Part shown: piece by piece, positions 1 to 64,000 of the stretch | Numbering within the stretch: position 1 is the stretch's first letter | Layout of the letters: each line of letters opens with the position of its first letter | NCBI GenBank assembly: GCA_902756345.1 | Contig: CACVQR010000010.1 | Span: 62,001 to 126,000, forward strand | Length of the DNA: 64,000 nt | DNA from: Fibrobacter succinogenes | Lineage (GTDB): Bacteria > Fibrobacterota > Fibrobacteria > Fibrobacterales > Fibrobacteraceae | Direction: 5' to 3' | Made by a program: the position numbers and the translations under genes | Notes under the pieces: model-generated | Database searches by the model: none | The model's input: only the letters and a program-made list of their open reading frames with translations | Told to the model about the DNA's origin: nothing

Positions 1-453
1 CGACTGCATGTCTTCCAAAAAACCATAAAGGCTTCTCATGTTGGAAACATCATCATAATAGCTTAGGGTGTCATTGTTCTTGATCATTCCGCCAAAGTAG
101 TTCGGGTTTCCGTGTTCGTCACGGAGCAGAACACCTCGACAGGTGCAAACAATGTAACGGCCACTTTTTGTCAACACGCGATACTGAAGATTATGTTCGT
201 TCATCTGGCCGGACATGACCTTGTCAATATTTTCTTTATAGGCGGCGCGATCATCCGGGTGGATTTTTTCCATCCAGGCATAAGCTACCCCCTGCATATA
301 TTCGTCAGGTAAGCCAAAATAGTGAACAGCCTCTTTAGACCAGCGGGTCCAATCTGTTCTCATATCGGTGACATAGATGTATGCCCCATTCGCAAGTACC
401 GAAAAAGCCTCATACAAGGAATCAATTTTCGCTTTGACAACGCTATCCATCAT
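1..453 (-). CDS. PAS-domain signalling protein (partial, N-terminal 151 codons)
   Basis: The open frame starts at ATG 451-453 and runs off the left edge without a stop. The visible part is one PAS fold of the PAS_3 type: the typical WxxEAVHYFGLP stretch, then a YAWMEKIHPDDR motif with the signature HPDD, then LQYRVLTKSGRYIVCTCRGVL and DEHGNPNYFGG. This is a sensory module that normally precedes a GGDEF, EAL, HD-GYP or histidine kinase output domain. The output domain lies outside the window. The start overlaps the 3' end of the FIST-GGDEF gene by 11 nt, and an AGGAG lies just upstream inside that gene, so translation is probably coupled. A second in-frame ATG follows at once (448-450). A partner role in cyclic-di-GMP signalling is inferred from the neighbour only. 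Confidence 0.8.
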   Translation of the reverse strand, partial: MMDSVVKAKIDSLYEAFSVLANGAYIYVTDMRTDWTRWSKEAVHYFGLPDEYMQGVAYAWMEKIHPDDRAAYKENIDKVMSGQMNEHNLQYRVLTKSGRYIVCTCRGVLLRDEHGNPNYFGGMIKNNDTLSYYDDVSNMRSLYGFLEDMQS

Positions 454-2320
454 TTTCTCCTTCAGACACCACAACGCAGTTCTTGCCGTTTTTCTTGGCT
501 CTATAAAGAGCCTTGTCAACACGAACGATTGCGGCATCAGCGCTTTCGCCCTTCCGAAGTTCAATTACACCTGCACTCACGGAACGACGTCCAGCTTTTT
601 CAAATGTAATATCATTGAAAGCGACTCGTACCCTATCAGCAAAATCTATAGCCGTTTTTAACGAAGAATCCTGCAAAAGCACCATGAATTCTTCGCCTCC
701 CCAACGGCCAATAGGAGATTTTACATTCAGAACCACAGGAACAGGCTGTAAAGAGTCTCCACCATGAAGTTCGTATTCCTTTGCACACATGCCTTCAAAA
801 TCAGTCATATTAAAGCCAGCCGCATCGACCCCGGATACTCCGGTTTCATCGGCAACTCTTCTCAAAAGACGGCTGATTTCTTGAATAACGTTATCACCTT
901 CCTTGTGGCCCCAGGTATCGTTAATTTGTTTAAAATTGTCGATATCGAACATTACAAGGCAGGCAGTTCGTCCTGACGTCACGCACTGGGTAATTCGGCG
1001 TTGAATTTCGCCACGGTTAAACACCTCCGCCAAGGAATCCGTAATAGAGGTCAACTGCAGTTTCGCGTAAGTTTCGGCTTGCTCCTGTGCCGTCACATCG
1101 ATAAAAGTCGCCAGACGGTTAATCATGGAAACCTTGCCCGAAAAAGCCTCCTCGGGCATTTCGAAATCATAACGTTCCCCGCCCTTGCCTTCGCGCATTC
1201 CTGCAATCACAAGAGTCGCATTGTGCTGGTTCACGCAACAGCCCGTGCGCAAGAATTCGCTAGAGGAATAAAAACCCGAAGTAAACGCAATGCTCTGCAG
1301 CGGGAGCGTTTCACTACTGATTTCTTCTTTGCCCCAAAAGATTCGACGTACTACACAAGAAAACGCCTTGATTATTTCAGGGCTAAACACCCCTATATTA
1401 CGGCCGTCTTTTCGGACACTTGCAAGAATTGTCCACGGGTCGCCATAAGCAAGGCGCACCTTCACGCCTTCTTCGATATCCGACGACATGACTACGGAAC
1501 CATCTTCGTTACAGGCTACCGGAGCACGCATGATGTCAATTCCATTGCGCTTGTAGAACAACGGGAATTCCAGCGTGTTGTAAATGAAGTGTTCGTCATT
1601 CTGGATATTCAAATAGCGGTGATAGACTTCATAAGCGGGCTCGCCATTCAGTTCATACAGCACCGGCCCCTTCGCTTTTGTCACCACAAATTCACGGCCA
1701 AGGGGTTTCCAGCCAATCACATGGGTGGTATAGACAAAGAAGTCTTCGCCCCCCATCAAAAGGACTAGGACTCCCTTTCCTGAATACCCGCCCACATTCG
1801 AAAACACGCATGTTTCCGTACTTGTCAGACTCGGATTAATGGCGCCACCGCCAAAAATCGCAATCGAGGGGTCCACATCCTTGAACGCATCGCAAAACGG
1901 TGTCATGGAAACACCAAGAGTCGTCAGCTGCAGTTCAACCGCCTTCACCCACGGATTCGCCTTGATTTCTTCTTTAATACTGCCAACCACATCAACGGCA
2001 TTGTCCGCATCCATCGTATACTGCAGCAATTTTAGCTGAGTCGTAGGGTATTCAAAAATCGTACAGACAACGGAAATTTCGGCATTTGATATATGCCCAT
2101 CCACAATGTTGCCAGCCGTGGAACAACCCATGTAAATGGAATCCGGAAAATTCTGCGAAATGACGTCACAAACCAGGTCTATCTGCCCACGATCCATGGA
2201 GTTCGAATAAATCTGGAATACCACATGAGAAAACACTCGTGATTTACACCAGAGACTAATCTTGTCAAGGTCGCGTTTTAACGTAGTGATACTGTGGTAA
2301 TCGAACTGGAATTGTTTCAT
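443..2320 (-). CDS. FIST-domain sensor diguanylate cyclase (GGDEF)
   Basis: This 625-residue soluble protein has no signal peptide or membrane segment. The N-terminal half is a FIST_N plus FIST_C small-ligand sensor (about residues 30-370, with the hallmark GCSTAGNI near residue 85). The C-terminal part, from about residue 430, is a GGDEF domain with the active-site loop RWGGEEF (GGEEF at about 541-545). It should condense two GTP to cyclic-di-GMP, probably controlled by a small molecule bound to FIST. The RxxD inhibitory site that usually lies five residues before GGDEF is absent. In its place an extra segment of roughly 35-45 residues separates helix 2 of the domain from the active loop. 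The gene overlaps the following PAS gene by 11 nt (operon). An AGAG lies before the ATG, and an AT-rich TATTATAG-type -10 lies upstream near 2340. Confidence 0.9.
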   Translation of the reverse strand: MKQFQFDYHSITTLKRDLDKISLWCKSRVFSHVVFQIYSNSMDRGQIDLVCDVISQNFPDSIYMGCSTAGNIVDGHISNAEISVVCTIFEYPTTQLKLLQYTMDADNAVDVVGSIKEEIKANPWVKAVELQLTTLGVSMTPFCDAFKDVDPSIAIFGGGAINPSLTSTETCVFSNVGGYSGKGVLVLLMGGEDFFVYTTHVIGWKPLGREFVVTKAKGPVLYELNGEPAYEVYHRYLNIQNDEHFIYNTLEFPLFYKRNGIDIMRAPVACNEDGSVVMSSDIEEGVKVRLAYGDPWTILASVRKDGRNIGVFSPEIIKAFSCVVRRIFWGKEEISSETLPLQSIAFTSGFYSSSEFLRTGCCVNQHNATLVIAGMREGKGGERYDFEMPEEAFSGKVSMINRLATFIDVTAQEQAETYAKLQLTSITDSLAEVFNRGEIQRRITQCVTSGRTACLVMFDIDNFKQINDTWGHKEGDNVIQEISRLLRRVADETGVSGVDAAGFNMTDFEGMCAKEYELHGGDSLQPVPVVLNVKSPIGRWGGEEFMVLLQDSSLKTAIDFADRVRVAFNDITFEKAGRRSVSAGVIELRKGESADAAIVRVDKALYRAKKNGKNCVVVSEGENDG

Positions 2321-2436
2321 GTCTCTGAGATATCCCTATAATATGTATCAATATAGAAGATACTACAAAGAAGTGCATTACGTTCGAAAAAAGTTACCCT
2401 ATTTATTCCAAATCGGAATATTTGTGGTAAAAGTGA

Positions 2437-3264
2437 CTAAATCACGAATTTTTGGATAATTTCGGCAATTCCGCCGTGGTTGTTGTCCGCTTTTGTGACA
2501 TAGTCGGCCACCGATTTAGCCACATCGGAAGCGTTCGCCATGGCAATTCCTACACCTGCGGCCTCGATCATGGGGCAGTCGTTTTCTTCGTCGCCCACGG
2601 CGATGGTATCCGAAAGCGGGACCTTGTAAAAATCGGCCATAAAACGCACCGCATCGCCCTTGTTGGACTGCATGTGCGAAAATTCGAGCATTTCGGGCTT
2701 GCTGAACACGTCAAAGAGCTTGCCCGCCGTGGTCTTGCGCATCTCGGCGCGAAAATCGAGCAGGCTATCGTGATTAAACGGCGTAATGATATTCACCTTG
2801 ATGGGAGGCTTTACCACCACATTGATAAAATCACCGTAGTAGTCGCGAATATCCTTGACAACCACGTAGTCCATCTTCATCAGCCGGCAATACGTCTTGA
2901 GTTGTTCCGTCTCGTATTCCGAGACAACGAGGTCGCCCGAGTACGTGTGCGCGTGCATGCCCGCCTTGTGGGCCGCATCCATAATGAATTTGACCGATTC
3001 TACCGGAATGTAGCGCGTCAGAATGGACTGTTCAGTGGAGTAATCGTAAATGAGCCCGCCATTGAAACTCACCAGGAAAAAGCCCGGCTTGTCGAAGCCG
3101 TACTTTTGCGCCAGTTGCTTGGCGCTCGTGAGCGGACGCCCGGTGCAGAGCACCAGCTTGTGCCCGCGAGCAAGCATTCCCTCGATGGCTTTCATGTCTA
3201 CATCGAGAATAGTCTTGTCGTCGGTCAGGAGCGTACCGTCAAGGTCGGTGAAAAGAAGTTTCAT
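2437..3264 (-). CDS. HAD superfamily phosphatase, Cof subfamily IIB
   Basis: I start at the ATG at 3262-3264, giving 275 residues that begin directly with MKLLFTDLDGTLL. An upstream in-frame start would add 17 residues encoded by a heptamer repeat and is unlikely. Motif I is DLDGT (nucleophile Asp7 and Asp9), motif II is the CTGRPL threonine region, and motif IV is GDEEND at about 224-229. The large C2B cap between residues 85 and 200 is typical of Cof/YwpJ/YidA phosphatases. Members dephosphorylate sugar phosphates, flavin precursors or pyridoxal phosphate, and the sequence does not decide the substrate. It is transcribed toward the FIST-GGDEF gene 116 bp away. Just 5' of the start lies a four-unit AATTCGG heptamer array (3279-3306). 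Confidence 0.88.
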   Translation of the reverse strand: MKLLFTDLDGTLLTDDKTILDVDMKAIEGMLARGHKLVLCTGRPLTSAKQLAQKYGFDKPGFFLVSFNGGLIYDYSTEQSILTRYIPVESVKFIMDAAHKAGMHAHTYSGDLVVSEYETEQLKTYCRLMKMDYVVVKDIRDYYGDFINVVVKPPIKVNIITPFNHDSLLDFRAEMRKTTAGKLFDVFSKPEMLEFSHMQSNKGDAVRFMADFYKVPLSDTIAVGDEENDCPMIEAAGVGIAMANASDVAKSVADYVTKADNNHGGIAEIIQKFVI

Positions 3265-3278
3265 ACGTAGAATATAGT

Positions 3279-3306
3279 AATTCAGAATTCGGATTTCAGA
3301 ATTCGG
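3279..3306. repeat. Heptamer array A (AATTCRG family, 4 units)
   Basis: Four contiguous 7-nt units in perfect register: AATTCAG, AATTCGG, ATTTCAG, AATTCGG. It lies between the divergently transcribed HAD and DHH genes, 14 bp upstream of the HAD start codon. It is one of eleven such arrays in the window. Confidence 0.85.
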
Positions 3307-3342
3307 GACAACCATTGGTAGAGCCTAGAGAAGAAAGGATTG

Positions 3343-3404
3343 TTCTAAGTTCCCACCTAAGTGCTAAAGCACTAAGTGGCCAAAGGTAAGTTCTAAGTTC
3401 TAAG
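3343..3404. repeat. Heptamer array B (TTCTAAG family)
   Basis: TTCTAAG at 3343, then degenerate 7-nt units (TTCCCAC, CTAAGTG, CTAAAGC, ACTAAGT, GGCCAAA), one 6-nt unit, and two exact TTCTAAG units at 3391-3404. The middle contains a short GTGC-TAAA-GCAC hairpin. It ends 22 bp before the start codon of the DHH gene and so probably lies in that gene's leader or promoter. Confidence 0.75.
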
Positions 3405-3426
3405 CTCTTTTTCTATATTCACCAGT

Positions 3427-4386
3427 ATGAGAATCGATGATTTTTTAAGCGAAGCAAGTTCCGTAGCCATTTTCGGACACGTGCGCCCGGACGGCGACTG
3501 CGTGGGTTCTACCACCGGCATTTACAACTACATCAAGGATAACTACCCCACCATTCAGGCAGACTTGTTTCTTGAAAACTTTCCCGACAGCTACAAAATT
3601 TTGCGCGGGGCAAGCGATGCCCACTCAGCCTGGACAGCCGAATGCAACGGCGGCAAGCCCTACGATTTAGCATTCTTGATGGACACGCCGAGCTTTGAAC
3701 GCGTGGGAGCAAATGGCGCTGAATGCATCAAGGCCGCCAAGAAAACCATCAACATCGACCACCATATTAGCAACCCGCTGAACCTTTGCACCTTGAACCT
3801 GGTAGAGCCCGAAGCAAGTTCTGCAAGCGAGGTTCTATACGTAAACCTCGACAAGGCTAAAATCAGCCGCGACACAGCCAGTTCCCTTTACCTCGGCATT
3901 GTACACGATACGGGAGCCTTCAAGTACAGCTGCACCGGCAAGCGCACCATGCAGGTGGTGGGTGACTTGATTGAAGCTGGCGTCGACTTCGCAAAAATCG
4001 TGAATGAGACTTACTACACCCGCACCTACAAGCAGACGCTCATTACGGGCTATGCCATGCAGCAGAGCAAGCTTGGTTTAGGCGGCAAGGTCGTCTACAG
4101 CTACATTACGCCCGAAGACATGGAACGTTTCGGTGTCACGCTCGTGGAACTTTCCACCACCATCGACACCATCCGCGAAGTCGGCGGCACCGAAGTGGCC
4201 TTGCTTTTGTATCCCGTAAACGGGAAGTACAAAATCAGCCTGCGCAGCAACTATGTAGTCGATGTAAACGCCATCGCAAAAGAATTCGGCGGAGGCGGCC
4301 ACACCCGTGCCGCCGGCGGCGATACAAATGACGCCCCCGAAGTCGCGATTGAAAAAATCCTGAAGTTGATAGAAAAACAGCTTTAA
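3427..4386 (+). CDS. nrnA: DHH/DHHA1 phosphoesterase, NrnA-like (nanoRNase / pAp phosphatase)
   Basis: At 319 residues it has the normal length for bacterial NrnA. The DHH domain shows HVRPDGDCVGS (His18, Asp22, Asp24), an LMDT aspartate (Asp86) and the name-giving DHH at 111-113. The DHHA1 substrate-binding domain ends in GGGGHTRAAGG (from about 288). NrnA enzymes degrade 2-5 nt RNAs to mononucleotides and dephosphorylate pAp, and some also finish cyclic-di-GMP turnover by cleaving pGpG, which would fit the nearby diguanylate cyclase (inference). The ATG follows a TTTCTATATT stretch with no Shine-Dalgarno sequence, and array B lies directly upstream. The 3' end overlaps the convergent LysE-family gene by 4 bp. 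Confidence 0.88.
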   Translation: MRIDDFLSEASSVAIFGHVRPDGDCVGSTTGIYNYIKDNYPTIQADLFLENFPDSYKILRGASDAHSAWTAECNGGKPYDLAFLMDTPSFERVGANGAECIKAAKKTINIDHHISNPLNLCTLNLVEPEASSASEVLYVNLDKAKISRDTASSLYLGIVHDTGAFKYSCTGKRTMQVVGDLIEAGVDFAKIVNETYYTRTYKQTLITGYAMQQSKLGLGGKVVYSYITPEDMERFGVTLVELSTTIDTIREVGGTEVALLLYPVNGKYKISLRSNYVVDVNAIAKEFGGGGHTRAAGGDTNDAPEVAIEKILKLIEKQL

Positions 4387-5009
4387 ACCAAGAACAGCGC
4401 CACGGCCAAGAGTACGAACACGCAGCCGCTGAACCAGTTGAGGTTGCGGTTCGCTTTCGGGCTATTCAGCAGGAACTTCTTGACGGCGCCAGCCAACAGA
4501 GCGACCGAACCGAACACGATCATGGTCGCCACAATGAATTCTGCGCCAAAGATAGCTGTCTGCAAGCTCGGGTGAATCGGGCGGTCCAGGCGCACGGCCG
4601 GCGGTATAAACGAAAGCATGAACAGAATCACCTTCGGATTCGAAAGGTTCATGATGATGCCGCGCAGGTAAAGCTTGCGGGCAGAAGGATGGCCGACATC
4701 GCTGGGCTTATGATTTTCATCATCTATAGCCACGTTTCCGGCGCGAACTTGAAAACTCCGGTACGCCAAATACAGCAGGTATGCAGCACCGAGACATTGC
4801 ATCACAAAGAACGCCGTCGGGCTTGCGGCAACCAGCGCCGAAACCCCCGCAACCAGCAGCCCCGTCTGCACCATGATTCCCGTGCAAAGCCCCAAAATCA
4901 CGCAAAAACCGGCTCGGGCGCCGTGGGCAGCACTTTGGGCAAGTACGAATAAATTATCTGGCCCGGGGGCAATCCCCACGACAAGCGCTGCGATGAAAAA
5001 TTCAAGCAT
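4383..5009 (-). CDS. LysE/RhtB-family amino-acid exporter
   Basis: This 208-residue integral membrane protein has about six hydrophobic segments. The family signature near the N-terminus is visible: GIAPGPDNLFVLAQSA (residues 12-27), the equivalent of the PGP motif of LysE/RhtB translocators, followed by glycine-rich TM2 and a GIIMNLSNPKVILFM segment with the conserved NPK. Members export lysine, homoserine, threonine or similar small metabolites by proton exchange, and substrate cannot be assigned. The whole 62-bp spacer on its 5' side, up to the stop of the zinc-ribbon gene, is heptamer array C, so its 5' leader must consist of repeat units. No Shine-Dalgarno is present. Confidence 0.85.
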   Translation of the reverse strand: MLEFFIAALVVGIAPGPDNLFVLAQSAAHGARAGFCVILGLCTGIMVQTGLLVAGVSALVAASPTAFFVMQCLGAAYLLYLAYRSFQVRAGNVAIDDENHKPSDVGHPSARKLYLRGIIMNLSNPKVILFMLSFIPPAVRLDRPIHPSLQTAIFGAEFIVATMIVFGSVALLAGAVKKFLLNSPKANRNLNWFSGCVFVLLAVALFLV

Positions 5010-5014
5010 GATTA

Positions 5015-5070
5015 GTAGACGGTAGGAAGTAGGAAGTAGACAGTAGGAAGTTGGCTGTAGAAGGTTTAAT
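5015..5070. repeat. Heptamer array C (GTAGGAA family, 8 units)
   Basis: Eight contiguous 7-nt units: GTAGACG, GTAGGAA (twice), GTAGACA, GTAGGAA, GTTGGCT, GTAGAAG and GTTTAAT. The array fills the entire spacer between the LysE-family start codon (5009) and the stop codon of the zinc-ribbon gene (5072). Confidence 0.9.
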
Positions 5071-5071
5071 T

Positions 5072-5560
5072 CTATAGCTTATCCAAGAAGCTGTCGACAT
5101 CGAGTTCGTCGAGGTCTTTTTGCAAATCGGCAAGAACATCGTCCGAAATAACCGCCGGTTGCACCTTTTCAGCATCGTTAGATGCCATGGCGCCAGCGAT
5201 TTTTTCGGCCACATTTTCAAATTCCGACGGAGCAGAACCCGCACGCGGGCTAGGCAGGTTTTCGCCTTTTTCAGTACGTTCTTCGGCCAAAGCTTCGGAG
5301 GCATCCACCATCTTCTTGAGGGCTTCGGCCACTGCGCCCATGGCACCGCCGTTGCTGACAACGGCGTCGATTGCGCGGCTGAGTTTCTTGCGGAGTCCGG
5401 CAAATTCGTCGCGATCCAGTTCTGCGACTTCGCCATGGTAATACATCAAGGGAGTCTTGCAGCGAGCGCAGCAAAACACCATCATGTTGGCGCCATCACC
5501 TTGAATCTGGGCGTCGAAAGATGTACCGCAATGCGGGCAGTCGATATGAAATTCGCTCAT
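5072..5560 (-). CDS. Zinc-ribbon protein of unknown function
   Basis: I choose the ATG at 5558-5560, giving 163 residues. An upstream in-frame start would place an atypical 17-residue tail before the ribbon. The N-terminus is a compact zinc ribbon with two knuckles, CPHC at 8-11 and CCARC at 30-34, of the kind found in MJ0042-type or rubredoxin-like proteins. The rest is charged and alanine-rich, predicted mostly helical, and ends in a DLDELDVDSFLDKL acidic helix. No enzymatic motif is visible. Such proteins are often regulators or assembly factors, but nothing here assigns a role. The array between this gene and the downstream LysE gene argues against tight coupling. Confidence 0.7.
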   Translation of the reverse strand: MSEFHIDCPHCGTSFDAQIQGDGANMMVFCCARCKTPLMYYHGEVAELDRDEFAGLRKKLSRAIDAVVSNGGAMGAVAEALKKMVDASEALAEERTEKGENLPSPRAGSAPSEFENVAEKIAGAMASNDAEKVQPAVISDDVLADLQKDLDELDVDSFLDKL

Positions 5561-5663
5561 GTTCCCTAATTTAGAAAATGCGGGCGCATTCGTGTACCTG
5601 GCTAAAGCCAAAAAACAAACAAAAAATTATTTTTTAAGAGAAAAAGTTTAACAACCAACCAAC

Positions 5664-5691
5664 AATTCCGAATTCTGAATTCCGAATTACG
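5664..5691. repeat. Heptamer array D (AATTCCG family, 4 units)
   Basis: Units AATTCCG, AATTCTG, AATTCCG and AATTACG in exact 7-nt register, ending 8 bp before the mraY start codon. No Shine-Dalgarno sequence lies between the array and the ATG, so the array would occupy the mRNA leader. Confidence 0.85.
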
Positions 5692-5699
5692 ATTTTTAT

Positions 5700-6848
5700 A
5701 TGCTTTGTCAGTGGCTTTATCATTTAACGAATATCGATCTTTTTGATGGCCGTCTGTTCCGCGCTGGTACAGCAGCCATGCTCTCTATCATCCTCGTCAT
5801 GACCTTCATGCCGATCTACATTCGAAAGCTCCAGAGCCTTGATGCAACTTCTGACTTCGATAAAGACGGCAAATCCAAGTCTCCCCCGATTATGGGCGGA
5901 CTTCTCCTTGTCATTGTGGTAGAAATCGTGTCGCTCCTAGTATGCAAGATGAACGGCTACACCATTTCGACTCTGATTGTACTTGCCGCGTTTTCTGCCG
6001 TGGGCGCCATCGACGACATCGCAAAAGTCAAGGCCAAGCGCCTGATCAAGCTCGGCAAGCTCAAGGCCGCCGACTACATGGACAAGGCCGACGGTATTTC
6101 CAGCAGCCTTAGACTATTCCTGTATTTCTTGTTTAGCTTGGTCGTCGCTATCTTCTGCTACAAGTTCATTCCCGAACTCAAGGGCGACCTGACGATACCC
6201 TTCTGCCCCATCGATGTGTTCCAGATTCACCTGCCCAACTGGGTTTTCGTGGGTTTCATGACCTTTGTAATCGCCGCCTCAGCCAACGGGACCAATTTTA
6301 CCGACGGTCTCGACAGCCTTGTTTCTGTACCGATTCTTTCAAGCATGATTTTCGTTGGACTCGTGGCCTACGTGAGCGGCAACTTTATCTTTAGCCAGTA
6401 CCTAAGCGTACCTTACTTGCCGGGCTGCGATGAACTATTCCCGCTCGCCATGTCGATTGCAGGCGCACTCCTCGCCTACTTGTGGTTCAACAGCCCTCCG
6501 GCCGAAATCTACATGGGCGACGCCGGCTCCGTAGGCTTTGGAGCCGCTATCGGTATTATGTTCATTCTAGTGCAGGCAGGGCTTTTCCTCCCCATTGTAT
6601 GCATCATCATCATTGCCGAAGCATGCTCCGTGTTGCTCCAGATTAGCTGGTTCAAGTTCACCAAGAAAACCACCGGCGAAGGCAAGCGCATCTTCCTTTG
6701 TGCGCCTCTCCACCACCACTACCAAAAGAAGTGGGAAGGCCGCTTCCCGAGCAAGCCGCTCATGAATTCCAAGATCGTGTGGCGCATGCACCTCATCAGC
6801 ATCTTCGCGCTCATCGTGAGCATGGTGATTTTCTTCGGTATTAGGTAG
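5700..6848 (+). CDS. mraY: Phospho-N-acetylmuramoyl-pentapeptide transferase (MraY)
   Basis: This 382-residue polytopic membrane enzyme transfers phospho-MurNAc-pentapeptide from UDP to undecaprenyl phosphate, forming lipid I on the inner face of the cytoplasmic membrane. The family motifs are in order: SPPIMGG (61-67), AIDD with the Mg-binding Asp pair (105-106), NFTDGLD (199-205), MGDAGS with catalytic Asp274, and the cytoplasmic LHHH histidine loop (338-340). Length is slightly above the usual 360, mainly in the loop after the AIDD motif. The gene is outside a dcw cluster. Its downstream neighbours instead make UDP-sugars and lipid A. The spacing to the next gene is 5 bp, so they are probably cotranscribed. 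The leader contains heptamer array D and no recognisable ribosome binding site. Confidence 0.92.
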   Translation: MLCQWLYHLTNIDLFDGRLFRAGTAAMLSIILVMTFMPIYIRKLQSLDATSDFDKDGKSKSPPIMGGLLLVIVVEIVSLLVCKMNGYTISTLIVLAAFSAVGAIDDIAKVKAKRLIKLGKLKAADYMDKADGISSSLRLFLYFLFSLVVAIFCYKFIPELKGDLTIPFCPIDVFQIHLPNWVFVGFMTFVIAASANGTNFTDGLDSLVSVPILSSMIFVGLVAYVSGNFIFSQYLSVPYLPGCDELFPLAMSIAGALLAYLWFNSPPAEIYMGDAGSVGFGAAIGIMFILVQAGLFLPIVCIIIIAEACSVLLQISWFKFTKKTTGEGKRIFLCAPLHHHYQKKWEGRFPSKPLMNSKIVWRMHLISIFALIVSMVIFFGIR

Positions 6849-6853
6849 AATAT

Positions 6854-8188
6854 ATGGACATCATCGAAACTTTGAATGCGGCGGGTCAGCAAGAGCTGGT
6901 CGCCAAGCTTGAATCTTTGAATGGCGATGCCCGCAAGAACTTGGAGCGCGACATCGCAAGCCAGGACTGGGAAGAACTCAAGGCTCTTTACACCGAAAAA
7001 TCGAACGCCTCGCTCGATGACAACGTATCGGGCGACTTGAAACCGATGCCGTTCAAGATTGCAACCGACGACTTGCGCTACGACTTCTGGAAAGAGACTG
7101 GCGAAATTCTTCTCGGCAAGGGTCAGGTGGCCGCATTCTTGGTTGCAGGCGGTCAAGGTTCGCGCCTCGGTTTCGATGGCCCGAAGGGCATGTTCGATAT
7201 CGGACTCCCGAGCCACAAGAGTTTGTTCCAGCTACAGGCAGAACGCTTGCAGAACTTGGCCGCCCAAGTAGGACATGCGATTCCGTGGTGCATCATGACA
7301 AGCCCGCTGAATCACGAAGCGACCGTCAACTTCTTTACCGAACACAATTTTTTCGGTTACGCCCGCGAAAACATCCGTTTCTTTGAACAAGGTACGATTT
7401 GCGCGCTTGACCCGAACGGAAAAGCCGTCGTCGACGAGAACAACCGTTTGGCCCTGGTACCCGATGGCAATGGCGGGTGCTTTAGGGCACTCGCCCAAAG
7501 CGGAACTCTCGCCTGGTTGATTGAAAAAGGCGTTCGCTACGTATTCCTTTACAGCGTCGACAACGCGCTTTGCCGCATTTGCGACCCGGCTTTTATCGGG
7601 GCACTTGCAAGCGAAGGCCGCAGCATGTCGGCCTCCAAGGTGGTGCACAAGGCAGGGCCCAACGAAAAGGTGGGCATTTTCGCCTTGCAAAACAACAAGC
7701 CCGGCGTTGTGGAATACAGCGACCTGCCCGAGAACTACCGCGACATGACTAACGCCGACGGAAGCCTGACCTTTGACGGCGGAAATATCGCCATTCACTT
7801 GTTCAAAACCGAAGGCTTGCGTAAGTTGCAGACGAGCAAACTCCCGTGGCATACGGCCCGCAAGACCGTTTGCGGTATCGAAAAATGCTGGAAGTTCGAA
7901 CAGTTCCTGTTCGATGCATTCCCGCAGCTGGGCACGATGATGCCGTTTGGCGTGGTGCGCGAAGAAGAATTCAGCCCGGTCAAAAACGCCGAAGGAAACG
8001 ACAGTCCGAAGACTGCACGCGAAATGATTGGCAGACTCCACCGCGAATGGCTCCGCAAGGCTCATGTCGAAGTGAAACCGGGCAAGCTTTACGAAGTGTC
8101 GCCCACGCTTAGCTACGCCGGCGAAGGACTTAGCCGCCGCGTATTCGAACGCGAACTGGGAAGAAATATTCTGGAATTCGATGAATAG
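6854..8188 (+). CDS. UDP-sugar pyrophosphorylase, UDPGP/UAP1 type
   Basis: This 444-residue cytosolic nucleotidyltransferase belongs to the UDPGP family, which is commoner in eukaryotes (UDP-N-acetylglucosamine or UDP-glucose pyrophosphorylases) than the bacterial GlmU/GalU types. The nucleotide-binding signature is at 97-120: LVAGGQGSRLG, followed by GPKGMFDIGLPS and SLFQLQAERL, which closely resembles the UAP1 class. A VPDGNGG loop and the central YSVDNAL metal-binding region follow. It should make UDP-GlcNAc or a related UDP-hexose from UTP and sugar-1-phosphate, feeding both peptidoglycan and lipid A. The order mraY - this gene - lpxL-like acyltransferase supports an envelope role. Exact sugar specificity is not determined. 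Confidence 0.85.
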   Translation: MDIIETLNAAGQQELVAKLESLNGDARKNLERDIASQDWEELKALYTEKSNASLDDNVSGDLKPMPFKIATDDLRYDFWKETGEILLGKGQVAAFLVAGGQGSRLGFDGPKGMFDIGLPSHKSLFQLQAERLQNLAAQVGHAIPWCIMTSPLNHEATVNFFTEHNFFGYARENIRFFEQGTICALDPNGKAVVDENNRLALVPDGNGGCFRALAQSGTLAWLIEKGVRYVFLYSVDNALCRICDPAFIGALASEGRSMSASKVVHKAGPNEKVGIFALQNNKPGVVEYSDLPENYRDMTNADGSLTFDGGNIAIHLFKTEGLRKLQTSKLPWHTARKTVCGIEKCWKFEQFLFDAFPQLGTMMPFGVVREEEFSPVKNAEGNDSPKTAREMIGRLHREWLRKAHVEVKPGKLYEVSPTLSYAGEGLSRRVFERELGRNILEFDE

Positions 8189-8215
8189 TAGCCAGTAGAC
8201 GGTTGGAAGTAGGAA
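8188..8215. repeat. Heptamer array E (GTAGGAA family, 4 units)
   Basis: Units GTAGCCA, GTAGACG, GTTGGAA and GTAGGAA start on the last base of the upstream stop codon (TAG 8186-8188) and end 6 bp before the next start codon. The last unit plus following bases gives AGGAAGGA, so the array may itself supply the Shine-Dalgarno of the next gene. Confidence 0.85.
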
Positions 8216-8221
8216 GGATCA

Positions 8222-9058
8222 ATGAAGAATTTCAGGTTCGTTCTGTACAAAGCGACGTTCCACATTCTGCTCCGCCTTCCAAACGCATTCTACGCTGTAC
8301 TATTCACGCTCGCTTTTCCGATTTACAAGGCGTTGCATACCAAGCGCGCTTACGGCCGCACGGTAATGCACCTCGAAAACGCGAAGGCCTATTTGAAAAC
8401 AAACGTAAGCGCTCGCGACATGTTCAGAGGCATTTTCTGGAATGCACTCGATTCTTACCGCGGACTCGCCCGCTTTAAAAGTGTCGAAAATCGAATCGTT
8501 TACGAAAACGAAGAAATCATCCGCGAAGCCGTGAAACTTGGGCCTGTTGCCGGCATCAGCATTCACCAGGGTGCATTCGAACTTTTGCACCGCGCCCTTT
8601 GCCGTTATAGCGAACACGTGCACCTGATTACCGATTCTGTCGGCAACGACGCATTCCGCGAGGTACTCAAAGAACTCCGCAGCGACCCGCACCTGACCGA
8701 ATACCATCCCGAAGAAACCGGCAAGCTGATCCGCGACCTGTTCAAGACCAAGGGAATTCTCGCCATGGTTTTTGACCAAGGAAAGAATACCAAAGGCAAC
8801 GAAGTCCAGCTTTTCGGGAAAGCGAGCACGCTCTACTTACGTCTCCCGCAAAAAGTGAACCAGATGGGAGCATCCGTCGTCACGTTCCGCACGTGGACCA
8901 ACACAAAGCATCAAATCGTCATCCGTTTTGAAAGCGTCTATCCGCCAAAAACCGAGCCCGAAAAGTTCGTCAAAGACATTGCAAAGGAAACGGAGACGTG
9001 GATATCAGAACACCCCGAACAGTGGAGCTGGAACTACCACGGAAACTTTAGGGTCTAG
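8222..9058 (+). CDS. Lipid A biosynthesis acyltransferase (LpxL/HtrB family)
   Basis: This 278-residue membrane-anchored acyltransferase has an N-terminal hydrophobic helix (about 10-36) and the catalytic HX4E motif, His115 to Glu120 in SIHQGAFE. The block LAMVFDQGKNTKGNEVQLFG and a C-terminal WSWNYH are typical of late acyltransferases, which move lauroyl or myristoyl groups from acyl-ACP onto Kdo-lipid A or its precursor at the inner membrane. The protein is slightly shorter than E. coli LpxL. Its AGGAAGGA ribosome site comes from heptamer array E. The stop codon shares a CTAG with the convergent lipoprotein gene, so the two genes overlap tail to tail by 4 bp. Confidence 0.87.
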   Translation: MKNFRFVLYKATFHILLRLPNAFYAVLFTLAFPIYKALHTKRAYGRTVMHLENAKAYLKTNVSARDMFRGIFWNALDSYRGLARFKSVENRIVYENEEIIREAVKLGPVAGISIHQGAFELLHRALCRYSEHVHLITDSVGNDAFREVLKELRSDPHLTEYHPEETGKLIRDLFKTKGILAMVFDQGKNTKGNEVQLFGKASTLYLRLPQKVNQMGASVVTFRTWTNTKHQIVIRFESVYPPKTEPEKFVKDIAKETETWISEHPEQWSWNYHGNFRV

Positions 9059-9888
9059 CCCCCCAACAGCGAATCCTTGATACGCTGGAAGGTCGATTCC
9101 TGTTCTCCACTACGCACCACAACCACGATTTTGGACGTGGCATAGTGATCCGTAAAGTTAATGATATGGCTGCGTTCTTCGGTCACCGACAAGGCGGCAA
9201 GTCCGAGGTCAGCAGCCCCGGCACGAACAGAATCTATAATATCATCAAAATCCATATCGATGATTTCGAGATTGCGCCCCAGGTAATTGGCCACATAGCG
9301 GGCGATTTCAATATCGATACCCACGATTCCGCGTTTTTTGCAACGGAATTCAAACGGCGGGAATTCGGCATTGGTCGCTACCCTGAGAACAGGGCCGACA
9401 GCGGAATCTTGAGAGACATGGTATTTGGTCTGCCCCCCGATATAGCTGTCGAAAATGGAATCGTAAACGCCCATGGCCCGCATCTGGATCAAGGCGATAT
9501 TCACGGAATCCAACAGGCCCATATTTTCTTTTGCAACAATGCCTGCATACGATTCTTCTTTGAAGGTTTCGTTCAAAATTCGCAGCGAGGGATTTTTGCG
9601 TACAAACACCTTGGCGGGAGCATCGTCTGTGAGCACGGCGTCGATTTTGCCTTCGAGCAGGGCATTTACTGCCTGAGCCAATGTTTCAAACTTTTCTGCC
9701 TGGAGTCGGGTCGAATCTGTACCATAATCGGCAGCATATATTTCGCCGGTCGTGCCGACAAGAACTCCTACTTTTTTGTTCGCCAAGTCGTCAATAGAAA
9801 ACACCCTGTTTTCGGGAATTTCAGTTTTACTGCAACCCACAAGCAACAAAAACAGGAGAAAAGTAGCTATTTTCCAGAAGCGGCTCAT
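9055..9888 (-). CDS. Substrate-binding lipoprotein, family 3 (amino-acid type)
   Basis: A 277-residue exported lipoprotein: signal peptide with hydrophobic core FLLFLLLVG and lipobox LVGC (Cys19), then a solute-binding protein family 3 fold. Two lobes are visible: LANKKVGVLVGTTGEIYA with IDAVLTDDAP in the first half, and LRVATNAEFPPFEFRCKKRGIVGIDIEIARYVA in the second. AADLGLAALSVTEERSHIINFTDHY is the characteristic hinge and ligand segment. The order of the halves looks unusual: the canonical N-terminal strand (LRVATNAEFPPF) appears about residue 150, so a second, degenerate half precedes it. It may be a tandem or circularly arranged binding protein. No permease or ATPase gene is adjacent, so it could be an orphan sensor or serve a transporter elsewhere. 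Confidence 0.8.
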   Translation of the reverse strand: MSRFWKIATFLLFLLLVGCSKTEIPENRVFSIDDLANKKVGVLVGTTGEIYAADYGTDSTRLQAEKFETLAQAVNALLEGKIDAVLTDDAPAKVFVRKNPSLRILNETFKEESYAGIVAKENMGLLDSVNIALIQMRAMGVYDSIFDSYIGGQTKYHVSQDSAVGPVLRVATNAEFPPFEFRCKKRGIVGIDIEIARYVANYLGRNLEIIDMDFDDIIDSVRAGAADLGLAALSVTEERSHIINFTDHYATSKIVVVVRSGEQESTFQRIKDSLLGG

Positions 9889-10044
9889 TTTTTACAAAAA
9901 TCTCAACTTTTTATTACAATATAAGAAAATAGAGTCCAAATTCAATGGAAAAAATTGTAATAGTTGACTATTAGAAGGCAAAAACGGATTCAAAAACAGC
10001 ATTTTCGGCAAAAAAATCTATTTTTACCGCAAAAAGAGAGAATC

Positions 10045-10515
10045 ATGGCGCTAAACGAAGAAGAAGAATTCCAGCTGCAGTGGATCAACAACCACCACAT
10101 GGAAGACAAGGACGAGCAGGCGCGGAAAGAAGCCGAAGCGGAAGCCGCCGCACGCCCCGCGCGCGCCCCGCGCGGGCGTAAGATGCGCCGTAACCCGGCC
10201 GCCTGGGAACTCCCCGTGCCCGAAGATGAAATCGACCTCCACGGCATGACATCCGACGAGGCGGCAGAAGCCGTGGAACGGCGCATCGATGACCTGATGA
10301 TTGCAGGCCTCAAGATTCTCAGGGTCATCCACGGCGGCGGAAACCCCAGCTACGGCAACGTGAAGCGAATCATCGACCGCAAGGTGCGCTCCGAATGGAG
10401 CAACCGCATCCAGCTGTACAAAGTCGAGCCCGACAACGCCGGTTCGAGCATCATGATCCTCGGAAAACCGCGCCCCGCCCAGGCAAAAGCCCCTAGAAAG
10501 CCCGCCAAGAAATAA
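10045..10515 (+). CDS. Smr-domain protein
   Basis: The ATG at 10045 is preceded by AGAGAG at the right distance. An upstream in-frame start lacks a ribosome site. The 156-residue protein has a basic and alanine-rich N-terminal half (PARAPRGRKMRR, likely nucleic-acid binding) and a C-terminal small MutS-related domain. Smr motif 1 is EIDLHGMTSDEA (about 66-77) and motif 2 is VIHGGG, where the family usually has HGKG. Smr domains are nicking endonucleases or ribosome-associated nucleases. The DLHG histidine is kept, so activity is plausible. The gene stands alone just upstream of tRNA-Pro. Confidence 0.85.
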   Translation: MALNEEEEFQLQWINNHHMEDKDEQARKEAEAEAAARPARAPRGRKMRRNPAAWELPVPEDEIDLHGMTSDEAAEAVERRIDDLMIAGLKILRVIHGGGNPSYGNVKRIIDRKVRSEWSNRIQLYKVEPDNAGSSIMILGKPRPAQAKAPRKPAKK

Positions 10516-10593
10516 AAATTCGACTTTTTTCATTTTTTTGCGCCTTTCCCCTTTAAATTCTTCAAGTTTTTTTCTATTATTGGACCACCGAAC

Positions 10594-10667
10594 CGGAATA
10601 TAGCTCAGCCTGGTAGAGCGCTTGCTTCGGGAGCAAGAGGTCGTGAGTTCGAATCTCGCTATTCCGA
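10594..10667 (+). tRNA. tRNA-Pro (anticodon CGG)
   Basis: A full cloverleaf can be drawn: acceptor CGGAATA with TATTCCG, D stem GCTC/GAGC, anticodon stem CTTGC/GCAAG with loop TTCGGGA (anticodon CGG), T stem GTGAG/CTCGC with the standard TTCGAAT loop, and discriminator A. The CCA end is not encoded. A long hairpin terminator follows immediately. Pieces of the 3' half are repeated downstream up to 10930 (see repeat entry), the pattern left by integration events at tRNA genes. Confidence 0.95.
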
Positions 10668-10709
10668 TAAGACAAAAAGACACCTTCTAGGGTGTCTTTT
10701 TTGTCTTAT
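10667..10709 (+). terminator. tRNA-Pro transcription terminator
   Basis: A long near-perfect hairpin with an AAAAAGACACC arm, loop TTCTA and a GGTGTCTTTTTT arm, extended outward by ATAAGAC/GTCTTAT. The T-tract lies on the plus strand directly after the tRNA. Confidence 0.85.
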
Positions 10710-10742
10710 ATGGATTTGGCGGGATTGAGAACGAGCGACGAA

Positions 10743-10930
10743 GTCGTGAGTTCGACTAAATTGCCTCATGAACGAAGTGAATTATAGGCAATTTAGAGAT
10801 TTTGGCGAAGCCAAAACCCGGAGGGCAAAATGCGAAATGAAATGAGCATTTTGTCTAATCTCGCGTTCACTGATGAATGCTTAGACAAAAATGAAACGAA
10901 GTGAAGGCTTTGTCTAATCTCGCTATTCCG
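10743..10930. repeat. Interrupted copy of the tRNA-Pro 3' half with four hairpins
   Basis: GTCGTGAGTTCGA at 10743-10755 is identical to tRNA positions 10640-10652. AATCTCGC at 10857-10864 and AATCTCGCTATTCCG at 10916-10930 are identical to tRNA positions from 10652 to 10666. Between these fragments lie four perfect inverted repeats: CTAAATTGCCT (10756-10766) with 10786-10796; TTTTGGC-GAA-GCCAAAA (10800-10816); CAAAATGC (10826-10833) with 10846-10853; and TTAGACAAA (10881-10889) with 10909-10917. The two 19-nt loops share a TGAA(A)CGAAGTGAA core. Removing the hairpins restores a contiguous copy of the 3' half of the tRNA. This resembles an att-site duplication later invaded by small palindromic elements. 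No integrase gene is present. Confidence 0.75.
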
Positions 10931-11249
10931 CTTCCGACTTCGCCGAAAGTGTCTTCAGCAATTCCTTCTTGGTTGCACCTAACGCAAAGAACATCTTGAT
11001 CATCAGTTCAAGGGAAACGCTGGAGTCCGCATGTTCCACTTTGGCGTAACGAGACTGGCTCGTTTTCGCGATAATTGCGGCAGAGACTTGAGTTTCACCA
11101 AGAGACTTCCGCTTGGCAACCAACGCCTTAGCCAAAGCGACCTTCATTTCAACAATCGCCATTTCAGCGGGACTCAACCCCAAAAACTCGTCGACATCCC
11201 CGACTTTCCACCCCTTTTTCTGCAATCTTTCTTTTTTCAACTTATCCAT
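10923..11249 (-). CDS. HTH (XRE-type) antitoxin of a HigBA-like module
   Basis: A 108-residue protein with a helix-turn-helix of the Cro/C1 class at about 45-95 (LGETQVSAAIIAKTSQSRYAKVE region), in the position and size of HigA-type antitoxins that bind their partner and repress their own operon. It starts 3 bp after the toxin stop, with a GGAGG inside the end of the toxin gene, so the pair is translationally coupled in toxin-first order as in higBA. Its own last codons and stop (TAG) lie in the duplicated tRNA-Pro fragment at 10916-10930, so the reading frame ends inside the putative att site. Confidence 0.8.
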   Translation of the reverse strand: MDKLKKERLQKKGWKVGDVDEFLGLSPAEMAIVEMKVALAKALVAKRKSLGETQVSAAIIAKTSQSRYAKVEHADSSVSLELMIKMFFALGATKKELLKTLSAKSEAE

Positions 11250-11252
11250 AAA

Positions 11253-11588
11253 CTAATCCTCCGCATCATAAGTTTTCAATCGTTGACGACACAACTCAAG
11301 AATTTCATCAGGCGTTTTGCTCGTTTTCTTTTCCGTCCATAAAATCACAACTATTGCATCCGTATCAATCCGATAAAATAATCTCCATATTTTATTTTCA
11401 TCTCGAATGCGAAGCTCATGACAATGTGCTCCAATCGACGGCATCGGGCGACTCTGTGGAAGCGACAGATTCATTCCCGATTGCAGTAATCGTAACAGAT
11501 ATCCGGTTTCTATCCTCGCTTTTTGAGATAAAGGTGGTGTCTGCGGCTGTTCATGCAGCCAAACCAATGGTTTATGACTCGGACTCAT
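11253..11588 (-). CDS. Gp49/HigB-RelE-like toxin
   Basis: A 111-residue basic protein of the phage-derived Gp49-like branch of the RelE/HigB superfamily. The conserved core is visible: GAHCHELRIRDENKIWRLFYRI followed by a hydrophobic strand VVILWTEKKTSKTP. In this family the ELR..... WRLFY segment carries the RNase active face that cuts mRNA on the ribosome. It is the upstream gene of a two-gene module with the HTH antitoxin. No Shine-Dalgarno precedes the ATG, but an AT-rich TATATATT lies 10-18 bp upstream on the minus strand. Toxicity is inferred from family only. Confidence 0.82.
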   Translation of the reverse strand: MSPSHKPLVWLHEQPQTPPLSQKARIETGYLLRLLQSGMNLSLPQSRPMPSIGAHCHELRIRDENKIWRLFYRIDTDAIVVILWTEKKTSKTPDEILELCRQRLKTYDAED

Positions 11589-11835
11589 AAAATATATATC
11601 AGATTTGACATAACATCAAGGGTTAAGGTGAATTTTTACACCCCCTATTACTATACACGCTGTTTTGGGACGTTTGAATACCGATTTCACGAAAAATTTA
11701 TTTCTTTTTACAAAAAGAAAAAAATCGCACCGAAATCCATATAATCGGTCGCGAATTGCAGAAAGTATAAATTTGATTATTTATATTTGCCCCAAAATGA
11801 AAGTTTGGTGGGATTTTTATAACCGGAGGTCTTCT

Positions 11836-13035
11836 GTGAAGATTTTTAACGCATTGCGCAAGCGCATAACAGCATCAGCTCAGCCATGTCAGTCTGCAAG
11901 CAGCCTGCCGCGGCATTCGCTTCGCATGTTATTTGCTCTGTCCATTCTTCTAGCTCTGCTCGCAGCATGTGGCGATGAATCCTCTTCTTCCGTTTCGCCG
12001 GAACCTCGCCAGTGCGAGGAACAGAGCGATGACTGCGATGACGTAAGTTCTAGCAGTGAAAAAATTTCCAAAAATTCTTCGAGCTCGCAAAAGAGCGCCG
12101 ATAAGGGCAAGTCTTCTTCTAGCGAGAAGAGCACGAAGGAATCTAGCTCTTCGGCAGCAACCAAGAATTCTTCTAGCTCCGTCAGTGGCGATAAGAGTAG
12201 TTCTTCCGTCAAAAAAGAAGATTCCAGCAGTAGCGTGGAGATTGCTTCTTCCTCTAGTGTAACGCCGAAGTCGAGCAGTACGGTAACTTCGTCTGCGACG
12301 GTTGCGTCTAGCAGCAGCGTTACCTCTTCTGAAACTGTAGAATCGAGTAGCAGTTCGTTCGACAAGGAGTTTAATGGATCGCTTTGGCGTGCTGGCGCGT
12401 ATAAAGCATTTGTCGATACCCGCGATAATCACGAATATTATTATATACAAATTAACGGCAAGGATACGGCAGGCAAGGCTGCTACCATCAAGGTGATGGC
12501 AGAAAACTTGAATGTCGGAGAGTTTATAAGAGGCCGTAAAAACCAAGAAGATGACAATAAAATTGAACGCTATTGCTATGATAATGATACTACCAACTGT
12601 AACAAGTACGGAGGCCTATACCAGTGGGCTGAGATGATGCAGTTGCCGAACCGCTGCAATACGGAAAGCTGCGCCGATTTAATCAAGCCGAATCACCAGG
12701 GAATATGCCCCAGTGGCTGGCGCTTGTTGACCTATAATGACTACTACATTGTGGTGCATGCAGATAATAATGAAGATGGCGTAAAGGGGACCCGTGCTGG
12801 TTGCTTTGGCGGCAGCGATGATACTGGCTATAGCCTTGTTAGCACGGGGTATCTTTGGGATCATTCGTTTACGAACGTAGAAAATGGTACATATTGGCAT
12901 TATCCTGTAGAAAGCGAACAATATAATGGAATTGCTTCTAAGGTAAGTTCGCAATGGAGAACTGCAACTGGAAATTCTTATGATGATTCGTATAAGACTC
13001 AGGGCTTTTCCGTCCGTTGTGTAATGGTTGAATAA
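11836..13035 (+). CDS. FISUMP-domain lipoprotein with serine-rich linker
   Basis: I start at GTG 11836 because GGAGG (11825-11829) sits 6 nt upstream. The longer in-frame ATG starts have no ribosome site. The 399-residue product has a positively charged, atypically long leader, hydrophobic core LFALSILLALLAAC with the lipobox Cys, a linker of about 120 residues dominated by runs of serine, and a C-terminal Fibrobacter succinogenes major paralogous domain. Domain marks are KVMAENLN, a CYDND...C..YGGLYQWAEMM block, GICPSGWRLLTYNDY and a closing GFSVRCV. The domain is cysteine-containing and extracellular with unknown function. It lies in the accessory stretch after tRNA-Pro. Confidence 0.85.
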   Translation: MKIFNALRKRITASAQPCQSASSLPRHSLRMLFALSILLALLAACGDESSSSVSPEPRQCEEQSDDCDDVSSSSEKISKNSSSSQKSADKGKSSSSEKSTKESSSSAATKNSSSSVSGDKSSSSVKKEDSSSSVEIASSSSVTPKSSSTVTSSATVASSSSVTSSETVESSSSSFDKEFNGSLWRAGAYKAFVDTRDNHEYYYIQINGKDTAGKAATIKVMAENLNVGEFIRGRKNQEDDNKIERYCYDNDTTNCNKYGGLYQWAEMMQLPNRCNTESCADLIKPNHQGICPSGWRLLTYNDYYIVVHADNNEDGVKGTRAGCFGGSDDTGYSLVSTGYLWDHSFTNVENGTYWHYPVESEQYNGIASKVSSQWRTATGNSYDDSYKTQGFSVRCVMVE

Positions 13036-13102
13036 CCGTTAATTAAACAAACAATTTTAACAAATAAACAGGGCTGTACTTACCAGCCCATTGAGGGTTA
13101 TT

Positions 13103-13198
13103 ATGTCTAAGAAGAACATTAAGAATAATAAGAAAAATTCCACCCGTAAAAATTACAAAATCGAAGCGTTAGAGCCGCGCTTGATGATGGATGCCTAA
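13103..13198 (+). CDS. 31-residue ORF with LEPR-type N-terminal motif (probable remnant)
   Basis: A GAGG lies 8 nt before ATG 13103. The product is 31 residues: a strongly basic, Asn/Lys-rich start followed by YKIEALEPRLMMDA and a stop. The LEPR-xLL-type motif is known from the extreme N-termini of very large surface or adhesin-like proteins, where it directs export and is followed by thousands of residues. Here the frame stops right after the motif, and the following 580 bp hold no continuation in any frame. It is therefore either the stranded 5' end of a lost giant gene or a free-standing short peptide. It follows the FISUMP gene by 67 bp, with a GGGCTG/CAGCCC hairpin between. Confidence 0.6.
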   Translation: MSKKNIKNNKKNSTRKNYKIEALEPRLMMDA

Positions 13199-13784
13199 AG
13201 AAAGCGACGGCGAATGCCTGGCCGCTAAGCGGACAGTAAAGGCCGAAGGCCGTAATTTCTGTGAGTAATAAATGCTTGGTATTAACCAAGCATGTTTGCG
13301 AGAGTGGGGCGTAAGACGAACGGTCTTTGGGCTCGTGCGGAGCAGGCTGAGCCGGAGCGCTGCTTGCTAAGCGTTTTCTCGGATGGAAAGGTGACCCCGG
13401 AACAAGTCCGGGGTGACATCCGGGGGTGTTAGGGGGTGGAACCACCTAGGCGAGGGGGGCAGAAAGACGTTTTGGACGCGAGTAGAAAAGGAGATCCCAC
13501 CTTGGTGGCCATGCGCACTAAGCAACAAGTTGCTAAGTGCTGTCCGCCCGGGTCAAGGACAATCAGCAGGACACGCGGACAAAGCGGCTGCAAGCAGGGG
13601 GATGCCTCCCCCTCCTAAAAATAATCGCAATTTTGCAATCAATTGATTGCACGCATTAGACGTTTCTTGTTTTATCTTTGAGCAAGAATTAAGGAAATTG
13701 CGAAAAATGACAAGACCGCCCACTTTACAACATTTACACCACAGACACTTTACAAACGCAACTAATTGTTGTATATTTAGAGGT
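13199..13784. other. Gene-free accessory stretch with inverted repeats
   Basis: No credible coding sequence was found in these 586 bp. It contains a perfect 9-bp hairpin ATGCTTGGT-ATTA-ACCAAGCAT (13272-13293), a GTGACCCCGGA/TCCGGGGTGAC palindrome (13391-13416) of a type that gives the false peptide HPGLVPGS, and a near-perfect GCACTAAGCAAC/GTTGCTAAGTGC repeat (about 13516-13541). It has a GC-rich first part and an AT-rich last 160 bp that should hold the promoter of the relB-yafQ pair. It looks like decayed or inserted sequence. Confidence 0.6.
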
Positions 13785-14060
13785 ATGAGTACCGTGGTAA
13801 CAAACATTCGAATCGACAAAGAGCTCAAGGCTCAGGCAACCGAACTATTCAACGACTTGGGCTTGACGCTCTCCCAAGCGTTTACGGTTTTCCTGAAGCA
13901 AGCCATTCTGCACCACGGCCTGCCTTTTGCCGTTACAAGACCTCCGTCCAAAGAACTCCTCGAAGCCATCAAGGAAGGCGAAGAACTCGCCCACGATCCT
14001 AATGCAAAAACTTATGCTTCGTTCGATGAACTGCTTGAGGAACTGGACATAAAAAAATGA
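13785..14060 (+). CDS. RelB/DinJ-family antitoxin
   Basis: Start chosen at ATG 13785, preceded by AGAGG. The in-frame extension to 13647 has no ribosome site. The 91-residue protein begins with a ribbon-helix-helix DNA-binding segment (NIRIDKELKAQATELFNDLG, then LTLSQAFTVFLKQAI), the classic RelB/DinJ pattern, and ends in an acidic toxin-binding tail (SFDELLEELDIKK). It neutralises the YafQ-type toxin encoded next and should autoregulate the operon. The stop overlaps the toxin start in an ATGA. Confidence 0.9.
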   Translation: MSTVVTNIRIDKELKAQATELFNDLGLTLSQAFTVFLKQAILHHGLPFAVTRPPSKELLEAIKEGEELAHDPNAKTYASFDELLEELDIKK

Positions 14061-14359
14061 GTTCTAAAGACGGATTCAAGTATAATTTACGGATTACAAG
14101 CCGCTTCAAGAAGCACCTTAAACAAATTGCCAAAAGAAACATAGACAACGTCACAAAGATTAGCAATGTTGTCAATTCTCTGCAAAAAGGGGAAACTCTT
14201 GAAGCTCGATTTAAAGACCATGCTTTAGTCGGAAAATGGAACGGCCATAGGGAATGCCACATTCTTCCCGATCTTTTGCTAATCTACAAGATCGAAGAAA
14301 ACATTCTTATTCTAGAACTTGTAGACACCGGCTCTCACGCCGATTTATTCGGGAAATAA
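14057..14359 (+). CDS. YafQ-family mRNA interferase toxin
   Basis: A 100-residue basic RelE-superfamily protein. It matches the YafQ pattern: LRITSRFKKHLKQIAKR at the start, LEARFKDHALVGKWNGHRECHI in the middle and PDLLLIYKI...ELVDTGSHADLF at the end. The catalytic histidines and aspartate known for YafQ (in DHALVG, ECHI, PD and GSHADL) are all present, so the toxin looks intact. It cleaves mRNA in the ribosomal A site. It overlaps the antitoxin gene by 4 nt, and its stop directly abuts the stop of the convergent FISUMP gene (14359/14360). Confidence 0.92.
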   Translation: MSSKDGFKYNLRITSRFKKHLKQIAKRNIDNVTKISNVVNSLQKGETLEARFKDHALVGKWNGHRECHILPDLLLIYKIEENILILELVDTGSHADLFGK

Positions 14360-14959
14360 TTACCTCACGCACCTGACCGAGAATCCGAAGTTCTTGGGTT
14401 TGGACATGTAGCCGAACGCCATGGACTTGCTGGTGAGGTACCACACGCGGGCAGAGCCGGGAGCAACGCCTTCGGAGGAATCGTCAGCGCTCCAGAAGAA
14501 GGCGAACTTGGCAGTGTTGCCGTAGGTTTCGTCGTCAAAACGGTTGCCGGCGGGCATCGCCGAGAATTTGAGAGTATCGTTGCCGTTGGTGTCGCCCGAC
14601 CAGCCGTAATCTGCTTTGATCAAGTAGCCCGCGTTAAAGTCGGCGCCAGCCGCAGTCCAAAGGCTTTCGAAGTCGGCGTGCGTGGGCAAGCGGAATCCGG
14701 CGGGGCATGCCTTTTTGGCCGCGTCCCAGGTGTAGAGCCTGCCGTAAACCATGCACTGGTCGTCATCATCTTTGTAGCAGAAACTGCCTTCGGTTTTGTA
14801 ATTCAGGTTGTCGCCCAGCCATTCGAGGCCGGCAATTTTCACCGTGCGGTACGTCTGCTTGTCGCGCGGGTCCTTGAACTCGTTTTTCTTTTTGGACTTG
14901 GGCGCCGCCGAGGCCGAAGCAACCAACAAACTCATGAACAGAATCAGCCAAAACTTCAT
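14360..14959 (-). CDS. Secreted FISUMP-domain protein
   Basis: A 199-residue protein with a clear signal peptide (FWLILFMSLLVASASA, cleavage near Ala19) and almost nothing but a FISUMP domain: TYRTVKIAGLEWLGDNLNY, CYKDDDDQCMVYGRLYTWDAA, CPAGFRLPTHADFESLW, a central SAMPAGNRFDD and a terminal FGFSVRCVR. Unlike the FISUMP lipoprotein at 11836 it has no Ser-rich linker and no lipobox, so it should be free in the periplasm or outside. Function unknown. These domains are numerous in Fibrobacter genomes. Confidence 0.85.
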   Translation of the reverse strand: MKFWLILFMSLLVASASAAPKSKKKNEFKDPRDKQTYRTVKIAGLEWLGDNLNYKTEGSFCYKDDDDQCMVYGRLYTWDAAKKACPAGFRLPTHADFESLWTAAGADFNAGYLIKADYGWSGDTNGNDTLKFSAMPAGNRFDDETYGNTAKFAFFWSADDSSEGVAPGSARVWYLTSKSMAFGYMSKPKNFGFSVRCVR

Positions 14960-15008
14960 GGCCCAAAAATAACTAATTTTCTATTTTCTGAAAAAAAAAC
15001 GGAGTCTT

Positions 15009-15581
15009 ATGTCCTTTTCTAAAACACTCGCCATTTTCGTGTGCGCCACAGCGTTCTGCTTTGCCGCCAACGATTCGACCGCAAAAACCCAGGCTCCCGC
15101 ACAGGCTAGCACCCAGGCTCCCGCAATTTCGCAAGAAGAAATGCTGATTTTCAAGACTCTACTACAAACTCCGCTTTTCAAGGACAACTTTGTACAGTCT
15201 TGCACGGTGCAATCCATGGAATGGCTCGGTGCAAGCCAGGCCGACAAGACCTGTAATTGCGCCTACAACCGCCTTGTTAAAGACGGCAAGTTCATCAACC
15301 AGATTATGAGCTCGATCAACGGTGACAACATCGATTTCGAGAAATGGGGATTCGACTTTATCGAGCCCTGCATTCCCCAGAACTACCCCGCCGAAACGGA
15401 CAACGCCTTCGTAAAAGAATGCCTTAAGGCCGGCGACGTGGACAAGGCCACCTGCGAATGCGTGCTGAAATCGATCAAAAAGGATTACAGCGTGCGCGAC
15501 CTGATGAAGACCGCCTTCGAGGACCAGAAAAAGCTGGAAATCGATATTATACTTAAATCGGCGCAGTGCCTTTCGAAATAA
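15009..15581 (+). CDS. Exported cysteine-containing protein of unknown function
   Basis: A GGAG sits 6 nt before the ATG. The 190-residue product has a signal peptide (LAIFVCATAFCFA) and a short Gln/Ala/Pro spacer. Its mature region has two similar halves, each with a cysteine group: CTVQSMEWLGASQADKTCNC and later CLKAGDVDKATCECVLK, plus single Cys near CIPQN and at the C-terminus. The ADKTCNCAYNRL and VDKATCECVLKSI segments resemble each other, suggesting an internal duplication with disulfide-bonded helical hairpins. I do not recognise the family. It could be a periplasmic binding or inhibitor protein, but nothing proves it. Confidence 0.7.
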   Translation: MSFSKTLAIFVCATAFCFAANDSTAKTQAPAQASTQAPAISQEEMLIFKTLLQTPLFKDNFVQSCTVQSMEWLGASQADKTCNCAYNRLVKDGKFINQIMSSINGDNIDFEKWGFDFIEPCIPQNYPAETDNAFVKECLKAGDVDKATCECVLKSIKKDYSVRDLMKTAFEDQKKLEIDIILKSAQCLSK

Positions 15582-15608
15582 TTTGAAAAAAACTATATAA
15601 AAAACTAA

Positions 15609-15632
15609 CGGCATCCCCCCCAAGGGATGCCG
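15609..15632 (+). terminator. Hairpin downstream of the 15009 gene
   Basis: Perfect stem CGGCATCCC/GGGATGCCG with a six-base loop, extended by ACTAA/TAGT. There is no clear T-tract after it, so termination is less certain than hairpin formation. Confidence 0.5.
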
Positions 15633-15893
15633 TAGTTGGTGTTTGGGATGTTTGGTTTCGTACCTATAAGATAGATTCGTACGGGGGCAAAAGGTATAGT
15701 GGCAAGACACAAAGCGTTGTTGTGTTTTACAACACCCCAGGCCCCGTTTCAGTCTCAAAATGAGTCAAAAAGGCGTAATTTTTTGAAAAAATGGCATTTT
15801 TTTATTAAACAGCCCGCAATGGAATTGTTGTAAAAGACCCATTTTTAGACAAAAAAAGCCCCAAAACGGCCAAATTTTCTTTTTTCAGGGCGT

Positions 15894-15909
15894 TGGCACG
15901 GTCTTTGCA
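15894..15909 (+). promoter_or_regulatory. Sigma-54 (RpoN) promoter of clpB
   Basis: TGGCACGGTCTTTGCA matches the sigma-54 consensus TGGCACRNNNNTTGCW at every fixed position. The -24 GG (15895-15896) and -12 GC (15907-15908) are separated by exactly 10 bp. Transcription would start near 15920, giving a leader of about 20 nt before the AGAGGA ribosome site and ATG 15941. A sigma-54 activator gene lies elsewhere in the window (44829). Confidence 0.85.
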
Positions 15910-15940
15910 TCTAGAAAGCGGTAAAAAAAGAGAGGAAAAA

Positions 15941-18373
15941 ATGTCCGATTTTAATAACGATGCAGAAAAGGTGTTGGCGAAGGCGCAGAGCCTGCGCGAC
16001 CGTTGCTCGCATTCCTATCTGGGTGCGGCGCATTTGGCGGTGGGGCTTGTCGAAGGCCCTGATGCCACCTTGAAGAAACTCTACAAGTCGAAGGGCGCGA
16101 AGACGAATGAGCTCCGCGGTAAGCTGGAGCCGTTTGTGCAGAAGATTCCGCGCATGGAGGGTGTGAACCCCGACGTGGAACCCGACAACGACTTGAACCG
16201 CATTTTGCGTGCGTCTGTGCAGGCAGCGCGTCAGGTGAACCGTATGGTGACCCCGGGCGATATGCTCGTGGCCCTCATGAAGTTCTCGGGCGACCGCGGC
16301 CTTGCGAAGGTTTTTGAAGATGCGCTGGGCAGCGTGGAGGTCGTGGAAACGTGGCTGTCGGATCCGTTTGCGGGTGCCGCGAATGCCGAGGAACAGTCCC
16401 CGCTGAAACTCTACGGCCGTGAACTTGTGGAAATGGCTGCCGACGGAAAGCTTTCGCCGGTGATTGGCCGTGAAGAAGAGATTCGCCGCGTCATCTTGAT
16501 TTTGAGCCGTAAGACGAAAAACAACCCGTGCCTGGTCGGTGAACCGGGCGTGGGTAAGACCGCCATTGTGGAAGGCCTTGCCGAGCGTATTTACCGCGGC
16601 GACGTGCCTGACGCTTTGAAGGGCAAGAAGTTGTTTGCGCTCGATTTGTCTGCCTTGATGGCGGGTGCAAAATACCGTGGCGATTTCGAGGAACGTTTGA
16701 AAGCCGTGCTCGACGCCCTTGAAGAAGACGGCAACACGCTGCTGTTCATCGATGAAATCCACACCATCGTGGGTGCGGGCAAGACCGAAGGCTCCATGGA
16801 CTTGGGCAACATGCTCAAGCCGAAACTCGCCCGTGGTGAACTGCATTGCATCGGTGCAACGACTACGCAGGAATACCGCAAGTACATCGAGAAGGATTCC
16901 GCCTTGGAACGCCGTTTCCAGCCCGTGCAGGTTGACGAACCCAGCGAAGAAGAATCGATTTCAATTCTGCGTGGCATCAAGGATGGCTTTGACGCGCACC
17001 ACGGCGTGCGTCTGCACGACAACGCGCTTGTGGCGGCGGTGAAACTTTCGAACCGCTACATCAGCGACCGTTTCTTGCCGGACAAGGCCATTGACCTGAT
17101 TGATGAAGCCGCAAGCCTTGTGAAGACGCAGATGGACACCGTGCCGGAAGCCTTGGACACCTTGCAGCGTAAGGAACTCCAGATGAAAATCGAGGAGCAG
17201 GCCTTGGCGAAGGAAACCGACGACACCAGCGTGAAGCGCCTGAAAGAGTTGCGCGAAGAACTCGCGACGACAGATGCTGCAGTCAAGCTGATGCAGGACC
17301 GTTGGCAGGAGAGGCGCGCGAAAAACGCCGAATTGCAGGGCCTCAAGAAATCCTTGCAGCAGGCGAAGGACGAGATGGAGCAGGCTGAAGCCCGCTACGA
17401 CTTGAACCGCGCTGCCGAACTCAAGTACAACAAGATTGTGAACCTTGAAAAGGAAATCGCCGCGAAGACGGAAGAAATCAAGAAGTCCGCCGGCGACGGC
17501 GACTTGAGCGAAGAGGTGACCGAAGAAACCATCGCCCTTGTGGTGAGCCGCTGGACCGGAATTCCGGTGACCAAGCTTTGCGAAGGCGAGAAGGCCAAGT
17601 TGTTGCACCTCGATGAACGCTTGCATGCCCGCGTGATTGGTCAGGACGAGGCCGTGGAAGCGGTTTCCGAAGCAATCTTGCGTAACCGTAGTGGTTTAAG
17701 CCGCGAGAATGCGCCGATTGGTAGCTTCTTGTTCCTGGGCCCGACGGGTGTGGGCAAGACGGAACTTGCGAAGGCGCTTGCCGTGGAACTGTTCGACGAC
17801 GAGAACGCGCTCGTGCGTATTGACATGAGCGAATACATGGAAAAGCATAGCGTGAGCCGTTTGATCGGTGCGCCTCCGGGATACGTGGGCTACGAAGAAG
17901 GCGGCCAGTTGACCGAAGCCGTGCGTACGCATCCGTACTGCGTGATTCTGCTCGACGAAATCGAGAAGGCTCACCCCGACGTGTTCAACACGCTGTTGCA
18001 GGTGCTTGACGACGGTCGACTGACCGACGGCAAGGGCCGTACCGTGAACTTCAAGAACACCTTGATTCTCATGACGTCGAACTTGGGTGCCGCTCACTTC
18101 CAGAACCGCGCTGGCGATGCAAAGCCCGTTACCTTGAAGGAAATTGAGCCGGAACTCCGAGGCTTCTTCAGGCCGGAATTCCTGAACCGTCTGGACGAAG
18201 TGCTGGTGTTCCAGAGCTTAACGAAGCCGCAAATCAAGGACATCGTGAAACTCAAATTCAAGGGACTCGCCGAACGCGCCGCCCGTCAGGATTTGCAGCT
18301 CACGCTGACCGACAAGGCGCTCGATGCCATCGCCGATGGCGCTTACCAGCCGGAATTCGGCGCCGCCCGCTGA
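15941..18373 (+). CDS. clpB: ClpB-type AAA+ disaggregase, 3' end frameshifted
   Basis: ATG 15941 follows AGAGGA; an earlier in-frame start lies inside the promoter. The 810 residues comprise an N-terminal Clp-N domain (about 5-145), AAA-1 with GEPGVGKT (200-207), a coiled-coil middle domain rich in Glu/Lys (about 405-525, which favours ClpB over ClpA), and AAA-2 with GPTGVGKT (600-607), EYMEKHSVSRLIGAPPGYVGYEEGG and the sensor TSNLG. It extracts proteins from aggregates together with DnaK. The C-terminal domain stops abnormally at EFGAAR, where the family has GARPLxRAI and continues. The missing tail (ILAGTV... to a TAA at 18456) is readable in another frame directly downstream, so about a dozen residues are deleted and the frame is shifted. 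The sigma-54 promoter upstream is unusual for this gene. Confidence 0.88.
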   Translation: MSDFNNDAEKVLAKAQSLRDRCSHSYLGAAHLAVGLVEGPDATLKKLYKSKGAKTNELRGKLEPFVQKIPRMEGVNPDVEPDNDLNRILRASVQAARQVNRMVTPGDMLVALMKFSGDRGLAKVFEDALGSVEVVETWLSDPFAGAANAEEQSPLKLYGRELVEMAADGKLSPVIGREEEIRRVILILSRKTKNNPCLVGEPGVGKTAIVEGLAERIYRGDVPDALKGKKLFALDLSALMAGAKYRGDFEERLKAVLDALEEDGNTLLFIDEIHTIVGAGKTEGSMDLGNMLKPKLARGELHCIGATTTQEYRKYIEKDSALERRFQPVQVDEPSEEESISILRGIKDGFDAHHGVRLHDNALVAAVKLSNRYISDRFLPDKAIDLIDEAASLVKTQMDTVPEALDTLQRKELQMKIEEQALAKETDDTSVKRLKELREELATTDAAVKLMQDRWQERRAKNAELQGLKKSLQQAKDEMEQAEARYDLNRAAELKYNKIVNLEKEIAAKTEEIKKSAGDGDLSEEVTEETIALVVSRWTGIPVTKLCEGEKAKLLHLDERLHARVIGQDEAVEAVSEAILRNRSGLSRENAPIGSFLFLGPTGVGKTELAKALAVELFDDENALVRIDMSEYMEKHSVSRLIGAPPGYVGYEEGGQLTEAVRTHPYCVILLDEIEKAHPDVFNTLLQVLDDGRLTDGKGRTVNFKNTLILMTSNLGAAHFQNRAGDAKPVTLKEIEPELRGFFRPEFLNRLDEVLVFQSLTKPQIKDIVKLKFKGLAERAARQDLQLTLTDKALDAIADGAYQPEFGAAR

Positions 18374-18456
18374 GCCATGCAATTCTCGCCGGTACCGTGA
18401 GTGCGGCAAAGCCCGTAGTCATCGACTACGACGGAGCCTCGTTCACAGTGAAGTAA
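18374..18456 (+). pseudogene. clpB: Out-of-frame remainder of the clpB 3' end
   Basis: In the frame beginning CCG at 18367 the bases read PLSHAILAGTVSAAKP and on to a natural-looking FTVK stop at 18454-18456. This matches the expected end of the ClpB C-terminal small domain. It is separated from the main frame by a net frameshift and a missing segment corresponding to the conserved RAIQxxLE part. Confidence 0.7.
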
Positions 18457-18489
18457 TTTCTCCAATCATCCCTCCTCCTAACAAAAAGA

Positions 18490-18525
18490 CCCGCCCCAGT
18501 GAAAACTGGAACGGGCCTTTTTTTT
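18490..18525 (+). terminator. Intrinsic terminator after clpB
   Basis: Stem CCCG..CCAGT / ACTGG..CGGG with two internal mismatches and a GAAA loop, followed by eight T residues on the plus strand. Confidence 0.8.
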
Positions 18526-18544
18526 GCTTTTTAGATGGCTCTAT

Positions 18545-21500
18545 TTATTTCAACGAAACAAACTTGCCACTCACCTTCCCGTTCTGGGAGAGCGTTACGA
18601 GGTAACGACCCGAAGGTACGTTGTCAGAATTCCAAGCGACAGAATGCGTTCCTGCTTCGAGATTACCCGCAGAAAAGCTCTTCACCATTATACCGTTAGC
18701 AGACATAATGTTGATTTTAACGATTCCTGCCGACTTTGTCTCGAACACAATACCATTTCTGCTGAATCCCTTCAATTCTGCAGCAAGCGGGCTAACCACA
18801 CTTTCCTGCACCATATCGTCATCGTAATGACGTTTAGCAAAAGCATCGCCTTCATTTTCAGAGGGGTCGTCATCAGTGGGTTCCTGATCATCTTCGGCAA
18901 CAACCGGTTCCTGGCCCTCACCTTCAACAGGTTCCTGTTCTTCTTCCTCTTCATCTTCTTCGGGAACCACTTCCGGAACAATCGGATCGTAATCCACTCT
19001 GACAACTTTGGTTCTCTGGTGAACAATTGCGATATCAGCATAGAATCGACCATACATCAGTTTGTTAGAGGCCTGTCCGAATACAACATATGATTTAGGA
19101 GCATACAATGTTCCAGCCCAATTAATGCCGAGTGTATACAGACGCTCGCTCTGCATATAGGTAATCAGCTTGAATCCACGAGCAACCAAAGGCAGATCCT
19201 CGTTAATAATTTCGGTTCGCCAATTCAGGAAATCCATGGCAACAACCTGAGTCGCTTCGCCTGGTTTTGTAAACTCAACAGCTGATTTTCTATCCAAAAT
19301 CAGTTCCTTGGCAATAAACGTTCCCGGATTGAGAACCAGTTTACCACCAGCTTCTACTTTAAGCGTCTTATACTTGTCACTCTCCTTCCATTCAAACACT
19401 TCGCCATCCTTGACAACATGTTCAAGTTTCGGTTCCTCATCAAGTGTCCATGTATCAAATTCATCTGAATAGGGGAAGGCTATGGTATTGAGGGCATCCG
19501 ATTTTCCACGAATAGTCACATCAATATCTTTTTTAATCGGATGCTTTAACGACGGAAGCGTGTATGGGGCAACAAACCCATCAACAACCGATTTAACACG
19601 AAGCCACATTCCTCCGCGAGTATAAATGTTACGAACCTTTGCCCATACGCCAAGTATAATTGTACTTTTTGAGTCCCGAGAAGAACTAACAATATCACAA
19701 TAATCCCCATCAGTTTTAGTGGAATTATAGCAGACAACACCATCGTTAAGGGCTACTCTTTCTCTTCCGAAAATAGTAATACCATCCGGAAGATCATATG
19801 ATTTTTGGACAATTTCTATTTTCTTGTCATCCGATTCTAGGTAAGGATCGGTTTCACCCGGATCAAGTTTTCCATTTCCATTGAGGTCTTCGGCGCCATC
19901 CTTTACGCCACCATTATCAGAATCCAGATCGCGATAGGTCGGTTCACCATCACCATCGGAATCATAGTATTCAAAGTTAGTACAACCTACTTCTACCTTT
20001 TCGCCAGTCTTTTCTCCATTTTCATCAACAAGATCCACCTTCAAATTGGTACATCTATCTACCATTGCATAAATTTCATTAAAATCAGAAATTCCATCTT
20101 CATCATAATCCCACTTATCAGGATCAGTTCCAAAACGTTTTACCTCGTCATACGCAATAACACCATCTTTATCCGCATCATTATTTTCGTCATTTAAGAG
20201 AGGGTCTCTATTAAGCACAAAGCTGGGTTTTTCCATAACATAATAAGCTTTATATCGATAAGAATTTGCACTCGCCCAATAATGAGATCCATTATTATCG
20301 GTGTTGATAAAATGGAATACTGGATCCCCCTTTCTTACAACGCAAGTGCTTTTATCATCAGAATAGCAGAAATCATCGCCAGACGTAGCATATCCGTCGA
20401 TAATCATGATATGTCCCGACCCGTTAGAATTAGTCGTGATAACCAAAATAGGTCTCTTGGCTTCAAGACGTTTTCTAAATGTCGTGACATTAATTTCATT
20501 TTCGGCATCCGATTTCATGACGTCTTTATATACTGAATGTTTCGGCATAACGCCACTTTTCAAATAATTCAATTTTACATCATTCATCTTAAATATTTCA
20601 GAATACAAAACAGGTATTACCTCATCACCCGCTCCGCCCAATACTCCCAACGGGAAATACATCAAAGGAGCAAATTCACCATTTTTCTTTGTGAAAGGAT
20701 AATAATTTTTAAGAGACTCTTTCATACCAAGAATTTTGATTTCATCTTGGGTAAGATTTCCATTATAATGTTTGTTTAGAACATTAAACGCAACCGCCCA
20801 ACAACGCCATTCCTCTTCTTCATTTATTGGGTCTGTGAGTTTATGAATTTCATTCCATCTGTTAGCGGCCGCTTTATTGCCCCAATTTGTTGCCAGCATT
20901 CGGGTATCCTTTCTTGCACCAAAAATCGGAGCATTGAGATAGACCATATTTTGTAATATAGATTCCTCATCTCTTTTAAAAATACAACGCAAAAGTGTTT
21001 TCTCATCTTCAAAAGATATTTCATATACAGACATGCCGTATCGATCACTAACAGAAATCACATTCCAAAGATATTCACCACTAGGCAAATCAACTTCAGC
21101 ATAATTAAGATTAGTTTGTTTCTGATAGATCAGAGACTTATCTTCAGGTGAATACACATTCAAAATATATGATTCCGCACCTTCAACATTTACCCAAGAA
21201 AAACGAGGTTTTTGATTTGCGTTTAAGAAAACGACAATCCCATCGGGCATATTATAATCGCGAGCAATGGGCAAACTATTATCACCGCTTTCGATTTCAT
21301 TAGCGCGAAAAATTTTCCAACCTATATTATCAATATAACGGAAAAACGCTCCAACATAGTAAGATTCATACATGCCGTTTACATCCGGAACAATCGTCGG
21401 CAACGGCTCAGAATCACCCATAGTCCCCTGCTTGCCCCAAGCCACGTAATCAACGGTTTTTGAACCGAGAGCAAGTTTGATTTCGCCCGCATTACCAAAA

Positions 21501-22219
21501 GTAAGGTTCTGAATAACAGTGCTAAAATCATCTGCAGGACATTCGAGTGTAATGTCCTGGCAAATACGAAGTTTTTCGCCATGCTTCAAGGTGAAATCAC
21601 CAATAGAGGCGCTATGGCTTTCTGAATTCTTAAGGACGAATCGAGACAGATTCACAGATTCTTTGCCATAGTTTTCAATTTCAACCCATGCCGAACGGGT
21701 GTCGGAATTTTCAGGCTGAATAGCCTTGAAACGCAGTTTTGCAGCAGCCATCGAAGACGGAAGTTCGCCCGTCAGCCATGCACCATTTTGCATCACAACG
21801 ATATTAGGAGCGGCTTTGAAATTGCCTTTTCCCGGGTAACTATAGTCAGAATCCTTATAGAAGTCCTCACCATCGGAATAGACCATACCCAGGCTGATTC
21901 CGCTTTCGTTGGGATAAAAACCGGGAGCGACCGCGTCTACATTTATGTTAACGACGATATAATCGCTCAAGGTGTCCAGCGTGTATGTCGCATTGGGCAT
22001 ATAGTAGGGATAGACATTAAGCGTTCTAGAGTCATCACGTTCTATCAGGTACTTGGCCTGAACATTCTTGAGCGTTTCTGCGGTATTGTTTTTCAAACGC
22101 AGGCGCAGCGTGAGTTGTGTATTATTATTAGATTGTTCATCGAAGGCTTCAACGGTAAGGCCGCTTTGAGCCCAAATGCATGAACATACCAAAAAAACAG
22201 AGCTAAAAACTCGTTTCAT
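18545..22219 (-). CDS. Giant exported protein: lamin-tail, papain-like peptidase, Ca-binding repeats, T9SS-type C-terminal domain
   Basis: Starts at ATG 22219 behind AGGAG. The 1224 residues comprise: signal peptide (1-18); a beta-rich region with a lamin-tail-like domain (about 150-265); a fibronectin-like segment (325-400); a cysteine-peptidase-like segment (about 435-670) with candidate triad Cys473 in EWRCWAVAFNV, His603 in SGHIMIIDGY and Asn639 in FINTDNNG; thrombospondin-3-like DxDxDG calcium repeats (680-800); a beta region (about 800-1095); a Glu/Asp-rich stretch (about 1105-1150); and a C-terminal sorting domain with NGIMVKSFSAGNLEAGTHSV and SGRYLVTLSQNGK, typical of T9SS cargo. It should be exported through the outer membrane and anchored or released. 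The peptidase assignment (C10/C39-like) is inferred from motif spacing. It is not in an operon. Confidence 0.78.
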   Translation of the reverse strand: MKRVFSSVFLVCSCIWAQSGLTVEAFDEQSNNNTQLTLRLRLKNNTAETLKNVQAKYLIERDDSRTLNVYPYYMPNATYTLDTLSDYIVVNINVDAVAPGFYPNESGISLGMVYSDGEDFYKDSDYSYPGKGNFKAAPNIVVMQNGAWLTGELPSSMAAAKLRFKAIQPENSDTRSAWVEIENYGKESVNLSRFVLKNSESHSASIGDFTLKHGEKLRICQDITLECPADDFSTVIQNLTFGNAGEIKLALGSKTVDYVAWGKQGTMGDSEPLPTIVPDVNGMYESYYVGAFFRYIDNIGWKIFRANEIESGDNSLPIARDYNMPDGIVVFLNANQKPRFSWVNVEGAESYILNVYSPEDKSLIYQKQTNLNYAEVDLPSGEYLWNVISVSDRYGMSVYEISFEDEKTLLRCIFKRDEESILQNMVYLNAPIFGARKDTRMLATNWGNKAAANRWNEIHKLTDPINEEEEWRCWAVAFNVLNKHYNGNLTQDEIKILGMKESLKNYYPFTKKNGEFAPLMYFPLGVLGGAGDEVIPVLYSEIFKMNDVKLNYLKSGVMPKHSVYKDVMKSDAENEINVTTFRKRLEAKRPILVITTNSNGSGHIMIIDGYATSGDDFCYSDDKSTCVVRKGDPVFHFINTDNNGSHYWASANSYRYKAYYVMEKPSFVLNRDPLLNDENNDADKDGVIAYDEVKRFGTDPDKWDYDEDGISDFNEIYAMVDRCTNLKVDLVDENGEKTGEKVEVGCTNFEYYDSDGDGEPTYRDLDSDNGGVKDGAEDLNGNGKLDPGETDPYLESDDKKIEIVQKSYDLPDGITIFGRERVALNDGVVCYNSTKTDGDYCDIVSSSRDSKSTIILGVWAKVRNIYTRGGMWLRVKSVVDGFVAPYTLPSLKHPIKKDIDVTIRGKSDALNTIAFPYSDEFDTWTLDEEPKLEHVVKDGEVFEWKESDKYKTLKVEAGGKLVLNPGTFIAKELILDRKSAVEFTKPGEATQVVAMDFLNWRTEIINEDLPLVARGFKLITYMQSERLYTLGINWAGTLYAPKSYVVFGQASNKLMYGRFYADIAIVHQRTKVVRVDYDPIVPEVVPEEDEEEEEQEPVEGEGQEPVVAEDDQEPTDDDPSENEGDAFAKRHYDDDMVQESVVSPLAAELKGFSRNGIVFETKSAGIVKINIMSANGIMVKSFSAGNLEAGTHSVAWNSDNVPSGRYLVTLSQNGKVSGKFVSLK

Positions 22220-22371
22220 TTGTTCTCCTGATTTATGTTATACTGTAAATTTGAACTAAATTATTTAGGACAAATTTAAAAACGTACCAAATATATTAAT
22301 TTGGCTACAATTTTCAAACGCAATTTATACATAAATATTACTTTACACTAAAATATAAGAATAAAATATTC

Positions 22372-23187
22372 TTACAGCTGCTTAAAAATTTTCGCGACTT
22401 CGTCATGAATCAATCCGTTCGAGGCCATACTCGTGTAGCCTTCGTAAATCGGTGCGACCGGCTTGCCGCTTGCATCGAACAGGTCCGTCTTTCCGTCGAT
22501 GGTGCTGAACTTGCCGCCCGCCTCCTTGAACAGGAGCGGATATGGGGCGATATCCCAAAGGGATACCACAGGGTCAATCATCAATTCGGCACGGCCGGCG
22601 GCCACCAAGTAGTAGCCGTAGCAGTCACCCCAGCCGCGGTGCAGCTTGGCTGCGCGACGCACGGCCGCGTACTTTTCGCCGTAACCTGCGGTTTCCATGG
22701 TATTCACCGTGCCCGAAAGCACCAGCGATTCAGACAATGTCGCCACCTTGGAGCAATTCACCGGCTTGCCGTCTAAGAAGGCTCCGCCCTCTTTGACCGC
22801 CCAGACCGCCGTGTTCATCGCAGGAATGCGAATGAGGCTTGCAAGCGGCGTGCCCTTGCGATACAGCGCAATTAAAGTTCCGAACAACGGCACGCCGTGA
22901 ATGAAGGCCTTGGTGCCGTCAATCGGGTCAATGACCCACTGGTATTCCGCATCGGGATTTTCGATACCGAATTCTTCGCCAATCACGCCGAAACCCGGAG
23001 TTTCCTTTTCCCAGAACTTGCGGGCGATTTCTTCGGTGCTCTTGTCAGCGATGGTAACAGGCGTATTGTCCTTTTTCCATTCCACGCCGACACTTGCCTG
23101 AAAATACTTCATGATATTTTCTTGGGCAAGTTCGGCCGCCTTGAGCGCAATCTTCAAAAGCTCTTGATTTTCAGCAGTCGCTGCCAT
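22372..23187 (-). CDS. hisN: Histidinol-phosphatase, inositol-monophosphatase type (HisN)
   Basis: Start chosen at ATG 23187, which has GGAGGTG immediately upstream. A longer frame overlaps hisC. The 271 residues carry the Mg-binding motifs of the IMPase superfamily: GEEFG, WVIDPIDGTKAFIHG and, near the C-terminus, SLWDIAPYPLL. The combination GEEFG plus DPIDGTKAF..GVPLFGTLIAL is characteristic of HisN rather than of inositol phosphatase or CysQ. It would remove phosphate from histidinol phosphate, the penultimate part of histidine synthesis. It follows hisC by 14 bp, which strongly supports the assignment. Confidence 0.9.
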   Translation of the reverse strand: MAATAENQELLKIALKAAELAQENIMKYFQASVGVEWKKDNTPVTIADKSTEEIARKFWEKETPGFGVIGEEFGIENPDAEYQWVIDPIDGTKAFIHGVPLFGTLIALYRKGTPLASLIRIPAMNTAVWAVKEGGAFLDGKPVNCSKVATLSESLVLSGTVNTMETAGYGEKYAAVRRAAKLHRGWGDCYGYYLVAAGRAELMIDPVVSLWDIAPYPLLFKEAGGKFSTIDGKTDLFDASGKPVAPIYEGYTSMASNGLIHDEVAKIFKQL

Positions 23188-23201
23188 AACACCTCCGGCG
23201 A

Positions 23202-24293
23202 TTAGTTTTCTGCCTTCCACTTCTTGACGAGGCTGACCAGAAGTTCATTTTCTTCGCGCTTGCCGAGAGTCACGCGGATGTGTTCCGGAAGACCGAAGCT
23301 CGTAAGCCCGCGAACAATCATGCCGTTCTTTTCGAGGAACAGCACGAGGTCCTTCGCCTTGGAGCCAATGTGCACGCAGATAAAGTTACCCTGAGTCGGC
23401 AACACCTTGAAACCAAGTGATTCAAATTCCGGTGTCAGATACTTGATGCCTGCAGCGTTGAGTTCGAGAGTCTTCTTGACGTGTTCCTTGTCGGAAAGGG
23501 CTGCAATCGCTGCCACTTGTGCGGCCTGGTTCACGTCGAAGGGCGGCTTAATTTTCCACAAGGCGCGGATTACATCTACGTTACCGAAGGCATAACCAAT
23601 GCGCAGCCCAGCAAGGCCGTAAATCTTACTGAAGGTGCGGTTGATGAACAAGTTCTTGTACTTGTCCAGCATGTCAATCAGTACAGGATAATCGCTTGCC
23701 GTTGCAAATTCAGAATAAGCCTGATCAAGGAACACGAGCACATTGCTCGGAACCTTATCCAAGAAGTCAAGCAATTCCTGCTTGTTGTAGTAAACGCCAG
23801 TCGGATTGTTCGGGCTGCAAATAAAGATCACGCGAGTCTTGTTGTTGATTGCCTTCAAGAGTTCCGAAAGGGGTGTCTTCTGGTCGCCCACACCGACACC
23901 GACAAAGTCGGCGCCGTTCGAAAGCGTCGTAAACTTGTAGACCGAGAACGTGGGCGTAATGCCGATGCAATTGTCGCCCTGACGGATAAAGGCCTTACCC
24001 ACCATATCAATGATTTCGTCGGAGCCGTTACCGATCACGATCTGGTTGGTGTTCACGCCGTAAAAATCAGCGATGGCGTTGATCAGCTTGGGGGCATCGC
24101 CGCGCGGATACAAGTGCAAGGAGTTCGCGATTTCGTGGTAAGCTTCGACCGCCTTCGGGGAAGCACCGAGCGGGTTCTCGTTCGAAGCGAGTTTAACAAC
24201 TTCGGTCAGCCCGTACTTCGCACGGATTTCTTCTATGGATTTGCCAGGAACGTAATCAGAAAGTTTCAAAAGCTCTGGACGCGGATCAATCAT
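23202..24293 (-). CDS. hisC: Histidinol-phosphate aminotransferase
   Basis: A 363-residue class II-like, fold-type I aminotransferase. It has SNENPLGASPKAV near the N-terminus, SPNNPTG in the PLP-binding half and the Schiff-base lysine in TFSKIYGLAGLRIGYAF. It converts imidazole-acetol phosphate and glutamate to histidinol phosphate in the cytoplasm. GAGG lies just before the ATG. The gene heads a two-gene operon with hisN. It is divergent from the outer-membrane candidate at 24339, and the 45-bp gap holds a 14-bp perfect palindrome that could serve both promoters. Confidence 0.93.
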   Translation of the reverse strand: MIDPRPELLKLSDYVPGKSIEEIRAKYGLTEVVKLASNENPLGASPKAVEAYHEIANSLHLYPRGDAPKLINAIADFYGVNTNQIVIGNGSDEIIDMVGKAFIRQGDNCIGITPTFSVYKFTTLSNGADFVGVGVGDQKTPLSELLKAINNKTRVIFICSPNNPTGVYYNKQELLDFLDKVPSNVLVFLDQAYSEFATASDYPVLIDMLDKYKNLFINRTFSKIYGLAGLRIGYAFGNVDVIRALWKIKPPFDVNQAAQVAAIAALSDKEHVKKTLELNAAGIKYLTPEFESLGFKVLPTQGNFICVHIGSKAKDLVLFLEKNGMIVRGLTSFGLPEHIRVTLGKREENELLVSLVKKWKAEN

Positions 24294-24317
24294 GATATCC
24301 TCTTTTTTTGCGCCTAA

Positions 24318-24331
24318 AATTTAGCTAAATT
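24318..24331. promoter_or_regulatory. Palindrome between hisC and the divergent gene
   Basis: AATTTAGCTAAATT is a perfect 14-bp palindrome centred in the 45-bp divergent spacer. It provides a TAAATT-like -10 in each direction and could be an operator or a bidirectional core promoter. Confidence 0.4.
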
Positions 24332-24338
24332 GGAGCAC

Positions 24339-25046
24339 ATGAAAATTTCCCATTTCATTATTTTTGTGTTAATAGGCCTTTGCATTCAAAACGCCTTCGC
24401 CTTGGACCGCATTTGGAACATGCGTTACACTCTCGGCCCCGACGCAAGACCCTCCCCCAAATTTGCCGCAGGCCTTGGACTGCGTTCTGACTTTGGAAGC
24501 AATGTACTCTTCCCCGTGAACATTCTAGGGGCGCTCAATAAAGAATGGGAATTAGGCGCCAAGGTGGACATGTACACCTACAACCAGATGGACAACATGG
24601 AAGCCTCCATCGACATCGGCGGAAGATACCGCATGGGTGCCGGCCGATTTGTCGAATTGGACGGCTATTTTGGGCTCAACCGCAACAATGGTAGCGCCAT
24701 GGTGCTGACCTACGGCAAAGAAGTTTATATTGCAAGTAGTTTTTCGAACACCTACGAAGCCCGCGCCGGCTTTTTTGACGGCGTTACCGGAGATGACGGC
24801 TATGTCAAATTCGCTTTCGGCACCATTCCGACGTTGCACTTTGGCAGAAGCTTTCTTTGCATGATCGAAATTACCTCGAGCGGAAGCGTCGGACATTTCC
24901 GCGATGACTTTATGGTCGACATTATTCCGAAAATGGAACTGGCCTTCGGTAGCACACGCGTGCGCCTGGAATTCGACATCGGCGTTCTGCAGGATGACAA
25001 CAACGACCAAAAGAGCATCGGGCTTTACGTACAGACCGCATTATAG
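24339..25046 (+). CDS. Probable outer-membrane beta-barrel protein, unknown function
   Basis: GGAG precedes ATG 24339. A TTG three codons earlier is less likely. The 235-residue product has a signal peptide (FIIFVLIGLCIQNAFA) and then a run of alternating polar/hydrophobic strands. Glycine and aromatic residues are spaced as in small transmembrane barrels (LGLRSDFGSNVLFPV, ELGAKVDMYTYNQM, VELDGYFGLNRNN, MELAFGSTRVRLEFDIG). No catalytic motif is visible. The C-terminus is not the classical Phe-terminal signature. Described as an outer-membrane protein by composition only. Confidence 0.6.
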   Translation: MKISHFIIFVLIGLCIQNAFALDRIWNMRYTLGPDARPSPKFAAGLGLRSDFGSNVLFPVNILGALNKEWELGAKVDMYTYNQMDNMEASIDIGGRYRMGAGRFVELDGYFGLNRNNGSAMVLTYGKEVYIASSFSNTYEARAGFFDGVTGDDGYVKFAFGTIPTLHFGRSFLCMIEITSSGSVGHFRDDFMVDIIPKMELAFGSTRVRLEFDIGVLQDDNNDQKSIGLYVQTAL

Positions 25047-25057
25047 TGCTTACGACA

Positions 25058-25121
25058 CAGTTAATAGTTACTAGAGTTTTTTTGAAAACAATCTAGCAAC
25101 CAGCAACTTAGAACTCAGAAC
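25058..25121. repeat. Heptamer array F (TAGAAC/CAGCAAC family)
   Basis: Three units CAGTTAA, TAGTTAC and TAGAGTT, then a 15-nt gap, then four units TAGCAAC, CAGCAAC, TTAGAAC and TCAGAAC. It lies between convergent genes. The comEC stop codon (25115-25117 on the minus strand) falls inside the last unit. Confidence 0.7.
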
Positions 25122-27487
25122 CCACTCTCTAGCATTGTATTCACAAGCATTGTATCGGAACGAAAGATAATATCGATCGTTCCGCGTTCTGCAGTATTCA
25201 AATACGGAATCTTAAGCGAATCAAGCCTTTGAATCACCTGCTTGCTCGGGTGGCGAAAACGGTTCTTGCGGCCGCTCGAAATCAGCGCCAGTTCCGGATT
25301 GACCCGATTCAGGAATTTTCGACTGCTCGACGTCTTTGAGCCGTGATGGCCGAGTTTAAGCACGTCGCTTTTCAGATAGACATCCGTTTTCATAATTTCT
25401 TTTTCGCCTTGCACGGTTAGGTCGCCGGTCAAGATAGCCGAACGCCCGAGGCCCTTTACCCGAAACGAAATGCTTTGCGTGTTGGCATCTACGCAGTGCT
25501 TGGTATCGGGGTGAATCACCTTGATTTCAAAGAATTTTTCTTTGTACAGTACTCCGCGAGAAATGTCGCGGATGAGAATGCCGCGCCGGTAGGCTTCGGA
25601 AATTACCTGCTGCCAGTTTTCTTTTTCGTCGATTCTTGCGCAATCTGTTAGCCAGAGTTCCTTGACCGGAAACATTTTGATGATCGAAGCTGCACCGCCA
25701 AAATGGTCCTGATCTGGGTGTGTGATGACCAAGGCGTCTAGCTTGGAAACCCCGATATGGTGCAGATACGGCACGATGATGTCTTTCCCGGAATCTTGCC
25801 GTTTGATATCGCCGGCATCGACAAGAATATGGGAGCCCGAAGGCGTCGTAAGCAAGAGGCTATCGCCCTGTCCGATATCGATAGCCGTCAATTTCCAGCT
25901 CGGCTTGACAATGGCGTAATAGCCTTTGTAGGCAAAGGTTATCGCAAAAAGAATCATGCAGCAAAGTGAAAAACGCCGGGCAATCCTGTTTTTACCCGCA
26001 ACGGGCATCAAGACAATCAACACTCCGCACAAAAGCAATATGGAAGGGTCGAACGGCCCGACAGTCACCGACGCCTGCGAAGAATCCGACAGCAAGCGAG
26101 TCAAAAGCGACGCTAGTCGCAAAAAGAACCGCGCCGCATAGCAAAAATGCTCCCGCAAAAAATCAAACGGCGAAAGTAGCGCAAAAAGCCCCGCCTGCAT
26201 GCCCATGGAAATCGCAGGCACCACCACAATATTGCCAAGCCACGCAAATGGCGAAAGAGTCTTGAAATGGTGTATCAGGAACGGAGCCGTCGATAGCGTG
26301 GCGCATAAAGTCACATAAGTCGGCTCCACCACAAGCGCTTGCAGGCGCGCCCACCATTTATTCTTCTGGAGTTCTTCGGGCAGCTTTTTAAGCGGGTTCC
26401 AGGTGCCCCCCATCAAGATTCCCATAGTCGCCGCCACCGAAAGCTGAAAGCCCGGATTCCAAATAACAGAGGGCTCTGGAATCATAATGAAAAGGAGGGC
26501 GACTCCGAGGCTATTCAGGGTATTCGCAGTCCTTTGGAACAATGCGCCGACCTGCGGCACGGCGAACATGAGCACCGCCCGCCTTACGGCGGGCGACCCG
26601 CCTGTCACTGGAATGTACAGGAACAACAAGACAATCGCCGCAATTCGCACCACTCGATGCGGAAGTCCCGTCGCCTTCAAAAAAATCATGAGCATTCCGG
26701 CCAAGAGCACCACATGGAACCCGCTAATGGCCAAAACATGCACAAGCCCCGAGCGTTGGAAATCGCTGCGCAAGGCATCGGGAATACCACTCCTGTCGCC
26801 CGCCAAGAGCCCAAGCAAAAGCCCTGTTTCTGACGGATCCAAGTAATCGCTAAACCTCGAGCCAATCCATTTGCGGAACTGATAAAAGCTGCGCTCCGGC
26901 ACCCAGTTCTTGCCATAAACAGTCCAATGGACAAACTTGCCATAAGCCAAAAGCCCCTGCGACCTGAGCCAGCCGCGAGTATCGAAGGCGCCCGGCACCG
27001 TAGGCGGCAAAACCGGATAGTACGACGCCTCGTAACAAAGCGAATCCCCAGGCATGGGGTACTCGGGCAACGAGCGTTTTTCAGTCAATCGAACGCGATA
27101 AGGCGATAGCGGCTCCCCCGCGACCGTTTGCTTTGTTTGAATGACAATTGCCATGCCGCTCTTTTTGGATTGCGTCGTCTCAACTAGCCCGCAAGCCTCT
27201 GTAAAAGCACCCGCCTCCGGCAAATCATTTACGTTTTTGCGCACCGAGTATTCATGACAAACAAAGGCCACCACGATGCTGACTAGAACAACCCATTGCA
27301 GCGACTTTTTAAAGACATGCGTCACAAGGCATAAAACGGGCCACAAAAAACAAGCGTACAGCGGTTCATCGAGGCCTGCAAAAACAATCGTCATCACGAC
27401 GGCGCTCAACAAGGCCGGTTTTCCCATGAGCGGAGTCAGCAGGTTGTATAAATCAGTCAGAATTTTATATTTTTTTCTAGATTTCAT
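25115..27487 (-). CDS. comEC: ComEC/Rec2 competence DNA channel
   Basis: I use the ATG at 27485-27487 (790 residues). A start 13 codons upstream is possible and neither has a good ribosome site. It contains an N-terminal soluble/OB-like region (DUF4131, about 60-170), the multispan Competence domain beginning near LLGLLAGDRSGIPDALRSDF, and a C-terminal metallo-beta-lactamase-like domain with IDIGQGDSLLL, ALVITHPDQDHFGGA and LKLGHHGSKTSSS. This three-part layout is that of ComEC, the inner-membrane channel for single-stranded DNA uptake. No other competence gene is adjacent. The last residues are encoded inside heptamer array F. Confidence 0.9.
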   Translation of the reverse strand: MKSRKKYKILTDLYNLLTPLMGKPALLSAVVMTIVFAGLDEPLYACFLWPVLCLVTHVFKKSLQWVVLVSIVVAFVCHEYSVRKNVNDLPEAGAFTEACGLVETTQSKKSGMAIVIQTKQTVAGEPLSPYRVRLTEKRSLPEYPMPGDSLCYEASYYPVLPPTVPGAFDTRGWLRSQGLLAYGKFVHWTVYGKNWVPERSFYQFRKWIGSRFSDYLDPSETGLLLGLLAGDRSGIPDALRSDFQRSGLVHVLAISGFHVVLLAGMLMIFLKATGLPHRVVRIAAIVLLFLYIPVTGGSPAVRRAVLMFAVPQVGALFQRTANTLNSLGVALLFIMIPEPSVIWNPGFQLSVAATMGILMGGTWNPLKKLPEELQKNKWWARLQALVVEPTYVTLCATLSTAPFLIHHFKTLSPFAWLGNIVVVPAISMGMQAGLFALLSPFDFLREHFCYAARFFLRLASLLTRLLSDSSQASVTVGPFDPSILLLCGVLIVLMPVAGKNRIARRFSLCCMILFAITFAYKGYYAIVKPSWKLTAIDIGQGDSLLLTTPSGSHILVDAGDIKRQDSGKDIIVPYLHHIGVSKLDALVITHPDQDHFGGAASIIKMFPVKELWLTDCARIDEKENWQQVISEAYRRGILIRDISRGVLYKEKFFEIKVIHPDTKHCVDANTQSISFRVKGLGRSAILTGDLTVQGEKEIMKTDVYLKSDVLKLGHHGSKTSSSRKFLNRVNPELALISSGRKNRFRHPSKQVIQRLDSLKIPYLNTAERGTIDIIFRSDTMLVNTMLESGF

Positions 27488-27503
27488 AATTATAAAGCCC
27501 TTC

Positions 27504-27520
27504 AGAAGAGTCCCTCTTCT
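27504..27520. repeat. Short perfect hairpin AGAAGAG-TCC-CTCTTCT
   Basis: A 7-bp perfect inverted repeat with a three-base loop in the divergent spacer between comEC and the metzincin lipoprotein. It may act as an operator or leader hairpin. Confidence 0.4.
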
Positions 27521-27556
27521 ATACACGCTTTTTTTGAGGCACTGGAACGTTTTTTT

Positions 27557-28831
27557 ATGAAAAATTTTTGTAAAAAATTTTGTGTATTGTACTTTTTAGG
27601 CCTGGTGCTGTTCCTGGCTGGCTGCGGTGATGAACCTGATAAGGAATTTATCCTTTACCCGGACAGCGGACTTGCTTTCGGGCTGTTCCCCAATGACTAC
27701 GCCAAAAACGATTCTTCGGCTGCAAACCTGGCTCACGGCATTACGCTGATCGTCCACCCCAATGCCACTTACCAGTTGTCGTTCGATGTCGACCCTAATT
27801 TTGAAGCCCCGAAGCTCCAGCTTTTCAGAATTTTCATGAGCGATAATGGTGAAGATTTGCACGCCCAACCGGTCCGCACCCTGGATCCCGTTGTCAAAAA
27901 CGGCCGTTATATATACTCCTTCGTTTGCGAAGAACGCGAAAACGCCTTATGGGCAACAAGCCTGATTCAAAACAATACTTACTACGAAGGCCGCGTTTCC
28001 AACATCCGGTTCACGGGCGAAGGTGCCTACTCCGACCATTTTTCGATTAACCTGATTCTGGTCGGCAATATCGAAGACGAACTCGAAGAATTTACCGCCA
28101 AGGAACTGGCCACAAACCTTTTGGCGGAATACCGCAAGCTCTATACTTCTGTAACGATTGACACGCTCTATATCAACCGAGCCGCCGAGCACCCGACTCT
28201 CGGGAAGACGTACCCGGCAAACGAACCCTGGATTGCGGGCCGATCTTCGGACGACATCATGGTTTCGGAACTGGGCGGCTGGCCCGGGCTCGAAAACGCA
28301 TTGGATATAACCCTAGTGCACTTTATTGACCAAGAAGGGATTCTGGGATATTCGAACCTGTTTAGCGCGAACCTCGGCAAGGGACTCGGAAGTACAGTCG
28401 TTCTGGGTACGCACATCAAGACTCCGGCTGGCGAAGAAGCGCTTGACATGCAGGGAATCATTGAAACGGCTCTACACGAAACCGGACATTTCTTTGGGCT
28501 CCGCCACACGACCGCGACCAGGGCCGATATCGAAACCATCTTTGACGACTACGATTTTGGCGATTATTCGAACCTTGAAGACGGGCTCGAAGACACGCCC
28601 TCTTGCAATTCACTTGTGGCGACAAGCCTTACCAAAGTTCAAAGGACCGACTTCCGCATCAACCGCTTGATGCCGCGTATTCGCATTTTTGCCAACAGTT
28701 CGTTCAAGATCGAGGACTGCCCGGATGCAGGCAATTACATGTTCCCGCTCACGGTAGAAAACAAAACTCTCTCGTTTAGCAAACAACAGCTGGCCATTAT
28801 CCGCCAGAACCTGATGATTTTCCCGCATTAA
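27557..28831 (+). CDS. Putative zinc metalloprotease lipoprotein (metzincin motif)
   Basis: A 424-residue lipoprotein: Lys-rich start, core LYFLGLVLFLAGC with the lipobox Cys. The mature part is a beta-rich N-terminal half of unknown family followed by a catalytic region containing HETGHFFGLRH from His307, a full HExxHxxGxxH zinc site of metzincins. A methionine that could form the Met-turn lies about 70 residues later (NRLMPRIRI). It would act at the outer membrane or cell surface. Sequence outside the motif does not place it in M10, M12 or M43. It is followed after 4 bp by the DUF4416 gene, which suggests an operon, though the functions look unrelated. Confidence 0.75.
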   Translation: MKNFCKKFCVLYFLGLVLFLAGCGDEPDKEFILYPDSGLAFGLFPNDYAKNDSSAANLAHGITLIVHPNATYQLSFDVDPNFEAPKLQLFRIFMSDNGEDLHAQPVRTLDPVVKNGRYIYSFVCEERENALWATSLIQNNTYYEGRVSNIRFTGEGAYSDHFSINLILVGNIEDELEEFTAKELATNLLAEYRKLYTSVTIDTLYINRAAEHPTLGKTYPANEPWIAGRSSDDIMVSELGGWPGLENALDITLVHFIDQEGILGYSNLFSANLGKGLGSTVVLGTHIKTPAGEEALDMQGIIETALHETGHFFGLRHTTATRADIETIFDDYDFGDYSNLEDGLEDTPSCNSLVATSLTKVQRTDFRINRLMPRIRIFANSSFKIEDCPDAGNYMFPLTVENKTLSFSKQQLAIIRQNLMIFPH

Positions 28832-28835
28832 GTTT

Positions 28836-29366
28836 ATGAAGTCTTCTCAATTTTCTGAAAACGCACAACTTTTGGCTTTTGTCTTGCAGCCCGGCGAACA
28901 GTGGCTACCCGAAGTGATTGACGCATTGGAACGCACTTGGGGCAAAATCCGCCACAAGGGCAAGCTTTTCGCATTCGACCAGACGCCCTATTACACCCCC
29001 GAAATGGGAGAAGGCCTTTACCGCGGCGTGGTTTCTTTCGAAAAGGAAATTCCGCCCGAAACGATTGCTGCCGAAAAAGAACGCAGCAATGCGCTGGAAC
29101 TCACGATGGCGCAGGCGAGCGATCCTGATGCGCGCCGCGTGAACATCGACATCGGCTACATGGACTTGGATAAGGTGGTGCTCCCGAGCTATAAGCGAGG
29201 GCCGTTCAAACTTTACGCCGGCAAGGGCGTGTGGCTTGACATGCTGTTGACTTATGCGAAGGGTGTATTCCATCCGACGGCGTGGGCATTCGAAGACTTT
29301 AAGCGGAACCCCTACCAGCACGACTTGCAGCTCATTCGGGAGAAATTTAAGAAGAGTAGGCAGTAG
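28836..29366 (+). CDS. DUF4416 family protein
   Basis: A 176-residue cytosolic protein that matches DUF4416 in length and motif order: FDQTPYYTPEMGEGLYRGVVSFE, a central RRVNIDIGYMDLDKVVLPSYKRG and KLYAGKGVWLDMLLTYAKG..HPTAWAFEDF. The biochemical role is unknown. The last two sense codons and the stop (TAG 29364-29366) lie inside heptamer array G, so the C-terminus SRQ is repeat-encoded. Confidence 0.82.
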   Translation: MKSSQFSENAQLLAFVLQPGEQWLPEVIDALERTWGKIRHKGKLFAFDQTPYYTPEMGEGLYRGVVSFEKEIPPETIAAEKERSNALELTMAQASDPDARRVNIDIGYMDLDKVVLPSYKRGPFKLYAGKGVWLDMLLTYAKGVFHPTAWAFEDFKRNPYQHDLQLIREKFKKSRQ

Positions 29367-29445
29367 ACAGTAGGAAGTAGGCGGTAGACAGTAGACTGTA
29401 GGCAGTAGATGTGGAATGTGAAATGTGGAGTGTGAAATGTGAAAT
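29356..29445. repeat. Heptamer array G (GTAGGAA then GTGAAAT family, about 13 units)
   Basis: The longest array: GTAGGCA, GTAGACA, GTAGGAA, GTAGGCG, GTAGACA, GTAGACT and GTAGGCA in register. One 6-nt unit (GTAGAT) is followed by five units of a different family: GTGGAAT, GTGAAAT, GTGGAGT, GTGAAAT and GTGAAAT. It starts inside the DUF4416 coding sequence and ends 25 bp before the next start codon. Confidence 0.92.
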
Positions 29446-29469
29446 GAACTGTAGCGAACTAGGAATACA

Positions 29470-30456
29470 ATGAAGAATATCGTTTACATCGTCCTTTTGA
29501 TTATTGTACTCCTTATTGGTGTCCGCTGGTTTATGCAGCAGTCGGCGGCCAAGGAGGCTTTCGACAAGCACGAAGCGTTAATCGCCGAGACAAACGAGTG
29601 CCTTGAAATGGCCGAATGGAACTGCGCCGAGAAAAACGTGCGCACGCTCCTCAAAGAATCGCCCGATGACCAAAACTTACAACTTCATTTGGCGGGAATC
29701 CTTTACGAACAGGAGCGCTACGAAGACTGCATTGCCTATGTGCAGTCGCGCAAGTTTAATCACGCCGACTTGGATTATTTGAAGCAGAAAAGCGAAGCTC
29801 TAATCCGCGAAATGGATGAGCTTAAGATTGAACGATCCATGCACTTTCGCGTGGAATTCGAAGGCCGCCCCGCCAGAAGCGACATCGCCGAAGCGCTTGC
29901 CGTGCTGGAAGTCGCCTACGATTCGCTATGCCACCTGTTCGACTTTCATCCCGAAAACAAGATGCACCTGGTGCTTTACGAGTCTTCGCAATACCAAGGG
30001 GTAGGCCCGCGCCCCGAATGGGTCGGCGCCGTTTTTGACGGCAAGCTCCGCATTCCTGTAAACGTGATGGCCTACCGCGAAATTTATCGCCCGATGTTCT
30101 TCCACGAACTCACGCACGCCTTCATCCGCGCCATGACACGCCACCACATTCCGCTTTGGGTTAACGAAGGAATTGCCCAAGTGATTGACGCCTCGCGCAC
30201 GGGAATGCAACGGCCCGAAGGTGGCGCCCCCAGCATCGAAGCTCTCACGACCCCGTTCGTGAACGAGAACAACACCGGCACGGCCGTTAAGCTCTACTGG
30301 TATTCGCAGGCCATGGTGGAACGCCTTTTGGCCCGCAACGCAAGCCTCGTGCACTTCAGAGAATTCATCCAGAGCATGCGCACTTTGGGCGACGAGCCTG
30401 CCTTGCAAAAGTTCTATGGCGTGACAACGCAGCAACTGCTCGACGAAGTAAGGTAG
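29470..30456 (+). CDS. Membrane-anchored TPR protein with gluzincin-like peptidase domain
   Basis: This 328-residue protein has an N-terminal transmembrane helix (NIVYIVLLIIVLLIGVRWF). A TPR-like helical region (about 27-115) follows. The C-terminal domain of the peptidase MA class has HELTH at His212 and a downstream WVNEGIAQ glutamate (about 230), which together make a gluzincin zinc site. The domain probably lies outside the cytoplasmic membrane. TAGGA lies 8 nt before the ATG, at the end of a spacer otherwise made of heptamer array G. It precedes the asparaginase gene by 11 bp. Substrates are unknown. Confidence 0.75.
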   Translation: MKNIVYIVLLIIVLLIGVRWFMQQSAAKEAFDKHEALIAETNECLEMAEWNCAEKNVRTLLKESPDDQNLQLHLAGILYEQERYEDCIAYVQSRKFNHADLDYLKQKSEALIREMDELKIERSMHFRVEFEGRPARSDIAEALAVLEVAYDSLCHLFDFHPENKMHLVLYESSQYQGVGPRPEWVGAVFDGKLRIPVNVMAYREIYRPMFFHELTHAFIRAMTRHHIPLWVNEGIAQVIDASRTGMQRPEGGAPSIEALTTPFVNENNTGTAVKLYWYSQAMVERLLARNASLVHFREFIQSMRTLGDEPALQKFYGVTTQQLLDEVR

Positions 30457-30467
30457 CGGAGGTTTCT

Positions 30468-31415
30468 ATGGCGAAGAAAAAACACATCGTGATTCTTGCG
30501 ACGGGCGGCACGATAGCCGGCGTCGGTGAGCCCGGCAAAAATACGGGCTACGTGTCCGGGCAGATTTCTGCCGAAGACTTGGTGGCGTCTGTGCCGGAGC
30601 TTTCGGAGTACGCCGAAATCACGACTGAGCAGATTTGCAACGTGAATTCCGACGACATGACGGACAAGCTGTGGATTGCGCTTTCGAACCGCATCGCCGA
30701 TTTGCAAACGGACGAAACGGTGGACGGCATCGTGGTTACTCACGGCACCGACACTATGGACGAAACGGCCTACTTCGTAAGCCTTACGGTCAAATGCGAA
30801 AAGGCGGTGATTTTTACAGGCTCCATGAAGCCCGCTACCGCCAAAGACCCTGACGGCCCCGCAAACTTGTTCGGCGCCGTGCGTGCGGCAGCCGGCTTCG
30901 CTGTCGACGACGACCCGCCGGCGAATTTGGTGTGGGTGTATTTCGCGGGCGAACTTTTCGACGCTCGGAGCGTTCAAAAGTGTAGCGCCTCGGCGATTAA
31001 CGCGATGGGCGTAAGCGCTCCCGGCGAAGGCTCTAACTGGAACGCCTTAAAGGAACAGAACTTCTTCGACGTTTCCAAGCTTGAAAGCCTGCCGCGAGTG
31101 AACGTAGTCTACTTTACCGTAGATGCAAACCCGAAAATTCTGGAATACGCGGCCTGCGTTTCCGACGGCCTCGTGATTGCGGGCGCCGGCGCTGGCGAAT
31201 TCAGCATCGCCTGGGCCCGCGCCCTCGAAAACATCGACATTCCGGTCGTCATCGCAAGCCGCACTCACCACGGGCTCGTGACGCTCAACGAATCCCTTGC
31301 GCCAGGCCGCATTTGCGCCGGACGACTGCCGCCTCAAAAGGCCGCAGTCCTCCTCAAGCTCGTGCTCACGCAAACAAGCCGCACCGACGACATCAAGCGC
31401 GTCTTCGCGCTTTAA
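30468..31415 (+). CDS. ansA: L-asparaginase, type I
   Basis: GGAGG precedes the ATG. The 315 residues have both threonine signatures of the asparaginase/glutaminase family: ATGGTIAGV near the N-terminus and VVTHGTDTMDETAYF (about 86-100), plus the Lys of the second triad region. No signal peptide is present, so this is the cytosolic class. It hydrolyses asparagine to aspartate and ammonia. Alternatives such as Glu-tRNA(Gln) amidotransferase subunit D are excluded by length. Confidence 0.9.
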   Translation: MAKKKHIVILATGGTIAGVGEPGKNTGYVSGQISAEDLVASVPELSEYAEITTEQICNVNSDDMTDKLWIALSNRIADLQTDETVDGIVVTHGTDTMDETAYFVSLTVKCEKAVIFTGSMKPATAKDPDGPANLFGAVRAAAGFAVDDDPPANLVWVYFAGELFDARSVQKCSASAINAMGVSAPGEGSNWNALKEQNFFDVSKLESLPRVNVVYFTVDANPKILEYAACVSDGLVIAGAGAGEFSIAWARALENIDIPVVIASRTHHGLVTLNESLAPGRICAGRLPPQKAAVLLKLVLTQTSRTDDIKRVFAL

Positions 31416-31450
31416 CCAACCCGTTCCAGCGAACAGTAAGAACCGTAAAC

Positions 31451-31479
31451 AAAAAACCTGCCCTTGTTCAGGACAGGTT
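31451..31479 (-). terminator. Bidirectional terminator between ansA and rplY
   Basis: Hairpin AACCTGCCC / GGACAGGTT with one mismatch. Its minus-strand T-tract is formed by the six A residues at 31451-31456, which ends rplY. On the plus strand TCTTTTTT lies 12 nt beyond the stem and may also end the ansA transcript. Confidence 0.7.
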
Positions 31480-31503
31480 CTTTGAAATTTTCTTTTTTGA
31501 AAA

Positions 31504-32124
31504 TTACTTGGCTTCAGCAGCGGCAGCCGGAGCAGCGGCAGCATCAGCAGCGTCGTCAGCCTTCTTACCGCTCTTGGCAGAAATGGTGAAGATCACGGTG
31601 CGCGGCTTGCAAGCGAGTTCGATACCGTCTTCGAGCTTCAGGTCCTTGGCGTAGAACGTCGTCGGAGCCGGGAATTCGGAGATGTCCATTTCGAGCACGG
31701 CCGGAATCTTGGTCGGCACAGCGGCGAGCTGGATGTAGCGGTTCTGCTGAGCAAAAGTACCACCCTGAGTCTTAACACCAATCGGAAGGCCGTTCAGCTT
31801 AACGGGAACGCGAACCTTGACCTTGGTGGTGTCATCAATCTTCAAGAAGTCGATGTGTTCGATTTCCTGGGTCAGCGGATTCTTCTGGTAGTTGTAAATT
31901 ACGGCAGCGTTGCCGGCCTTGCCATCAATTTCCAAATCGAGAAGCGTGTAACGCTTACCCGGGGCGAGGACCTTGCGAACATCAATTGCGCTAACGCTGA
32001 TATTCACGGACTCCTGACCCTTACCATAATAGACAGCCGGGATCTGGCCAGCCTTGCGAAGGCGGGCGTTGTCGCGGCTCTTGCCTAGCACTCTCGAGGT
32101 TGCTGCGAGCTTTGTGAGTTCCAT
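31504..32124 (-). CDS. rplY: Ribosomal protein L25 (Ctc/TL5 form)
   Basis: The 206 residues are the long, two-domain Ctc type: an L25 5S-rRNA-binding domain (about 1-95, with GKSRDNARLRKAGQIPAVYYG) and a C-terminal beta domain (about 100-185) plus an Ala-rich acidic tail. GGAGT lies before the ATG. The order ispE - tRNA-Gln - rplY on this strand is part of the conserved ispE / tRNA-Gln / prs / rplY / pth arrangement, here lacking prs and pth. It is probably transcribed together with the tRNA. Confidence 0.93.
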   Translation of the reverse strand: MELTKLAATSRVLGKSRDNARLRKAGQIPAVYYGKGQESVNISVSAIDVRKVLAPGKRYTLLDLEIDGKAGNAAVIYNYQKNPLTQEIEHIDFLKIDDTTKVKVRVPVKLNGLPIGVKTQGGTFAQQNRYIQLAAVPTKIPAVLEMDISEFPAPTTFYAKDLKLEDGIELACKPRTVIFTISAKSGKKADDAADAAAAPAAAAEAK

Positions 32125-32160
32125 AATTTTACTCCAATTAGTAAATGGTTAAAAAATTCA

Positions 32161-32232
32161 TTGGGGTAGCTGGATTCGAACCAACGAATAACGGAATCAA
32201 AATCCGTTGTCTTACCACTTGACGATACCCCA
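32161..32232 (-). tRNA. tRNA-Gln (anticodon TTG)
   Basis: Read on the minus strand: acceptor TGGGGTA/TACCCCA, D stem GTC/GAC, anticodon stem ACGGA/TCCGT with loop TTTTGAT (anticodon TTG), T stem GTTGG/CCAGC with a TTCGAAT loop, and discriminator A. CCA is not encoded. It lies between ispE and rplY, as in many bacteria. Confidence 0.94.
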
Positions 32233-32280
32233 ATGGTGGCGCAAATATAGCAAATTTACGCCAATTTCAAAGGGTTCGGG

Positions 32281-33147
32281 CTAAAAACCCTCAAAAAAGC
32301 GGGTCACCACCTGGTACCTGGAGAGAGGTTTCAGCTCTTCGGCGGCCTCTTTTGCCTGCTTGCGGGTTTCGAAAACGCCGAAAACAGACGCTCCTGACCC
32401 CGACATCAGGACGGATTTCGCCCCGAGGCGCTTGAACTCATTTTTCATCTCTTCGACAAGCGGATGCCTAGGAAACACAGACTCTTCAAAAGCATTGAAG
32501 GTATTGGCAAGTGCAAAGTCGATCGATGCGGACTTGCCCGTGCGCATGCACTTGGACTTGTATGTTTCCCAGCGGTCCGGGCCAGACTTGGGAACGCCAG
32601 CGTAGGCATCCTTGGTCGGTACGGAGTCTAGCGGAGTGGCCACCAGCAGGTACTGTTCGTCGTTCAACTGTAGCGGTTTCACAAAAGTGAGCTTTTCACC
32701 AATACCTTCGGCCATGGCGGTACCGCCACGCACCAGGAAGGGGACATCGGCACCAAGCTTTGCTCCAATTTCTTCGAGCTTTTCAAATTTGAATTTGAGC
32801 TTCCACAGCTGGTTCAGCAAGCGGAGCGTTGCTGCAGCGTCTGCAGAGCCTCCACCGAGGCCTGCACCCAGGGGCATTACTTTGTTCAAATAAATATCTG
32901 CACCGAGGGTCGTACCCGATTCTTGCTGCAAGAGCTTGGCAGCCTTGTAAACCAAGTCCGTTTCCAGCGGATAATTCTGCGGTTCGTTGTAGCAAAGCGT
33001 AATTCGACCATCCTGGCGCGGTTCGGCACTCACGGTGTCGCCTGCGTCAATGGTCTGGAACAGCGTGCCCAAGTCATGATATCCGTCTTCACGCTTGCGG
33101 ATGACATCTAAGAACAAATTAATCTTAGCAGGAGCGTATTCTTTCAT
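32281..33147 (-). CDS. ispE: 4-diphosphocytidyl-2-C-methyl-D-erythritol kinase
   Basis: The 288 residues match IspE. There is an N-terminal APAKINLFLDVIRKREDGYHDLGTLF, the GHMP-kinase ATP loop in MPLGAGLGGGSADAAA (about 92-107), and a C-terminal SVLMSGSGASVFGVF. It phosphorylates CDP-methylerythritol in the MEP isoprenoid pathway. It lies upstream of tRNA-Gln and rplY on the same strand, separated by 48 bp, and downstream of ftsK behind a terminator. Confidence 0.93.
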   Translation of the reverse strand: MKEYAPAKINLFLDVIRKREDGYHDLGTLFQTIDAGDTVSAEPRQDGRITLCYNEPQNYPLETDLVYKAAKLLQQESGTTLGADIYLNKVMPLGAGLGGGSADAAATLRLLNQLWKLKFKFEKLEEIGAKLGADVPFLVRGGTAMAEGIGEKLTFVKPLQLNDEQYLLVATPLDSVPTKDAYAGVPKSGPDRWETYKSKCMRTGKSASIDFALANTFNAFEESVFPRHPLVEEMKNEFKRLGAKSVLMSGSGASVFGVFETRKQAKEAAEELKPLSRYQVVTRFFEGF

Positions 33148-33260
33148 GCCATTAAACTTAGCAAAAATATTTCTAGAAAAACTTAATGACCATCACCGTA
33201 AAGTCATCAAAATGGTCTACACGGCGATTCAATCAGAAAAAAAACAACACCTAATATTAC

Positions 33261-33285
33261 AAAAAAGCTGTTCCGATAGAACAGC
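33261..33285 (-). terminator. Intrinsic terminator of ftsK
   Basis: On the minus strand a perfect GCTGTTC/GAACAGC stem with a five-base loop is followed by six T (A-run 33261-33266). Confidence 0.85.
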
Positions 33286-33315
33286 CTTTCTTTTAAAACG
33301 ATTTTACAGGGAACA

Positions 33316-36300
33316 TTACCCGAATTTTCCGGAGCGTTCCATGTTCTGGATTTCTTCGATTCCGAGCAGCATGGCGCGGGGTTTGCTGTTACCCTTAGCA
33401 GGGCCACACACGCCGAGGCTGTAAAGTTGGTCCACAATTTTACCGGCTCGGCTGAAACCCACGCTAAAGTGGCGCTGCACCGCCGAGGTCGAAAGCCCGC
33501 GGCATTCGACAGCCCAAACGGCCACATCGTAGAGCAGTTTGTCAAGCTTGCCCAAGTCCTTGCCTCCGCCCTCGCCGTCTTCGTCGCCTTCGCCGTCGCT
33601 AACGTCGAACGATTCTACCTGCGGGTAGAATACGTTCTGGTCGGAGCAGGCATCGGCAAGCTTTTCGGCTTCTTCGTCGCTTAAGAAGGCTCCATGAACG
33701 CGAACCGGTTCCGGATCGTTCACCGCCTTGTAAAGCATGTCGCCGCGGCCCAAGAGTTTTTCGGCGCCGGCATGGTCCATGACCGTGCGGGCGTCAATCT
33801 GAGAGGCCACCTTGAAGCTGATACGAGTCGGCAAGTTCGCCTTGATAATACCCGTAATCACCTTGACTGACGGGCGCTGCGTTGCAAGCACCAGGTGAAT
33901 GCCCACGGCACGAGCCTTTGCGGCAAGGCGCGCCACGTTCTTTTCGATTTCCTTGCCAGCGACCATCATGAGGTCTGCCATTTCATCGATAATCACCACG
34001 ATGAACGCCATGCGATGGCTGCGGTCTTCTTCGGGCACTTCATCAGGCAACTCGCCCGCCTCAAACTTCGCGTTGAAGCCGCCAATGTTACGCACCTTCG
34101 CCGATGCCAGAACTTCAGTACGGCGGTCCATTTCATAGCACAGCCACTGCAACGCCTGAATCGCAATTTCGGGCTTGGTAATGACAGGCGCCAAGAGGTG
34201 CGGAATGTTTTCGTACATCTTGAGTTCCACCGCCTTCGGGTCCACCAGAATCATGCGGAGTTCGTCAGGAGTCTTGCTGAAAAGCATCGAAGCCATAAGG
34301 GCATTAATGCACACGGACTTACCGGAACCCGTCTGGCCTGCAATCAGCAAGTGCGGGGCCTTGGCCAAGTCCATGGTAAACGCTTCGCCGGTAATGTCTT
34401 TACCGAGCGCCACCAGAATCTTTTCAGGCGAGGGCTTGAACTTTTCGCTCTGAAATACATCGAGGCAGTACACCGTCTGGAATTTACGATTCGGGATTTC
34501 GATACCGACAGCAGCCTTGCCCGGAATCGGGGCTAGAATACGCACCGAAGAAACCTTGAGTGGAAGCGCCAAGTCTTCTTGCAAGGCGGAGAACCGGCTC
34601 ACCTTCATGCCCGGGCCCGGTTCCACTTCAAAGCGGGTAATCATCGGGCCCGTTTCGCAACCGATTACGCGACCCTTCACCTTGAAGTTTTCGAGTTTTT
34701 CTTCAAGCATCTTGCCGATAGCGTTCAGTTCCTCTTCGCTGTAATCGGCGGTCTGCGGTTCATGCTCTTCCAGAATGTCGCTAATCGCGGGCACCTTGTA
34801 TTCGTCGTAAACCGTGGTCGGGTCACGCTGCGGAATCGGGGCCGCCTTCATACCCGCTGTTGATGTACCGCTCGGCACATTCCCAATCGAAGCCCCCAGT
34901 GTTCCATCCGGCATTTCAGGGACATCGCCCACATCGTCGGCACCATAAACTTCCGGTACAAAAGTATCATCATCCGAGGCGGGCGCACCCATCGTCTCGG
35001 CCCCATCGCCACCGAGCAAGTCCTCGGCATTAAAGGGTGCCTCATTACCAACAGTCGGCTCGCCCGCCATCACAGTGCGTTCGTCAGCATTTTGAGCATG
35101 GACCTGCGTCATACTTCTTTGCGTAGCACCCTTTGCGGCAGGCTGCGTTCCCGTCGGCATTACACTGCCGGCAACCGTACGCGTCGCCATGGAACCTGTT
35201 ACCGGAGTTCCTTCGCGGCGTACATCGCCCTTCACCTGCATACGACCGCGGTGGTCCTTTTCCCAAGCAATCAAGTCGCGGGCGCGCTTGAGGGCCGCAA
35301 TTTTTTCCTTGACTTCTACGATTTCAAGGGCATTCATCTTGCCGCCGTTCTGGCGCAAGTAATCTTCGAGCCTGCGGATTTCAGGATCTTCGTCCAAATT
35401 ATAGCCGCCAACCATGTTATTCGTAGAATCAGGCTGTGGAGCCATCTCCTTTGCGCGGCGGGGCGTTACAGTCTGCAAGACTTCGTCCGGAAGGTTCGGC
35501 ACTTCGTCCGTCGTTCCGTTCAAGCTGAACTCATCATCCATCCAGTTGCTGCGTCCGTTGAAAGGCGTCACCTTGTTCTTACGACGAATCTTGAAACCGT
35601 CCGGCTGGATATTCACGGTATTGTCGTCCATGTACACACCGCGCGGAAGTCCACCCAGATCCATATTGGTCTGCACCTGGGGCATACGGCGGGTATCCAC
35701 CGGTTCATAGACTTCACCTTCGATCGGCTCCTTTTTCTTGAACACCGACTTAAGCCAAGCCGTCGTCTGTACCACAAACTTGAAATGTCTCGGGCGAAGG
35801 CCAAACGCAATCACCAGAATCAAGGCTATTCCCACCAGAGAAATGGTAAGCGGCATCAACAAAGAAGCCTTGCCAAAAATAGGGACCGCCACGAACTGGT
35901 TAAAGAACTGCCCGAACGCTCCGCCGCCCTGCATCAGCATGTCTTTTGCGACCTTCGTTTCACCATAGTTTCTGAGCGAGCAAAGGAACGAGATAATAAC
36001 CGACAAAAGGGTAAGCCCCACTGCATAGCGGATAAAGCGCGTACGCCTCGAAACAGACACCAAGGCAGCGCCCCACAAAACAAGCGCCGACGACACAAAC
36101 AGCGAAGCGACCCTGCCAAACACAAATGCCAGCGCATCGGGGAACATCTTGCCCAGATACGGTCCCAAAACGTTTTCACGTACGCCACTATAGGCGGAAC
36201 AAATACAGCCAATCATCAATATAGTGCCGAACCCGACCAAGGCCCAGCCACCGAGAATGGCGCCAAATCCCTGTTCCGAGGTTTCAAAATCGTCTTTTTT

Positions 36301-36357
36301 GGAAGACTTTGCCGATTTTCCCGATTTTTTTGATGATGATTTCTTTTGAGTAGCCAA
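33316..36357 (-). CDS. ftsK: DNA translocase FtsK/SpoIIIE
   Basis: I place the start at TTG 36355-36357 because GGAGG lies exactly 6 nt upstream. A further TTG at 36372 would overlap that ribosome site. The 1013 residues have a Lys/Ser-rich N-terminus, four membrane helices (about 35-205), a Pro/Gly/acidic linker (about 210-520), then the RecA-like motor. Walker A is GQTGSGKS (about 670-680), Walker B is VVIIDEMADLM, and LATQRPSVKVITG follows. The C-terminal gamma winged helix (RGLSTSAVQRHFSVGFSRAG) recognises KOPS-like DNA. It segregates chromosome termini at the division septum. It is divergent from the CHASE2 cyclase gene. Confidence 0.93.
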   Translation of the reverse strand: MATQKKSSSKKSGKSAKSSKKDDFETSEQGFGAILGGWALVGFGTILMIGCICSAYSGVRENVLGPYLGKMFPDALAFVFGRVASLFVSSALVLWGAALVSVSRRTRFIRYAVGLTLLSVIISFLCSLRNYGETKVAKDMLMQGGGAFGQFFNQFVAVPIFGKASLLMPLTISLVGIALILVIAFGLRPRHFKFVVQTTAWLKSVFKKKEPIEGEVYEPVDTRRMPQVQTNMDLGGLPRGVYMDDNTVNIQPDGFKIRRKNKVTPFNGRSNWMDDEFSLNGTTDEVPNLPDEVLQTVTPRRAKEMAPQPDSTNNMVGGYNLDEDPEIRRLEDYLRQNGGKMNALEIVEVKEKIAALKRARDLIAWEKDHRGRMQVKGDVRREGTPVTGSMATRTVAGSVMPTGTQPAAKGATQRSMTQVHAQNADERTVMAGEPTVGNEAPFNAEDLLGGDGAETMGAPASDDDTFVPEVYGADDVGDVPEMPDGTLGASIGNVPSGTSTAGMKAAPIPQRDPTTVYDEYKVPAISDILEEHEPQTADYSEEELNAIGKMLEEKLENFKVKGRVIGCETGPMITRFEVEPGPGMKVSRFSALQEDLALPLKVSSVRILAPIPGKAAVGIEIPNRKFQTVYCLDVFQSEKFKPSPEKILVALGKDITGEAFTMDLAKAPHLLIAGQTGSGKSVCINALMASMLFSKTPDELRMILVDPKAVELKMYENIPHLLAPVITKPEIAIQALQWLCYEMDRRTEVLASAKVRNIGGFNAKFEAGELPDEVPEEDRSHRMAFIVVIIDEMADLMMVAGKEIEKNVARLAAKARAVGIHLVLATQRPSVKVITGIIKANLPTRISFKVASQIDARTVMDHAGAEKLLGRGDMLYKAVNDPEPVRVHGAFLSDEEAEKLADACSDQNVFYPQVESFDVSDGEGDEDGEGGGKDLGKLDKLLYDVAVWAVECRGLSTSAVQRHFSVGFSRAGKIVDQLYSLGVCGPAKGNSKPRAMLLGIEEIQNMERSGKFG

Positions 36358-36409
36358 AAAATGCCTCCGCAAGTACCCCCTAAATATAGTATTATATTAT
36401 CTTTTTATT

Positions 36410-39400
36410 ATGCAAATAAAGTTTTCGAAAAAGATTAAGAAAGTTTTATCGGGCTTCTTAATTTCAGCCCTTATTGTTTTTTTAATTCTTGTTTTCGGAA
36501 GCACGCAAAGCAGTTTTCTGCCGGAATCCCTCGAGGAGTCCATCATTGGAAAGACCCAACGTAACGGCGCAGAAGCTCTTGAAAACATTTTTTACGATTT
36601 ATTTTTCAAGACCTCTACCCATTCCGCAAGAGCCGACGAAGAAGACTACAACACCCACCAACGCGTATCCATTAGCGACAGCCTTGACCAGAACATTTAC
36701 ATTGTCGATATCGATGAAGCATCCCTGACCAAACTCGGCAACTATAACGAATGGGACCGTTCCATTCACGCCAAGGTCATCCAGAACTTGAGCGAAGGCG
36801 GTGCGGCGGCAATCAGTTTCGATATCCTGTTCAAGAGCGCCGACTTCGGTAAGCAAAAAACGGATCAGGCGGCGAGCGTGCTCAAGAAAATCGCGCCCGA
36901 AGCCAAAGTCGATTCCCTCTACCCCTCGCTACTCGCCAATTACAACTTCGACTCCATGCTGGTGAACTCCGTCAAAGAAAGCGGGAACGCCATCGTCTGC
37001 TACATGTTTGACGACCGCAAGTCGTACAAGCACCCCTCGCAATGGATTCCCCTGAGCACCTTGGAACGTGCCGACGCCATTGGCTACAGCTCCACTTTGG
37101 ACACGACCCAGATTGACAAGATTGAAAACGTCGAACCCAAGGACTTGCTGGACAATATATTCCCGGAACTTGCGCAGGCCGGAGCCAAATTCGGATCCGT
37201 AAACGCTTACCCCGACAACGACGGCGTGGTCCGCAAGGTTTCGATGCTTTACCGGTTCCCGAACCCCACGCTTGACATTATTTCGCTTTTGGATACCACC
37301 ATCGAGAGTGACAAGCAGAAATACGAAGCAATCATTAGCGGCGGCGACAAAAACTACGTGTATTCCACCATGTCGCTCATGACTATTTTGCACCTATTCC
37401 ACAAAGATCCCAAGGACATCACGGTCAAGATGGGTAAATACATCGATGTGGGCAAGCCCTTCGGCATTTACCGCGATTCGGCCGGTACCTACCACACGAC
37501 CTACCCGAATTTCAGCTACCATATGTTCCTGCTGCTCCGCGAAGCCCTCGCCGAAAAGAAAATCCAGTCCAAGGCGAGCGAAGGAATTCTTGAAATTTCG
37601 CACAAAGTCTTTGCCTCCAAAAACGCCAATGGCAAAATCACCTTGGAACTTTCGAACGGTGGCACCAGCAGTATTTTCGACGAAAACCAGTCCAAGCTCT
37701 TGACGATGGTTTCCCTCGACATGCTAGACGCCCTCGAAGAGCAGGAATCCGTAAAGCTCAACCGAGACTATATCATCCGCAAGGATGAAGACGAAGACGG
37801 ATTCTACCAGATTGTAAGAAAGCCCGTCGACACGAGCAATAGCGAAGATGAAGAAGAAGAAGAAGAGGATGAAGACGACCAGGAATCCATTGACTTTACC
37901 CGAAGCGCCATCAAGACTTTAGACTTCTACAAAGACACTCTCAAGCGCATGCCTGTTGGCCAAAAGATGATTCTTTCGCTTGACATGCAAATCCATTACA
38001 ACAAAGCAATCAAGAAATGGAATTCAAACCAGGCAATCCTTTCGGACGCAGTCATCCGCGATATTCAAGCCACCAGTGAAGAAACCATCAAGAACTTGAA
38101 ACCAGGCGAAGAACTCCGTTTCGGCAAGGTCAAGCGCATTCCTATCGACCAAGCAGGCCGTTATCAAGTCAAGTACAAAGGCCGTTACAACGAAATCAAC
38201 AACAGACGATTCCAGCACCTGTCCTATTACGACGTCTACAAAGGACGTGTCGACAACCTGTTCTATCAAGGCAAGATTTTCATTCTCGGTTCTGCGGCGG
38301 CGGCTCTATTCGACTTTGTGCCTGGCCCGCACGAAGAAAACTACCCCGCCGTATTGATCCACGCCACCATTATCAAGAACATTCTGGCCGACGACTACCT
38401 GGTAACCTTAAGCGAAAAGAAACAAGAAATCATTGTCATCTTGCTCGCGCTCCTGTGCCTGGTACTAGGCCTCTACTTTACGAGCTCGATTTCTGTGGCA
38501 CTATCTCTTATTTTGATGGCCATTTACACCTTCATCGCTTACAAGTATTTCCAGGGCGGCCTTTACATCGGTGTGTCCAAGCAATTGCTCGCGATGTTGT
38601 TAACCAGTATTACGGCTCTAGTCGTACAGTTCTACTTTGAAAATAAAGAAAAGAACTTCATCAACAACGCGTTCAAACAGTACATTTCTCCCGAACTGAT
38701 TACCGCCATGGTGGAAAACGAAATTATGCCGACACTGGGTGGCGAAAAATCGTACATCACCGCCTACTTTACCGACATTGCAAGTTTCTCCACTTTCTCT
38801 GAAAAAATCGGTGACCCGAGTAAACTCGTCGACTTGTTGAATGAATACCTGACAGCAATGACAGACACCCTGCTCGAAAACAAGGGAACTCTCGACAAGT
38901 ACGAAGGCGACGCCATCATCGCATTCTTCGGCGCACCGATGCCTCTCCCGAACCACGCCCAAAGTGCCTGCGAAACGGCGGTCGAAATGCAACGAAAGCT
39001 TATCGCCCTGCGCAAGAAATGGATTACCGAAGACGACAAGTGGCCTACAGTCGTGCACAACATGCACATGCGCATCGGTATCAACTCCGGCGATATCGTG
39101 ACAGGTAACATGGGTTCTTCGATGCGTAAAAACTACACCATGATGGGCGACGCCGTGAACCTCGCCGCCCGTCTCGAAAGTGCCGCCAAGCAATACGGCG
39201 CCTACATCCAGATTAGCGAAGACACGCAAAAAGATTTGGTCAAAGGCGACTTCATCTACCGTTCCCTGGACACCATCCGCGTGATTGGCAAGAGCCAACC
39301 GGTCAAGACCTACGAAATCTTGGAAAAGGCCGACTGCAAGTATCAGGAATCCCTCAAGGAACTCGTGGGCATTTGGGAAAAAGCACGCGCCTGCTACCTG

Positions 39401-39595
39401 AACATGCAATGGGACGACGCCATCGAACTATTCAAGCAATGTCTGGAACTGGAACCCCACCACCCCGACCGCGATCCGGGCAGCAAGACGACGCCTTCGC
39501 ACGTTTACATCAAGCGCTGCGAAGCATACAAAATTACCCCGCCTGTTGCAGAAGGCGAGGTATGGGATGGCGTATTCACCGCTACAGAAAAATAG
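36410..39595 (+). CDS. CHASE2-domain class III adenylate/guanylate cyclase
   Basis: A 1061-residue membrane receptor: N-terminal membrane helix (LISALIVFLILVFG), a very long extracytoplasmic CHASE2 sensor (to about 655), three closely spaced membrane helices (about 665-745) and a cytoplasmic class III cyclase domain with YFTDIASFSTF (first metal Asp near 787) and DKYEGDAIIAFFGAPMP. Further on it has NSGDIVTGNMGS and the transition-state NLAARLES. A TPR-like C-terminal tail follows. The CHASE2 region contains a run of acidic residues (about 480-495) within an insertion that lengthens it beyond the usual 350 residues. It makes cAMP (or cGMP) in response to an unknown periplasmic signal. The intergenic region shared with ftsK is AT-rich with TATATTAT-like -10 elements. 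Confidence 0.9.
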   Translation: MQIKFSKKIKKVLSGFLISALIVFLILVFGSTQSSFLPESLEESIIGKTQRNGAEALENIFYDLFFKTSTHSARADEEDYNTHQRVSISDSLDQNIYIVDIDEASLTKLGNYNEWDRSIHAKVIQNLSEGGAAAISFDILFKSADFGKQKTDQAASVLKKIAPEAKVDSLYPSLLANYNFDSMLVNSVKESGNAIVCYMFDDRKSYKHPSQWIPLSTLERADAIGYSSTLDTTQIDKIENVEPKDLLDNIFPELAQAGAKFGSVNAYPDNDGVVRKVSMLYRFPNPTLDIISLLDTTIESDKQKYEAIISGGDKNYVYSTMSLMTILHLFHKDPKDITVKMGKYIDVGKPFGIYRDSAGTYHTTYPNFSYHMFLLLREALAEKKIQSKASEGILEISHKVFASKNANGKITLELSNGGTSSIFDENQSKLLTMVSLDMLDALEEQESVKLNRDYIIRKDEDEDGFYQIVRKPVDTSNSEDEEEEEEDEDDQESIDFTRSAIKTLDFYKDTLKRMPVGQKMILSLDMQIHYNKAIKKWNSNQAILSDAVIRDIQATSEETIKNLKPGEELRFGKVKRIPIDQAGRYQVKYKGRYNEINNRRFQHLSYYDVYKGRVDNLFYQGKIFILGSAAAALFDFVPGPHEENYPAVLIHATIIKNILADDYLVTLSEKKQEIIVILLALLCLVLGLYFTSSISVALSLILMAIYTFIAYKYFQGGLYIGVSKQLLAMLLTSITALVVQFYFENKEKNFINNAFKQYISPELITAMVENEIMPTLGGEKSYITAYFTDIASFSTFSEKIGDPSKLVDLLNEYLTAMTDTLLENKGTLDKYEGDAIIAFFGAPMPLPNHAQSACETAVEMQRKLIALRKKWITEDDKWPTVVHNMHMRIGINSGDIVTGNMGSSMRKNYTMMGDAVNLAARLESAAKQYGAYIQISEDTQKDLVKGDFIYRSLDTIRVIGKSQPVKTYEILEKADCKYQESLKELVGIWEKARACYLNMQWDDAIELFKQCLELEPHHPDRDPGSKTTPSHVYIKRCEAYKITPPVAEGEVWDGVFTATEK

Positions 39596-39615
39596 CGGCA
39601 TAGCCGCTATTTTTC

Positions 39616-39650
39616 AATTACGAATTCGGATTTCGGAATTCAGAATTAGT
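39616..39650. repeat. Heptamer array H (AATTCGG family, 5 units)
   Basis: Units AATTACG, AATTCGG, ATTTCGG, AATTCAG and AATTAGT, exactly 7 nt apart, between convergent cyclase and panC genes. The panC stop codon (39646-39648, minus strand) lies inside the last unit. Confidence 0.85.
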
Positions 39651-40497
39651 TCAGCTCAATGTTATCGATCAGGCGCGTCTTTCCGAAGAAGGCGGCCACC
39701 AGAATCACGACCTTGTCTTCGGGTCCCAGGATTCCGGCGAACTTCTGAAGATTCTTCTGGTTCACAAGTTCGACAAACTGCACAATACCGTGTGCACCCA
39801 GAATAGACTTCAACACGACATCGCGAATCTTGCTCACGGCGCGTTCACCCTTTTCGTAGGCTTCCTTAGCCTGCTTAAGGCCCGCACTAATGGACAAGGC
39901 GCTTGCGCGTTCTTCGTCGGTCAAGTATTCATTGCGGCTCGAAAGGGCAAGGCCAGAATCTTCGCGGACAATCTTGACGCGGTGAATCTGGATATCAAAA
40001 TTCAAGTCCTTCACCATGCGTTCAATCAGGAACACCTGCTGGTAATCCTTTTCGCCAAAGTAGGCGTGATTACAGCCCGAAATCAGGAACAACTTGGAGA
40101 CAACCGTGAGTACTCCGCGGAAATGGCCGGGGCGGTAGGCTCCGCAATACATGCCTTCCAGCGTTTCGTCGCGAACCATAGTCAGCGGGTCGCCATCGGG
40201 GTACATTTCAGCAACACTCGGAGCAAATACGAAATCGGCACCCAGCGATTCAGCAAGTTTCGCGTCGGCTTCCAGGCGCTTGGGGTACTTATCCAAATCT
40301 TCGTTTTTACCAAACTGGATCGGATTCAGGAACACGCTGACAACCGTTACATCACATTCCTTGACAGATTCCTTGATCAGAGCACCATGCCCGGCGTGCA
40401 AAGCACCCATCGTGGGAACAAGCCCGATAGTCTTGCCCTGCTTGGCGAGCGGCTTGATGACTTGACGAAGAGAATCAACAGTAGTTACGATTTGCAT
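39646..40497 (-). CDS. panC: Pantothenate synthetase
   Basis: The 283 residues fit PanC. HIGH-like motif PTMGALHAGHGALI (about 28-41), PIQFGKNEDLDKYPK, the FGEKDYQQVFLIERMVKDL block and a KMSKS-like SGLALSSRNEYL are all present. It condenses pantoate and beta-alanine with ATP to pantothenate for coenzyme A. Its start overlaps the stop of the nucleoside kinase gene in TAATG, so folK, this kinase and panC form one operon. The C-terminus reaches into heptamer array H. Confidence 0.94.
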   Translation of the reverse strand: MQIVTTVDSLRQVIKPLAKQGKTIGLVPTMGALHAGHGALIKESVKECDVTVVSVFLNPIQFGKNEDLDKYPKRLEADAKLAESLGADFVFAPSVAEMYPDGDPLTMVRDETLEGMYCGAYRPGHFRGVLTVVSKLFLISGCNHAYFGEKDYQQVFLIERMVKDLNFDIQIHRVKIVREDSGLALSSRNEYLTDEERASALSISAGLKQAKEAYEKGERAVSKIRDVVLKSILGAHGIVQFVELVNQKNLQKFAGILGPEDKVVILVAAFFGKTRLIDNIELN

Positions 40498-41147
40498 TAT
40501 TTACCTTCTGGTACAAAATAAGTCGTCTGCTTGGGGCACGCGGCAATCGCATCGAGCACCAGCTGCAGATGATTTTCGTTATGGACAAAATCGATATGGT
40601 CCGTATTGATGATAAGCACCGGCGCATACGGATAGTTCCAGAAATAATTGTCAAAGCGTTCCAGAAGACCATTCAGGTAAGAACCTTCGATAGTCTTTTC
40701 CATGGCGCGGCCACGTCCGTGAATACGCTTTAAAAGTGTCGGAACCGATGCTTGCAAATAAACAACCAAATCAGGCCTCGGGATATCATGATTCAAGGCC
40801 TTTGCCACCTGATCGTACATGGCGTATTCGCTTTCGGTCAGGTTCTGGGCTGCAAAAATCTGGTCTTTGTCGTATGTATAGTCACTAATCAGCAAATCGC
40901 GGAAAAGGTCGCTCTGGAGTGCCGAATTCTGCAACTGCTTTAAACGGTCGAGCAAAAAGAACAACTGCGTCTGGAAAGCGTACGCTTCTTTGTTCTGGTA
41001 GAATTTTTCAAGGAACGGGTTCTCCCTGAAGTTTTCTTCGATCAAAGTCGCCTTCCAGCGATTGGCGATAATTTCTGCAAGAGAAGTCTTCCCTACACCG
41101 ATAGCCCCTTCGATGGCCAAAAAATGGACGCCTTTTTCTGTCAGCAT
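40497..41147 (-). CDS. Deoxynucleoside kinase (dGK/dAK-like)
   Basis: This 216-residue P-loop kinase has IEGAIGVGKTSLAEIIA (P-loop 14-21), a central LISDYTYDKDQIFA with the DRY-like site and a LVVYLQASVPTLLKRIHGRGR lid region with the conserved arginines. It belongs to the dNK family that phosphorylates deoxyadenosine, deoxyguanosine or deoxycytidine for salvage. The specificity is not decided by the sequence. It sits between folK and panC with one-base spacing on the upstream side and a 1-nt overlap downstream, a linkage seen in several bacterial groups. Confidence 0.88.
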   Translation of the reverse strand: MLTEKGVHFLAIEGAIGVGKTSLAEIIANRWKATLIEENFRENPFLEKFYQNKEAYAFQTQLFFLLDRLKQLQNSALQSDLFRDLLISDYTYDKDQIFAAQNLTESEYAMYDQVAKALNHDIPRPDLVVYLQASVPTLLKRIHGRGRAMEKTIEGSYLNGLLERFDNYFWNYPYAPVLIINTDHIDFVHNENHLQLVLDAIAACPKQTTYFVPEGK

Positions 41148-41148
41148 A

Positions 41149-41658
41149 TTAGGGTTCCTCCGAGGTAATGACGCGGAACGGGATTTTTTCTTCTTTCTGC
41201 AAAAGGTTGGAATAAATTTCCGCCACCTTCATTCCCAGCTGGGGATCCTCCCATTCTGGAGCAATATCGTTCAAGGGCACCAGTACAAACTGGCGGTTCA
41301 CAATCTGGGGGTGCGGAAGATTCGGCCTGCCCTGGTGGACTTCCTTGCCGAAGTACAGCAAGTCCAAATCGATTTCGCGGGAATTCCAATGACCCCGGGG
41401 TTTGCGGCCCAATACAAATTCAGCACCTTTCAAATAATGCAGCAGGCGCGTCGACGTTCCCGAATACCAGAAACTTACGACTTGATTGAAATAGGGACCC
41501 TGGCCCGCCGGTCCTACCGGTGGAGTTTCGTAAATGGGACTTTCTAGCCACCCGCCCGCAGAAATCTTGCGGAGCATCTCACGACCATCCTCCAAATGTT
41601 TGGAGCGATTGGGGAGGTTTGAACCCAAGGCGACAAAAACTCTTTCCAAAGAATCCAC
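41149..41658 (-). CDS. folK: HPPK, 2-amino-4-hydroxy-6-hydroxymethyldihydropteridine diphosphokinase
   Basis: A 169-residue enzyme of folate biosynthesis with the family signatures VFVALGSNLPNR at the N-terminus, ETPPVGPAGQGPYFNQVV and the Mg-binding RGHWNSREIDLDLLYFG (the two Asp in IDLDLL). It transfers pyrophosphate from ATP to hydroxymethyl-dihydropterin. It is the first gene of the folK-dNK-panC operon, and its stop lies one base before the next start. Confidence 0.93.
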   Translation of the reverse strand: MDSLERVFVALGSNLPNRSKHLEDGREMLRKISAGGWLESPIYETPPVGPAGQGPYFNQVVSFWYSGTSTRLLHYLKGAEFVLGRKPRGHWNSREIDLDLLYFGKEVHQGRPNLPHPQIVNRQFVLVPLNDIAPEWEDPQLGMKVAEIYSNLLQKEEKIPFRVITSEEP

Positions 41659-41901
41659 GGAATTAAATATAGATATTCAAATTGTCCTTTTTCCGACGAA
41701 AAACGCAAACCCAACCGCCACAGGCGGATTCAAAAAAATTTTTCAAAAAAAAGTCGTTTTCTTATGACAAATTTGATTTTTTTAGTTATTTTATCGGAGC
41801 CCACTATATTATTTCGGTCAAACGATTCGACTAGGGCTTTTTCACTACATTAAAATATTAACCAACATCATTTTCATTTATTAATTCAATAGGACACCAT
41901 C

Positions 41902-43920
41902 GTGGCTCCAACAAAAAAGAATTCTAAAAATGCCTATTTGGCAGATCAAGAACCTACTGGCGCAGAAATCCCCCCTGAACTGAACATGGATTTTTCAAAC
42001 ACTGAAGATAAGGAATCTTCCCCCAAGCGCCGCGGACGTCCCAAGAAAGCTAAAGAAGATACCGTAGAAATAAAGGCCGAAGTGAAAGACGCCAAGGTAG
42101 AAAAAGAACCCGCCGCAAAAGAAAAAGTTGTCGACGCTAAAGAACAGAAATCTTTTGAAAAAAGAGCTGCAAACAACGTAGCCGAAGCACCTGCCGCCAA
42201 TGAACAGGCCGCAAACGAAACGGCAGCAAACATCCCGACAACCAAAGCTCCTGCTGCTGAAAAAATTCAAGCAGAAACGCCTGTGCAAAATGCAGAAGCC
42301 GCATCTGCAGAAAAACCTGCCGAACAAGTCGAACAAGCTGCAAACCAAGGCGAACAAATCGCCAACCAAAACGATAACAACGGCCAGCAGCAAAACCAGC
42401 AGAACCGCCGCTTCGACAGGTTCAACAAGAACAACCGCCGTTTTGACAAAAACAACCGTCAGAACCAGAGATTCCAGCCCGAAGAAGAAGACACAACCCC
42501 GCTTCCGGAACCGGATTCCGAAGCATGGAATAAGGCTCGCGAATGCTGGAGCAAGTATCGCAAGATGACCATGAGCGACTTGCAGGAACTTGCCGCTCAA
42601 AAAGAAAACGTAGACTTCAGGCGTTACCGCAAGCAGTCCTTGGGTCTCTTGTTGCAGAGCCTCGAAAACGAAAACAACATCGTATACGCCGAAGGCCTTC
42701 TCGAAGTTACTCCGCAAGGTCACGGATTCCTGCGCAATACCGAATTCAACTACCAGCAGGGCCCGGACGACGTTTACGTTAGCCAGAATTTAATCCGCAA
42801 GCTCGGCCTCAAAATTGGCGACACCGTTGCCGGTCTCGCCCGCCCGCCGCGCGATCAGAACGACAAGTACTATGCGCTTCGCCGCGTAGACAAGGTCAAC
42901 TTCGAAGACCCTGAAAAGATCAAGCGTCGCGTTGCTTTCGAATACCTGACCCCGATTCACCCGAACGAAAAGATTCAGCTCGAATGGGATCCCGAAGAAT
43001 TAAGCACCCGCGTCATGGACTTGTTCTCCCCCATCGGTAAGGGCCAGCGCAGTATTATTCTCGCTCCGCCGCGTACCGGTAAGACAATCCTGTTGCAGAA
43101 CATGACTCGCGCTATCGCCAAGAACCACCCCGAAATCATCATCATCGTGCTTCTGATTGACGAACGTCCTGAAGAAGTGACCGAAATGCGTGAAATCATC
43201 GGCAAGCTGGTAGAAGCGAACCCGAACCTGCGCGCCGAAGTGGTGGCCTCCACCTTCGATGAACCGCCTGACCATCACGCCCGCGTGGCCACCATGGTGC
43301 TCGAAAAGGCCAAGCGCCTTGTGGAACAGCAGAAGGACGTAGTCGTCTTGCTCGACTCCATTACACGCTTCGCACGTGCAAACAACGTGGTGATTCCGCA
43401 CTCCGGCAAGATTCTTTCGGGTGGTGTGGATGCCAACGCCATGCAGTTCCCGAAAAAGTTCTTCGGTGCCGCCCGTAAGATTGCCGACAAGCTCGGTGAC
43501 TTCCAGAAAGATTCCAACGGCCAGATCGTGCAGACCATTACCGGCGAACCGGTCCGCGAAATCATCCAGAAGAACGGTTCCCTTACCATTATCGGTACCG
43601 CCTTGATCGAAACGGGCAGCCGCATGGACGAAGTGATCTTTGAAGAATTCAAGGGTACGGGTAACATGGAACTGGTGCTTGACCGCCGCCTGGCCGAAAA
43701 GCGCACCTGGCCCGCCATCGATATCTTCAAGTCGGGCACCCGTAAAGAAGACCGCCTTCTTACCCTTTACGAACAGGATATCATCTGGAAATTCCGTCAG
43801 GGCGCCCAGAACGATACCGAAAACGGCATTATGGACAAGCTCATTAAGCTCATGAAGCAAAACAAGACCAATGCCGAATTACTAGAATTTATGAAAAAAG
43901 CAAAGGACAGCCTTCGCTAA
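41902..43920 (+). CDS. rho: Transcription termination factor Rho with long N-terminal extension
   Basis: I start at GTG 41902, with AGGA seven bases upstream. The 672 residues are about 250 longer than E. coli Rho because of a low-complexity N-terminal region (about 1-205). This begins with a basic GRPKKAK patch, continues with Ala/Glu/Lys/Pro-rich repeats and ends with Asn/Arg/Gln-rich [19 protein letters not shown]. The normal core follows: N-terminal helical domain ([11 protein letters not shown]), RNA-binding OB fold with GHGFLR, P-loop APPRTGKT (about 388-395), Q-loop/R-loop and the C-terminal [15 protein letters not shown]. The extension resembles disordered, RNA-condensing inserts of some other bacterial Rho proteins. 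proC follows 15 bp downstream. Confidence 0.94.
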
Positions 43921-43935
43921 ACAAAAGGATATTCT

Positions 43936-44742
43936 ATGTCAGAAAAAATCTTTTTCGCAGGTACTGGAAACATGGGTGGCGCAATCCTCCGCGGTCTTTT
44001 GAAGGCCGGTACGGACGCCTCCAGCATTTTCTTCTTTGACCCCTCCGACAAGGCCGCCGCAGAAGTTTCTGCTCTCGGCTGCGTTCGCGTGGCAAGCTTT
44101 GCCGAAGGCCTCAACAAGGCAGACGTCACCTTCCTTTGCGTAAAGCCGCAGATTTTCAAGCTGGTTGCCGCCGAATGGAAGGCCGCTGCAGCCGCCGAAA
44201 AGGCCGTCAAGACATTCGTGAGCATTATGGCCGGCGTTACCCGCAAGGCCCTCATCGAAGTTTTAGGCGAAAAGAACCAGATTCTCCGCGTGATGCCGAA
44301 CTTGCCGCTTACCGTTGGCAAGGGTTCCGTGGGTCTCGCTACTGACGGCGTTACTGAAGAAACGCTCGCCATTGCCGAAAAGATCTTCGGAAACATCGGC
44401 GTGACCTGCCGCGTCGCAGAATCCTTGATGGATGCGGTGACCGGACTTTCGGGCAGCGCCCCCGCCTATGTCTTCGAATTCATCGAAGGCCTCACTCGCG
44501 GCGGCGTCAAGGCAGGCCTCACCCGCGATGTGGCACTCAAGCTTGCGCTTGGTACCATCGAAGGCAGCGTCGAACTCGTGAAGCAGTCCGGCAAGAGCCC
44601 AAGCGACTTGTGCGCCATGGTTTGCTCACCCGCAGGCACCACTATCGCAGGCATCAACGCCCTTGAAGAAGGCGCCTTCCGCAGCACGCTGATCAAGGCT
44701 GTTGTGGCTGGCACCGACCGCAGCAAGGAACTGGGAAAATAG
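43936..44742 (+). CDS. proC: Pyrroline-5-carboxylate reductase
   Basis: AAAAGGA precedes the ATG. The 268 residues have an N-terminal Rossmann segment FFAGTGNMGGAILRGLL and the ProC dimer-domain signature SGSAPAYVFEFIEGLTRGGVKAGL, ending with SPAGTTIAGINALEEGAFR. It reduces P5C to proline with NAD(P)H in the cytoplasm. It is tightly spaced after rho (15 bp), so it may be cotranscribed. A heptamer array lies on its 3' side. Confidence 0.94.
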   Translation: MSEKIFFAGTGNMGGAILRGLLKAGTDASSIFFFDPSDKAAAEVSALGCVRVASFAEGLNKADVTFLCVKPQIFKLVAAEWKAAAAAEKAVKTFVSIMAGVTRKALIEVLGEKNQILRVMPNLPLTVGKGSVGLATDGVTEETLAIAEKIFGNIGVTCRVAESLMDAVTGLSGSAPAYVFEFIEGLTRGGVKAGLTRDVALKLALGTIEGSVELVKQSGKSPSDLCAMVCSPAGTTIAGINALEEGAFRSTLIKAVVAGTDRSKELGK

Positions 44743-44759
44743 CGGCTTCGCCGCAGTCG

Positions 44760-44827
44760 GTAGAACTTAGTTGGCAGAACTTAGAGATTTTTTTCTAAGT
44801 TCTAACTTCTAAGTTCTAAGTTCTAAC
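44760..44827. repeat. Heptamer array I (CTAAGTT family, both orientations, hairpin)
   Basis: Units GTAGAAC, TTAGTTG, GCAGAAC and TTAGAGA are followed by a run of T and then CTAAGTT, CTAACTT, CTAAGTT, CTAAGTT and CTAAC, all in 7-nt register. The two halves are in opposite orientation and give a perfect 10-bp stem AGAACTTAGA/TCTAAGTTCT around a T-rich loop. The array ends one base before the start codon of the sigma-54 activator. Confidence 0.85.
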
Positions 44828-44828
44828 A

Positions 44829-46205
44829 ATGGCGACCATCAATCTATTTGCGAAAGAAAATGCAACGTCCTCGTTTATACAGGACGTTCTTTCGTCGGTA
44901 GATTATCCGGTGGACACGTTCCGCGAAATTCCGACAGCGGGCGCGATCCCGCAGGTTCCGCTTGTCATTTGGGATCTAGATTCTTTTTCTGCGCATAACT
45001 TGGAAATGCTCAAGGCGCTCCGCAAAAAAACGCCAGACACCTTGATTCTTGTTTACGCCGAAGCCCCCGAGCAATTCGGGGAAATATCCAACAAGCTTTA
45101 CGACAGCATTCTTTCGGTGGAATCCCTAAAGCTCCACTTGATGTCTCAAATTGCAAAGCTTAAGGACATTCATACCGCGCGCCAGATTTTCAGGGAACGC
45201 ATGAGCCACCTGGTTGGCAAAAGCCCGGCCATGCAACAGCTCCGCAAAACCGTAGAACGCGCCATCGTGCATACAGGCCCCGTTCTTATCGAAGGCGAAA
45301 CCGGCGTCGGTAAAGAGCTAATTGCCCGCGCCGTCGGCTGCATGTACGAAAAGTTCATCACGGTCAACTGCAGCGCCATTCCCGAAAACCTGTTCGAAAG
45401 CGAACTTTTCGGACACACCCGTGGAGCATTCACGGGTGCTCAAAACGAACGCATCGGTCTTTTTGAGGCAGCCGACGGCGGCGCCATATTCCTCGACGAA
45501 ATCGGCGATATGCCCTTGCATGCCCAAGTCAAGCTCTTGCGAGTCTTGCAGAATAAAGAAATCCGCCCGCTCGGCTCCAACACGACCAAGCATATCGATG
45601 TCCGCATCATTGCCGCAACAAACAGAAACCTGCAGCAAGAGATTGCCGAAAAGCGTTTCCGCGAAGATCTCTATTACCGTCTGAACGTGATTCCCATGCA
45701 AATCTCGCCACTACGCGACCGCAAAGAAGACATCGAAGATTTGGCGAATTACTTCATCCAGATTTACCAGGGTTCCGGCGAAAAGTTTACGCTTTCAAGC
45801 GCCGCCCTCCGTAAGCTCCAGGAATACGACTGGCCGGGCAACATTCGCGAACTTGAAAACGTCATCCAGCGCGCCCTCTGCTTTACAAGCGCAGGCGCCC
45901 TACAGCCCGAAGACCTTCACATCGATACCGTGAGCCCCACCACCTCGGCAAGCGCAATCAAGCCGAATTCAAGCAACTCTCAAGCAAGCGATTCTTCCGA
46001 GAGCACCCCGGAAAACACCTCTGCATACGAAAACTTCAGGCAAATGCAACTGGCACAGGAGCGCGATTTCTTGATCAAGAAAATCCGCGAATGCAATGGT
46101 TCCGTGCGCGAAGCCGCACAAAAACTCGGGCTATTCCGCACCGCCCTCTACAACCGTCTGAATCATTTAGGCGTGAATATTAAGGAAGTAGGAAGTAGGA
46201 AGTAG
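44829..46205 (+). CDS. Sigma-54-dependent response-regulator-like activator (Fis family)
   Basis: A 458-residue NtrC-type enhancer-binding protein. Residues 1-120 form a receiver-like domain with a possible phospho-Asp at about 49 (LVIWDLDS). The N-terminal acidic pair and the conserved Thr/Lys positions are degenerate, so phosphorylation is doubtful. The AAA+ domain has Walker A GETGVGKE (156-163), the sigma-54-contacting GAFTGA loop (199-204) and an arginine finger region. The C-terminal Fis-type helix-turn-helix is GSVREAAQKLGLFRTALYNRL. The last six residues (EVGSRK) and the stop are encoded by heptamer array J. The start is flush with array I and has no Shine-Dalgarno. No histidine kinase gene is adjacent. 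It is a candidate activator for the clpB sigma-54 promoter (inference). Confidence 0.9.
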   Translation: MATINLFAKENATSSFIQDVLSSVDYPVDTFREIPTAGAIPQVPLVIWDLDSFSAHNLEMLKALRKKTPDTLILVYAEAPEQFGEISNKLYDSILSVESLKLHLMSQIAKLKDIHTARQIFRERMSHLVGKSPAMQQLRKTVERAIVHTGPVLIEGETGVGKELIARAVGCMYEKFITVNCSAIPENLFESELFGHTRGAFTGAQNERIGLFEAADGGAIFLDEIGDMPLHAQVKLLRVLQNKEIRPLGSNTTKHIDVRIIAATNRNLQQEIAEKRFREDLYYRLNVIPMQISPLRDRKEDIEDLANYFIQIYQGSGEKFTLSSAALRKLQEYDWPGNIRELENVIQRALCFTSAGALQPEDLHIDTVSPTTSASAIKPNSSNSQASDSSESTPENTSAYENFRQMQLAQERDFLIKKIRECNGSVREAAQKLGLFRTALYNRLNHLGVNIKEVGSRK

Positions 46206-46230
46206 GAAGTAGGAAGTTGAAGTTGAAGTT
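46184..46230. repeat. Heptamer array J (GGAAGTA family) running into coding sequence
   Basis: Four exact GGAAGTA units (46184-46211), then GGAAGTT, then hexameric GAAGTT repeats. The first three units lie inside the coding sequence of the sigma-54 activator and provide its stop codon TAG (46203-46205). Confidence 0.9.
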
Positions 46231-46237
46231 GACGCTG

Positions 46238-46981
46238 TTACCCTTCGGTCCAGTCTAGCAGACCTCTAGCTCGTGCATCGCTTGCCCGCTCGCAACGGGC
46301 GAATCCTTTTTCGATGACCATGATTCGGTCACAATACTTTTCGGCGTACTCCACAGAATGCGTTGACACTAGAATCCCCATGTCTCGCTCTTTCGCAAGC
46401 TTTTGCAAAAGCGTGAACAGCTTGCGGCTGCGAGGAATATCCATAAAGGCATTCGGTTCGTCGAGCAGCAGCACGTTTACCTGCTGGGCAACCGCCTGCG
46501 CCAAATACACGCGACTCCGTTCCCCATCGCTGAGTTCCGTAAGCCAGCGGTCTTTAAACTTTTCGATTTCAAGCAAGGCCAGCGCTTCACTCACAAAGTT
46601 TTCATCTTCCTGGTTACGCCCATCGAAAAGGCCTGCGTAAGGCATACGGCCAAGTCCCACGAATTCGCGAACATTCATGCGGTCGCATACCACACCACCC
46701 ATGCGCACCAGCGTTATGAATTTGGCTCGTTCGCGGGCAGTCCATTGCGATTTTCCTTGCAGCAAAACCGATCCCGATACCGGCTGCAAAAGTCCGCATA
46801 AAGTCTTGAGGAAGGTGCTCTTGCCCGAACCGTTTTCACCGAGCAAGGCAACCACCTCGCCCGCCTTCAATTCAAAATCCACGGGAGTCACAAGCCCGAC
46901 CGCATCGGAGCGCTTGTCTTGCTTGTAGCCGATCACCAAATTTTCGCACTGAAGAAGCGTCGCATTCAAAGGCAGATTCAT
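46238..46981 (-). CDS. ABC transporter ATPase, iron-siderophore/cobalamin type
   Basis: A 247-residue ABC ATPase of the FecE/BtuD class: Walker A LLGENGSGKSTFLKTL (about 47-62), Q-loop, a signature LSDGERSRVYLAQAVAQ (canonical LSGGE changed to LSDGE) and Walker B VLLLDEPNAFMD, then the H-loop STHS. It drives the permease encoded immediately upstream, overlapping by 4 nt. Substrate is probably an iron chelate, heme or B12, but no periplasmic binding protein gene is in the neighbourhood. Confidence 0.88.
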   Translation of the reverse strand: MNLPLNATLLQCENLVIGYKQDKRSDAVGLVTPVDFELKAGEVVALLGENGSGKSTFLKTLCGLLQPVSGSVLLQGKSQWTARERAKFITLVRMGGVVCDRMNVREFVGLGRMPYAGLFDGRNQEDENFVSEALALLEIEKFKDRWLTELSDGERSRVYLAQAVAQQVNVLLLDEPNAFMDIPRSRKLFTLLQKLAKERDMGILVSTHSVEYAEKYCDRIMVIEKGFARCERASDARARGLLDWTEG

Positions 46982-47955
46982 CGGCGGAGTCCTCCCCCGC
47001 GAACAATCACCCAGAGTACCACAGGCACGCCCACCAGGCTAAGCACCGCATTCAGCGGGAATTTCGAAAACTGCGACGCAGCCAAACAAAGCACCACGCC
47101 ACACAAAGCCGACGCCGGCATCAAGACACGATGGTTGCTTGTTTTGAACAACATAAAAGAAAGGTGCGGAACCGCGATTCCGACAAACGCGACCGGACCG
47201 CAGAACGCCGTCGATGCAGCCGCCAGAAGCGATGCTCCCAGCAACACCATCACGCGCCCCTGGCGTACATTCACGCCCAAGCCTTTTGCAAAGTCGTCGC
47301 CCATTCTGGCGGCATTCAAATACCGGATCGACAGCGCCACAAGCACAAGGCCGACAACCGTGCACAGTGCAAAAATCCAAATGCCGTCGAAGGTCAGGCG
47401 GCCAAAGCTGCCCATTCCCCAGGACACATACACGCGCAAAGATTCCGCGTCGCTTCCCATAATCAGGAGGCTCACCAGGGCATCAATAAAGTAGCCCATC
47501 AAGAGTCCCACAATCAAAAGGATGGTCGAGTTTTCAAACCTCGAGGCAACGAACATCACAACCGAAGTCACAGCAAGTGCGCCCGCAGCCGCCCCCGACA
47601 AGACTCCGAAATGCCCGAAGGTGAATCCGGCCAACAGCGAAAGCGCAACGCCAAGGCTTGCGCCACTACTAATGCCAAGCACAAACGGGCCTGCCAGCGG
47701 GTTCCTAAACAGAGTCTGTAGCGAAAGACCCGCTACCGCCAAAGAAATTCCGGAGAGAACCGCCGCCACTAGTCGGGGCACGCGAATCTGCCAAAAAATG
47801 CGGGCTTCCACGGAATCGTATTGGCCGCCCTTAAAAGAAAGGTCAGACCAAGAAAGTCCGACCGCTCCAGAAAATAGAGTCAAATAAGAAAGGATGGCAA
47901 TCAGGGCGATGAGCAGCGCAAATCCAACAAGGATTCTATGATCGATGCCGCGCAT
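46978..47955 (-). CDS. FecCD-family ABC transporter permease
   Basis: A 325-residue, roughly ten-helix inner-membrane permease. Family marks are RVPRLVAAVLSGISLAVAGLSLQTLFRNPLAGPFVLGISSG, GGLRR at the end and FVGIAVPHLSFMLF in the middle. It forms the channel for siderophore, heme or cobalamin uptake together with the ATPase whose start overlaps its stop. The exported protein gene 19 bp upstream (47975-48778) might belong to the same transcript. No binding protein was found. Confidence 0.9.
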   Translation of the reverse strand: MRGIDHRILVGFALLIALIAILSYLTLFSGAVGLSWSDLSFKGGQYDSVEARIFWQIRVPRLVAAVLSGISLAVAGLSLQTLFRNPLAGPFVLGISSGASLGVALSLLAGFTFGHFGVLSGAAAGALAVTSVVMFVASRFENSTILLIVGLLMGYFIDALVSLLIMGSDAESLRVYVSWGMGSFGRLTFDGIWIFALCTVVGLVLVALSIRYLNAARMGDDFAKGLGVNVRQGRVMVLLGASLLAAASTAFCGPVAFVGIAVPHLSFMLFKTSNHRVLMPASALCGVVLCLAASQFSKFPLNAVLSLVGVPVVLWVIVRGGGLRR

Positions 47956-47974
47956 CGCTAGCCCCCAAGAAGAC

Positions 47975-48778
47975 TTACTTTTTCTTCTTGTTCTGGGTCT
48001 GCGCTGCAGCCTGCTTCAATTCCGCAGTCTGCTTCGGATCGCGGATATAGAGTTCAGGCGGGATATTGTCGAATCCCTGCAGGGCGTTGAGCCAGTTATC
48101 GTTCAGGTCACGGAATTCCAACTTGTTCAAGTTGTAACGCAGAGAGTCGTTCACGATATCGAACGTGATGTAGTCCCAACGAACCACCTGACGTTCCTTA
48201 AAGACTTCGCGGCTCACGAGAGACTGGTCGGAATCGAAACGGTAGCGGGCCTTGAACGTGTATTCACCCGTCATCTGGTAGCGACCGGAATCGGAGTAAG
48301 TGCGAGTAATACCGACTAGCGTATCGTTTGCGCCGAAGCGGAGTTCAGCATCGCGGAAAGCATGGCCGTGAGCGATAATCGGAGTGCGCCAAACACCCAC
48401 CACCTGGTCCTTCATGCGCTTCTGGAGCACAGTGTCGATGCGCCAGTGGTCGAAGTTGCTCTTGTCGTAGCGAGCGCGCTGCACGTACTTACCCGTCTGG
48501 ACCAACTTGCGGACGCTGTCGGCCTGGACTTTCGCAAGGCTATCCGCGTTACGAGGACCGACCGCCGGTGCCACATGGTTCATTGAATCAAGCTTAGCCT
48601 GAATCATTTCGTCGAGCGTTGCCGTAGCTCCACGCGGTGTGGCCACCACCTGGGATTCTACTTTAACGAGGTTTGCAGGTTGAGTTGCGGCAGGAGCCGT
48701 CTGCGCCAAAGGCATTCCAACGAAAGCCAAAGACAATAAAGAAATAATAATATGCTTATACATAGATACACTCATCAT
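47975..48778 (-). CDS. Exported protein of unknown function
   Basis: A 267-residue protein with a signal peptide (IIISLLSLAFVGMPLAQ; alternative starts at 48766 and 48763). The mature region has a helical first part (LDEMIQAKLDSMNHV, then LAKVQADSVRKLVQ) and a beta-rich second part with repeated short strands (VVGVWRTPIIAHGHAFRDAELRFGANDTLVGITRTY, YQMTGEYTFKARYRFDSDQSL). These look like a lipocalin-type or Fibrobacter-specific beta sandwich. It ends in a Lys tail (NKKKK). I do not recognise the family. It lies upstream of the FecCD genes on the same strand, so a role in envelope uptake is possible but unsupported. Confidence 0.65.
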   Translation of the reverse strand: MMSVSMYKHIIISLLSLAFVGMPLAQTAPAATQPANLVKVESQVVATPRGATATLDEMIQAKLDSMNHVAPAVGPRNADSLAKVQADSVRKLVQTGKYVQRARYDKSNFDHWRIDTVLQKRMKDQVVGVWRTPIIAHGHAFRDAELRFGANDTLVGITRTYSDSGRYQMTGEYTFKARYRFDSDQSLVSREVFKERQVVRWDYITFDIVNDSLRYNLNKLEFRDLNDNWLNALQGFDNIPPELYIRDPKQTAELKQAAAQTQNKKKK

Positions 48779-48845
48779 CGTAAATGTAGTTAAAGCGTTA
48801 TAAAAAAGGTAAGGATAACATACAAAAAAAGGCTATCTTTGGACT

Positions 48846-49985
48846 ATGTTTGAAAAAACACTCGATTATTCCCAAGTTCCTTCCCCCTGTTTTGTTCTTG
48901 ACGAGGCCAGACTGCGCCATAATATGGAAATTCTGGACGATATCCAGAAGCGGGGCAACGTAAAAATCATTTGTGCCTTAAAAGGTTACAGTTTTTGGCG
49001 TTCTTTCCCCCTCATCGGGCAGTACCTGGCCGGTGCCACAGCCTCCAGTCTGAACGAGGCTAGGCTCGCCAAGGAGGAAATGGGTAAAGAAGTCCATGTG
49101 TTCGCCCCCGTCTATGACGACGACGAAATCGACCAGATTCTCGCCTGCGCTGGCCACATCACCTTCAACAGTTTTAGCCAGTGGCAGCGTTTTAAAGACA
49201 AGACTTTAGCCGCAGGTGTGAGCGCAGGCATTCGCGTAAATCCGCAATTTTCGACCGTCGAGACCGACCTGTACAACCCGTGCGGCAAGTTCTCGAGACT
49301 GGGCGTCACCGAAGCGGAGTTCAAACCGGAACTCTTGGACGGCATCGAAGGACTCCATTTTCACGCCCTCTGCGAACAGGACGCCGACGCTCTGGAAGGC
49401 GTACTGAAGGCATTCGAGCAGCATTTCGGCAAGTACCTGCCGCAAATGAAGTGGGTGAATTTCGGTGGCGGGCACCACATTACGCGCAAGGATTACCACC
49501 GCGAAGAACTGGTCCGTCTCCTGAACGACTTCCACAACCGCTACCCGCACTTGACCATCATCATGGAACCGGGCGAGGCCGTCGGGTGGCAGACAGGCGA
49601 ACTGGTGGCCTCCGTCGGGGACATTGTTCATAACGAAATGGACATTGTCATACTGAACGTATCGATCAGTGCACACATGCCGGACTGCCTCGAAATGCCG
49701 TACCGCCCTGCAGTGACGGGCGCCGGAATGCCGGGCGAAAAGAAGTTTACATACAAACTAGCGGGAAATTCCTGTTTGGCAGGCGACCAGCTCGGAGACT
49801 TTTCATTCGACGAGCCGCTCAAGGTCGGCGACAAAATCATCTTCGAAGACATGATCCACTACACCATGGTAAAGACCACGTTCTTCAACGGAGTGAGACA
49901 CCCGAGCATCGGCAAATTCGACGAAAGTGGCAAGTTCCATTTGCTACACAAGTTCACCTACGAGCAGTTCAAGGAGAAGCTGTAA
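48846..49985 (+). CDS. nspC: Carboxynorspermidine decarboxylase
   Basis: A 379-residue fold-type III PLP decarboxylase. The SPCFVLDEARLRHNM start, PLP-lysine region IICALKGYSFW, the substrate-loop block FSTVETDLYNPCGKFSRLG, HFHALCEQ, the glycine-rich VNFGGGHHITR and the C-terminal EDMIHYTMVKTTFFNGV are those of NspC. It decarboxylates carboxy(nor)spermidine in the alternative polyamine pathway. The partner carboxyspermidine dehydrogenase is not in the window. Heptamer array K begins within a few bases after the stop. Confidence 0.92.
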   Translation: MFEKTLDYSQVPSPCFVLDEARLRHNMEILDDIQKRGNVKIICALKGYSFWRSFPLIGQYLAGATASSLNEARLAKEEMGKEVHVFAPVYDDDEIDQILACAGHITFNSFSQWQRFKDKTLAAGVSAGIRVNPQFSTVETDLYNPCGKFSRLGVTEAEFKPELLDGIEGLHFHALCEQDADALEGVLKAFEQHFGKYLPQMKWVNFGGGHHITRKDYHREELVRLLNDFHNRYPHLTIIMEPGEAVGWQTGELVASVGDIVHNEMDIVILNVSISAHMPDCLEMPYRPAVTGAGMPGEKKFTYKLAGNSCLAGDQLGDFSFDEPLKVGDKIIFEDMIHYTMVKTTFFNGVRHPSIGKFDESGKFHLLHKFTYEQFKEKL

Positions 49986-49987
49986 TT

Positions 49988-50052
49988 AATTCGGATTTCA
50001 GAATTCGGAATTCAGATCTTAGAGCTTAGAACTAAGAAAATTCAGATTTCGA
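49988..50052. repeat. Heptamer array K (AATTCGG and CTTAG families joined)
   Basis: AATTCGG, ATTTCAG, AATTCGG, AATTCAG, ATCTTAG, AGCTTAG and AACTAAG follow in one unbroken 7-nt register. After a 2-nt break come AATTCAG and ATTTCGA. Two families are fused in the same register, which suggests that they share a mechanism. It lies 2 bp after the nspC stop and 31 bp before tsaE. Confidence 0.85.
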
Positions 50053-50083
50053 GAATAATGATCAATGAATTTTTAATTGCATT

Positions 50084-50491
50084 ATGATTTTTAAATCGGA
50101 ACAAGAAACTTATAACTGGGCGGTTGAATTCGGCCGTAGCCTGAAACCGGGCGACAAGGTGGCTCTTTATGGCAACCTGGGCGCCGGCAAAACGGTGATC
50201 AGTCGCGGGGTCTGCAAAGGTCTCGGTTTCGAAGGGTCTGTCTGCTCCCCAACCTACACGATTCTGCACGAATACCCCAACAACCCGCCGATTTTCCACT
50301 TCGACCTTTACCGCCTGGACGGCGGCGCCGACTTGAACGAAGTCGGCCTCGACCCCGACTACCTCGAAAAGGGAATCAGCCTGATCGAATGGCCCGAACG
50401 CCTCGAAGACAACGACCCCGGCCTAACACACAAGATCGAAATAAAAATCCTCTCGGAAACCGAGAGGGATATTACAGTCGAAAAGCTTTAA
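50084..50491 (+). CDS. tsaE: tRNA threonylcarbamoyladenosine synthesis ATPase TsaE
   Basis: The 135 residues match TsaE (YjeE). The P-loop GNLGAGKT is at 30-37, and the switch region SPTYTILHEY, the FHFDLYRLDG segment and the C-terminal ISLIEWPERL follow. It energises the TsaB-TsaD complex for t6A37 modification of ANN-decoding tRNAs. It is essential in many bacteria. The ATG has no visible Shine-Dalgarno, and its leader contains array K. Confidence 0.93.
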   Translation: MIFKSEQETYNWAVEFGRSLKPGDKVALYGNLGAGKTVISRGVCKGLGFEGSVCSPTYTILHEYPNNPPIFHFDLYRLDGGADLNEVGLDPDYLEKGISLIEWPERLEDNDPGLTHKIEIKILSETERDITVEKL

Positions 50492-50500
50492 TCAAGACTT

Positions 50501-51613
50501 CTATAATTCGAACAATCTATCCGGGAAACTATCGGCACTCCTGAAAAGGAGCGGCGTTATCGTTAACGCGCTTGAAACATCCCTCCCGAGCTTGTTTGAA
50601 TGAATAATAGCGAGAAAGTTCTGCTTTGCAACAAGGCCATTTTCATATTCCAGGCGGTATTCCACATCAACAATATCGCCATCATCACTTATATACTGTT
50701 CCACAAAAAGTTCCCAGCCTTTCTTGTTGGCGTTATAGTAAAGTTCAGCGCCATCATACCGGGTCACTCGGAAAATACTATCATCGACCTGAACAGGCTC
50801 CTTCCATTCCAGGGAATCTAGCGGATTCTTAAAAGGCAAGCCAAGAGTTTTCCTGACAGAATCCGTATAGGATTGCTCCGTAGCCAAGAACTTTGCCGCC
50901 GTTCCATCGAAAAAGATTACCTTCCGGCGGTCGCCATTGATTATAATTCGGGTCTTTTTTGAATAATCCGTATCCATGGATTGTTCATAATAACATTTAT
51001 CTTTCCCCTTCGAGACAAAGTAGTAGTCTGCACCATAAGTCATGCCCGAAGCATTGCCTCTCATCGTATATTTGATTTCAAAGGTATCTGTCGCAAAAAG
51101 GCCCCCTTCCAAGGTATTCTGGATATTCCGCTTGACTTCGGCCAGGCTTATCGTATAGACATTTTGCGCCGGGCCTTCCGGAATGACAAAGTAATAGCTG
51201 CTCGAAGACTCAACAACAGAACTAGAACTTACCGAGCTGGAGCTTACCGAACTGGAACTCAGTTCACTTGAAGAACTTTCTTCACTCGAAGAGCTTACTT
51301 CTACAGAGCTAGATTCTACAGCGCTGGAGCTTGCCACAGCTTCACTAGAAGAACTTTTGACAACCGAACTGGAGCTTTCTTCACTTGAGGAACTCGTTTC
51401 GACTGAGCTGGAGCTTTTTTCACTCGAAGAACTGTCTTCAGAGGAACTTTTTTCAGATGAACTTGATTTCGATTTCGCAGAACTCGAGCTAACAGAACTA
51501 ACGGAACTGGAACTCGTCTCCGCCGAAGAATAAACATCAGCATTTGACGAAACAGAATCGTCTCCGCAAGCGACTAGGAAAAGAGCTACAAGGATAGGCC
51601 AATTTTTTTTCAT
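50501..51613 (-). CDS. Ser-rich linker lipoprotein of unknown function
   Basis: The gene most probably starts at ATG 51611-51613; a TTG three codons earlier is possible. The 370-residue product has a lipoprotein signal (WPILVALFLVAC), then a linker of about 125 residues that is almost only Ser with Glu/Val/Lys. The C-terminal domain of about 225 residues has a beta-rich pattern and a single YYEQS cysteine pair (KCYYE). The domain (IPEGPAQNVYTISL to DRLFEL) is not recognised. It follows the GLUG-repeat T9SS gene by 11 bp on the same strand, so the two form an operon. Anchoring in the outer membrane is inferred from the lipobox. Confidence 0.75.
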   Translation of the reverse strand: MKKNWPILVALFLVACGDDSVSSNADVYSSAETSSSSVSSVSSSSAKSKSSSSEKSSSEDSSSSEKSSSSVETSSSSEESSSSVVKSSSSEAVASSSAVESSSVEVSSSSEESSSSELSSSSVSSSSVSSSSVVESSSSYYFVIPEGPAQNVYTISLAEVKRNIQNTLEGGLFATDTFEIKYTMRGNASGMTYGADYYFVSKGKDKCYYEQSMDTDYSKKTRIIINGDRRKVIFFDGTAAKFLATEQSYTDSVRKTLGLPFKNPLDSLEWKEPVQVDDSIFRVTRYDGAELYYNANKKGWELFVEQYISDDGDIVDVEYRLEYENGLVAKQNFLAIIHSNKLGRDVSSALTITPLLFRSADSFPDRLFEL

Positions 51614-51624
51614 TTCCTTCAAAC

Positions 51625-54600
51625 CTACTTGATTTCAACTAGTTTCATGGATCGACCGATTCGTACAATGTAGCTGCCTGCCGTCTGCAGGCACACCTCG
51701 AATCGAGACTGATTAACACGTTCTGCACGGATTACTCGCCCCTGCATATCCATAATGGCAAATTTCTCTCCAACATCCGCATTCCAGAACACCAGCCTGC
51801 GACCTTCTGCAATCATGCCAAAGTGCGATTCGGGAAGCGCAACAATAGCATCTTTCTTCGAGCTACTCGACGATTTGCTTGTTTCGCTGGAGGAACTATT
51901 CGCGGACGAAGACGAAGATTTCGCATCCGACGAAGAAGACTTTTCCTCCGCAGACGAAGAACTTGTCTCGGAAGAAGAACTAGCCTCAGACGAGGAACTC
52001 GATTCGGCCTTCTTGAAAACGGCCACATACTGGGCATCGCTTTTCACCGTGATGGTACGGCTTGCGCGGGCGTTCAAATTATCTTCCCAATTGCTGAACT
52101 CGTAGCCTTCGGCAGGAACGGCCTTCAAGGAAACCGTTGCGTTATACACGTATACGCCCGTTTCGTTCAATCCCGTTACCGAGCCCATCGTCGAATCGTT
52201 CACGGATACCGTTATTGTATAAGAGTTCGCCACAAACTTTCCATAAACAACCAGGTCCTTTTCGGGCATGACATCCGGCAATTCAACAGGAACATAGGTA
52301 TACCCCTCCTTTTCCGGAAGTTTTACCAACGACATATCCGTTCCGGCAAAAACAGAAATCGTCTTTACAGTCGTTGTGGCAACCATGAATTCAATATTGT
52401 AAACAGACCCCTTCAAAACCGGATAAAGATCTTTTCCGATTTCTTGAGTCCATACCGTACCGAAGATTTCATCCTTGTTATAATTATGGAGTTTTTGGAG
52501 TAACGAACCATCTTCAACATCGGACGCGCTCATCTCTAGCCCTTCAAATGACGTACTATCCCCTGCGAGGTAGAAACTGTTGTCAAAATCAGTCTCAATA
52601 GGTCTCCAACTATTGCCTAAAATTCCGCCTCTATGATACTTGCTGTCAGAAGCGGTGAATTCGCCGATATTATAGCTGTTTTTAACAATCAAATGCATAC
52701 TTGAATACAAGGAACCCGCTAGGCCTCCGGCGTCTTTGTCTCCAGCAAAGACATTCCCCACGTTATAACTATTTATAATTGAAAGTGTATCAATATCAGC
52801 ATACCCTGTATTTGCTTTTCCGCCGACAAGACCTCCGGCATGATAATACTGTTGTTTTGAAGCCAAATCATTAGAACCAACATCTCCCTTGTTATACGAT
52901 TCAGAAATTCTTGTCCAACCGCGATACGTACTTCCTAGAATTCCACCAGAATAAGATCTTCCTTCTATCAAGCCTTCGTTGTAACACCATGAAATAATTT
53001 TTTTCCCATCAACTTCCCCAATAATACCACCAGCGTCAGAACCTCTGATGGTACCAACGTTATGACATCCCTTAATAATGGAAATATCTGCAGCAGCACC
53101 GATTATTCCTCCAGCATAACGACCGCTTTCTACAAAACCGGAATTGTAACTGTCTTGGACAATCAAAGAGTCCCCACCACGACCAACAAGGCCTCCTGCA
53201 TTTGTGCTAACAGATACTATGTGGCTAGCGTTAAAACAATTAAAGATTTTCAACGAATAATAGCTCGACAATCCAACGAGCCCACCAGCACTACCACCAC
53301 GAATATACGAATCTACAACGCCTAAGTTTTTGATGACGGCATCTCCTTCTGTGTACGCAATGAATCCCGCCCAATCACCATAAGGATCATCAACGTACAA
53401 ACCGGAAATCACATGATTCTGCCCATCAAACGTTCCTCCAAAACCCATCATTGGAGTCCATGGGAAGAAAAAAGATGTATCGGAAAAATCGACAGTTCCA
53501 TTCATTCCAAGAACACTTTTGTTCAAAACGATATCATCCGTCAACTTTGCACATGCCAAAGAATCCTTTGTCATTCCACTGGATCCATTGACAATCGCCG
53601 CAAAGCTATAAAGTTCCTCGGCATTGGATATGCTATAGCACTCCCCATCTTTAGCGGGAGGTGTAATCTTGAGCAATCTAGCATACAAAGTTAAATCACC
53701 CTTAGTTGAAGCCGGAATTTCATGGTATTTCTTTCCTGTAAATTCAGGATTATCATACCAGGCATAAACATAACCGCTATTGACAATTTCAGGAATTTCC
53801 GCAGGAAAGCCTTCCTGGTATTGCGTTGGATAAGCCGTTGTATCACCTTCAAACGTAACAAAAGACAACTTACGGAATACATCTTCCTTTGCGTTTTTGA
53901 TTGTACCGGTTAGAACCGGATAGTCGTCTTTTCCGACATCCTGCCCCCACACAGAACCATCTACATCCTCTGCACGGAAAGCATGTAATTTTTTTCCCAG
54001 GCTTCCGGATTTGAACGTATTTTCTACAATATTTATTCCACCATTATAAGGGTCGCCTTCCTCCGGACAATAGGCATTTTCAACCAGAAGATTATTCTCA
54101 CCGTATCTATAAACTCGACTGTCTATGATGCAGCCGAGCTTATTGCCTTCACTGTTTTTCCCCATATTAAAGCTGTTTACGATTGCAGCTTCCCCAGCTG
54201 AATGGCCAAGGATACCTCCCGTAATTCTAGATCCATCAAGAGCACCTATATTGTAACTATTGAATAGATGTACATATTCCTCTACTTGAGCAATCAAGCC
54301 TCCAACTACTTCCCCTTTTAGAGGAGCTGTGTTATAGCATTCCGTTACGTTCACTTTACCCACAGCATATCCAATAAGACCTCCCGATCGTCCTCCTTTT
54401 TTAATAGCAAACTCACTATGAGATTTCTCGATAGTTGTAGTTCCTGATGCATATCCTATCAGACCACCAACGTGCGGCGCGTAAGCGCTCTTTGGATCCA
54501 AATTATGAAGGCCTTTTGAAAAGCTATTGGTTATAGTAAGTTTTGAGGATCCTATTTCAGTGGCCACCAAACCTCCTGCAGCTATTGCGCCAGACAGTTC

Positions 54601-55245
54601 CCCTGTAAAGGAAGAACCCTCTATATAAGCTGAACCATACATTAGTCCAATAAGTCCGCCCGTATATGTATTACATATGGCCCTAGCTTCTACATGACTA
54701 TTTTCAATACTTACGGAAGATCCTTGAGGAACTTCCGTAACTAGTACGCCTATATTAAATGATCCTGGACCGGTACCAGAAAAAAAAGAATCCTTAATAT
54801 TGAGATTCTTTATGACAACTTTATTTGTTCCGGTAATATTCGCGATAAAACTTACACGAGCTGGGTCCGTACTCCAAAAACAGTCTAAATACAAACCCGA
54901 AATAGAATGACCATTACCATCAAAGGACCCTTCAAAATTCACTATAGGCGTCCAGGAGGAAATTGACGCGCCCTGATTTGTAGCATTATTGTCTATTGTT
55001 TCCCAAAGATCTTTATTGACAGTAATATCTTTGGTCAATTTGCCGCATGCTTTGGCATTCCTTGTCATGCCGTTCGAACCGTTCACGACTGCGGCAAAGC
55101 CATACAGTTCTTCGGCATTCGATATCAGGTAACAACCGTCTGCATCGGTCGAGGGCAAGGCAGGCGTAATCGCAGCACAAGCCCCGGCAACCAGGAACAA
55201 CAAAGCGGCACAAGATTTCTTGGAAAAAACGATCCCTTTCATCAT
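51625..55245 (-). CDS. Giant secreted GLUG-repeat protein with T9SS-type C-terminal domain
   Basis: Start chosen at ATG 55243-55245, with GGAG six bases upstream. The longer frame adds 22 unlikely residues. The 1206-residue protein has a signal peptide (CAALLFLVAGACA) and two large blocks of GLUG-type repeats (GGLIG, VGGLIGYASG, SGGLIGYA... with NSYN/NSF strands). The blocks share LPSTDADGCYLISNAEELYGFAA-like starts, so the region is an internal duplication. InlB/Flg_new-type beta-repeats follow each block, then a divergent InlB B-repeat (EGYEFSNWEDN), a Ser-rich linker of about 50 residues and a weakly conserved T9SS C-terminal sorting domain (MDMQGRVIRAERV, AGSYIVRIGRS). It probably forms a rigid right-handed beta-helix adhesin on the cell surface. 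Confidence 0.85.
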   Translation of the reverse strand: MMKGIVFSKKSCAALLFLVAGACAAITPALPSTDADGCYLISNAEELYGFAAVVNGSNGMTRNAKACGKLTKDITVNKDLWETIDNNATNQGASISSWTPIVNFEGSFDGNGHSISGLYLDCFWSTDPARVSFIANITGTNKVVIKNLNIKDSFFSGTGPGSFNIGVLVTEVPQGSSVSIENSHVEARAICNTYTGGLIGLMYGSAYIEGSSFTGELSGAIAAGGLVATEIGSSKLTITNSFSKGLHNLDPKSAYAPHVGGLIGYASGTTTIEKSHSEFAIKKGGRSGGLIGYAVGKVNVTECYNTAPLKGEVVGGLIAQVEEYVHLFNSYNIGALDGSRITGGILGHSAGEAAIVNSFNMGKNSEGNKLGCIIDSRVYRYGENNLLVENAYCPEEGDPYNGGINIVENTFKSGSLGKKLHAFRAEDVDGSVWGQDVGKDDYPVLTGTIKNAKEDVFRKLSFVTFEGDTTAYPTQYQEGFPAEIPEIVNSGYVYAWYDNPEFTGKKYHEIPASTKGDLTLYARLLKITPPAKDGECYSISNAEELYSFAAIVNGSSGMTKDSLACAKLTDDIVLNKSVLGMNGTVDFSDTSFFFPWTPMMGFGGTFDGQNHVISGLYVDDPYGDWAGFIAYTEGDAVIKNLGVVDSYIRGGSAGGLVGLSSYYSLKIFNCFNASHIVSVSTNAGGLVGRGGDSLIVQDSYNSGFVESGRYAGGIIGAAADISIIKGCHNVGTIRGSDAGGIIGEVDGKKIISWCYNEGLIEGRSYSGGILGSTYRGWTRISESYNKGDVGSNDLASKQQYYHAGGLVGGKANTGYADIDTLSIINSYNVGNVFAGDKDAGGLAGSLYSSMHLIVKNSYNIGEFTASDSKYHRGGILGNSWRPIETDFDNSFYLAGDSTSFEGLEMSASDVEDGSLLQKLHNYNKDEIFGTVWTQEIGKDLYPVLKGSVYNIEFMVATTTVKTISVFAGTDMSLVKLPEKEGYTYVPVELPDVMPEKDLVVYGKFVANSYTITVSVNDSTMGSVTGLNETGVYVYNATVSLKAVPAEGYEFSNWEDNLNARASRTITVKSDAQYVAVFKKAESSSSSEASSSSETSSSSAEEKSSSSDAKSSSSSANSSSSETSKSSSSSKKDAIVALPESHFGMIAEGRRLVFWNADVGEKFAIMDMQGRVIRAERVNQSRFEVCLQTAGSYIVRIGRSMKLVEIK

Positions 55246-55274
55246 TTTGTCTCCGTTTATTGAATACAAGATAG

Positions 55275-55299
55275 AAAACCCTCCCGATAACCGGGAGGG
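55275..55299 (-). terminator. Terminator of the 55332 gene
   Basis: CCCTCCCG/CGGGAGGG perfect 8-bp stem with a five-base loop. On the minus strand it is followed by TTTTCTAT. It separates the gene pair at 55332-57600 from the GLUG protein. Confidence 0.7.
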
Positions 55300-55331
55300 G
55301 CATTGTTTCAAAAAGTTTAAATTAGCGTTTT

Positions 55332-55922
55332 TTACTTCTTAGCGACGGCTGAATCGGCAGCCGGTTCAGCAGCGGCAGCGGTTGCGGCAGCCTTGGCGGC
55401 CTGGATTTCGGCAATCTTCACGATTTCGTCCCATTCGCTCTTGTCGCCGGTGTAAAGGAGCATGGCGCCCTTGTATTCCGTCACGATCTTTGCGGCAGCG
55501 GCGGTATCGCCCTTGTCCAAAGCGTCATTGGCGCTTGTGAGCAAATCTTTCTGGACATTGCGCATGTCCTCGATTTCTCCCAGACGGTTCTGACGGAGCA
55601 CCTCCAAGGTATCGCTCACGAAAGCGAGATCCCAGGTAGCCTCGTAGCAGGATTCCACTTCGGCGAACTTGGAAGCGTCTTCGGCTGCGGCAGCGTACAA
55701 GGCGTCGCACTTGGCAAACGTTTCGGCGCAGTTGCGCTTCACGTACTGATAATAATGATAGCCGCCCACAATCAGGCCGATAATGACCAAAAGGAATACG
55801 CCGTCTTGCCAGCCCATGATCGGGCCCGACGGGAGTCTCGGCTTTCCGTTGACGGTATCGCCCGCTTCCAGGCGTTCCTCGGCTTCGTCAAAGGGGCTTT
55901 TTCCATTCAAGAAACTGAACAT
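55332..55922 (-). CDS. Membrane-anchored protein of unknown function
   Basis: A 196-residue protein with a cytoplasmic N-terminus (MFSFLNGKSPFDEAEERLEAG), one membrane helix (GVFLLVIIGLIVGGYHYY, about 41-58) and a mature part that is mostly charged helix with Cys in NCAETFAKC and SCYEATW. An Ala-rich tail (AAKAAATAAAAEPAADSAVAKK) follows. No motif was recognised. It is on the same strand as sufE and the flavoprotein, 21 bp after sufE. It might be a coiled-coil envelope protein. Confidence 0.65.
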   Translation of the reverse strand: MFSFLNGKSPFDEAEERLEAGDTVNGKPRLPSGPIMGWQDGVFLLVIIGLIVGGYHYYQYVKRNCAETFAKCDALYAAAAEDASKFAEVESCYEATWDLAFVSDTLEVLRQNRLGEIEDMRNVQKDLLTSANDALDKGDTAAAAKIVTEYKGAMLLYTGDKSEWDEIVKIAEIQAAKAAATAAAAEPAADSAVAKK

Positions 55923-55943
55923 GTTCTACCTACTTTTTTATAC

Positions 55944-56402
55944 CTATTTTTTTGTGAGGGCCGCAAAGACCCGTGCATATAAATAAATCTGCTTGACCAA
56001 GCTTGCAAAACCATTCGAGCGCGTCGGCGAAAGTCCTACATTCAGACCAATATCCTGGAAAAACTTCGGATCCACGGCGAGAATGTCTGCAGGAGCCATG
56101 TCGTTATACACCTTGAGTGCCAAAGCACCGAGACCACGGCTAATAAGCGGGTTCGTGGTACCGCCTTCTACGTCCATTTCGAAATGGATTTTAGCACCGT
56201 CAAAACTCGGAACCAGGTACATAGTCGATGCACAGCCCTGGATAATGAACTTTTCCGCCTTCAAGGCGGCGTCCATCCCCTTGTGGGCGCGAGCCAAATC
56301 CAAGAGGAATTTCCACTTGTCATCGGGGTCGCTAAAGCTTGCAAACTTTTCGCGAACTTCGCTTAAACGCGCATTCATTTGTTCACTGATCGAAGCGCTC
56401 AT
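55944..56402 (-). CDS. sufE: SufE-family sulfur acceptor
   Basis: The 152 residues match SufE/CsdE. The sulfur-accepting cysteine is Cys57 in FIIQGCASTMYLVP, and the C-terminus is GLSPTRSNGFASLVKQIYLYA. It accepts sulfur from a SufS-type desulfurase for Fe-S cluster assembly. No other suf gene is near. It follows the geranylgeranyl-reductase-like gene by 4 bp. Confidence 0.92.
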   Translation of the reverse strand: MSASISEQMNARLSEVREKFASFSDPDDKWKFLLDLARAHKGMDAALKAEKFIIQGCASTMYLVPSFDGAKIHFEMDVEGGTTNPLISRGLGALALKVYNDMAPADILAVDPKFFQDIGLNVGLSPTRSNGFASLVKQIYLYARVFAALTKK

Positions 56403-56406
56403 AAAC

Positions 56407-57600
56407 CTACCGCAAGAAGGAACGCATCTTCCAAATTAGGGAAGGTGCCGCCCACAAAACATTAAAGAAAATACGGAACAACGTCTGCTTTTCGCGCGGG
56501 AGCTTCGAAAGCTTGAATGCCGCACGGTCAAACTGCTTGTCGCTAATTTTATTGAAACCGACCTTGGCGCGGGCCACCTGCAGATGCTTTTTGCCGAGGG
56601 CAGACATCCAGCGGTCAAGAACCTTGGATTCAACGGCACTACGGCTTTCGTTCGGTTCGCCGAGCCATTCCTTAACCGATTCCGCAACGATCTTACCACA
56701 CAGAAGCGATTCCACAATGCCCGAACGGCTAATGGGGTTCACGCAGCTGGCAGCGTCGCCGGCTTTAAAGAGTCCGCACTTGGCCATGGGCTTTTGTGAC
56801 TGGCCGCAAGCGATCATGCCGCCGTACACGGCCTTGACCTTTGCTTTCGGGTAATCGCGTGCGATAAAGTCCAACAGTTTTTGGCGCAGGGGAACCTTGT
56901 GGTCCACCTCTTTGCCCAGCACAAAGCCGATATTCACCTCGACGCCGTCGCGCGGGAAAATCCAGCCGTAGCCCGACTCAAACTCGGAACCAAAGAAGAG
57001 CTCGATATGTTCCTTGCTATGTTCAATGCCTTCGGCCACCGCGAAAATAGCGGGTTCCAAATCGGTATCGCCCGATTCAATGCCTTTAAGGCAATCGATA
57101 TTGCGGGTCAGCCTGCAGCTCGGACCAGTCGCGTCGATGACAGCCTCCGCAAACAAGGTTTCGATTTCGCCGCCGACCGACACTGTAACATTCCAGCCCT
57201 CTTCGGTCTTTTCAAGTTTCTTGATAACCGTATCGTAGTGGCATTCCACGCCTGCAGATGCACAGCCATCCGAAATGGAATGGTGGAACTTGGCTCGGTC
57301 CAGAATCAAGCCGCAGTCCTTGCTATAGAATTCAGCACGGTAACGCTTGGGCGAGGTAAAATAAATTCCAGAAAGAGTTCCACGGACAAAGGTATCGTCT
57401 ACCGGCCAAAGGGAATTCAAGCGATCCTTAGATACAGCTTCGGCACAGAAAATGGGTTCTTTCCAGGGCTCTTTTTTGTCCAAAAGCAAAATCCGTCTAG
57501 TACCGGAGGTCAAGCGACCAAGGGTACAGGCAGCCATGAGACCGGCAGGACCGGCCCCGCAAACCACCACATCGTATCGATTTGAGGTAAAATTTGCCAT
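56407..57600 (-). CDS. Geranylgeranyl-reductase-family FAD-dependent oxidoreductase
   Basis: Start taken at ATG 57598-57600 (397 residues). The FAD-binding GxGxxG is in VVVCGAGPAGLMAA (15-20), with a second LDKKEPWKEPIFCAE and the family block GYGWIFPRDGVEVNIGFVLG, followed by GLFKAGDAASCVNPISRSGI. These match the COG0644 geranylgeranyl-reductase/dehydrogenase group, enzymes that saturate isoprenoid chains of quinones, lipids or related substrates. The substrate is unknown. The C-terminal 50 residues contain hydrophobic segments (FRIFFNVLWAAPSLIW), perhaps for membrane association. It is the first gene of the run of genes on this strand with sufE. Confidence 0.85.
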   Translation of the reverse strand: MANFTSNRYDVVVCGAGPAGLMAACTLGRLTSGTRRILLLDKKEPWKEPIFCAEAVSKDRLNSLWPVDDTFVRGTLSGIYFTSPKRYRAEFYSKDCGLILDRAKFHHSISDGCASAGVECHYDTVIKKLEKTEEGWNVTVSVGGEIETLFAEAVIDATGPSCRLTRNIDCLKGIESGDTDLEPAIFAVAEGIEHSKEHIELFFGSEFESGYGWIFPRDGVEVNIGFVLGKEVDHKVPLRQKLLDFIARDYPKAKVKAVYGGMIACGQSQKPMAKCGLFKAGDAASCVNPISRSGIVESLLCGKIVAESVKEWLGEPNESRSAVESKVLDRWMSALGKKHLQVARAKVGFNKISDKQFDRAAFKLSKLPREKQTLFRIFFNVLWAAPSLIWKMRSFLR

Positions 57601-57719
57601 TTCGGGGAACAAATTAGCATTTATTTATAAAGTTTTTTTCTTTTTTATTGTTAATTGGCATTTTTTTTAGTTATTTTAGAGCTATCCGTTATTTGGTTTA
57701 TCCTTAAAAGGGAATGTAT

Positions 57720-59114
57720 ATGAATATGAAGAGTGTATCAAAGTTCGGCCTGTGCCTATTGAGCGCACTTGCCCTCAACGTTTACGCCCAAGACAACTGG
57801 GCAGGTAAGGACCTGAACGTATCTTTCAGTAACAAGCGTATTGACGGTTTCAACTTCAAAAATGCGAAAGCCGTCGCCCACACCACCGACTTCCGCCGTG
57901 CCACCGGTGAAGGTCCGAACTTCCAGGGAGCAAAGCTCAATGAAGTTTCCTTCCAGAACGCCGTGATTAGCGGAGCAAACTTCGAAGGTGCAGACCTTAC
58001 TAAGGCGACCATCAGCGGTGCCGACATCCGCAGCTCTTCGTTCGAAGGCGCCAACATGGAAGAAGCCAACCTCTACCGTGCAACGCTTCTCGACAGTAAC
58101 TTCCCGAAAGTCAACTTCAAAAACGCACGTCTCGACGCTATGAAGGTGTCCGACAACGCTGACTTCAGCAAGTCCGACCTCACCCAGGCGTCCGTGATGG
58201 ATGTGGACCTTACTGCAGCCGACTTCAGCAAGGCCAACCTGACCCGTGCAAACTTCTCCCGTTCCTTGATGGCTAACAGCGACCTCCGCAAGGCCACCAT
58301 CGTCAAGACGGACTTTACCGCCTGTAACCTGATTGCCGCCAACTTCAAGGGAGTCGACCTCGTTGACGTGAACTTCGCAAAAGCTGGTCTTTCTCAGGCT
58401 AACTTCAGCGGTGCAGAATTCAAGAACGTGAACCTGCAGGACGCTGACCTTTCCTTGACGACCTTCAATGACGTCGACCTTTCCAAGACTCAGCTCCAGA
58501 AGGCCAAGTTCGCCCAGTCCACCGTGAAGAACATGAAGTTCGACGGCCAGGACCTGACCGGCGTGATCTTCGACAAGGGCTCCGTCGCAAAGAACTCGTT
58601 CACGAAGGCCAAGCTTTCTAAGGCATCCTTCTACGATACCGAAGTGAGCAAGAACGCTTTCCAGAACGCAGAACTCCTGAAGGCCGTGTTCGACGGCGCC
58701 TACGTTCGCAAGAACATCTTCGACAAGGCTGACCTCACCAAGGCCAACTTCGCGAATTCCACCATTGAACGTTCCGACTTCATTCTCGCCCAGCTCGCCG
58801 GTGTAAGCTTTGCCGGTGCCAAGCTCGAAAAGGTGAACTTCACCAACGCCAACATGCAGGGCATCAAGATTGACGCCGACACCAAGATGGAAGACGTGGA
58901 CTTCTCTGGCGCAAACCTCGAAGGCGCCAAGATCGAAAAGTTCACCGCCAAGAAGGTAATCTACGACAACAAGACCCAGTTCCCGTCAGGCTTTGACCCG
59001 CGTCAGTATGGTTTCACCAAGCGTGGTGAAAAGGCAGCCGACATCAAGGTCGAAGGCACAGGTTCTTCGGGCAAGAAGAAGAAAAGAAAAAAAGCCGCTG
59101 ACGACGAAGAGTAG
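57720..59114 (+). CDS. Exported pentapeptide-repeat protein
   Basis: ATG 57720 lies 6-7 nt after AAGGGA. An ATG at 57714 is too close to it. The 464-residue product has a signal peptide (LCLLSALALNVYA) and then about 380 residues of A(D/N)Lxx-type pentapeptide repeats (ANFEGADLTKA, ADFSKANLTRA), giving a right-handed four-sided beta-helix. The end is basic (SSGKKKKRKKAADDEE). Most pentapeptide-repeat proteins are cytosolic gyrase mimics, so an exported one of this length is more likely structural or interaction-forming. It precedes a strong terminator and shares a 17-bp promoter-like element with rho. Confidence 0.85.
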   Translation: MNMKSVSKFGLCLLSALALNVYAQDNWAGKDLNVSFSNKRIDGFNFKNAKAVAHTTDFRRATGEGPNFQGAKLNEVSFQNAVISGANFEGADLTKATISGADIRSSSFEGANMEEANLYRATLLDSNFPKVNFKNARLDAMKVSDNADFSKSDLTQASVMDVDLTAADFSKANLTRANFSRSLMANSDLRKATIVKTDFTACNLIAANFKGVDLVDVNFAKAGLSQANFSGAEFKNVNLQDADLSLTTFNDVDLSKTQLQKAKFAQSTVKNMKFDGQDLTGVIFDKGSVAKNSFTKAKLSKASFYDTEVSKNAFQNAELLKAVFDGAYVRKNIFDKADLTKANFANSTIERSDFILAQLAGVSFAGAKLEKVNFTNANMQGIKIDADTKMEDVDFSGANLEGAKIEKFTAKKVIYDNKTQFPSGFDPRQYGFTKRGEKAADIKVEGTGSSGKKKKRKKAADDEE

Positions 59115-59138
59115 TCTAGAACCTTAACGGATTTAAGA

Positions 59139-59166
59139 AGCCCCGGTGAAGAACCGGGGCTTTTTT
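59139..59166 (+). terminator. Intrinsic terminator of the pentapeptide-repeat gene
   Basis: Perfect 9-bp stem AGCCCCGGT/ACCGGGGCT, GAAGA loop and six T. Confidence 0.9.
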
Positions 59167-59188
59167 AGTGGGTTAGCAACGGGCTGCG

Positions 59189-60583
59189 TTATTTATGATC
59201 CATCAGCCAGTTCACAGCCTCGGAGAGGGTGTGAACCTGGACTATTTTCATGCCGGAGGTATTTTCGGGCAAACGGCCGCCCGCAGGCACAACCGCCTCG
59301 GTAATTCCCAGGCGGCGGGCTTCCTTGAGCCGTTGTTCCAACAGGCTCACGGAGCGGACCTCGCCAGACAGTCCTAGCTCACCAATCACAATACACTGGC
59401 GTCCGAGCGGAATTGCGAGGTGATTGCTCGCAATGGCAAGCGCTAAGGCGAGGTCCGATGAAGTGTCGGAGACCTTCAGCCCGCCGGCAATCGACACGAA
59501 CACGTCGGAGGCTCCAACGATAACCCCGCCGAACTTTTCGAGCAGGGCCAGAATAATCGTAAGACGCTTGGGGTCGATTCCGGCAGCCACACGCTGGGGC
59601 ACGGCGAACGTGGTTGAACTCACAAGCGCCTGCGTTTCAAAAAGCATGGCGCGGGTGCCTTCGAGTGTACAACAGACGACGCTCCCTGGCGTCGGCGGAA
59701 CGTTTTCTTGCAAGAACACGCGGCTCGGGTTTTCCACAGGCGAGAGCCCGTGCCCCGTCATCTCGAACACGCCGATTTCATCAGTTGCGCCAAAGCGATT
59801 CTTGATAGTCCGGAGAATTCGGTATTGATGATTTCGGTCGCCTTCGAAGTACACGACGGTGTCGACCATGTGTTCCAAAATGCGCGGGCCCGCAATCTGG
59901 CCGTCCTTGGTCACATGCCCGATTAGAATAGTAATGCAGCCCGTATTCTTAGCAAAGACCATCAGGTCGAGCGTGCATTCGCGAAGCTGAGTGGCGCAGC
60001 CCGGAGTGCCCGACAAGTCGCTCTTGTAGACTGTCTGAATAGAATCTATCACGAGCACTTGCGGCTTGAGTTCCTGGGCTTGCTGCAAGATTTTTTCGAG
60101 GCTAGTTTCGCAAAGCAAAAGCATGTCGGAGCCCGCGACATTCAGGCGCTCGCTACGGAGCTTGACCTGTACCGCACTCTCTTCGCCGCTCACGTAAAGC
60201 GTCTTGACGCCGGCGGCTGTCATGGTGGCGAGCGTCGAAAGCACGAGCGTGGACTTACCGATTCCAGGATCGCCACCAATGAGCACCAGGGAACCTGGTG
60301 CAAGCCCGCCCCCCAGCACGCGGTCAAATTCGGCATTGGCGGAGCTCAGCCGCCGCGTATCTTCGGTCGCGACATCCTTGAGCGGCACCACCTTGTGCAC
60401 CGGACCTCCCAAGCCACGAGAGGCTCGCCCGCCCTCGAGAATGTTTTCGACCACATGTTCCTTGAGGCTGCTCCATGCGCCGCAGAACGGGCACTTGCCC
60501 GCCCACTTGGGCGTGGTGTTGCCGCATTCGGTGCAAAGGAACTCAATTTCTTTTTTCGCTTTCGATTTGTTTAGTGCTACCAT
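59189..60583 (-). CDS. radA: DNA repair protein RadA
   Basis: Start chosen at ATG 60581-60583. A longer in-frame start has no ribosome site. The 464 residues show the RadA arrangement: N-terminal zinc finger CTEC/CPFC (C17, C20, C31, C34), Walker A GGDPGIGKST (about 101-110), the RadA-specific KNRFGATDEIGVFEM motif and a Lon-like C-terminal domain (GGLKVSDTSSDLALALAIASN). It helps branch migration during recombination. The region around the start codon (TGCTACCATGTGCA) resembles half of the LexA motif reported for F. succinogenes, but the fit is imperfect. Confidence 0.93.
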   Translation of the reverse strand: MVALNKSKAKKEIEFLCTECGNTTPKWAGKCPFCGAWSSLKEHVVENILEGGRASRGLGGPVHKVVPLKDVATEDTRRLSSANAEFDRVLGGGLAPGSLVLIGGDPGIGKSTLVLSTLATMTAAGVKTLYVSGEESAVQVKLRSERLNVAGSDMLLLCETSLEKILQQAQELKPQVLVIDSIQTVYKSDLSGTPGCATQLRECTLDLMVFAKNTGCITILIGHVTKDGQIAGPRILEHMVDTVVYFEGDRNHQYRILRTIKNRFGATDEIGVFEMTGHGLSPVENPSRVFLQENVPPTPGSVVCCTLEGTRAMLFETQALVSSTTFAVPQRVAAGIDPKRLTIILALLEKFGGVIVGASDVFVSIAGGLKVSDTSSDLALALAIASNHLAIPLGRQCIVIGELGLSGEVRSVSLLEQRLKEARRLGITEAVVPAGGRLPENTSGMKIVQVHTLSEAVNWLMDHK

Positions 60584-60658
60584 GTGCACTAATATAACAA
60601 AATGCGCCTGACATAAATTGTCAAACGCACGCAAATGCACAAAAAAGCACTAAAGCAA

Positions 60659-62962
60659 TTACGGAATTTTCGTCAAAGGAAAGTCAAACTGGATAGAGCG
60701 CGGGGTCGCAAATTTTTCGAAGGCGATTTCGTAACAGAAGTTCTTTTCGTCTACCGCCTTCACGATTCCTGCACCAAAGATTTTATGCACCACGCGGTCG
60801 CCTACGGCAAACTCGGCCGAAGGCGCCTTCTTTACAAGCCCAAGGCTTTCGTCGCTCAAAAATTCGCGGTCGCGATCGATGTTTGCGATGTAGGCTTTCG
60901 CGGCTTCAAGGAAATCTTCTGAAATACCGCGGGCGATGTTCAAACCGCCCATATCCATTTCAAGCAGGAATCTGGAAGGGTAACGGGTTCCGCTTTCGCC
61001 TGCAACGCCGTCTTCGGCATCGCTTAAGCAAAGTACATTCTCGGCGCGGGTAAATGCCACATAGGCCAAGCGGCGTTCTTCTTCCAGCTGGATTTTATTC
61101 TGCACGCGCTTAACCGGGAAAAAGCCCTCGTTCAAGCCGCAAACGAATACGTACGGGAATTCCAAGCCCTTCGCGTTGTGAATCGTCATGAGCTGCACGC
61201 GGTCTTTTTCCTCGGTATCTTCGTCGGTATTCGTGAACAGCACAATGTTCTGCAAGTATTCATCCAGCGAGGCGTCTTCTTCGTAGTAATTCTCGAATTC
61301 AAGAATCCCTTGCTTGAGTTCGGCCAAATTGTCCAGGCGGTCTTCGTCGCCATCGAGGCGCAGCATTTCTTCGTACTTGGTTTCGCGCAGGATTTTCGCG
61401 AGGACTTCAGAAACACTCATGTCCTTGTAGCGGGAACGGTACTTCTCGATCAGCTTCACGTATTCCACCACATTGCTCCGGGCCAGGAATCCCTTGCTGT
61501 CGAAATCAATCTTTTGACTTTCGTCGCCGACAGAAGAAAGTTCCGCCTGCGACGAAACATCGGCCGCCACATTGTTCAAAAGGCCCGCTTCCGAGACAAT
61601 TTCAAGCAGAGCCTCGTAAAGCCCGACTCCGCGGGCATCGGCAAAGGCCTGCAAGGTTGCAATTTTCTTCGGGCCGAACTGGCGCTTGGGCGTATTCACC
61701 GTACGTATGAACGACAAATCGTCGGCGTACACCAGCATTCGCAAGTAGCAAATGACATCCTTGATTTCTTTGCGCTGGTAAAAGCCTACCCCGCTGTAAA
61801 CCTTGTAAGGAATGTTTTCGGCCATCAATGCTTCTTCTACAGAACGCGATTGCGAGTGCATGCGGTAAAGTACCGCGATATCCTTGTAATGCACGCCGCC
61901 TGCGCTTTGCACGGCATTCTGGATTTGCTCCACAATCCACTTAGCTTCTTCGCGGGTGTTCTTGGCATGGTAAAAGACTGGCGTCTTGCCGCCAACCCTT
62001 TGTGGCCTCAAGACTTTTTCGATTCGGAACTTGTTGTTCTTGATAACCGCATCCGGCACCTTCAAGATGCTGGGTGTGGAGCGGTAATTGTTCTGCAACA
62101 AAATGGTCTTGGTATTTTCGTGGGTCTTGTCGAATTCCAGAATGCGGTTGACATCGGCGCCGCGCCAACCGTAAATAGTCTGGTCCGGATCACCCACCAC
62201 AAAAAGGTTCTTGTGGTAGCTCGCCAGCAAATCCGCCAGCTGGTACTGCTGACCGTCGATATCCTGGTATTCGTCGACCATGATGTACATCATGCGCTTG
62301 CGCCACTTGTCGAGCTGTTCCGGAAAATTTTCGAGAATGTACAGCGTCGAAAGAATCAGGTCGTCAAAGTCCAGCGCGTAATTCTTTTTCTGTTCGTAAA
62401 GGTAGCGGTAATAAACCCGCATCCACTTGTCATCGGCAGCATCAGAAAGCGCAAGCAGGTGATCTTTAGTGGTCATGCCCTCTGACGGCAGTTCCGCAAA
62501 AAGCGAGACGTAATTGATGTCGGCCGCCTTACGGCCCCCGATGTAGTCGATGACGCTGCTGATTTTCAAATCCTTGAGCGAGTAGCCCAAATCGGCGTAG
62601 GCCTTGTGCAAAAGGGACTTCTGGTCGTCTTCGTCCAGAATCATGAATTCTTTCGGGTAATTCAGCACATGGATTTCTTCGCGCAAGAATCGCACGCAAA
62701 AACCGTGAAACGTAGAAATGTAGCCGCTGTCGTCGCCGCCCAACACCGTACGGATGCGCTTTTTCATTTCGTTCGCAGCCTTGTTGGTAAACGTGACACA
62801 AAGGATGTTCGACGGCGAAATGCCCATCTCTTTCACCAGGTACAGGTAACGCTGGGTCAGCGTCCGGGTTTTACCGGACCCAGCCCCCGCCACCACGCGC
62901 ACAAAGCCCTCGGTGGTTTCCACCGCTTGTCGTTGTTCCAAATCCATATTTTCTAGGGCCAT
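60659..62962 (-). CDS. UvrD/PcrA-type superfamily 1 DNA helicase
   Basis: Start at ATG 62960-62962, preceded by GAGGTG. The 767 residues carry Walker A VAGAGSGKTRTLT (25-37), motif Ia with NILCVTFTNKAANEMKKR, motif II DEYQDIDGQQ, QNNYRST, motif V TIHNAKGLEF and motif VI VAFTRAENVL. The C-terminal Tudor-like tail (VGDRVVHKIFGAGIVKAVDE) is typical of PcrA. It unwinds DNA 3' to 5' in mismatch and excision repair and removes RecA. It lies 76 bp upstream of radA on the same strand. Confidence 0.93.
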   Translation of the reverse strand: MALENMDLEQRQAVETTEGFVRVVAGAGSGKTRTLTQRYLYLVKEMGISPSNILCVTFTNKAANEMKKRIRTVLGGDDSGYISTFHGFCVRFLREEIHVLNYPKEFMILDEDDQKSLLHKAYADLGYSLKDLKISSVIDYIGGRKAADINYVSLFAELPSEGMTTKDHLLALSDAADDKWMRVYYRYLYEQKKNYALDFDDLILSTLYILENFPEQLDKWRKRMMYIMVDEYQDIDGQQYQLADLLASYHKNLFVVGDPDQTIYGWRGADVNRILEFDKTHENTKTILLQNNYRSTPSILKVPDAVIKNNKFRIEKVLRPQRVGGKTPVFYHAKNTREEAKWIVEQIQNAVQSAGGVHYKDIAVLYRMHSQSRSVEEALMAENIPYKVYSGVGFYQRKEIKDVICYLRMLVYADDLSFIRTVNTPKRQFGPKKIATLQAFADARGVGLYEALLEIVSEAGLLNNVAADVSSQAELSSVGDESQKIDFDSKGFLARSNVVEYVKLIEKYRSRYKDMSVSEVLAKILRETKYEEMLRLDGDEDRLDNLAELKQGILEFENYYEEDASLDEYLQNIVLFTNTDEDTEEKDRVQLMTIHNAKGLEFPYVFVCGLNEGFFPVKRVQNKIQLEEERRLAYVAFTRAENVLCLSDAEDGVAGESGTRYPSRFLLEMDMGGLNIARGISEDFLEAAKAYIANIDRDREFLSDESLGLVKKAPSAEFAVGDRVVHKIFGAGIVKAVDEKNFCYEIAFEKFATPRSIQFDFPLTKIP

Positions 62963-63144
62963 GTGCACCTCGTTACATAGTGAACATTTGTTTTACTGCA
63001 CAAAAATATAGTATTTTTAGAACAATAGTGTTATAGCCCCTGAAATCTAAGCACAAGAAATAGCTACAATCAGGGCCAAAATCAAAAAGAACATCACTTT
63101 TTTTAGAAATTCAAGTATATTTTAAGCAAATACTCAAGGTGTAT

Positions 63145-64000
63145 ATGGGAGCAAGATTCTTATTGATGACGGGAATCGCCATGGCAGCGGCTCAGGCGTT
63201 CGGCGCCGTTTACTATGTGGCGACCGATGGCAGCGACAACAACGCCGGTACAAAAGCAAAGCCCTTCGCCTCGCTCAACAAGGCAAATACCGTAGTGCAC
63301 GCGGGCGACACCGTATGGATTCGCGGCGGCATCTACGACCTGCACGATACAGTCTTTTACGAACGGTACAAGATGACTGCGGGCATCCTACTGACTGCAA
63401 GTGGTGAAAGCGATGACAAACGCATCCATTACCTGGCCTATCCGGGCGAACGTCCGATTTTTGACGCGACCAACCTCCCTGTGGCCGCAGGCGTGGAGCA
63501 TAGCGACGGCACGCCCGAGGGCGCGATGTACACCTCGCCCATCGTGATTTCGGCAAAGTACCTGCACCTGAAGGGTTTCGAGGTGCGCAACACGCCCATG
63601 AAACACAACTCGAATTCCGGCGTTTTCCTTTACGCGAGCAAGCACATTTTTTTGGAGCAGATTGATAGCCACCATAATGCGGGCCCCGGATTCTTCGCGA
63701 ACGACGGCGCGGCAGACGGCGGCGGACACATATTCCTGAACTGCGATGCCCACGACAACTACGACCCCTTGGGCTGGCAGGGCGACGGCGAAAATGCCGA
63801 CGGCTTCGGCGCGCATTACCAAAAGCCGGGCGAGGGCGATACGACCAAGTTCATCGGGTGCCGCGCCTGGTGGAACAGCGACGACGGCTTCGACTTCATC
63901 AACCAGGAATTCCCCGTGGTGCTGGAAAACTGCTACGCCATGGGGAACGGCTACAGCGACTACGGACTTGGCAATCCGAAGAACGGCAACGGGCACGGCA
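63145..64000 (+). CDS. Right-handed beta-helix pectate lyase-like protein (PL9-like, partial)
   Basis: An AAGGTG precedes ATG 63145. The frame is open to the right edge, so only about 285 residues are seen. A signal peptide (RFLLMTGIAMAAAQAFGA) precedes GSDNNAGTKAKPFASLNKAN, the usual start of PL9-like beta-helix proteins. YLHLKGFEVRNT follows, and then CDAHDNYDPLGWQGDG, ENADGFGAHY and GCRAWWNSDDGFDFI, the calcium- and active-site stretch of PL9 pectate lyases. It would cut polygalacturonate (plant cell wall) outside the cell, fitting a Fibrobacter. The C-terminal part, perhaps with carbohydrate-binding or T9SS domains, is not in the window. Confidence 0.8.
   Translation, partial: MGARFLLMTGIAMAAAQAFGAVYYVATDGSDNNAGTKAKPFASLNKANTVVHAGDTVWIRGGIYDLHDTVFYERYKMTAGILLTASGESDDKRIHYLAYPGERPIFDATNLPVAAGVEHSDGTPEGAMYTSPIVISAKYLHLKGFEVRNTPMKHNSNSGVFLYASKHIFLEQIDSHHNAGPGFFANDGAADGGGHIFLNCDAHDNYDPLGWQGDGENADGFGAHYQKPGEGDTTKFIGCRAWWNSDDGFDFINQEFPVVLENCYAMGNGYSDYGLGNPKNGNGHG

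Follow-up and report, generated by a model that had tools for sequence, protein, structure and literature searches.

A probable tRNA-linked repeat with a conserved hairpin fold follows tRNA-Pro(CGG) in Fibrobacter succinogenes

tRNA-linked repeats (TLRs) were described in Escherichia coli in 1978 and are without known function, except for those linked to 5S rRNA genes (PMC8144298). In E. coli, 22 copies are distributed over ten loci, and each copy ends with 18-19 bp from the 3′ terminus of the tRNA or rRNA gene that precedes it (PMC8144298). The 5S-linked RrA, RrB, and RrF arise via read-through of the first terminator and are 3′-processed at the repeat (PMC8144298). RtT (RF00391; rttR of the tyrT operon) is found immediately downstream of a tRNA gene and forms tandem units of approximately 178 bp; in the tyrT/tyrV region of strain K-12, the downstream copies begin at nucleotide 67 of the 85-nt tRNA (AATCCTTCC...).

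Directly behind tRNA-Pro(CGG) in the window (the whole 64,000-nt stretch of F. succinogenes DNA analyzed), a block of hairpins and tRNA-derived copies was found, with the following features:

10594-10667, + strand: intact tRNA-Pro(CGG), source of the repeats (ARAGORN; Rfam tRNA, 68.2 bits)
10667-10709, + strand: intrinsic terminator of tRNA-Pro(CGG) (terminator scan; hairpin in the same position in the relatives read)
10718-10729, + strand: decayed copy, in inverted orientation, of the T-stem/acceptor end (GGCGGGATTGAG; in relatives CGGAATAGCGAGAT), partner in the outer stem (outer helix in the fold; relatives)
10729-10753, + strand: T-arm hairpin GAAC-GAG-CGAC-GAA-GTCG-TGA-GTTC, its right arm being the T-arm copy (fold)
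10743-10755, + strand: direct copy GTCGTGAGTTCGA, 13 nt, exact match to tRNA nucleotides 10640-10652 (5′ side of the T-arm to T-loop GTTCGA)
10750-10864, + strand: conserved core including flanks, match to covariance model R1 (126 bits, E 2.6e-35)
10756-10796, + strand: hairpin H1, 19-nt loop CATGAACGAAGTGAATTAT, tip GA-AC-GAA-GT-GA
10800-10816, + strand: hairpin H2, TTTTGGC-GAA-GCCAAAA
10817-10825, + strand: mini-hairpin H2b, CCC-GGA-GGG, a motif shared with the E. coli RtT repeats (CCCGAAGGG)
10825-10854, + strand: hairpin H3, GCAAAATGC-GAAATGAAATGA-GCATTTTGT
10857-10864, + strand: first tRNA 3′ end copy, truncated, AATCTCGC, 8 nt, exact
10881-10917, + strand: second H3-like hairpin, 19-nt loop AATGAAACGAAGTGAAGGC, arising from partial duplication of the unit's distal portion (31-nt direct repeat, 81%)
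10916-10930, + strand: complete tRNA 3′ end copy, AATCTCGCTATTCCG, 15 nt, exact, from T-loop to acceptor end

As the original prediction had proposed, copies from the 3′ half of tRNA-Pro recur downstream of the gene; these copies are exact and, at 15 and 13 nt, exceed the longest match of 11 nt found when the block was dinucleotide-shuffled 1000 times. Hairpins indeed split the copies, and their removal restores the tRNA 3′ half. The supposedly four perfect hairpins were, however, near-perfect, and the first of them, a palindrome at 10667-10709 that had been counted as a repeat hairpin, was identified by the terminator scan as the intrinsic terminator of the tRNA gene, outside the repeat core. 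Loops of 19 nt occurred in two hairpins (10756-10796 and 10881-10917). The block in this genome holds one core and a partial second copy, with the last tRNA-end copy approximately 250 nt past the tRNA and no genes in between. Its predicted fold (10660-10960) had an energy of -107 kcal/mol, compared with -73 kcal/mol for shuffled sequences (z -6.9).

A DNA search showed that homologous blocks follow tRNA-Pro(CGG) across the genus. The same core is present behind tRNA-Pro(TGG), tRNA-Ser(CGA), and tRNA-Gly(CCC), flanked in each case by the T-arm and 3′ end of that tRNA; at each of the Pro(TGG), Ser(CGA), and Gly loci, the core splits, at the T-loop, a copied 3′ half of the local tRNA. Model R1, built from 18 cores, matched 75 of the 80 genomes of the genus Fibrobacter and 86 of the 168 genomes of the phylum, all within one family (Fibrobacteraceae) and spread over seven genera (Fibrobacter and six others). 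No direct tRNA-end repeats were present behind tRNA-Pro in six genomes from other Fibrobacterota families. The five R1 matches in the present genome were all at tRNA loci, and related blocks were also found behind its tRNA-Pro(TGG) and tRNA-Gly(GCC/CCC). Most R1 matches started 66-84 nt past an intact tRNA gene (Pro, Ser, or Gly) on the same strand or followed in tandem, typically with a period of approximately 160-220 nt, and relatives carried up to about six tandem units (L143). In G158, a genome from another genus that is assembled as a single contig, tandem units were found with a terminator of their own after each tRNA-end copy; the array is therefore not an assembly artefact. Eight matches without an upstream tRNA (one each in G009, G016, G022, and G050, two each in G063 and G064) sat in full-length, nearly full-length, or 5′-truncated tRNA copies that precede an intact copy and have their T-loop interrupted by the core. 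Four further matches (L174, L175, and two in L185) were not placed, as no tRNA was found in the available stretch.

At one locus (L044, G000:C6:111.1-111.8k), a partial tRNA-Pro copy with its T-loop split by the core lies between tRNA-Lys(TTT) and tRNA-Pro(TGG), and an intact tRNA-Pro is then followed by two more units. T-loop-split copies of tRNA-Ser with an altered anticodon arm are conserved in three genomes (L164, L144, and L145 in G009, G063, and G064) and tandemly duplicated in two of them. Behind tRNA-Glu(TTC) (L090, G000:C7:162k; L074), several tandem terminators, each following a short tRNA 3′ end copy GGGTATAAAA, form a second, simpler type of tRNA-linked repeat that has no hairpin core. 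At five loci (L006, L007, L008, L018, and L027), an alternative module, GGCGAGCGTCGC...ATGACCGAGCC, occupies the space between T-arm copy and tRNA end; a similar module was found in a G000 intergenic region without a tRNA (L002).

Conservation of the fold was evident from compensatory changes over 118 distinct cores, in which 94.9% of the cells were paired, vs. 68.7% in shuffled sequences and 32-46% when partners were slid. Changes on both sides were observed in 33 of the 34 pairs, with 955 double-change cells. Because CCC-GNA-GGG makes a mini-hairpin of its own, helix 1 (GTTCGA to the following GAGG) is probably artefactual, as are the first three pairs of helix 5. The loop of this mini-hairpin, H2b, was GNA in 102 of 104 cores, and GNA or GNNA tips on C-G pairs were found in the T-arm hairpin (64 of 76) and at the tip of H1 (81 of 92); among terminators of the same loci, only one of nine triloops was GNA. 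Hairpins with GAACGAAGTGAA and CCCGAAGGG also recur in intergenic repeats away from tRNAs in Gammaproteobacteria, Ignavibacteria, Verrucomicrobia, and Variovorax (L216, L241, L242, L245, L259, L252, L268, L270, L247, and L257). Tip-motif homologues in other phyla were intergenic or coding and were judged convergent; those read did not include any immediately behind a tRNA. TD-2 RNA (Rfam) was likewise set aside, its score of 29.6 bits against 48.7 reflecting a loose hairpin likeness.

Sequence flanking the core changed together with the local tRNA. The 3′ flank of the block was strictly the best match to the tRNA variant of its own genome in 25 of 27 cases for Pro-CGG, 27 of 30 for Ser, and 7 of 7 for Pro-TGG, counts that are inflated by relatedness among the genomes. 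The variant Pro T-arm of G158 (GTGGGTCCGA..ATCCCGC) was also copied faithfully into its repeats. These flanks indicated that repeat and tRNA evolve in concert. In a core tree, which was based on a short alignment and left many forks open, cores clustered by host tRNA, with 14 label changes vs. 49 in shuffles. This clustering indicated that the repeats are inherited mostly in place and that hopping between tRNA families is rare.

Comparison with the E. coli repeats revealed the same architecture at tyrT. The tRNA-end copy starts at nucleotide 59 of 74 in Fibrobacter, which is the same T-loop point as in E. coli tyrT. An inverted tRNA end is present in both (GGGGAAGGAT in E. coli; GCGAGAT or GCGGGAT in Fibrobacter relatives), as are GATGAGAA, the T-arm copy GGTTCGA, CCCGAAGGG in the hairpin chain, and, on the E. 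coli side in the one copy between tyrT and tyrV, GAGCGAAGCGA. All four E. coli tyrT units were matched by R1 (E 1.9e-7 to 1.6e-5 in 1.9 kb), the best with an estimated E near 5e-4 when scaled to the whole genome. Conversely, the Rfam RtT model, which gave 133-138 bits on the E. coli tyrT stretch itself, yielded 31.8-37.6 bits at Fibrobacter blocks in four of seven genomes, each time exactly at an R1 match and below its gathering score of 45. It had no match at E ≤ 1 in the window, none in G000, none in G069 and G158, which carry R1 matches, and none in ten genomes outside the family. The Fibrobacter blocks further differ from RtT in their phylum, in their host genes (Pro, Ser, and Gly tRNAs instead of Tyr), in a longer H1, and, in several arrays, in a terminator for each inner unit. 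With RrA, RrB, and RrF of E. coli they share the position after a first terminator and an end that copies the 3′ end of the upstream RNA (PMC8144298); they differ from these in sequence and host gene. With its position directly behind a tRNA, a 3′ end identical to that of the upstream gene (15 nt, 10916-10930), and one to several tandem units, the Fibrobacter block is by architecture a tRNA-linked repeat, and a TLR variant in another phylum; its Rfam score does not place it in RF00391. The Fibrobacter and E. coli repeats are likely to share a common origin. Convergence on stable hairpins is a less probable alternative that has to be considered because unrelated intergenic repeats carry the tip motifs as well.

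Based on these results, the block is interpreted, with a probability of about 0.68, as the Fibrobacteraceae form of an RtT-like TLR, that is, a recombining array proposed to give rise to a structured, 3′-processed read-through RNA. One unit comprises the terminator of the preceding copy, an inverted tRNA end, the T-arm-copy hairpin, a 100-nt hairpin chain at the T-loop position, and a tRNA 3′ end copy. A strong terminator precedes the unit and no + strand promoter was predicted between this terminator (10667-10709) and the core, so that any RNA from the block depends on read-through. The most likely mode of action would then be that part of the transcripts pass the tRNA terminator, that the tRNA 3′-processing machinery recognizes the duplicated tRNA 3′ end, and that processing releases a stable, structured RNA roughly 150-200 nt long, for which RrB offers a precedent (PMC8144298). 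Recombination between the direct tRNA-end repeats may add, remove, and homogenize units.

Displaced direct copies of a tRNA 3′ end are the usual signature of genomic islands (PMC4383910), and the original prediction had accordingly interpreted the block as an attR-like scar of an integrated island, hit by REP- or MITE-like palindromes and linked to toxin-antitoxin cargo. This reading is now extremely improbable. Nearly all strains carry the block irrespective of cargo: of the 80 genomes of the genus, 75 have it behind tRNA genes no matter what comes next. In addition, the same structure occurs at four or more tRNA types. Fibrobacter blocks share displaced tRNA 3′ fragments downstream of an intact gene with Islander-type islands, but contain a conserved structured core and an inverted copy, and neither an integrase gene nor cargo separates the tRNA from the displaced fragment; no second att copy and no integrase were seen in the neighborhood of the block. 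Like REP/RAYT elements they consist of intergenic palindromes, but R1 found no copy away from tRNA genes in this genome, which also lacks a RAYT (Y1) gene. The loop core GAACGAAGTGAA occurred four times in 3.36 Mb, which does not constitute a dispersed family; only the copy in the block belongs to a tRNA-associated repeat, and the other copies in G000 (L001, L002, and L004) had unrelated contexts. Presence of the block regardless of integrated genes and lack of other genomic copies, the two outcomes named in advance as speaking against a scar, were thus both observed. A HigBA-like pair (HTH_3 and Gp49; 10923-11588, - strand) lies convergent with the tRNA and is found in only some of the block-carrying relatives. 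Further downstream are a RelB/YafQ toxin-antitoxin pair (Pfam; 13782-14356, + strand) and two genes with Fib_succ_major domains (11665-13032 and 14363-14959). The order of an upstream Smr domain gene and the tRNA is kept in the compared relatives; genes downstream of the block match in the closest relatives only.

The main rival to the RNA mechanism is a DNA-level element, in which the unit would act or spread as folded single-stranded DNA and, helped by a recombinase in trans, insert into tRNA genes or their 3′ copies at the T-loop (GTTCGA^ATC). In DNA, mini-hairpins with GNA or GNNA loops on C-G pairs are unusually stable (PMC4686876), and we infer that the tips predominating in the cores, being of this DNA-favored type, would fit a role as DNA better than one as RNA. 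The tRNA-sense strand folded better as DNA in 87 of 108 cores, and tRNA copies with a core-split T-loop, as in the six genomes listed above, are consistent with such insertion. The rarity of hopping between tRNA families argues against it. A Y1 transposase was found in 8 of 31 genomes and is absent from this one, so that present-day mobility of the Y1/IS200 type was rejected, as was a phage or plasmid origin, for which no matches were obtained; a pattern search of viral contigs returned nothing for one form and six loose matches for the other; the three matches that were read were not tRNA-linked. Depletion of G-U pairs was dropped as a sign of DNA, as their fraction was equally low in terminators of the same loci. 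Overall, a DNA-level element is considered unlikely. That TLR and RtT form one ancient, bacteria-wide class of T-loop-splitting hairpins that, folded as single-stranded DNA, swap sequence with the host tRNA gene and in this way rewrite tRNA 3′ halves is a still more speculative extension. It is about as doubtful, or slightly more so, that functionless hairpin repeats arise and are homogenized at tRNA 3′ ends through fold-back DNA synthesis and unequal crossing-over. Such a neutral origin would account for arrays of different length, for concerted flanks, and for the GNA-tipped hairpins that unrelated phyla carry in intergenic repeats; of these repeats, the ones checked were not directly tRNA-linked. 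Loops and a hairpin order that stay invariant across several genera, the many double changes, and the same architecture in E. coli would, however, be hard to keep without selection.

For the preferred interpretation as a tRNA-linked repeat, occurrence of the same architecture in the Fibrobacterota, in more than 100 diverged copies, supplies the covariation needed to define TLR structure. The Fibrobacter copies reveal the unit as a tRNA 3′ half that is split at the T-loop and co-evolves with its tRNA, and the Fibrobacterota provide further lineages in which the function of TLRs may be tested.

Follow-up and report, generated by a model that had tools for sequence, protein, structure and literature searches.

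The locus at positions 13103-13198 raises the question of why a reading frame of just 31 codons encodes the LEPR motif of giant surface proteins and then stops. The window analyzed here is a stretch of 64,000 nt from a Fibrobacter succinogenes genome, G000 (27 contigs, 99.2% complete), and the ORF sits within a 238-kb contig. The first-pass annotation took this ORF for the start of a giant gene that survived without its body, or alternatively for a short secreted or decoy peptide. The features of the locus are listed below.

11836-13035, + strand: FISUMP (Fib_succ_major) gene with a lipoprotein-like N-terminus, a Ser-rich stretch and a FISUMP domain; first half of the proposed cassette (TIGR02145, PF09603)
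11850-11931, + strand: in-frame dispersed-repeat insertion in the signal-peptide region of the FISUMP gene (alignment gap, protein comparison)
13071-13089, + strand: GC hairpin GGGCTgtacttaccAGCCC between the FISUMP gene and the leader (folding z-scores)
13093-13097, + strand: ribosome-binding site GAGGG of the leader ORF, read from the sequence; the ATG follows five bases on
13103-13198, + strand: orphan LEPR leader ORF, 31 aa and TAA (frame, NF012209 match, homologues in its own and related genomes)
13160-13195, + strand: LEPR motif IEALEPRLMMDA; directly behind it the bodies of giants start and many stubs stop
13196-13258, + strand: dispersed repeat, beginning TAAAGAAAGCGACGGCGAATG..., that supplies the stop of the leader (DNA matches in the genome, downstream comparison)

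The leader ORF and its relatives in the genus

The ORF begins with ATG at 13103, its 31 codons translate to MSKKNIKNNKKNSTRKNYKIEALEPRLMMDA, and the TAA is at 13196-13198. NCBIfam model NF012209 (LEPR-XLL domain) matches residues 19-31 with 21.1 bits against a cut-off of 17 (E 1.7e-4), covering profile positions 2-14 of 24. A Pfam search gives no family for the leader. The frame, ribosome site, motif and stop are as first described. The leader resembles LEPR-XLL proteins in the motif itself, in its place near the N-terminus behind a lysine-rich, basic stretch, and in a score above the cut-off. It differs in that the protein ends at the motif, whereas relatives with long frames are giants; the very long body of an LEPR-XLL giant is missing behind the stop after residue 31, and none was found in the genome. 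The frame does not continue past the stop, where the dispersed repeat comes next. An LEPR-XLL domain is present on a Vibrio protein of ~8000 residues (PMC10868602), and the domain also figures in PMC9611531.

A chance ORF can be rejected. The 31 residues match 11 places in their own genome (E ≤ 10, the leader itself included) and, at E ≤ 0.01, are matched in 19 of 60 genomes (G000 included), and the leader is therefore more than a chance frame. All 19 belong to the genus, which accounts for 37 of the genomes searched, so that LEPR homologues do exist in Fibrobacter, as the first-pass annotation presupposed.

The LEPR loci that were read number 74, i.e., 63 outside G000 (E ≤ 0.01) and 11 in G000 (E ≤ 10). 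Twenty-eight of these, in 10 genomes, stop 2-4 residues past LEPRxMM, with the endings DFAV (12), DA (9), AAVE (4), DAN (2) and EA (1). Nine others stop 5-40 residues and 11 stop 41-400 residues past LEPRxMM; the motif is incomplete in a further 11. In the remaining 15, from 9 genomes, the frame is open through the whole fetched stretch; 14 of these frames have 1,855-8,227 codons and one has 674. LEPR giants are present in 9/37 genus genomes; this count covers giants with a leader similar to the query (E ≤ 0.01) and misses diverged ones. The giant N-terminus closest to the leader of the window is that of G005:C1:163435, which is 94% identical and opens a frame of 4,989 codons. Since the same N-terminus is found on giants with long open frames, the identification of the leader as the start of a giant gene is upheld, and the search for this N-terminus in full-length giants of related genomes, proposed in the first-pass annotation, has a positive outcome. 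The locus is not singular, however: it is one of 28 stubs, it is tied to the FISUMP gene upstream and it is exchanged with that gene.

The FISUMP gene and its exchange with the leader

The FISUMP gene starts with GTG, has GGAGG upstream, and matches TIGR02145 at 2e-20 (74.2 bits, cut-off 41.65) and PF09603 at 1.6e-11. It is a member, above the cut-off, of a family with many representatives in Fibrobacteres (PMC4704652); in human microbiomes, proteins of diversity-generating retroelements also belong to this family (PMC4159848). Here a subgroup of the family is linked to, and exchanged with, LEPR leaders; no description of this subgroup was found in the literature searched. When eight FISUMP sequences of G000 are combined into a search profile, a FISUMP domain is found to end 27-245 bases upstream of the LEPR ORF in 69 of the 74 loci, stub or giant alike (27/28 stubs, 18/20 intermediate ORFs, 13/15 giants and 11/11 incomplete motifs). 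At the five other loci the stretch reaches just 60-185 bases upstream. FISUMP-leader units repeat at steps of 1.3-1.5 kb in six genomes (G000, G003, G005, G010, G030 and G033); other steps are 2.6-2.8 kb, and these are seen in G020 too.

Genome G030 is syntenic with the window on both sides of the locus. The left flank, 10941 to 11849, has an identity of 0.96-0.99. Identity is 0.80 at 11932-11990, 0.39-0.59 from 11990 to 13000 in the FISUMP gene, 0.64-0.70 in the spacer between FISUMP gene and leader, and 0.76 in the leader. Right behind the stop of the leader 61 of 61 bases are equal, and the unique right flank from 13596 is 93% identical. G030 has a different FISUMP gene and a diverged leader at this locus, and because both have diverged between conserved flanks, the FISUMP gene and the leader have been exchanged together. 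The same locus in G003 has a FISUMP gene that is partly similar, and its leader breaks off after codon 4-5; in G010 the locus has neither FISUMP gene nor leader. The exchanged tract seems to end at the stop of the leader, but the 61 matching bases belong to the dispersed repeat, unlinked copies of which are up to 98% identical, and from about 13365 to 13596 G000 and G030 diverge once more. It is certain only that the right end precedes 13596. A RelB and YafQ-type toxin-antitoxin pair is located to the right of the leader, at 13647-14359; the flank with this pair aligns in G030 and G003 and does not align in G010.

The FISUMP gene and the leader would move as one cassette, with the shared signal-peptide region as the left recombination arm and the shared leader as the probable right arm. 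This suggests that Fibrobacter swaps surface lipoprotein genes as cassettes that end in a coding leader, which bears on surface variation of rumen and gut fibre degraders. The insertion at 11850-11931 is absent from the same locus in G003 and G030, and the repeat has six matches in G000, its own copy included. An in-frame repeat of this type calls to mind the palindromic elements in Rickettsia genes. Inserts that by eye resemble the 11850-11931 repeat interrupt two LEPR leaders, C20:493 and C6:8719.

The DNA of the leader segment has 46 matches in G000 at E ≤ 10, many of them solely through the repeat behind the stop. This repeat (13196-13258) also truncates other G000 leaders, either after codon 3-5 or after LEPRL. 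Classes of downstream DNA do not track the similarity of the leaders. In one class, TTTGCGGTATAAATTCC stands directly behind ATGATGGAT of the LEPR motif in 13 of 13 occurrences, and the next 168 bases, where present, are 94-97% identical while the leaders differ (10 compared). The class to which the leader of the window belongs has four members, one each in G000 and G030 and two in G005, and here the stop belongs to the dispersed repeat. The possibility that the 'FAV*' ending is the leftover C-terminus of a deleted giant was rejected: the one giant end that was read (L164) is unlike it, and all 13 places adjoin ATGATGGAT of the LEPR motif.

The hairpin at 13071-13089 has a z-score of -3.6 for the local stretch and -0.73 for a wider one. 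Some other loci display a hairpin of different sequence at the equivalent place. By eye, stable hairpins accompany leaders like that of the window and are absent from the DFAV/AAVE arrays. One conserved hairpin for all leaders was rejected, with z below -1.5 in 12/31 stubs, 9/16 intermediate ORFs and 4/12 giants, in a survey that omitted 4 of the 63 complete-motif leaders (short or repeated context). An Rfam search of the locus gives no RNA family at E ≤ 1, and a promoter scan gave no lead.

Giants and a candidate exporter

RTX calcium-binding repeats are present in the G005 giant at C3:374248. Behind it lie first a protein of 719 residues, with parts that are M50-protease-like and adaptor-like, and then a SecA-like protein of 648 residues. 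The N-terminus of the protease-adaptor matches PqqD; of four homologues that were tested, two score above the cut-off. The protease-adaptor is present in 8/9 giant-bearing genomes of the genus vs 1/28 of the others. The 37 genomes divide into 8 with giants and protease-adaptor, 1 with giants only, 1 with protease-adaptor only and 27 with neither (p 2e-6); the exceptions are G019 (88% complete; giants only) and G032 (81% complete; protease-adaptor only). A close SecA-like paralogue is found in all nine protease-adaptor genomes, and as broken pieces in G026. Stubs have no such link to the protease-adaptor, which is carried by 5 of 12 stub genomes (p 0.12).

Twenty loci were found with the protease-adaptor alignment, and a SecA-like gene is present at 17. 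A leader profile run over these 20 stretches reveals no LEPR giant start; the long ORFs that precede the protease-adaptor there extend past the limits of the sequence. In Alphaproteobacteria, eight plasmid neighbourhoods were examined of 76 records with a protease-adaptor match. The LEPR motif is present on the four giants read there (Methylosinus, Mesorhizobium, Pseudosulfitobacter and Thalassospira), two of which are annotated LEPR-XLL. In M382 and Pseudohalocynthiibacter a long ORF runs off the stretch, and in Rhizobium johnstonii (start of record) and Phyllobacterium (the most distant) no such giant is listed. A Pfam-confirmed SecA-like gene is found in five of the eight neighbourhoods; the records of Thalassospira, Rhizobium johnstonii and Phyllobacterium list no such gene next to the protease-adaptor. 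The link between LEPR giants and the protease-adaptor is therefore firmer than the link to the SecA-like gene. Comparison of two alphaproteobacterial adaptors with PqqD shows that of Pseudosulfitobacter just below the cut-off and no match for that of Thalassospira. Some records annotate these SecA-like genes as 'prepilin peptidase' or 'DEAD/DEAH box helicase'.

Giants beside a PqqD-M50-adaptor protein and, mostly, a short SecA-like ATPase (L156:552-19813 in G005:C3, and L260-L265), seen in Fibrobacterota and Alphaproteobacteria, may represent an undescribed LEPR-XLL secretion system. The leader would normally send giants to this putative exporter, where the PqqD-like domain would read the leader and the M50 part would cut near LMMDA. 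In the literature searched no account of a link between LEPR giants and such an exporter was recognised. LEPR-XLL, which is named but unexplained in that literature, is here connected with a specific exporter candidate found in two phyla, and its role is therefore testable.

On the Pseudosulfitobacter, Methylosinus and Mesorhizobium plasmids, and in Thalassospira without the SecA-like gene, LEPR giants adjoin homologues of the Fibrobacter protease-adaptor. Unlike those loci, the window has the leader alone, and neither exporter nor giant was found in its genome. A search of G000 for the protease-adaptor gives 0 matches at E ≤ 1e-10, and a search for the SecA-like paralogue gives none beyond the ordinary SecA, which is 42% identical. 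With 1,500 residues of the G005:C1 giant as query, a search without a control, G000 yields leaders only; with 2,500 residues of the G005:C3 giant it yields nothing, and all three G005 giants are recovered by that query. Both searches argue against a giant body elsewhere in G000, but one could hide in a gap, since the assembly has 27 contigs and two stubs are at contig starts. Survival of a giant-gene start without its body is thereby strengthened. Secretion of a short peptide by the LEPR route is unsupported, because the exporter that accompanies LEPR giants was not found in G000.

Persistence and loss of leaders

The explanation favored here, with a probability of about 0.7, is that the mini-ORF represents the export leader at the N-terminus of a giant LEPR surface protein, a leader that lacks the body of the giant and persists as the end of a FISUMP cassette. 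Recombination through the shared leader, as proposed above, would let the leader survive as the right end of the cassette once the body of the giant is gone. The element in the window is most likely a relic: in G000 the leader would be without cargo and without exporter, and would be eroding from the right side.

G000 has 112 FISUMP-domain matches, and a census was taken of 20 flanks, hand-picked as the low-scoring kind that accompanies leaders. The leader is present up to the end of the motif in 6 of the 20. The other 14 are without a complete leader: 4 are cut just after LEPRL, 5 after codon 3-5 and 4 before the ATG, and in 1 an insert breaks the leader ahead of LEPR. The census leaves out a leader fragment at C6:8719, whose FISUMP domain was found by the eight-sequence profile and is not in the list of 112, and the flanks C5:30167 and C6:196544, which have no trace of a leader. 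Within the remaining part of the leader, no frameshift or stop is present in any of the 20 flanks; the cause of the losses is therefore rearrangement from the right side.

The stub in the window and that of G005:C2 are equal in 31 of 31 residues, and their 11 codon differences are all synonymous. The other stubs and leaders that were compared with the stub of the window differ from it by 4-16 synonymous and 0-4 non-synonymous codon differences. The ratio of non-synonymous to synonymous differences per site is 0.21 for 31 stubs, 0.28 for 15 giants and 0.17 for 17 intermediate ORFs; for the stubs it is 0.26 in the 18 from exporter-less genomes and 0.29 in the 13 from exporter-bearing genomes. 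This estimate uses the 63 of 74 leaders with a complete motif, the last 16 codons and greedy disjoint nearest pairs, and counts as stubs ORFs of ≤ 41 residues (31 loci), whereas the 28 stubs of the class count stop ≤ 4 residues after LEPRxMM. The leaders still present look constrained, but this is suggestive only, since they were found by protein similarity, which favors conserved ones. Ancestry in the leaders of giants, or recombination with them, would give the same pattern.

Constraint counts against a relic, as it could mean that the stub has a function. The stub could be a free micropeptide made from the FISUMP transcript, e.g., one that partners or regulates the FISUMP lipoprotein, with an amino acid sequence selected independently of giants and exporter. 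The ribosome site, the recurrence of the stop 2-4 codons past the motif at 28 of 74 loci in 10 genomes, the synonymous differences from the G005:C2 stub, the constraint in exporter-less genomes as well, and the intact frames in the remaining leader parts of the 20 flanks are consistent with this. Loss of a complete leader from 14 of the 20 flanks and from the same locus in G003, together with the detection bias in the constraint estimate, makes it unlikely. A broader proposal, in which the LEPR leader acts as a detachable coding joint, is doubtful to a similar degree: the leader would serve as an export signal for the PqqD-M50-adaptor/SecA-like exporter when ahead of a giant, and otherwise, at the 3' end of FISUMP cassettes, as an expressed, selected micropeptide whose DNA is the arm for swaps of surface lipoprotein variants among loci and strains.

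It is also conceivable that the leader persists as DNA only because it provides the right-hand arm of homology when FISUMP variants are swapped from locus to locus, its coding content being irrelevant. That the FISUMP gene and the leader both differ from those of G030 while the flanks are conserved agrees with such a role, as do the neighbouring FISUMP-stub units and the 168-bp spacer that keeps its high identity between genomes behind diverged leaders. The wide synonymous divergence of the leaders is not what an arm acting at the DNA level would favor, however, and loci with a cut leader still have FISUMP genes; this explanation is quite improbable. Repeats adjoin the stub and two stubs are at contig starts, as would suit an assembly artefact in which a real giant body was lost. 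Such an artefact can be dismissed as scarcely credible, given the position of the stub inside the 238-kb contig, unique DNA to the right that is syntenic with G030 and G003, and the same junction at three loci in G005 and G030.

A loss of the body followed by persistence of the leader remains the preferred explanation for the window. One of the six complete leaders in the G000 census extends to 146 residues. An LEPR ORF of this length is similar in G000 (L036:1706-2146) and G033 (L148:7294 onward), and perhaps represents a short-bodied LEPR protein.
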